A DNA stretch of 22,159 nt from a virus. The translations under genes were made by a program, and so were the position numbers. Shown piece after piece: positions 1 to 22,159 of the stretch; the stretch's first letter is position 1, and every line of letters begins with the position of its first letter. The notes under the pieces are model-generated. The model had not been told where the DNA came from. It saw only the letters and a list, made by a program, of their open reading frames with translations, and searched no databases. Location: positions 1-22,159 of the IMG/VR virus record IMGVR_UViG_3300010883_000566; one strand, 5' to 3'.

Positions 1-359
1 ATACGCCTGGCTGCGATTGCATGGCGATCAAATGCGACCACACGATTCGTTGCGGCCATGTCTTTTCGCGTTGCAGCTTCGCCGGCTGCTTTGGTAAAGG
101 CTTTAATGGTTGGCCAAATTCTTGTGTCCTGGGATGCTCTCAGGCTTTTCCGAATGCGGTCGAGAATGCTGGTGAATTGTTCAGCGTTAATTTGGGATGT
201 GATGCACCCGTTGAGGGCTTCCACAATGTCGGATAATTCGCGGCCCTGTTTGTTTGCGTCCTGGCGAATTGCAAATGGCGCGTCAAGCAGTTCGATAAAG
301 TCTGAAAGCCAGGCTTCAATGCGCTGAGTGCGTTGTTCAAATTTTAGATTTTTTTGCAT
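1..359 (-). CDS. Unknown protein downstream of replication gene, 3' end off window
   Basis: I do not recognise this gene. It reads leftward from an ATG at 359-357 and stays open to the edge of the window, giving at least 119 residues (starting MQKNLKFEQRTQ). The start lies 20 bases inside the end of the upstream replication gene, whose stop is at 339-337, so translation is probably coupled. The visible part looks soluble and mostly helical, with segments such as ELLDAPFAIRQDANK and LDRIRKSLRASQDTR and no signal peptide or membrane segment. Its position directly after a DUF1376/DnaT-like gene suggests a role in replication, for example a helicase-loading partner, but this is inferred only from position. 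Three shorter frames in this stretch (one on the same strand, two opposite) are shadows of it. Confidence 0.72.
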   Translation of the reverse strand, partial: MQKNLKFEQRTQRIEAWLSDFIELLDAPFAIRQDANKQGRELSDIVEALNGCITSQINAEQFTSILDRIRKSLRASQDTRIWPTIKAFTKAAGEAATRKDMAATNRVVAFDRHAIAARR

Positions 360-1077
360 TGCGTATTTTCTCCATTTCTCTAGCGACAGCTTCACGATCA
401 AAGCCTATAACGTTGCCTGGCTTTTGTGTGACGCGCTGGGCTGCGGTTCTAATCCAATTTCTCCAAGTCGCTGACCAATCGAGCTTAACGCCCTTGGCCC
501 CGCTGATGCCAGCCCAATAGTCTGGGAACTTGGCGGCCTCTCGCATGATGAGCGCCTGATCGAAATCCTGATCCTCGGCCCACATGATCCAATCTGGTGG
601 CACTTCCTGATCTGATGTCCAACGACTTCCGCGCTCTTTCTTGGAAGATACTTTAGTATCTTCTTCTTTACTAATATTACTATAGTTATAGTTAGCATTG
701 CGTTCGCATTGCGTTCGCATTGCGTTCGCATGGGTTAAATCTGTTTTATTCCAACGCCTTGCCGCGCTATCCCTTGCTTTCTCCTTTTTATCGGCCACCT
801 TTCGCCTCTCGACTTGCAGCCTTCTTTGTGTGTACTTTTTGGTTCTTCCGTCGTGCTGCCAGAAGTCCATTACGGTTGATTTAATCACGGCCCAGCGCTC
901 TGGAGTTGAGCAAGAAAGTTTTGCCAGGAGCGTGTCATTGTCTGGCAATGCGCAATCTGCCCTGCGCCATGCTTCCATGATCAAGAGAAGATATGCGCCG
1001 TGTTCTTCCGCGCTTAAATGCCTGGTATCTGCCAGATAGGCGTCGGCCCATAGCGGTAGAAAAGGAAATTCTGCCAT
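337..1077 (-). CDS. DUF1376 (YdaU-like) replication protein with DnaT-like C-terminal domain
   Basis: A 246-residue protein. Residues 1-90 (MAEFPFLPLWADAYLADTRH, then LSAEEHGAYLLLIMEAWRR) match the DUF1376/YdaU family found in replication modules of temperate phages. Residues 88-112 form a basic, charged helix. Residues 113-155 are a low-complexity linker. Residues 160-210 (PPDWIMWAEDQD, FPDYWAG, LDWSATWRNWIR) carry the aromatic pattern of the C-terminal DnaT-like domain, which in primosomal proteins contacts single-stranded DNA. The likely role is a primosome-type initiator that brings the host helicase to the phage origin. That is inference from domain content. The linker DNA contains an 11-bp tandem repeat and an AT-rich stretch. 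The ATG at 1077 is preceded by AAAGGG on the coding strand. The gene is divergent from the late operon and overlaps the next leftward gene by 23 bases. Confidence 0.85.
   Translation of the reverse strand: MAEFPFLPLWADAYLADTRHLSAEEHGAYLLLIMEAWRRADCALPDNDTLLAKLSCSTPERWAVIKSTVMDFWQHDGRTKKYTQRRLQVERRKVADKKEKARDSAARRWNKTDLTHANAMRTQCERNANYNYSNISKEEDTKVSSKKERGSRWTSDQEVPPDWIMWAEDQDFDQALIMREAAKFPDYWAGISGAKGVKLDWSATWRNWIRTAAQRVTQKPGNVIGFDREAVAREMEKIRNAKKSKI
644..731. other. Candidate replication origin inside the replication gene
   Basis: Three elements lie side by side within the linker-coding part of the replication gene. They are 3.4 copies of an 11-bp direct repeat (695-731), a stretch that is 28/34 A+T (661-694), and an inverted repeat with 8-bp arms GAAGATAC/GTATCTTC around TTTA (644-663). 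Read along the gene, the order is iterons, AT-rich, palindrome. Phage lambda's origin also lies inside its initiator gene O and is built from iterons next to an AT-rich unwinding region. The match is architectural only; no known origin sequence is recognised. Confidence 0.45.
695..731. repeat. 11-bp tandem direct repeat, 3.4 copies
   Basis: The unit GCATTGCGTTC occurs three times without mismatch (695-705, 706-716, 717-727) and is followed by GCAT. It encodes residues about 116-129 of the leftward replication protein. Because 11 is not a multiple of 3, each copy is read in a different frame, and gain or loss of one copy would shift the frame of the C-terminal domain. Confidence 0.9.
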
Positions 1078-1148
1078 ATTTAAAGCCCTTTACTGTTTGG
1101 CAGGGCTGCTTTATGCTTTGCCTTGCTGATTGGTTGTGCTTCAGCCTA

Positions 1149-1169
1149 GCGCGTTGAGTTTCTCCGCGC
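1149..1169 (+). other. Small GC-rich hairpin in divergent region
   Basis: GCGCG (1149-1153) can pair with CGCGC (1165-1169), and GAG (1156-1158) with CTC (1162-1164) around a TTT loop, leaving a two-base bulge. It sits ten bases upstream of the terminator stem, so the two may belong to one short transcript or leader. No protein is encoded here. Confidence 0.3.
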
Positions 1170-1178
1170 AACAACTTT

Positions 1179-1211
1179 AAGGGGCTCTCATTGCGGGAGC
1201 CTCTTTTTTTT
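1179..1211 (+). terminator. Rho-independent terminator (rightward)
   Basis: AAGGGGCTC (1179-1187) pairs with GAGCCTCTT (1197-1205) through nine base pairs, one of them G-U, around a nine-base loop. A run of eight T follows at 1204-1211. The T run shows that it works on the plus strand. It is odd that no plus-strand gene ends here: upstream is the 5' end of a leftward gene. It may end a short RNA started at about 1100-1120, or form an attenuator-like block ahead of the late operon. Confidence 0.7.
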
Positions 1212-1248
1212 GATATAGTTATTTTGTGCTTTGCTCTCTTGGCACTTT

Positions 1249-1283
1249 TGGGCTGGTGCTGACTACTCCCTGGCACTAGCCCA
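1249..1283. promoter_or_regulatory. 11-bp inverted repeat upstream of the late promoter
   Basis: TGGGCTGGTGC (1249-1259) is complementary to GCACTAGCCCA (1273-1283) except for one G-U pair, with 13 bases between the arms. It ends 12 bases before the -35 box of the putative late promoter. As DNA it could be an operator for a dimeric regulator. As RNA it would be a stable hairpin followed by a modest T-rich stretch (TTTTCTT), so it might act as a second terminator behind the one at 1179. Confidence 0.5.
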
Positions 1284-1295
1284 TCATTTTCTTGG

Positions 1296-1324
1296 TTGAT
1301 TGTGCGATATCGGTGCGCTATGGT
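1296..1324 (+). promoter_or_regulatory. Putative sigma70-type promoter for the late operon
   Basis: TTGATT (1296-1301) and TATGGT (1319-1324) are separated by exactly 17 bases, each matching four of six consensus positions. Transcription would begin near 1331, just before the Shine-Dalgarno AGGAGAG (1339-1345) and the ATG at 1350. The position ahead of the first gene of the rightward operon supports it, but a two-box match of this quality can arise by chance. Confidence 0.45.
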
Positions 1325-1349
1325 GTTTGGACATCACTAGGAGAGAGAT

Positions 1350-1586
1350 ATGACAAAACGTTTTAATGTTTCGCAAGCCAAGGATATTCCTGGCCGTGAT
1401 AAGCCTGTTTGGTTAAAGCACGGGGTTGCCTTTGAAAAGGAGGGAAAGATCTCAATCAAGCTGGAGAGTTTACCTATTCCTAATAATAAGGGTGAGATTT
1501 GGCTACGTTTATTTGAAGATGATGGGTTACGTTCTCAGCCAAATAATTCTGGCGGTTCGCCTATGGACGATGCGATTCCGTTTTGA
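1350..1586 (+). CDS. Small protein with SSB-like acidic C-terminal tail
   Basis: A 78-residue protein that opens the rightward operon, with a good Shine-Dalgarno AGGAGAG five bases before its ATG. The core (KPVWLKHGVAFEKEGKISIK and GEIWLRLFEDD) resembles a group of small beta-rich phage and plasmid proteins in which a tryptophan-lysine-glycine segment precedes an IKL...LP stretch. I know no experimental function for that group. The last residues, PMDDAIPF, closely resemble the DDDIPF tip that single-stranded DNA-binding proteins use to recruit replication and repair enzymes. A role as a small ssDNA-binding or SSB-mimicking protein is therefore possible, but the body is much shorter than a normal SSB and I cannot confirm an OB fold. 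Its stop overlaps the next start (TGATG). Confidence 0.75.
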   Translation: MTKRFNVSQAKDIPGRDKPVWLKHGVAFEKEGKISIKLESLPIPNNKGEIWLRLFEDDGLRSQPNNSGGSPMDDAIPF

Positions 1587-2026
1587 TGCCTCCACGCAAG
1601 GAAGATAGCAACCAGGTTCCTCCCATTGGGCGTTTTGGCGGTGTAAAGCTGATAGAGCGTCGCATTGGGCGGAGTGAGACTTTGGCTCACAACAAAGAGG
1701 CTGTAGCGGCTGAATTGATTGCTATGGGTACTGCGCGAATAACGGACATTGTTGATTTGGCTACGGGCCGGGTTAAGGATATTTCATTAATTCCTGACTA
1801 TGCTTTGGCTGCGATTAAGAAAGTTACGGTCAGCGAGTTGGGTACGACGGTTGAGTTGTTTGACAAGGTTAGCGTTCTTAGGGTTTTAGCTAAAGCGTCT
1901 GGGATGTTGGACGTTGAGAAGAATGAAAACAAGCCGTCTATTGTTGGGATTAACATGAAGGGGCCAGAGATTGCGGCCCCCTATGAGGAGGTTATTGATG
2001 GGGAGTCGCCGTGCAAAGAAGATTAA
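1586..2026 (+). CDS. Probable terminase small subunit (partial-family match)
   Basis: A 146-residue protein directly upstream of the packaging genes. Residues from about 38 (AAELIAMGTARITDIVDLAT) to about 113 (TTVELFDKVSVLRVLAKASG) follow the pattern of the C-terminal half of phage small terminases: a helical stretch with a TDIVDL-like motif, a segment ending AAIKKVTVSE, then a strand leading into a DK...LA...G helix. The DNA-binding helix-turn-helix that usually begins this family is not evident. The next gene encodes an HTH-like protein, so the two may share the DNA-recognition task; this is inference. I chose the ATG at 1586, which overlaps the previous stop as TGATG, rather than the TTG three bases earlier. 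There is no Shine-Dalgarno, consistent with translational coupling. Confidence 0.55.
   Translation: MPPRKEDSNQVPPIGRFGGVKLIERRIGRSETLAHNKEAVAAELIAMGTARITDIVDLATGRVKDISLIPDYALAAIKKVTVSELGTTVELFDKVSVLRVLAKASGMLDVEKNENKPSIVGINMKGPEIAAPYEEVIDGESPCKED
1985..1991 (+). promoter_or_regulatory. Ribosome binding site GAGGAGG deciding the start of the HTH gene
   Basis: A near-perfect Shine-Dalgarno, GAGGAGG, lies six bases before the ATG at 1998 and within the end of the preceding gene. It selects that ATG over the upstream in-frame ATG codons at 1971 and 1983, which lack such a site. Confidence 0.8.
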
Positions 2027-2228
2027 AACGCCGTTCGCGGATGAGGCGATTGAGTTCCAGAAGGCAATGCTGGGCGCTAGGTTATCGATTCGTGAGGTTG
2101 CTATTAGGTTTGGGCGCATGGAAGCGAAGATTGAAGAAATGATGTTGGGCAATGTTAAGCCTGACGTTTCTATGATTGCCCATTTGCGCATTCAAGCTGA
2201 TCGAATAAAGAAAGTTGCCAATGGCTGA
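1998..2228 (+). CDS. Small helix-turn-helix-like protein in packaging module
   Basis: A 76-residue basic protein. Residues 30-46 (LSIREVAIRFGRMEAKI) look like a helix-turn-helix: S-x-R-E-V-A before a turn, followed by a second helix, and then by HLRIQADRIKKVA. The N-terminus is basic (SRRAKKIK). It overlaps the end of the small-terminase-like gene by 29 bases and the large terminase by 8 (ATGGCTGA), so all three should be made together. A role in recognising the packaging site or in regulating the operon would fit, but no specific family is recognised. The start is fixed by the strong ribosome binding site GAGGAGG. Confidence 0.65.
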   Translation: MGSRRAKKIKTPFADEAIEFQKAMLGARLSIREVAIRFGRMEAKIEEMMLGNVKPDVSMIAHLRIQADRIKKVANG

Positions 2229-3738
2229 GTTACCAAGTTTAAATTTAGATTTTTCTAAAAGCCCTACGGTTTGGAATTTTTTGCATGACAAGGGTTTTGT
2301 TCGTGGGCTAATGGGGCCAGTTGGATCTGGCAAGTCTTATGCTTGCGCTGCTGAGATTATGCTAAAGGCGGTGCAGCAAAAACCGTCGCCCCGTGATGGA
2401 ATTAGATATACGCGGTTTGTGATTGTTCGAAATACTTATCCAGAACTGCGCACCACCACAATTAAAACTTGGCAAGAGTTATTCCCAGAGGATATTTGGG
2501 GTGGTATGCGCTGGCAACCTCCGATTGCTCACCATTTAAAATTGCCTAGTCGTGAGGGGATACCAGGCATTGATTGCGAGGTTATATTCTTAGCCCTTGA
2601 TACGCCGCAATCTGTTCGCAAGCTGTTGTCGTTGGAGATTACGGGTGCTTGGTGCAATGAAGCAAGAGAATTGCCCAAGGCTGTTATTGATGGCCTGACG
2701 CATCGGGTTGGGCGTTATCCACCCAGGGCTGATGGTGGGCCAACCTGGCATGGCATTTTTATGGACACCAACCCGCCTGACAATGATCACTGGTGGCATA
2801 CGTTGTCTGAGAAAGATCCGATTAAAGGCAAGTATCCTTGGAATTTCTTCCGTCAGCCTGGCGGGGTAGTGGAGGTTGGGGCCAAAGATTTGCCTAGTAA
2901 CCCAGAAGCAAATGATTTTATTCGATCTGGCGGCAAGTGGTGGATGTTAAACCCAGCGGCTGAAAATAAACACAATCTGCCGCCTGGATATTATCAGCAA
3001 ATGCTTGGTGGTAAAAATGCGGATTGGATCAGGTGTTATGCAGAAGGCAAGTTTACGTTTGTCCAGGAGGGCAGACCCGTTTGGCCAGAATATGACGATG
3101 ATCTTATGTCTGCGGAGTTTGATATTGATCCAGAATATGCAGTCCACATCGGAATTGACTTTGGCTTAACACCAGCTGCGGTGTTTGGACAAAGAACAGC
3201 GGGTGGCGCTTGGCGAATTATTGATGAGCTTGTGACGTTTGACATGGGGCTTGAGCGATTTGGACAAGAACTATTGGCGCACATTGCACACAGGTTTTCT
3301 AAGCAAGAAATCTTAATATGGGGTGATCCTGCTGGTATGAAGCGCGATGAGATTTATGAAGTTACCGCGTTTGATCACTTGCGAAGCCTGGGGTTAAAGG
3401 CTCAACCAACAGATAGCAACGCTTTCCAAGTGCGGCGTGAAGCAGGAGCCGCACCAATGAATCGTTTGGTTGGTGGCCGCCCTGGTATTTTAGTAAACAA
3501 AAGATGCTTAAAAACTCGAAAGGCTTTAAGCGGCGGGTATTACTTTAAGCGCCAATCCCTCGGCGCTGGACAGGAGCGATTTAAGGACGCGCCAGTAAAA
3601 AATGAACACTCGCACGTTGGCGATGCGTTTGGTTATATGTGCCTGGGCGGCGGGGAGCAACGCAGACTGCGCCGTGGTACATACGGGAATACCGGCGGGG
3701 GAACGTACACTGCACAAACAGACTTTGAGATATTTTAA
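2221..3738 (+). CDS. Terminase large subunit (DNA packaging ATPase/nuclease)
   Basis: A 505-residue packaging motor protein, close to the usual size. The Walker A loop GPVGSGKS is at residues 32-39. The likely Walker B/catalytic glutamate region is AWCNEARELP (E147), and a coupling motif MDTNPPD starts at 181. The C-terminal half has the RNase H-like nuclease acidic set: D313 in HIGIDFGLTPAA, D369 in IWGDPAG and D468 in HVGDAFGYM. The protein pumps DNA into proheads through the portal and cuts the concatemer. I start at ATG 2221 rather than the TTG two codons earlier, because it gives the common 8-base overlap with the upstream gene. All catalytic motifs are intact, so it should be active. 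Which packaging type (pac or cos) applies cannot be read from this gene. Confidence 0.95.
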   Translation: MAELPSLNLDFSKSPTVWNFLHDKGFVRGLMGPVGSGKSYACAAEIMLKAVQQKPSPRDGIRYTRFVIVRNTYPELRTTTIKTWQELFPEDIWGGMRWQPPIAHHLKLPSREGIPGIDCEVIFLALDTPQSVRKLLSLEITGAWCNEARELPKAVIDGLTHRVGRYPPRADGGPTWHGIFMDTNPPDNDHWWHTLSEKDPIKGKYPWNFFRQPGGVVEVGAKDLPSNPEANDFIRSGGKWWMLNPAAENKHNLPPGYYQQMLGGKNADWIRCYAEGKFTFVQEGRPVWPEYDDDLMSAEFDIDPEYAVHIGIDFGLTPAAVFGQRTAGGAWRIIDELVTFDMGLERFGQELLAHIAHRFSKQEILIWGDPAGMKRDEIYEVTAFDHLRSLGLKAQPTDSNAFQVRREAGAAPMNRLVGGRPGILVNKRCLKTRKALSGGYYFKRQSLGAGQERFKDAPVKNEHSHVGDAFGYMCLGGGEQRRLRRGTYGNTGGGTYTAQTDFEIF

Positions 3739-4215
3739 ATGATAAAACTCCCAAGATTTAGATTAACTTCTGGCGAAATGATTGTAGATTTTCTTCCGTC
3801 ACACGCAGATAAAATTGAACTAAAAGACCGTGATCTTTATTACGAAAGCATTATTCCAAATTATCGGCAGTATATTGCAGGGGGCGCTCAACCAGGGTTA
3901 TCGTGGACGGGCATCTACAACAATAAAATAGTTCTTTGCTTTGGCGTTCGACAGGTTTGGCCTAATGTTGCGGAGGCCTGGCTGCTCCCTAGCCCTCTAA
4001 TAAACGATCATGCGCTATCGGTAGTAAGGACGGCTCGAAAGATTTTTTCGGATATTTTTAAAACTGAGGCTTTTTCTCGCGTTCACATTAGTGTAGACTC
4101 TGCTAACGATAGCGCATTTAAATTTGCTAAAGCGTTAGGTTTTGAAACTGAGGGAATTTTGCGCAAATATGGCCCAGACGGGTCGGACTATTATATGATG
4201 GCAAGGATAAAATAA
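3739..4215 (+). CDS. GNAT-fold protein, possibly a T7 gp13-like structural relative
   Basis: A 158-residue protein that starts directly after the terminase stop codon. The C-terminal half fits the N-acetyltransferase (GNAT) fold: RVHISVDSANDSAFKFAKAL followed by GFETEGILRKYGPDG, which corresponds to the region where an asparagine helix and a G-F-x-x-E-G turn complete the acetyl-CoA site. The usual R/Q-x-x-G-x-G/A phosphate-binding loop of motif A is not evident; VVRTARKIFSDIF stands in its place. Proteins of this type recur near terminase and portal genes of podoviruses and have been compared with T7 gp13. It may be a minor virion or assembly protein instead of an active enzyme. Acetylation of a host or phage protein remains an alternative. 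Confidence 0.65.
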   Translation: MIKLPRFRLTSGEMIVDFLPSHADKIELKDRDLYYESIIPNYRQYIAGGAQPGLSWTGIYNNKIVLCFGVRQVWPNVAEAWLLPSPLINDHALSVVRTARKIFSDIFKTEAFSRVHISVDSANDSAFKFAKALGFETEGILRKYGPDGSDYYMMARIK

Positions 4216-4466
4216 TGGGAAACTTTCACAGATCACCAGGAGATAATGACTCACTAAGATTGGTGGAAGCGCCACCACCGCCGCCTACAATAAGCAAAAC
4301 GCAACGTCAGCAAGAATCTCGCGCTGAATCGCAGATGGCTGAAGAGCAAAGGCAGCTTGCTGCTAGGCGCAACGTGCGGCGAACTGGTGGTATGCGAATG
4401 CTGTTCTCACCTTTGCGCCAAGATCAAGAAGCGCTAGTCGAGGGCAAAACAACGCTTGGCGGATAG
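4215..4466 (+). CDS. Hypothetical small protein between terminase and portal genes
   Basis: An 83-residue hydrophilic protein that I cannot assign to a family. It has a polyproline run (EAPPPPPT) near residue 20, then a glutamine- and arginine-rich, probably coiled-coil segment (residues 28-55), and a motif RRTGGMRMLFSP near residue 56. Similar short proteins with an Arg/Gly-rich patch and a leucine-phenylalanine pair occur between the terminase and portal genes of other podoviruses; their function is unknown to me. Its ATG overlaps the preceding stop (TAATG), placing it firmly in the late operon. No signal peptide or membrane segment is visible. Confidence 0.6.
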   Translation: MGNFHRSPGDNDSLRLVEAPPPPPTISKTQRQQESRAESQMAEEQRQLAARRNVRRTGGMRMLFSPLRQDQEALVEGKTTLGG

Positions 4467-4499
4467 CCTAATGCGTTTATTAGTAGATGGAGAATAATA

Positions 4500-6065
4500 A
4501 TGCCTAAATTAAACGTCGGTCAGGTAATGGAGCGCGAGGCCAAAGCGCAAGCGCGTAAAGACGATTGGCGTTCTATTTACGAGGATTGCTATGAGTTTGC
4601 ATTGCCGCAGCGCAATCTTTATTCTGGTTCTTATGAAGGCGGGGTTTCGGGCAAAAATAAAATGTCCCGCGTTTTTGATTCTACCGCAATCCATGCAACG
4701 CAACGATTTGCTAATCGCATCCAGGCTGGATTGTTTCCGCCTTATAAAAAATGGTGTCGTTTGGAAACAGGTAGCGCTATTCCCCAACAGAATGAATTTC
4801 AAGCGCAATCAGTGCTAGACCAATATACCGCAACTATGTTTGAAACATTGAGACAAACAAACTTTGATTTGGCAATGGGGGAGTTTTTGCTAGATCTTGC
4901 TGTCGGTACTGCCGTTATGATGATTATGCCTGGCGATGAAACAACACCAATTCGTTTTGCCCCAATCCCGCAATATCTTGTTGCAATCGAAGAGGGCGCT
5001 TTTGGCAATGTAGATAACGTATATCGGAAGTTGCGCCTTAAAGCAGAAGCGATACCTGTAGAATACCCAGATGTTCAGCGATCGTCTGAGCTTGATGATA
5101 TGATTAACAATCACCCAAGCCGTGATGTAGATTTGATTGACGCTGTTATTTTTGATCCTGAGAAGGGCCGTTACCATTACTATGTAATATGGCCTGGCAA
5201 AAAACAGGAACTTGTTTACCGCGAAATGCGCTCAAGCCCGTTTGTCGTTGCTCGTTACATGAAGGTTGCTGGTGAGGTTTATGGCCGTGGCCCACTTGTT
5301 ACAGCTATCCCTGACATTAAAACCTTAAATAAAACGCTTGAATTGGTTTTGAAAAACGCAAGTCTATCAATCGCTGGGGTTTATACTGCGGCTGATGATG
5401 GTGTTCTTAATCCTCAGAACGTAAAGATCCAGCCTGGCTCAGTTATTGCTGTTGCTCGGAATGGTGGGCCACAAGGCGCGTCATTAGTTCCTTTAGCCCG
5501 CGCTGGTGATTTTAATCTATCACAGATTATTGTAAATGATTTGCGGATGAACGTAAAAAAGATTTTGATGGATGATACTTTGCCGCCTGATAATATGTCG
5601 GCACGATCTGCCACAGAGATTGCGGAGCGAACTAGAGAGCTTGCTACTAATCTTGGATCAGCATTCGGGCGTTTAATTAATGAAACTATGATTCCCGTTG
5701 TTACACGCATTCTTTATGTGATGGATCAGCAGGGCTTGATTGATATGCCGCTAAAAGTAAACGGCATTGAAGTTAAAGTTACGCCAGTATCGCCTCTTGC
5801 TCAAGCGCAGAAGTTGCAAGAAGTCCAAGATGTAATGCAATATATGCAGATTGCTAATGCAATGGGCCCGCAAGGCCAGGCGACAATATCACCGGGGCGT
5901 ATATTGTCATTTATATCACAGAGGCTTGGGATTGATTCAAACCTCTTGGCGACTCCAGAGGAGCAAATGCAATTTATGCAGCAAATGCAACAAGCCGCAC
6001 AGCAACAAGCTATGGCTGAACAGGGCGCTGCCCCACAAGGCGGCCCACCACAGGGGGCAGTGTAA
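4500..6065 (+). CDS. Portal protein (head-to-tail connector), podovirus type
   Basis: A 521-residue protein that forms the dodecameric ring at the capsid vertex through which DNA is pumped and ejected. It resembles the T7-group head-to-tail connecting protein family: an N-terminal helix followed by CYEFALPQRN, the segment SRVFDSTAIHATQRFANRIQ with AGLFPPYKKWCRLE, a central ISKxL-like region (IPDIKTLNKTLELVLKNASL), SARSATEIAERTRELATNLG, and a glutamine-rich C-terminus (MQQMQQAAQQQAMAEQ). Its length agrees with the family (T7 gp8 is 536 residues). GGAG nine bases upstream serves as the ribosome binding site. It precedes the scaffold and capsid genes, the expected position. The following gene overlaps its stop (TAATG). 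Confidence 0.93.
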   Translation: MPKLNVGQVMEREAKAQARKDDWRSIYEDCYEFALPQRNLYSGSYEGGVSGKNKMSRVFDSTAIHATQRFANRIQAGLFPPYKKWCRLETGSAIPQQNEFQAQSVLDQYTATMFETLRQTNFDLAMGEFLLDLAVGTAVMMIMPGDETTPIRFAPIPQYLVAIEEGAFGNVDNVYRKLRLKAEAIPVEYPDVQRSSELDDMINNHPSRDVDLIDAVIFDPEKGRYHYYVIWPGKKQELVYREMRSSPFVVARYMKVAGEVYGRGPLVTAIPDIKTLNKTLELVLKNASLSIAGVYTAADDGVLNPQNVKIQPGSVIAVARNGGPQGASLVPLARAGDFNLSQIIVNDLRMNVKKILMDDTLPPDNMSARSATEIAERTRELATNLGSAFGRLINETMIPVVTRILYVMDQQGLIDMPLKVNGIEVKVTPVSPLAQAQKLQEVQDVMQYMQIANAMGPQGQATISPGRILSFISQRLGIDSNLLATPEEQMQFMQQMQQAAQQQAMAEQGAAPQGGPPQGAV

Positions 6066-6319
6066 TGGAGTCGCCTGATGGCTGGGAGGGATTATCACCA
6101 GCGGTGATGGTTGCCAAAGGTGTAGATGATTTGGATATTTTGTTTGGACGGGTATTTAAATCCACAGAAGGACAGAGAGTTTTAGCGCATTTGCGCCAGG
6201 CTACAATTGAGCAACCCGTGTTTGTTCCAGGTGAAGATCCTAGCTATGGTTATTCACGCGCTGGAATGTGCGAGTTGGTTAGAATGATTGAAAAGAGAGT
6301 GGAGAGAAGTAATGACTGA
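6065..6319 (+). CDS. Bbp19-like small phage protein
   Basis: An 84-residue protein resembling the Bbp19 family, named after a gene in the structural region of Bordetella phage BPP-1. Family-like features are LFGRVFKSTEGQRVLAHL in the N-terminal half, followed by a short segment with FVPGEDPSYGYSRAGMCELV and a terminal helix (RMIEKRVE). Its function is unknown to me; it always appears close to portal and scaffold genes, which suggests head assembly. The start overlaps the portal stop, and the end overlaps the scaffold start, so all three are translationally linked. It provides a clear link to the BPP-1-type virion module. Confidence 0.75.
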   Translation: MESPDGWEGLSPAVMVAKGVDDLDILFGRVFKSTEGQRVLAHLRQATIEQPVFVPGEDPSYGYSRAGMCELVRMIEKRVERSND

Positions 6320-7061
6320 TGATCAAAAAACTGATGGCCCGTTAATTAATCTTAGTGCGCAGGAAGAAACTGCGCCACAAGAAGCCCCAATGGCAATTCA
6401 CGAACCAGAGCCTGGAGAAGAAGCAGCCAAAAGCGATGCGACACCTGAGGAGCGACCAGATTATATTCCAGCTAAATTTTGGGGAGAAAAGGGTGCAGAT
6501 CTTGAGAAACTTGGAAAAAGTTATGTTGAGCTTGAAAAGCAATTTAAGTCTGGAAAGCATAAAGCGCCAGACGAATACGATGTTAATCCTCTTGTCGACC
6601 AAGGCCTTGATGGCGAAGATCCGACTATTGTTGTTTTTAAAGATTGGGCAAAAGAAAACGGAATTAGCCAAGCTGCTTTCGAGGATCTTGCAGGCAAAGT
6701 TTTAAGTCTTTCTAAGCAAGAATCAGAGTCAATAGAAATTGATCAAAATGCTGAAATGGAAAAACTTGGAGAACGCGCTCAAGAAAAAATCCAAATGACT
6801 GAGCGTCTTTTAATGAAGGCTCCGCTTAATAACTCGGAGCGTGAGGCAATGGCCCAGGGCTTAAATAGCGCTGATGCAATCAACGCATTTATTAAGTATC
6901 ATCAATCTTTGACAAATGAAGGCATACCTGTAACTCCAGCAATTCATGCCCCATCAATTACAAAAGAAGATTTGGAAACTGCAATTGCAGATCCACGTTG
7001 GAAGACGGACACATCGTTCAGAACTCGCATTGAAAAGCAATGGATGTCAGCAAATAATTGA
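6312..7061 (+). CDS. Capsid scaffolding protein
   Basis: A 249-residue, acidic, glutamate/glutamine/lysine-rich protein directly before the capsid gene. This is the position and composition of podovirus scaffolding proteins (T7 gp9-like), which guide capsid subunits into a prohead and then leave. The N-terminal part is disordered-looking and acidic (residues 10-45). It is followed by a conserved-looking YIPAKFWGEKGADLEKLGKS and YVELEKQFKSGK, typical of this family, and by long helical segments up to ADPRWKTDTSFRTRIEKQWM at the C-terminus, where scaffolds usually contact the capsid. I chose ATG 6312, which overlaps the preceding stop as ATGACTGA and has GGAGAGA upstream, instead of an earlier TTG. 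Expression is likely lower than that of the capsid gene, which has its own apparent promoter. Confidence 0.88.
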   Translation: MTDDQKTDGPLINLSAQEETAPQEAPMAIHEPEPGEEAAKSDATPEERPDYIPAKFWGEKGADLEKLGKSYVELEKQFKSGKHKAPDEYDVNPLVDQGLDGEDPTIVVFKDWAKENGISQAAFEDLAGKVLSLSKQESESIEIDQNAEMEKLGERAQEKIQMTERLLMKAPLNNSEREAMAQGLNSADAINAFIKYHQSLTNEGIPVTPAIHAPSITKEDLETAIADPRWKTDTSFRTRIEKQWMSANN

Positions 7062-7066
7062 GGGTA

Positions 7067-7095
7067 TTGCAAAAATAATTATTTAGGTGTATTTT
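7067..7095 (+). promoter_or_regulatory. Putative sigma70-type promoter for the major capsid gene
   Basis: TTGCAA (7067-7072) and TATTTT (7090-7095) are separated by 17 bases, each matching four of six consensus positions, in an AT-rich strip just after the scaffold stop. Transcription would start near 7102, exactly where a GC-rich, strongly folding leader begins. This agreement between the promoter and the edge of the folded leader supports the call. Confidence 0.5.
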
Positions 7096-7101
7096 AGGTT
7101 T

Positions 7102-7232
7102 GACGGTTAACCGCGCTCGGCCCGTCTATTCGGTAACTTCCGATGGCTGGCGCGGCCATAACGCGCAAGCGACCGCCCTCTAATGGACAACGGAACGCGA
7201 ATTGTTTTGAAACCCATTAGGAGGATTTGTGC
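7102..7232 (+). promoter_or_regulatory. Structured 5' leader of the major capsid mRNA
   Basis: This 131-base non-coding stretch is the longest gap in the late operon and is markedly richer in G+C than its flanks. Consecutive hairpins can be drawn. GACGG (7102-7106) pairs with CCGTC (7122-7126), enclosing CCG/CGG. TCGG (7130-7133) pairs with CCGA (7140-7143). ATGGC (7143-7147) pairs with GCCAT (7155-7159), sharing base 7143 with the previous stem. A long final stem covers the ribosome binding site. A perfect palindrome, CGGTTAACCG, is at 7104-7113. No reading frame of note is present. I recognise no known riboswitch or RNA family. Confidence 0.55.
7177..7224 (+). promoter_or_regulatory. Hairpin sequestering the capsid Shine-Dalgarno
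   Basis: CCTCTAATGG (7177-7186) is complementary to CCATTAGGAGG (7214-7224) apart from one bulged G (7220), giving ten base pairs around a 27-base loop. The 3' arm contains the AGGAGG (7219-7224) that serves the capsid ATG at 7233. Folding would hide the ribosome binding site; opening would expose a very strong one. Control of capsid output by temperature, a bound protein or ribosome access is inferred. Confidence 0.6.
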
Positions 7233-8063
7233 ATGGCACAAAATGTAACTACAGCCTTCGTCACTCTGTTTGATGCAGAAGTGAAACAGGCTTATCAAGC
7301 GGCGTCAGTGCTTCGCGGCACGATGCGCACTCGCACCGGTGTTTCTGGTAACACCGTTAAATTCCCAAAAATTGGCAAAGGCGTTGCAACTGTTCGCGTT
7401 CCGCAAACTGACGTAACTCCGTTAAATGTAACTTATACTCAAGTCACCGCGACTATGAGCGATTACATTGCTGCTGAATATTCGGACATTTTCCAACAAT
7501 CACACATCAATTTTGATGAGCGCCGTGAGTTGGTTGACGTAGTTTCGAAATCAATTGCTCGTCGAATGGATCAGCTTTGCATTGACGCACTTAACGCTTC
7601 AAGCGGTACGGCTGTTGCAACTGGCATTGGTGGCGCAACGACTAACATGAATATTGAAAAAATTAGAGCTTCTTCAAAAGCACTAAACACAAAGAACGTG
7701 CCAGCTGGCGATCGTTATTTGCTTATTCATGCTTCGCAATTAGATGCAATGCTGGGTGAAACCGAATTGACTTCGCAAGACTTTGCCTCAGTAAAGGCTC
7801 TTGTTCGCGGTGAAATCAATACGTTCATGGGCTTCACTATTCTTACGGTCGGCGATCGTGACGAGGGTGGCCTTCCCAAACCAAGCACTCGCACTTGTTT
7901 TGCTTGGCACAAAGACGCAATGGGCTATGCTGAGTCGATGGCACAAAAATCTGAAGTGAACTACATTCCAGAGAAAACCTCTTTCTTGGTTTCCTCAATG
8001 TTCTCGGCGGGTTCGATTGCAATTGACGATGAAGGCATTGTCAAAATTTCCTGCACAGAATAG
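7233..8063 (+). CDS. Major capsid protein
   Basis: A 276-residue shell protein, probably of the HK97 fold as in related short-tailed phages. It lies directly after the scaffold gene and has the composition expected of a capsid subunit. Visible segments include FVTLFDAEVKQAYQAASVLR, VKFPKIGKGVATVRVP, a likely spine helix around FDERRELVDVVSKSIARRMD, and a C-terminal SMFSAGSIAIDDEGIVKI. The start is ATG 7233, nine bases after AGGAGG; a TTG six bases upstream is too close to that site. The gene has its own putative promoter and a folded leader, which fits the need for several hundred copies per virion. It is followed by a small capsid-associated gene and a hairpin at 8329. Confidence 0.88.
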   Translation: MAQNVTTAFVTLFDAEVKQAYQAASVLRGTMRTRTGVSGNTVKFPKIGKGVATVRVPQTDVTPLNVTYTQVTATMSDYIAAEYSDIFQQSHINFDERRELVDVVSKSIARRMDQLCIDALNASSGTAVATGIGGATTNMNIEKIRASSKALNTKNVPAGDRYLLIHASQLDAMLGETELTSQDFASVKALVRGEINTFMGFTILTVGDRDEGGLPKPSTRTCFAWHKDAMGYAESMAQKSEVNYIPEKTSFLVSSMFSAGSIAIDDEGIVKISCTE

Positions 8064-8075
8064 GAGCAATAAACA

Positions 8076-8315
8076 ATGGCATTTTCATCTGTAAACTGGT
8101 CAACTGTTGGCGCTTCTAAAAGCGGCAATTCACCTTCGATCTACAGCTATAAGTCCTCTGGAGATAATAAAGCAACAATTGCTGGCTCTGGTTATTTCAA
8201 TTCGGTAGAGTCTTTAATCACTACTGGAGATTGGGCTTACACATACGGTTCCGATGGCGGTCAAACGCTTGCGCTAACTAAAACCGGCGCTGTTATCACG
8301 GCTGCTGTAATATAA
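8076..8315 (+). CDS. Small capsid-associated protein, possibly a decoration protein
   Basis: A 79-residue, serine- and glycine-rich, beta-strand-rich protein right after the capsid gene. Its pattern (SIYSYKSSGDNKATIAGSGY, YFNSVESLITTGDWAYTYGS, then TLALTKTGAVI) resembles small proteins found after capsid genes in many podoviruses. There a Y-F-N segment precedes a G-D turn, as in short trimeric beta domains. The position between the capsid and tail tubular genes suggests head decoration or stabilisation, but this is not shown. There is no signal peptide or membrane helix. The ribosome binding site is AGGAG. It likely shares the strong capsid transcript, since a hairpin follows its stop. Confidence 0.6.
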   Translation: MAFSSVNWSTVGASKSGNSPSIYSYKSSGDNKATIAGSGYFNSVESLITTGDWAYTYGSDGGQTLALTKTGAVITAAVI

Positions 8316-8328
8316 TGTAATATAAAAG

Positions 8329-8355
8329 AGAGGGCCAGGTTATCTTGGCCCCTCT
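8329..8355 (+). terminator. Terminator-like hairpin after the capsid genes
   Basis: AGAGGGCCA (8329-8337) pairs with TGGCCCCTCT (8346-8355), giving nine base pairs with one bulged C and an eight-base loop. The stem is strong, but what follows is ACTCATTT rather than a T run, so termination may be partial. A processing or mRNA-stabilising element at the end of the capsid transcript is equally possible. Confidence 0.5.
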
Positions 8356-8375
8356 ACTCATTTAGGAGTATATCA

Positions 8376-8993
8376 ATGGCATCTGGTGACACTTCCCTTT
8401 CGATTTGCTCTGACGCTTTAATTCTTCTCGGCGCTGCGCCTCTTTCCTCATTTACCGAAGGAACGTCCTCAGCCCAGGCTTGCGATCGACTTTACCACGA
8501 TCTTAAAGACAACATGATTAGCCGTTACCCTTGGTCTTGGTCTATTCTAAAGCTAAAGCTAAACCGTTTAGTAGAAACCCCTACAAACGAATGGAAGTAT
8601 CAGTATCAATTGCCTGGCGATATGCTGTCAGGCGTCTTGGCGCTATTTAGTTCAAGCAGTGCAAATGCTAACTCTTTAAGCTCAGGATGGGAAATTTATG
8701 GCGAAAGCGTTTATACAAACTTGGAAGAAGTTTATATTGATTACCAAGCATCAGTTGATGAAAGCAGATTCCCCCCATACTTTGTGCGATTATTAAGAAC
8801 GGCAATGGCGGCAGAGCTTGCTGTAGTTATTACCGACCAAACATCTAAGGCGGATTATTACAGCGTTAAGGCTGTTGGAACTGTATCGGATAATGGGCGC
8901 GGCGGCCTGTTTCGCGAAGCGGCGAACATTGACTCTCGCGGTAGGCCGAATGAGATTATACAGGATTATACTTTAATTGCTGTAAGGGGCTGA
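8376..8993 (+). CDS. Tail tubular protein A (T7 gp11-like adaptor)
   Basis: A 205-residue protein similar in length and pattern to the tail tubular protein A of T7-like phages (gp11, 196 residues), which forms the ring joining the portal to the tail nozzle. Recognisable features are the N-terminal SICSDALILLGAAPLSSFTE, the segment RLYHDLKDNMISRYPWSWSI, and the LPGDMLSGVLAL stretch, followed by LEEVYIDYQASVDESRFPPY and a helix (LRTAMAAELAVVITDQ). The ribosome binding site is AGGAG before ATG 8376. It is followed after one base by tail tubular protein B, the expected pairing. Confidence 0.9.
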   Translation: MASGDTSLSICSDALILLGAAPLSSFTEGTSSAQACDRLYHDLKDNMISRYPWSWSILKLKLNRLVETPTNEWKYQYQLPGDMLSGVLALFSSSSANANSLSSGWEIYGESVYTNLEEVYIDYQASVDESRFPPYFVRLLRTAMAAELAVVITDQTSKADYYSVKAVGTVSDNGRGGLFREAANIDSRGRPNEIIQDYTLIAVRG

Positions 8994-8994
8994 T

Positions 8995-10965
8995 ATGCGG
9001 ATCGTTCAATTCCAGACCAATTTCTCGGCTGGCGAGCTAGACCCGCTTTTGCGTTCTCGAACGGATTTAAGCCAATACCAAAACGCCCTTGAAACCGCAA
9101 AGAATATTATTGTGCAACCGCAAGGCGGCATTCGGCGCAGGGACGGACTCAAATTCATTCACGACTTTACCGGGTTTACTGAGTTCAAGATTATACCTTT
9201 TGAGTTCAGTACGCTTGACAGTTATACATTGGTGCTAGTTCATCAGCGTATTTATATTTTTAAAGCTGGAGTTCTCCAAACAAATATTAATGCGTCTGGA
9301 GTCGACTATTTAGCGGTGACTGCCATTACCTCTGCAATGCTTGATGAAATGAATTACACTCAAGCTGTAGACACTTTAATTCTTTGCCAAGAGGATTTGC
9401 AAACGCAAAGGATCGTGCGCAATAGCGACACCAGTTGGTCTATTGGCGCGCTGCCAGTAACTAATATCCCTCGATATGCCTGGACTGTATCCTCGTCTAG
9501 CCCTGCGGGTCATCTTACGCCTAGTGGGATTTCTGGAAACATTACGGTTACTTCTCAAAACTCAGTTTTTACTGGAACTGCGGCTTCATATGTTGGGCAA
9601 TACATTTATGTTGAGCCGTTTGGAACATTGCGAATAATTGAAAAAGAAACTAACGCTATTTTAAAATGCTTTACTGAAGTTTCTCTTTACAACAGCGATG
9701 TTGTAGCCACTGGTAGTTGGCAATTAGAAACTGGCTATGAAGACAGTTGGTCTGCAACCCGTGGATGGCCAAGGTCTGCGGCATTCCATGAAAGCCGATT
9801 GTATTTTGGAGGCTCAAAGCAACGCCAAAACACTGTCTGGGGCTCGAGAGTAATTGATTATTTTAACTTTGATCCCGGCACAGCGCTTGATGATGCGGCT
9901 GTTGAGGCTACAATTAACACTTCGCAATTTAACGCGATCACGCATATGGCTTCTGGAAACGTGTTGCGCGTCTTTACAACTGGCGGTGAGTTTGTTGTGT
10001 CACAAGATGGTTCTAATCCAATTACCCCTGCTAGCTTTTTAATTCGGCCCCAAACCCGGCTCGGCTCTAAGCCTGGCGTTCCTATTGAGGATTTAAACGG
10101 CGCGGCTGTATTCGTGCAGCGTCAAGGCCGTAGCCTTAATGCTTTTCAATACACCGACAGCACAGCCAGCTATGGCATTCAACCGCTGTCTGTTCTTAGT
10201 TCACATTTAATGAAAGACCCTGTTGATTTGGCTGCGCGTCGAGCAACATCAACCGATGAAACTGATACGCTGTATTTGGTTAATGGTGACGATGGAACGA
10301 TGACCGTCTATTCAATTCTTGGCGGCCAGGGGGTAATTGCTGCAAGCGAGTTTATTACTGACGGAGACTTTATTGCTGTTAGCGTTGAGGTCGCGGATGT
10401 TTATACAATTGTTAAGCGTACAGTTAATAGCTCGGTTCGGTATTTTATGGAAAAGTTTGACAAGAATGTTTATGTTGACTCCGCGCTAATTGGTGGCGCG
10501 GCTTCAAGTGTAAATGTCACGCACTTGCAAGCTAAAGAAGTCCAGATTATTCGTGACGGGTTTGTTGACCCAGCTCAAACAGTTCCAGCATCTCCATATA
10601 CAATTACATTTGAATCGGCGGCTACTGCATCTTACCAGGTTGGGATCAATTTTACTGTTACCGCAATAACAATGCCATCTGAACCAAAGTTAGCGTCAGG
10701 ATCTTTGCAAGGGGTTCAAAAGCGAATACTTCAAGTTGATGCTTTGTTATTTGAATCTCAAAGTATGTCGGTAAATGGACAACAAGTTTCATTTGTTCAG
10801 TTTGGTGAGGATGTGCTTGACGCTTCAATTGATTTATTTACTGGAATAAAAACTGTCCACGGGTTGTTGGGGTTTAGTCGCACTGGTCAAATTACTATTA
10901 CACAAACTGTTCCTCTAAAGCTAACATTGCTTGGTTTGGAATATCGCATGAGCGTGGGAGAATAA
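8995..10965 (+). CDS. Tail tubular protein B (nozzle, T7 gp12-like)
   Basis: A 656-residue, beta-rich protein of the tail nozzle. The N-terminal motif QTNFSAGELDPLLRSRTDLS, followed by YQNALETAKNIIVQPQGGIR and a double arginine, is highly typical of phage tail tubular/stabilisation proteins that begin with FSAGE-L-P-x-x-x-x-R-x-D. The family usually has 600-800 residues (T7 gp12 has 794). Mid-protein it has GWPRSAAFHESRLYFGGSKQ, another segment seen throughout this family. Its partner, the A protein, lies immediately upstream. The sequence is complete and without interruptions. AAGGGG (8984-8989) upstream of ATG 8995 is a plausible ribosome binding site. Confidence 0.9.
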   Translation: MRIVQFQTNFSAGELDPLLRSRTDLSQYQNALETAKNIIVQPQGGIRRRDGLKFIHDFTGFTEFKIIPFEFSTLDSYTLVLVHQRIYIFKAGVLQTNINASGVDYLAVTAITSAMLDEMNYTQAVDTLILCQEDLQTQRIVRNSDTSWSIGALPVTNIPRYAWTVSSSSPAGHLTPSGISGNITVTSQNSVFTGTAASYVGQYIYVEPFGTLRIIEKETNAILKCFTEVSLYNSDVVATGSWQLETGYEDSWSATRGWPRSAAFHESRLYFGGSKQRQNTVWGSRVIDYFNFDPGTALDDAAVEATINTSQFNAITHMASGNVLRVFTTGGEFVVSQDGSNPITPASFLIRPQTRLGSKPGVPIEDLNGAAVFVQRQGRSLNAFQYTDSTASYGIQPLSVLSSHLMKDPVDLAARRATSTDETDTLYLVNGDDGTMTVYSILGGQGVIAASEFITDGDFIAVSVEVADVYTIVKRTVNSSVRYFMEKFDKNVYVDSALIGGAASSVNVTHLQAKEVQIIRDGFVDPAQTVPASPYTITFESAATASYQVGINFTVTAITMPSEPKLASGSLQGVQKRILQVDALLFESQSMSVNGQQVSFVQFGEDVLDASIDLFTGIKTVHGLLGFSRTGQITITQTVPLKLTLLGLEYRMSVGE

Positions 10966-10966
10966 A

Positions 10967-11494
10967 ATGACAACTTTAATAACAGCAATAATAACGGCTG
11001 GAAAAACGGCGGCTACTTGGGCTGTAGCAAACCCAGGATTAGCACTGTCGGGAATATCAACCGCAGCCGTTTTAGGGGCGCAAAATAAAGGTGCGCGGCA
11101 ACAAGAACAGCTTTATGATGAGCAAGCCGCACAGGCACGGTTACAGGGTCGAACTGACGCGATTAATTACAAGCAGCAGGGGGCTAATGTCTTGAGAAAA
11201 ATGAATGAGATTTTAGCAACAACGATTGCTAGAAGCGGTCAATTTGGGGATGCTGCACTTGGCTCTTCCTTGTCTCTTCAAAGATTTGCTGAATCAGAGG
11301 CTTCAATGGAATTTGGAACGGCAATTGACAATTCTCAATTGGCTCTTGCTGGCGCGGAAGCCCAAGCAAATATTTACCGGCAATCTGGACAGATTGCCAG
11401 AACTACTGGACAAATTCAAATGGCAGGAACTTTGAGTAGTGGCCTAGATAGAGTGCTAAGTTTGCGCCCAGGAAAAACTGAAAAAACTAAATAA
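10967..11494 (+). CDS. Internal virion protein, T7 gp14-like (small ejection protein)
   Basis: A 175-residue protein in the position and of the size of T7 gp14 (196 residues), which forms the outer-membrane part of the ejection channel. The first 40 residues are apolar (TWAVANPGLALSGISTAAVL), then a helical, alanine/glutamine-rich stretch follows with RQQEQLYDEQAAQARLQGR, and RSGQFGDAALGSSLSLQRFA. The alternation of alanine-glutamine and glycine is typical of this class. The assignment rests on pattern and gene order, not on an identified catalytic motif. The stop is followed by an AT-rich 35-base spacer before the next gene. Confidence 0.75.
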   Translation: MTTLITAIITAGKTAATWAVANPGLALSGISTAAVLGAQNKGARQQEQLYDEQAAQARLQGRTDAINYKQQGANVLRKMNEILATTIARSGQFGDAALGSSLSLQRFAESEASMEFGTAIDNSQLALAGAEAQANIYRQSGQIARTTGQIQMAGTLSSGLDRVLSLRPGKTEKTK

Positions 11495-11529
11495 AAATCT
11501 AAAAAACTAAAAATGTAGGATAACTCAAG

Positions 11530-14376
11530 ATGGCAATGCTCCCTAGATATCAGCGATCAGGTTTAATGGCGGCCAAACCTAAGCAGATGGATTTTGCCAA
11601 TCTGCGCGAGGGCATAAGGCAAACCCAAGCTATATCTGATGTAGTTGGACAGATGTCAGATTTTGTTTATAAAAAGGCAGCGGCCACTGCTGCCCGAAAA
11701 GGTGAAACAGCGGTTCAAGAACAGGGCGCACAGACCGTTTTGGGACGTATTGCCGAGGGGGGCGGCCCGTCAACAATTGCTGAAAAATCTGCATATGCTT
11801 TAGGAAGCAGAATTGCCTCTGCCGAAATTACTACAGACGCAGAGATAGAAATTTCGAATATTCTAGACCAGGCGCAAAACTCGCTGGCTCCTCTTTCCGC
11901 AGTCAGGCAGCAATTAGCCGATGTTGCTGATGGTTACTCTGCGGCAATGTCGAACATTGACCCAGGGCAAGCCGCAGTATTGCGCACTAATCTTATGGGG
12001 TCTGGTGACAAGGCAGTTCAACGCTATGCTGAATGGTTCTCAGCAAAACAAGTGGCGGTTGCAAAAGCCCGCAGGGTTCAATCTCGCAGCGTAAACTATG
12101 ACGCTGTTTTGGGTGGTGCTATTTTGCCTGGTGCACATAGCGATTCAATCTTTATCGACGTACAAACCCGTGCCAATGTTATGCTTGAAACCGGAGCCGA
12201 TCCTGTTGCTGTTCAAGGATGGATTGATTCAACTACAGCAGCAGCCCTTAGAGAGAATTTGTTTGCCCGATTCAATCGTGGTTCTCTCGATGCGCAAGCA
12301 GAGATAATTTCGCGTTTAAAAGAAAAGCCTCCCGAAGGGATGTCGCTTGAGCAATCGTTCTCTCTTAGCCGAACATTAAGTTCTGCACATGATCGAGGAC
12401 TGAAGGTAGTTGACTCTCAGTTTTCTGGGCTTGTTAAATTAGCAAATAACGCGGCTGAAATACAAGCGGCTGGCGGTGTGATTAACCAAGAAACATTCGA
12501 CCAGCTGGATACTCTTTCAAGAAGTGTTATGAAACATCGCCCAGAAGCGCCGGCTATTGTTGCGGAATTAAGGCGCGACTCAGATTATATTAATTCAGTT
12601 CGTGAGATGACAATCCCAGAGCTTGAAACAGAATTAGCGTCCGTTAAGGGCGGGGTTCCTGGGATGGGCGGCGAGGGTCTTGATACTGCCACAGAAATAA
12701 AAATGCGGGATATTGTTGCCGGGACATTACGAATAGCTGACCAGGTGCAACGCGCAGCTGATGCAGAGACAGATCAGAAAATCAAAGCCGAAATACAAGT
12801 GCCTCTTTCGGAAATACAAACAGCCCTTGATGTAATAACATTGCAAACCCAAAGCGGGAATATTGAATCGGCGGCGCTTGCATTAGCAGTAAAAACAATT
12901 AATCAAAACCTGGATAAGATCCCAGAGGGATATCTGCCTAATGGCTCTGACGTAACTATAGCCACTGCTCTTGCTTTGGCGGATGAATTAACATCTGCAT
13001 ACGGTTTTCGCCCAGAAGAACTCAGAGACCGTTTGGCTGGGCTTAAAAGCGGCGTTATACCTGGGTCTGACGACCCAAATTTAAGCGACATAGAACTTAT
13101 TAAAATAAGCACTAAACGGGGCGCTCTCGTCCAGAGCCGGATTAATGCACAGAACAAGGCGGTGGCTTCTGGTGACGCTCTTTTGTGGGCTGCCGCGCAA
13201 GGAATAACATACACGACAGTTGGGCCATACGGCGAACGAGTAGTTAATAAACTGGGAGCGCCGTTGGATTTTAATGATAACCTTCCTGGTTCTATTGCTA
13301 CTCGCTTAGAGCATAAAAGGATTGCTGAATATATCTACAATTCTTCGGTTAATATTCTTACCTCTAACGAGGTGGCCGGTTTAAAAAATATATTAACAGA
13401 CGGCAATGTTTCAGTACAGGCAATGGTTTTGGAGGGAATTGTCCAAGCCGCAGGGCCAGAGGCATCCTTGGAAATATTTAATATGATCAGCAAGGACGCG
13501 CCAGTTATGGCATATATCGGTGGACTAATGAATGAAGGCAATACATCAGCGGCCAAACTTGCTATTCGCGGAATAACGCTTGAAAACCCTCAAGCATTTA
13601 GTAATCAATTTGGCGGCGGAATAAACGTAGAATTTTCCGCCTCTGTTGGAATTGCATATTCAACTATGCCAACAACAGGTAATGCTGTTTTTGAAGTGGC
13701 AAAAAACATTTACAAAGCAAAAGTTACCGATTTAGGCAAGCAATCAGATCCAGACTTAAACAGGAATATATGGAAACAATCCGTTGCTGACGCTATCTCT
13801 CCATACAAATTTGGAGAAGCAAATGGACAAGTTACCATTTTGCCAATCGGGGTTTCCGAAGAAGATATGAATAACTGGCTTAATACCCCAGTAGATATAC
13901 AATCCTTTATTGCCGATCCTAATGATTTTGCACGGCCAATAAGCACTAAGAATTTCGAAAAATCAAATTGGGTTCCTGTTCTTGTTGGCCGCGACCAATA
14001 TATCCTTCGTAGATATGTTAATAGTGCCTATGGTTTTCTTGATCTTGTATTTAATGATGGTCAGGACGAAGTGGTTGTGTTTGATTTCTCCAGACTTGGA
14101 GGCGAGGAAGAACGCGATTCCGCGCAAGTTATTGAGCAACCCTTGGCATCGGGAGTAAGCAGTATGTCTGACAATGTAGACGCAGATAGAGCGTACCAGA
14201 CCCCCAATACAATAGAACCATCTAGGTCTGACCTACCACAATCAAATGTTCCAAAAGGTATGAGCGAGTTAAGATATAGAAATTATCTTCGTAATTTAAA
14301 TATAAATTTATCTGAGTCGGAATTTAAAGGCAACTATATGGCATATAAAAATAGTCAGATGAATGAGGGTGAATAA
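11530..14376 (+). CDS. Large internal virion protein, T7 gp15-like candidate
   Basis: A 948-residue protein, almost wholly helical by composition and rich in alanine, glutamine and serine. The start is MAMLPRYQRSGLMAAKPKQM and the first 60 residues (REGIRQTQAISDVVGQMSDF) resemble the beginnings of large core proteins in other podoviruses. Gene order after tail tubular protein B and a gp14-like protein suggests an ejection/core protein that enters the cell with the DNA (T7 gp15 has 747 residues). I see no lysozyme, transglycosylase or protease motif. Near the C-terminus a hydrophilic linker (residues about 870-915) leads to GMSELRYRNYLRNLN. The stop overlaps the next start (TAATG). The role is inferred from position and composition. 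Confidence 0.7.
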   Translation: MAMLPRYQRSGLMAAKPKQMDFANLREGIRQTQAISDVVGQMSDFVYKKAAATAARKGETAVQEQGAQTVLGRIAEGGGPSTIAEKSAYALGSRIASAEITTDAEIEISNILDQAQNSLAPLSAVRQQLADVADGYSAAMSNIDPGQAAVLRTNLMGSGDKAVQRYAEWFSAKQVAVAKARRVQSRSVNYDAVLGGAILPGAHSDSIFIDVQTRANVMLETGADPVAVQGWIDSTTAAALRENLFARFNRGSLDAQAEIISRLKEKPPEGMSLEQSFSLSRTLSSAHDRGLKVVDSQFSGLVKLANNAAEIQAAGGVINQETFDQLDTLSRSVMKHRPEAPAIVAELRRDSDYINSVREMTIPELETELASVKGGVPGMGGEGLDTATEIKMRDIVAGTLRIADQVQRAADAETDQKIKAEIQVPLSEIQTALDVITLQTQSGNIESAALALAVKTINQNLDKIPEGYLPNGSDVTIATALALADELTSAYGFRPEELRDRLAGLKSGVIPGSDDPNLSDIELIKISTKRGALVQSRINAQNKAVASGDALLWAAAQGITYTTVGPYGERVVNKLGAPLDFNDNLPGSIATRLEHKRIAEYIYNSSVNILTSNEVAGLKNILTDGNVSVQAMVLEGIVQAAGPEASLEIFNMISKDAPVMAYIGGLMNEGNTSAAKLAIRGITLENPQAFSNQFGGGINVEFSASVGIAYSTMPTTGNAVFEVAKNIYKAKVTDLGKQSDPDLNRNIWKQSVADAISPYKFGEANGQVTILPIGVSEEDMNNWLNTPVDIQSFIADPNDFARPISTKNFEKSNWVPVLVGRDQYILRRYVNSAYGFLDLVFNDGQDEVVVFDFSRLGGEEERDSAQVIEQPLASGVSSMSDNVDADRAYQTPNTIEPSRSDLPQSNVPKGMSELRYRNYLRNLNINLSESEFKGNYMAYKNSQMNEGE

Positions 14377-16784
14377 TGAATTATGCGTTAGATACATGGG
14401 ATTCTTCTGCATATTCTCCTGAGACTACGGCTGCCGTCAATGAGGGCGGTTTTGCTGAAAACCTTAATGCGGCATGGCTGGGGTTTGCATCTATGGATGC
14501 CAGCCAATCTCAAGACTTCATCCGCCATGATATTTGGCGCGAGGCAATTGCCACCATTAATGAAACAACCGGGTCTGATTTTTTCTCCCCAGCTTCATAT
14601 TTAAATATCGGCGTTGGAATTTCCGCAACGAAGGGCCACCCAGAAGAAATGTATCGATGGAAGGCAGAGCAGATATTCGATCATGTTCGCGAAAACGCGG
14701 ATTTGCTTCCAGAAGAAATAACTTCAATGAACTTTGAATCAATTGATTTGAGAACAATTGATATGGCCCAACAGGCACAAAAAGAATTGGCAGAAATAAC
14801 TAACACATCAACTAGCTTTTCAAACCAAGCGGCTAGGTTCATAGGCATGATTGCTGGTGGTGGCACAGATCCAGGTATGGTTCCATTCTTACTCGCTGGG
14901 GGCGGCTCTGGGACAGTCCTAAAGGTAGCATTCCGCGAGGCGGTAATCGGCGCTGGGGCAACGGCGTATGTACAGCCAGCCGTAGCGGATTGGTATAAAG
15001 AGCTTGGTTATGATTACACCTGGAAAGACTTTCGGAACAACGTAACTGCCGGGGCCGTTGGTGGCGCTGCGTTTGGCGTTGCTTTAAAGGGCGCTGGGTC
15101 TGGTATTCGCTTGACTAACAATCAGATGAAAAAAGGCATTAAGGTTCTAAGCGATAATGTTAATGGCGTTGATGTCAGAACTAGAGCGTTGATTGATCTG
15201 TTAGACAGCGCGGATGATCTTAAATTTACTAACCCTGGTCGTGATCTTCTTATTCACGAGGCCAGACTTATTGAAGCGGAAAGGGCGATTGGCAATAACG
15301 AAACGCCAAGGATAACCCTATTAACTACAGATAACGTTAGGCCAGAAGTTTATGAAAGATGGGCTAAACCATCAGATAATATTAATGGGATTGTCTTTAA
15401 ATTTAATCCCGATGAAATTAGCGCTGACGCAAAAACATTTCAATACAAATCTGATGGTGATGAGTTTGGTGTAACCGAAGCCCTGCGCAAAGAAACGGTT
15501 TGGGATATACAGCAAGCTGGTACAATTACAGTTTATGAATATGCAGACGGGCGCCTGGTTATTGCTGATGGGCACCAAAGACTAGGACTTGCAAGGCGCA
15601 TAAAGAAACAAGATCCCAGCCAAGATGTTTTTCTCATTGGATATAAAATGAAGGAAACGGATGGAATTACTCCTGGCGAAGCAAGGGTTAATGCTGCGTT
15701 GATCAATATTAAACTTGGCACTGGTTCGTTAATCGATGCCGCAAAGGTATTTCGTGACGCTCCAGAGCGTATGTACGAAATAAAAAAGAACTCTGAACAC
15801 ATCAGGCAAGCAAAAAACTTATCGTATTTAACCCAGGATGCTTTTGGTTCGATTGTAAATGAGGTTATTGTACCGATTTATGGCTCCATCATCGGGCGCA
15901 TACTGCGCGATAAACCTGATTTGCAACAAAGCGCAATTGCTATTGTTCAAAAGTCTGCCCCAGAAAATGCGTTCCAGGTGGAAGCGATAGTGACACAAAT
16001 CCGCTATGCCGACTTTGAAGAAATAAAACAGATTTCTCTATTCGGGGAAGAAAGCAACATCGAAAGCCTGTTCCCGCAACGGGCAAAAATCCTGGATGAA
16101 TCAATTAAGCTGCTAAGAAAAGACAAAGCGACGTTTGAAACTATTACCAAGAACTCGGAAAAACTAGAAGATGCCGGCAATCAACTGGCAAAAGATGTTA
16201 ATGAAAGGATGGCGCAGACAAATGCCCAAGCAATCGAAATCATCAAAGTTAACGCCAACAGAAAGGGCGCCCTCTCAGACGCTCTCTCAGCCGCAGCAAG
16301 AGATGCCAAAATCACAGGAAGCTATACCAAGTCTGTCAAAAACTTTGTCGAATCTATCAGAAGAGCAATGGAATCGAATGAACTCTCTATCATCGATGTT
16401 GGCAGAATTGAATATTCTTTCGACACTCCGTCTGCGATCAGCCGCAGTGAAATCACAAGAGAGCCGCTTACAGATGGATTCGACAACCCCTACGGAGATG
16501 CCGTAAACCAACAGACTGATCAACTCGCCCTGGATATGCTGGGCGAGCCAGAAATAGATATCGCTTTGCCCCGCGTCAAGGCCGAATTGACCGCTGCCGA
16601 TAAACAAATTAATGATGTTCTCACGGGTGACTTGTTTGATGATATGGATATGGAAATCCCATTTGGCACGATTATGGACGAATCAAACCAAACTGTTTCC
16701 CAGACGTTGACAGTTAGGGAAATAAAACGAATGGTTGATGATGAAGATGCTTTAATTAAACGCTTGGGAGTTTGCTCAATATGA
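14376..16784 (+). CDS. Large internal virion protein with ParB-like domain (polyvalent type)
   Basis: An 802-residue protein. Residues 155-230 are rich in glycine, alanine and apolar residues (ARFIGMIAGGGTDPGMVPFL, GAVGGAAFGVALKGAGSG) and could insert into membranes. Residues about 320-455 form a ParB-like domain: IVFKFNPDEISADAKTFQYK, a D-E-F-G-V segment, then WDIQQAGTITVYEYADGRLV followed by ADGHQRLGLARR (DGHQRL at 398-403) and later LGTGSLIDAAKVFRD. Such ParB/sulfiredoxin-superfamily domains bind nucleotides or DNA and are common in polyvalent proteins thought to be injected with phage DNA. Residues after 480 are helical. It lies between two other large virion genes, so injection with the genome is likely; its activity is unknown. 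Confidence 0.7.
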   Translation: MNYALDTWDSSAYSPETTAAVNEGGFAENLNAAWLGFASMDASQSQDFIRHDIWREAIATINETTGSDFFSPASYLNIGVGISATKGHPEEMYRWKAEQIFDHVRENADLLPEEITSMNFESIDLRTIDMAQQAQKELAEITNTSTSFSNQAARFIGMIAGGGTDPGMVPFLLAGGGSGTVLKVAFREAVIGAGATAYVQPAVADWYKELGYDYTWKDFRNNVTAGAVGGAAFGVALKGAGSGIRLTNNQMKKGIKVLSDNVNGVDVRTRALIDLLDSADDLKFTNPGRDLLIHEARLIEAERAIGNNETPRITLLTTDNVRPEVYERWAKPSDNINGIVFKFNPDEISADAKTFQYKSDGDEFGVTEALRKETVWDIQQAGTITVYEYADGRLVIADGHQRLGLARRIKKQDPSQDVFLIGYKMKETDGITPGEARVNAALINIKLGTGSLIDAAKVFRDAPERMYEIKKNSEHIRQAKNLSYLTQDAFGSIVNEVIVPIYGSIIGRILRDKPDLQQSAIAIVQKSAPENAFQVEAIVTQIRYADFEEIKQISLFGEESNIESLFPQRAKILDESIKLLRKDKATFETITKNSEKLEDAGNQLAKDVNERMAQTNAQAIEIIKVNANRKGALSDALSAAARDAKITGSYTKSVKNFVESIRRAMESNELSIIDVGRIEYSFDTPSAISRSEITREPLTDGFDNPYGDAVNQQTDQLALDMLGEPEIDIALPRVKAELTAADKQINDVLTGDLFDDMDMEIPFGTIMDESNQTVSQTLTVREIKRMVDDEDALIKRLGVCSI

Positions 16785-19348
16785 CCTTTGAAGATTGCAT
16801 TAGGCAGGGCGTTACAAACAACGAGATCACGGCTGACCAGGCAAGTGAGGCCATAGATCTTTTTACAGAACTAAGAGAGCAATACAATAAACAGCTAGGC
16901 CCAGGGCCAGCGGCATCTAAGGCTGCTATTGATGCTGCCGAGGCAGTAAAGCGCCAGGCAATACAGCGCAAGCGTCGGACGCTTTTGCAAGCCCAGGCAT
17001 GGAAGCAAATCAAAAAAGATTTCTCTGAATATAATCTTGATGCTCGTCAGGCCACTCTTAATGATCTTAATAAAAAACTTAGATCATCAACAAGCCCGGC
17101 TGAGATTAAAAAATTAAAGGAACAGATTAAGGATATAAGCACTGGTGATGCGGCAAACGCGGCACTGTCTTTGATTGAGCAAGATACTATTTCAAAATAC
17201 TCAAGCGTTGCTCAGCTGCGCGACGGTATTACGCGCAGAACTACGGCGATGATGGATCAATACCTGGCTACATTCCGTCGTAACCTGGTCGGGGAAACCC
17301 GTAACAAGGCGCAATTAAAAAATGTTGTTCGGGAAATCTTTGGGGAAAATACCGGCGATAGCGCGGCTAGTGAAATGGCGCAAGCGTGGAAGAAGGCGTC
17401 CGATTATTTACGCACCAGGTTCAACTCAGTTGGCGGAGCAATATCTGCCCGTTTTGATTGGGGAATGCCACAGAACCACAACTCCTTGGAAGTAAAAGCT
17501 GCTGGCTTTGAAAATTGGCTTGATTTCACTCTTGGCAAGTTAAATCTGGAAAAGATGATTGACGAGCGCACTGGTTTTAAATTTACGCCCACAACAATAA
17601 AAATCACACTTCGGGATGTTTGGGAAACAATCGGAACAGAGGGTTATAATAAATTAAAAGATACGGGTTTCCGTGGCGGAAAGTCGGTTGCCTCACGCAA
17701 TACGGATCACCGTTTCTTGGTTTTTAACAACGCCGATGATTGGATGAAATACCAGGAACGATTTGGAAACCCAAATGCGTTTGACGTTATGATTGGGCAT
17801 ATCGATGTTATGGCACGAGACATTGCACTGATGGAGCGCTTGGGGCCAAACCCATCTGCTACAATTAACTTCATTCAACAAACATTAAAAAAAGAAGCAT
17901 CCGGGGGCAGTAAGCGTAAAATCAACAGGGCAAATGCAAAAGCCGATCGGCTGGCTGTTCTTTATGATGGTGTTACTGGACGGGACAATGCGCCTATTAA
18001 TGGCTCTTTTGCAACGGTATTGGCCGGCACAAGACAGGTATTGCAATCTGCACAGTTAGGATATGCAGCTGTAGCTGCCCTTGCTTCTGACATAAACTTC
18101 AACCGCATTGCCCGGGCTTTTAATGGTTTGCCACAGGCAAACACTTTAAATGGGTATCTTAAATACATGAACCCTCTTAGCCTTGAAGAAAAAGGCCGGA
18201 TCGCAATCAGGATGGGGCTAATTGCAGACGGATGGTCTGCTATTGCGTCCGCGCAGATGCGTTTTGTGGGTGATCTGTCTGGCCCAGAAATTACGCGAAG
18301 AATGTCTGATTTTGTTATGAGAGCGTCACTCTTGTCGCCCTGGACTCAGGCTGGCCGCTGGGCCTTCGGTATGGAGTTTCTGGGCACATTGGCAGATAAC
18401 GTTGGCAAAGAGTTTATGGAACTTAACCCAGACCTTAGAGGCGCTATGGAGCGCTACAGCATAGGCGCCGATCGATGGGATATCATTAGATCTTCTCCGC
18501 TATACGAAGATAGAGGGGCTACCTTTGTCCGGGCCAACAACATTGCCGAAAGGTTGGACATTGATCCTCGTCTGGCGGATGATGTGGCGACAAAACTGTT
18601 AATAATGATTGATACGGAAACTAACTTTGCGGTTCCAAGTACATCGTTGCGTGGCCGAACTGCCCTTAAAGGCAACACCAGGCCAGGATCGCTTCCTGGT
18701 GAATTATTAAGATCATTCGCTATGTATAAAAGTTTTGGCGTTACCCTAGTAAATACTCATATCATGCGCGGTTTGAATATGCCAAGTGCTGCTGGCAAAG
18801 GTAAATACCTGGCGGACTTTATTATATCATCAACATTGATAGGCGCTCTTACTATTCAAATGAAAGAAATGTCAAAGGGCCGAGATCCAGCCCCGATGTT
18901 TGGTGACGATGCTGAAAAATTCTGGGGCGGCGCATTTCTACAGGGTGGTGGCGTTGGTATCTTCGGGGATTTCTTATTCAATGACGTAAATAGATTTGGC
19001 GGCGGCATTTCGGAAACCATTGCTGGCCCAGTGATCGGTCTACTTAACGACGCTAGAAAACTCACCATAGGCAACGCGGCCCAAATGGTTACTGGGCAGG
19101 ATTCAAATATAGCTACTGAAATGGTTGGATTTACGCAACGTTATCTGCCTGGTTCGAGGATTTGGTATGTCAACCTTGCGTTAGAGCGAGGCATTTGGGA
19201 TCAATTAAAAATTATGACAAACCCAAAATCAACACAGAAAATCAGATCAATAGAACGCAAATATAAAAGGCGAGGACAGGAGTATTGGTGGAAGCTAGGG
19301 GAAACATCTCCAAAAAGGGCGCCGAGATTATCAAATATTCTGGAATAA
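16781..19348 (+). CDS. Large conserved virion/ejection protein of the F116/BPP-1-type module
   Basis: An 855-residue protein. The N-terminal 120 residues are charged and helical (AEAVKRQAIQRKRRTLLQAQ). The C-terminal third is very like a protein recurring in short-tailed phages and prophages of Proteobacteria: GNTRPGSLPGELLRSFAMYK, an apolar segment near residues 675-695 (YLADFIISSTLIGALTIQM), KGRDPAPMF, FWGGAFLQGGGVGIFGDFLF with NDVNRFGGG, and ERGIWDQLKIMTNP close to the end. I know no proven function; the apolar segment and the position suggest a channel or ejection role comparable with the C-terminal part of T7 gp16. I chose ATG 16781 (ATGA overlap with the preceding stop, GGGAG at 16766-16770) over TTG 16772, which is too near that site. 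Confidence 0.72.
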   Translation: MTFEDCIRQGVTNNEITADQASEAIDLFTELREQYNKQLGPGPAASKAAIDAAEAVKRQAIQRKRRTLLQAQAWKQIKKDFSEYNLDARQATLNDLNKKLRSSTSPAEIKKLKEQIKDISTGDAANAALSLIEQDTISKYSSVAQLRDGITRRTTAMMDQYLATFRRNLVGETRNKAQLKNVVREIFGENTGDSAASEMAQAWKKASDYLRTRFNSVGGAISARFDWGMPQNHNSLEVKAAGFENWLDFTLGKLNLEKMIDERTGFKFTPTTIKITLRDVWETIGTEGYNKLKDTGFRGGKSVASRNTDHRFLVFNNADDWMKYQERFGNPNAFDVMIGHIDVMARDIALMERLGPNPSATINFIQQTLKKEASGGSKRKINRANAKADRLAVLYDGVTGRDNAPINGSFATVLAGTRQVLQSAQLGYAAVAALASDINFNRIARAFNGLPQANTLNGYLKYMNPLSLEEKGRIAIRMGLIADGWSAIASAQMRFVGDLSGPEITRRMSDFVMRASLLSPWTQAGRWAFGMEFLGTLADNVGKEFMELNPDLRGAMERYSIGADRWDIIRSSPLYEDRGATFVRANNIAERLDIDPRLADDVATKLLIMIDTETNFAVPSTSLRGRTALKGNTRPGSLPGELLRSFAMYKSFGVTLVNTHIMRGLNMPSAAGKGKYLADFIISSTLIGALTIQMKEMSKGRDPAPMFGDDAEKFWGGAFLQGGGVGIFGDFLFNDVNRFGGGISETIAGPVIGLLNDARKLTIGNAAQMVTGQDSNIATEMVGFTQRYLPGSRIWYVNLALERGIWDQLKIMTNPKSTQKIRSIERKYKRRGQEYWWKLGETSPKRAPRLSNILE

Positions 19349-19393
19349 CTAAATTAAATCTGCTATAAGGTCATTAAATAAGCGAGGTTTTAC

Positions 19394-21880
19394 ATGAGCG
19401 ATATCCCTATCAACCCAGTTACCCGTCGGGTGCAGTTCACAGGTAACACTGGAACTGGGCCTTTTGCGTTTACATTTAACATATACGCGGCGAGCGATAT
19501 CGCTGTTTATAAAAACAGCACACTGCTGACGCTGACTACACATTACACTGTATCAATAGCGTCAAACGGGACGGGATCTATATCGCTTACTGGCTCTGGG
19601 TCTGGATCTGCACTAATTTCAAGTGATGTTTTAACGATCGTTGGCGCTAGAGCATTAAGCCGGACAACAGACTTTGTTACAGCCGGTGATTTACGGGCTG
19701 TTTCTCTAAATGAAGAACTTGATTCTAGCGTTATCATGTCTCAACAGCTTGACGAAAAATCAGACCGAGCTTTAAAGTTTGACCAATTTGACGTTTACGG
19801 CAGTGCGACATTGCCGGTTAAGGCCGCCCGCTTAGGCACGGTTCTTGGTTTCAACGCAACAACTGGCAATCCAGAGGCTGGCCCGACAATTGCAGACGTT
19901 TCAGCGCTATCCGCAATTACCGCAGATATTGCTACTCTTGCAGATATCCAGGATGGAACGGTTGCAACATCGGCTATTACAAATGTAAATACAGTTAGGG
20001 CTAATGTAACTACTGTTGCTGGCATATCGGGAAATGTAACTACAGTTGCGGGGATATCTGGAAATATTAGTACTGTTGTTACCAACATCACAGACATTCA
20101 GAATGCAGAGGAAAATGCAGCGGCCGCTATTGTAGCAAAAAATGCGGCAGTAGTAGCGCAGGGCGCTGCTGAGACAGCAAAAACAGCAGCGGAAGCCGCG
20201 CTGGATTCGTTTACCGATACATACCTGGGCGCTTTCTCATCTGATCCAAGCGCGGATAATGACGGAAATGCACTTACCGCTGGTGATCTTTATTTCAACA
20301 CAACATCTAATATTATGAAAGTTTATAACGGCAGTGCTTGGCAAGCCGTTGCTTTATCTGCTGCTGATTTCTTAACCACGGCTAATAATTTATCTGATCT
20401 TGCCAATGCTGGCACGGCAAGAGGTAATCTTGGATTAGGTACTGTAGCAACTACTGCCGCAACCGCTTATGTAGCTAAGACTTCTGCAACTGGCTCTGGC
20501 GGTTTGCCCGCTGGCACTACAGCCCAACGTGATGGCTCGCCCGCCGCTGGGTACATGAGGTATAATTCTTCAACAAGCAGCTTTGAGGGTTACTCTGGCT
20601 CTGCTTGGGGAGCAATCCCTACCGACACCACAGGTGGGCTTGCCTATCTGGGGGCCACTGTTGGAACCTCGTCCCAAGTTTTAACTAGCGATGGCTCTGG
20701 AGCCCCAGCTTGGGCAGACGCTGCTGGCGGCGGCATTGATTGGCAGTCTTCTATCGTTACGGGATCGACATTAACAGCAGTCGCGGGACGAGGCTATTGG
20801 GTCGACACGACTTTAAATGCTTGCACCGTCACGCTTCCAGGCTCTGCAAGCGTTGGCGATACATTGGTATTTGTTGATTATGCTCGAAAATGGGCAACAA
20901 ATAATTTAACAATAAACCAAAACTCTTTGAAATTTCAAGGATTTACAAGCCCAGCGCCTGTTTATGATACAGCGGGACAATCTGTTAGCATTGTTTATTC
21001 TGGGGCCGCAAAGGGCTGGACTCCAACAGTGGATGACTCCGTTACAAACGAAGTGCCTCAAACGACTACGTTAGCCTTTGTGGTCGTTGGCGGCGGCGGC
21101 GGAGGAGGGTCATATCGCGCTGGCGGCGGCGGCGGTGGGGGATTCCGAACTGGAAATTCGTCAGCTTTGGCGGCTGGCACAACTGTTACCCTAACCGTTG
21201 GGGCTGGCGGAGCAACCAGCACTACTGTTGGCGCGGTTGGATCAGTATCATCGATTGCAGCGACTGGCACAACAACTATAACTTCGGCTGGCGGCGGCGG
21301 CGGTGGGAACCCAGCGGCTGTGCCTTCAGCGGGGGGCAGCGGCGGCGGGGCTGCAAAAGATGGAACTGGGGCGGCGGGTAACACTCCAAGCACATCACCA
21401 TCTCAAGGCAGTAATGGAGGAAATGGCACGGCTGGAACTGGCAAGTACGGCGCTGGCGGCGGCGGCGGGGCCTCGGCGGTTGGTGCGGTTGGCACAGACT
21501 CAACAGGCGGAAACGGCGGTGCGGGGACGGCAAGTAGTATAACTGGCTCAGCAGTTACTCGCGCTGGCGGCGGCGGTGGTGGGGCTATATTTTCAGCGCC
21601 AGAATCAAGTGGAGGCGCTGGAGGCGGCGGCGATTCTCCATCAAATTCCAACGGGGATGCGGGAACAGCCAACACTGGCGGGGGAGGCGGTGGCGCAAAT
21701 TCAACTGATGACTCTACTAAAAACAGTGGAGGCGCGGGAGGAACAGGCGTTGTGATAATAAGTATGCTTGATGCCGTTTACTCTGGAACGACCACAGGTT
21801 CTCCAACGGTTGCAACTGGGGTCAGCGGACAAACTGTTTTGACATTTACTGGCACTGGTACTTATACTTGCATCTCATAA
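19394..21880 (+). CDS. Tail fibre/adhesin with glycine-rich C-terminal domain
   Basis: An 828-residue protein, probably the receptor-binding fibre. Residues 1-140 resemble the virion-attachment domain of T7 gp17-like fibres (NPVTRRVQFTGNTGTGPFAF, DLRAVSLNEELDSSVIMSQQ). Residues 200-235 contain ten-residue repeats (NVTTVAGISG). Residues 235-275 are an alanine-rich coiled coil (AAAIVAKNAAVVAQGAAETA). Then comes a module GDLYFNTTSNIMKVYNGSAW common in marine-phage fibres, followed by beta-rich segments. From about residue 565 to 785 glycine dominates (VVGGGGGGGSYRAGGGGGGG), like the polyglycine-II packed tips of some phage adhesins. GAGG (19383-19386) serves the ATG. The glycine-rich part likely contacts the receptor; this is inferred. 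Confidence 0.85.
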   Translation: MSDIPINPVTRRVQFTGNTGTGPFAFTFNIYAASDIAVYKNSTLLTLTTHYTVSIASNGTGSISLTGSGSGSALISSDVLTIVGARALSRTTDFVTAGDLRAVSLNEELDSSVIMSQQLDEKSDRALKFDQFDVYGSATLPVKAARLGTVLGFNATTGNPEAGPTIADVSALSAITADIATLADIQDGTVATSAITNVNTVRANVTTVAGISGNVTTVAGISGNISTVVTNITDIQNAEENAAAAIVAKNAAVVAQGAAETAKTAAEAALDSFTDTYLGAFSSDPSADNDGNALTAGDLYFNTTSNIMKVYNGSAWQAVALSAADFLTTANNLSDLANAGTARGNLGLGTVATTAATAYVAKTSATGSGGLPAGTTAQRDGSPAAGYMRYNSSTSSFEGYSGSAWGAIPTDTTGGLAYLGATVGTSSQVLTSDGSGAPAWADAAGGGIDWQSSIVTGSTLTAVAGRGYWVDTTLNACTVTLPGSASVGDTLVFVDYARKWATNNLTINQNSLKFQGFTSPAPVYDTAGQSVSIVYSGAAKGWTPTVDDSVTNEVPQTTTLAFVVVGGGGGGGSYRAGGGGGGGFRTGNSSALAAGTTVTLTVGAGGATSTTVGAVGSVSSIAATGTTTITSAGGGGGGNPAAVPSAGGSGGGAAKDGTGAAGNTPSTSPSQGSNGGNGTAGTGKYGAGGGGGASAVGAVGTDSTGGNGGAGTASSITGSAVTRAGGGGGGAIFSAPESSGGAGGGGDSPSNSNGDAGTANTGGGGGGANSTDDSTKNSGGAGGTGVVIISMLDAVYSGTTTGSPTVATGVSGQTVLTFTGTGTYTCIS
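20003..20092 (+). repeat. Three diverged 30-bp tandem repeats within the fibre gene
   Basis: Units at 20003-20032, 20033-20062 and 20063-20092 encode NVTTVAGISG, NVTTVAGISG and the diverged NISTVVTNIT. The first two are identical as protein but differ at several third codon positions, so they are old and not recently copied. They lead into the coiled-coil part of the shaft and probably form repeating shaft turns. Confidence 0.75.
21087..21760 (+). repeat. GGC-rich imperfect repeats encoding polyglycine segments
   Basis: Several clusters of GGC/GGN codons (around 21088-21108, 21121-21142, 21290-21306, 21336-21350, 21460-21472, 21566-21582, 21620-21634 and 21679-21695) encode runs of four to seven glycines spaced by short serine/threonine/alanine-rich loops. 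GGC triplet runs such as these are prone to slippage and recombination, which would lengthen or shorten glycine strands without breaking the frame. Confidence 0.75.
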
Positions 21881-21896
21881 TCGATAGGAATTAATC

Positions 21897-22159
21897 ATGG
21901 CGCTTTTTGCAAAAATAGGCTTAAACTCAAAGGTTATTGCGGTGCAATCAGTTCATAACAATGAACTGCTTGATGCTGATGGAGTTGAGCAAGAGGTCAA
22001 TGGAGCTAGCTTTCTGACTGGCTTAACGGGCTGGTCAATTTGGAAACAAACATCCTATAATACGCGCCGTGGCGTTCATTCTTTGGGCGGCACGCCGTTA
22101 AGAAAAAATCTTGCAGGGATAGGCTTTACTTACGATGAAGATAGGGATGCTTTTATTGA
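21897..22159 (+). CDS. Marine-phage structural protein, 3' end off window
   Basis: The gene begins at ATG 21897 with AGGA nine bases upstream and remains open at the right edge, giving 87 complete codons. The sequence MALFAKIGLNSKVIAVQSVH leads into SFLTGLTGWSIWKQTSYNT, GGTPLRKNLAGIGFTYDED and DAFI. The string R-K-N-(Y/L)-A-G-I-G-(Y/F)-T-Y-D-x-x-x-D-A-F-I is familiar to me from a short protein found near fibre genes in many marine phages, where it is usually annotated as hypothetical or tail-fibre related. It likely is a virion or fibre-assembly protein. The function is unproven, and I have no view of its C-terminus. Confidence 0.75.
   Translation, partial: MALFAKIGLNSKVIAVQSVHNNELLDADGVEQEVNGASFLTGLTGWSIWKQTSYNTRRGVHSLGGTPLRKNLAGIGFTYDEDRDAFI

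Follow-up and report, generated by a model that had tools for sequence, protein, structure and literature searches.

The major capsid gene of an IMG/VR virus contig of 22,159 bases, the whole of which is referred to here as the window, is preceded by a folded RNA, about 100 bases long, whose pairing, as judged by comparing relatives, is kept base pair by base pair in evolution. Our computational analyses show the fold, its link to the capsid gene and its spread over three phage groups: the leader lies 5' of the major capsid gene in the window phage, a marine virus, and in hundreds of relatives, including OM43 phages and, in a rearranged form, SAR11 phages. The covariation observed in three alignments (A1, A3 and A4) is that of an aptamer-like conserved fold, and the leader appears to represent an undescribed family of structured RNA, new both as a family and in the module that it carries. 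Because this pairing has been upheld in evolution, the leader probably controls the amount of capsid protein made.

The window encodes a terminase, a head-tail connector (portal), a T7-like scaffold protein, the major capsid protein (7233-8063; PF19821 Phage_capsid_2, PHROG 3437) and tail proteins; all the features located below are on the plus strand, as is the capsid gene. Among annotated phages, MEP301, which infects OM43, is the closest (capsid identity of 60.9%); it has no RNA polymerase of its own (PMC8024684). The scaffold-like gene stops at 7059-7061 and the capsid ATG is found at 7233, which leaves a gap of 171 nt (7062-7232) relative to 60 nt or less for the other late-gene gaps. The first-pass annotation was thus right to call this gap exceptional, and the G+C-rich folded leader that it described upstream of the capsid gene is real: the leader folds at -56.2 kcal/mol, compared to -45.05 +- 4.14 kcal/mol for shuffled controls (z = -2.69; 1/200 shuffles), and the stretch 7102-7262 yields a z of -2.42 relative to shuffles. 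A Shine-Dalgarno (SD) sequence, AGGAGG, can be read at 7219-7224.

We took 80 capsid relatives (capsid identity of 76-88%), and the leader was conserved in nearly all of those having upstream sequence. The fold was derived by eye and then tested; RNAalifold, applied to 36 full leaders, missed its 3' half. The relatives define this fold at positions 7102-7198 of the window, where a P1/P2 element and a P5/P6 element flank hairpins P3 and P4 and a 3-bp pseudoknot. Element 1 (7102-7126) is composed of helix P1 (7102-7106/7122-7126), a bulge UUAA (7107-7110), helix P2 (7111-7113/7118-7120) and an unpaired C (7121). Then come hairpin P3 (7130-7133/7140-7143), in which 4/4 pairs covary, and hairpin P4 (7150-7154/7162-7166), in which 4/5 do; the pseudoknot joins UGG (7144-7146) to CCA (7156-7158) in the loop of P4. 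A nearly invariant linker AA (7167-7168), followed by G7169, leads into element 2 (7169-7198), where helix P5 pairs 7169-7171 and 7173-7175 with 7191-7193 and 7196-7198, the remainder being an unpaired C (7176), hairpin P6 (7177-7178/7185-7186) and a bulge ACAA (7187-7190). These helices differ from those of the pure energy fold: in the window, the conserved fold reaches -47.1 kcal/mol and the minimum free energy (MFE) fold -55.5 kcal/mol, a deficit of about 8 kcal/mol as modelled without the pseudoknot or tertiary contacts.

The sequence-only alignment A1 shows P1 enclosing P2, P3, P4 with the pseudoknot, and P5 enclosing P6. In this alignment 93.6% of the cells were paired, 14 of the 30 pairs had changed on both sides, and the covariation score was 0.325, against 0.156 when shuffled and at most 0.101 when slid. 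The merged set A3 (61 sequences), whose alignment was fitted to the model and is biased towards it, presented changes on both sides for 21 of 26 pairs and a score of 0.597 (0.194 shuffled; at most 0.078 slid). The pseudoknot itself changed from UGG/CCA to UAG/CUA in two window-type clades (L028 and L044). The compensatory changes that had been anticipated in relatives are strong, but they support a fold other than the one first proposed, and none was found for the hairpin covering the SD.

Each element contains the same asymmetric internal-loop module, 5'-GGHNNA-3' facing 5'-CCC-3', in which the GG is paired to a CC that has an unpaired C on its 5' side, and is itself followed by the four bases HNNA. 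Almost no variation is seen in the GG/CC pairs, the unpaired C or the last A. This module occurs at 5.8-10.5 copies per kb in capsid leaders versus 0.01-0.08 elsewhere, making it 70 to several hundred times denser in the leaders than in the rest of the same strand. Two known motifs, the GNRA receptor and the k-turn, were rejected on the basis of sequence; a k-turn needs a 3-nt bulge flanked by tandem G-A pairs, whereas the module has no G-A tandem.

We further analyzed the distribution of the leader with a DNA scan that used a pattern from its 3' half and disregarded genes. Of its 120 matches, 118 fell 36-46 nt upstream of the start of the capsid gene; of the remaining two, one is at a contig end just past the capsid gene start, and the other is a chance match in an apparently coding region. 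Model R1 identified a single copy in each of 89 sources, as well as diverged copies in MEP301-type phages (E of 1e-6 to 0.03), and model R2 matches MEP301 itself with 64.7 bits. Near-complete genomes carried one copy each in 9/9 window- and MEP301-type records. Scanning 84,980 bacterial and archaeal genomes with the pattern returned four matches, where about 5-6 were estimated by chance, and none of them had a good model score. Models R2 and R3 found no match in 200 genomes sampled from one bacterial phylum, a search conducted without positive control, which suggests that the RNA follows the capsid lineage and not the host, as far as seen. A blastn search of the leader against phages returned nothing. 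Finally, R3 had no match in the pelagiphage isolates HTVC010P, HTVC100P, HTVC028P, Greip, HTVC024P, Lederberg, HTVC035P, Skadi-3 and HTVC204P, indicating that not every member of the capsid lineage has the element.

The leaders of Baldr-type pelagiphages have P3, the pseudoknot, P4 and element 2 in common with the window type, and the two strands of their element 1 are found in the opposite order. In the sequence-only alignment of these SAR11 phage leaders (A4), 99.1% of the cells were paired and 14/22 pairs had changed on both sides, with a score of 0.461 relative to 0.178 for shuffled data. Their pseudoknot changed from CGA/UCG to CGU/ACG, analogous to the change in the window type, and its third pair is A-U in 13 leaders, U-A in three and U-G in four (20/20). 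Some leaders of this type have no P4 (L388 and L398), and the distance to the start codon varies from 27 to 76 nt. R2 alone reaches the SAR11 group weakly (E of 0.0007-0.02), so that the case for homology with the window type draws no less on common parts, their order and their position than on the score. Both the swapped strand order of element 1 and the absence of P4 in some leaders are changes that a locally recognised binding site would be expected to tolerate.

The promoter-like pair reported by the first-pass annotation is present: TTGCAA (7067-7072) and TATTTT (7090-7095) are separated by 17 nt and resemble a sigma-70 promoter with a predicted start at about 7102. This start coincides, as had been claimed, with the beginning of the fold, namely the first base of P1. 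The pair reaches only 8/12 of the consensus score, which many shuffles also reach, and it carries weight because of its fixed position rather than this score: the best promoter-like pair ends 4-8 nt 5' of P1 in 36 of 60 relatives. Sequences resembling intrinsic terminators were detected upstream of the leader in 40/64 MEP301-type loci and in 0/83 window-type loci. The conserved position of the promoter relative to P1, together with the upstream terminators of MEP301-type loci, indicates that the RNA most likely begins at the 5' end of the transcript. At the other end, a strong hairpin (8327-8355; z = -4.05) lies 3' of the capsid gene and a 79-aa open reading frame (ORF) and closes the unit; a clear U-run is absent from it in the window, and its role may be in weak termination or in processing. 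A strong hairpin occupies the same place in all 14 listed window-type phages and in most MEP301-type phages, and the sequences of these hairpins differ among relatives with the pairing kept.

The first-pass annotation had also buried the AGGAGG in the last of four hairpins, CCTCTAATGG/CCATTAGGAGG (7177-7186/7214-7224), which would hide the SD and open with temperature or with a protein. This hairpin does form in the MFE fold of the window, with a pairing of the SD core of 0.83, but it is not conserved: the median SD-core pairing is 0.06 over 61 relatives. Its ten pairs present no covariation (58.4% paired versus 57.3% shuffled; 26 distinct sequences), on the same alignment where P5/P6 hold with 95.6% paired, and cognate duplexes are barely better than mismatched ones (-7.8 versus -7.4 kcal/mol). 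Moreover, since both strands of P6 take part in it, this hairpin and the conserved P5/P6 are competing structures. As a feature of the family the SD-hiding hairpin is largely refuted; it is an alternative fold specific to the window, and we consider control through it extremely improbable. The thermometer idea, which depended on this burial of the SD, is not supported either, and the conserved SD pairing of an RNA thermometer or SD-sequestering leader was not found in the relatives. Closer to the gene, a small hairpin (UUUGUGC-AUG-GCACAAA; 7226-7242) that would place the start codon in the loop is possible in most window-type phages. The evidence for it is modest: among window-type relatives there are two apparent compensated variants, compensation being seen for the window itself and the L193 group, and MEP301-type phages do not have it. 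Leaders of the L019/L022 type start their capsid with MAIN and not MAQN, so that this hairpin is lost; instead, a hairpin GCAAAA...TTTTTGC within their final 25 nt has the SD as part of its loop.

We propose, with a probability of about 0.45, that the leader is a cis-acting element of the capsid mRNA that binds a protein, probably phage-encoded, at its two modules and matches capsid synthesis to assembly. The promoter would start a dedicated capsid transcript at P1 or no more than a few bases away from it, and the RNA would fold to hold the two copies of the module on either side of P3 and the pseudoknotted P4. Capsid translation would begin 36-46 nt 3' of this RNA, and the leader and the strong hairpin beyond the capsid gene and small ORF would bracket the capsid expression unit. 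The leader would act in cis, after transcription, through a protein bound at both modules, probably capsid or scaffold. Cis-acting control of capsid expression is, taken by itself, very probable; that the RNA acts on the mRNA is an inference. That the partner is a phage protein we hold only tentatively; the partner and the direction of the effect are guesses, among which control by capsid or scaffold protein is possible and our leading one. It is doubtful whether one can go as far as capsid or scaffold protein binding both modules and tying translation to procapsid assembly, or a released RNA working in the head assembly or packaging machine. The dedicated capsid control element first suggested thus keeps its structured, cis-acting character and its own promoter, which are well supported, and loses the burial of the SD by a fourth hairpin.

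Other functions can be envisioned for such a leader. As a 5'-terminal stabiliser, it would shield a long-lived capsid mRNA from nucleases, with the downstream hairpin guarding the 3' side; P1 begins a few bases from the predicted start, a strong hairpin closes the unit and no other protein is needed in as many copies as the capsid. Simple stems would be enough for this role, however, whereas invariant unpaired bases and two identical modules ask for specific recognition, and we regard it as unlikely. We find it quite unlikely that the leader is a riboswitch whose pseudoknotted fold binds a small molecule signalling the state of the infection or host to control capsid translation: the RNA is found only before capsid genes and not metabolic genes, one module is present twice with permuted strand order, there is no consistent expression platform on the SD and no match in Rfam. 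Such a function would nevertheless agree with the compact fold, its conserved unpaired bases and its pseudoknot, with the conserved fold lying above the MFE in energy, which would be anticipated for a structure that its ligand completes, and with the glutamine riboswitches known in marine phages (PMC9004378). A protein-binding site fits better than a metabolite pocket because the element is 5'-terminal, is cis to one gene and follows the capsid lineage across hosts, and also because of its two identical modules, swappable order and shrinkable middle. Finally, the leader could be cut off to yield a small RNA acting in trans, for instance in assembly or packaging like the pRNA of phi29. The fold is compact and autonomous, adjoins the head genes in one copy per genome and is separated from the SD by a short variable stretch, but the fixed 36-46 nt to the capsid start in window-type phages suggests cis action and the terminase genes are ordinary, making this very unlikely.

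Structured mRNA leaders are known as a kind, and phages possess autogenous operators such as the coat operator hairpin of MS2, the gp43 and gp32 operators of T4 and the scaffolding autoregulation of P22. The capsid leader resembles these in being a folded mRNA near the start site of a structural or replication gene, with a possible partner encoded alongside. However, these operators are single hairpins, pseudoknots or undefined sites, whereas the capsid leader spans about 100 nt with two internal-loop copies and a pseudoknot, and its binding is putative. The capsid unit of phage T7 comprises the promoter phi10, the gene 10 leader and the terminator T-phi. The window may have a comparable unit: its capsid gene has its own leader and a promoter-like pair at a conserved position, and is followed by a downstream hairpin, although one without a clear U-run. 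T7 differs in using its own RNA polymerase, where MEP301 has none (PMC8024684), and its leader is another RNA. Among structured RNAs of marine phage genomes, the glutamine (glnA) riboswitch of, e.g., Melnitz and Mosig sits in the ssrA (tmRNA) gene (PMC9004378), unlike the capsid leader, which precedes the capsid gene and belongs to another family with no Rfam match. Rfam 15 gave no match at gathering score in the window, nor any in the surroundings of the leader when E was allowed to reach 10; in 20 relatives its sole match was a borderline tRNA, located 5' of the leader in L351. A tRNA search found none. No report of a capsid-leader RNA was found in the open-access literature searched.

The leader has been kept over a large divergence of the capsid, MEP301-type and Baldr capsids being about 61% and 27% identical to that of the window, and also between hosts that are unrelated; the marine phages concerned are very common. 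It offers a testable handle on capsid dosage in small podophages without their own RNA polymerase, as reported for MEP301. Its module, present in two copies and in swapped orientation, provides a compact system in which RNA recognition can be studied.

Additional observations concern the capsid leaders of other phages. Dunaliella viridis virus SI2 (L083; HQ332136), for which an algal host is listed, carries a phage-type capsid gene related to those of these podophages. SI2-type phages (L294-L340) have another type of capsid leader, whose SD region (CCTTGAAGGAG) is able to base-pair with CCCTCAAGG further upstream; apparent compensated variants are CCTCTTGG/CCAATGAGG in L326 and TTCCAAAGG/CCTTATGGAG in L344. 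R2 found nothing convincing in these leaders, where compensation is also apparent in the pairing between the SD and a CCTCAAGG lying upstream, and we do not assign them to the same RNA family. In Lederberg (L457), a short annotated ORF (524-616) in the capsid leader region overlaps the capsid start; its annotation may be an artefact. More distant phages have possible single copies of the GGHNNA/CCC module upstream of their capsid genes: two groundwater phages from Manatee Spring (L460 and L461), in the last 220 nt before the gene, and L346, L352 and L367.
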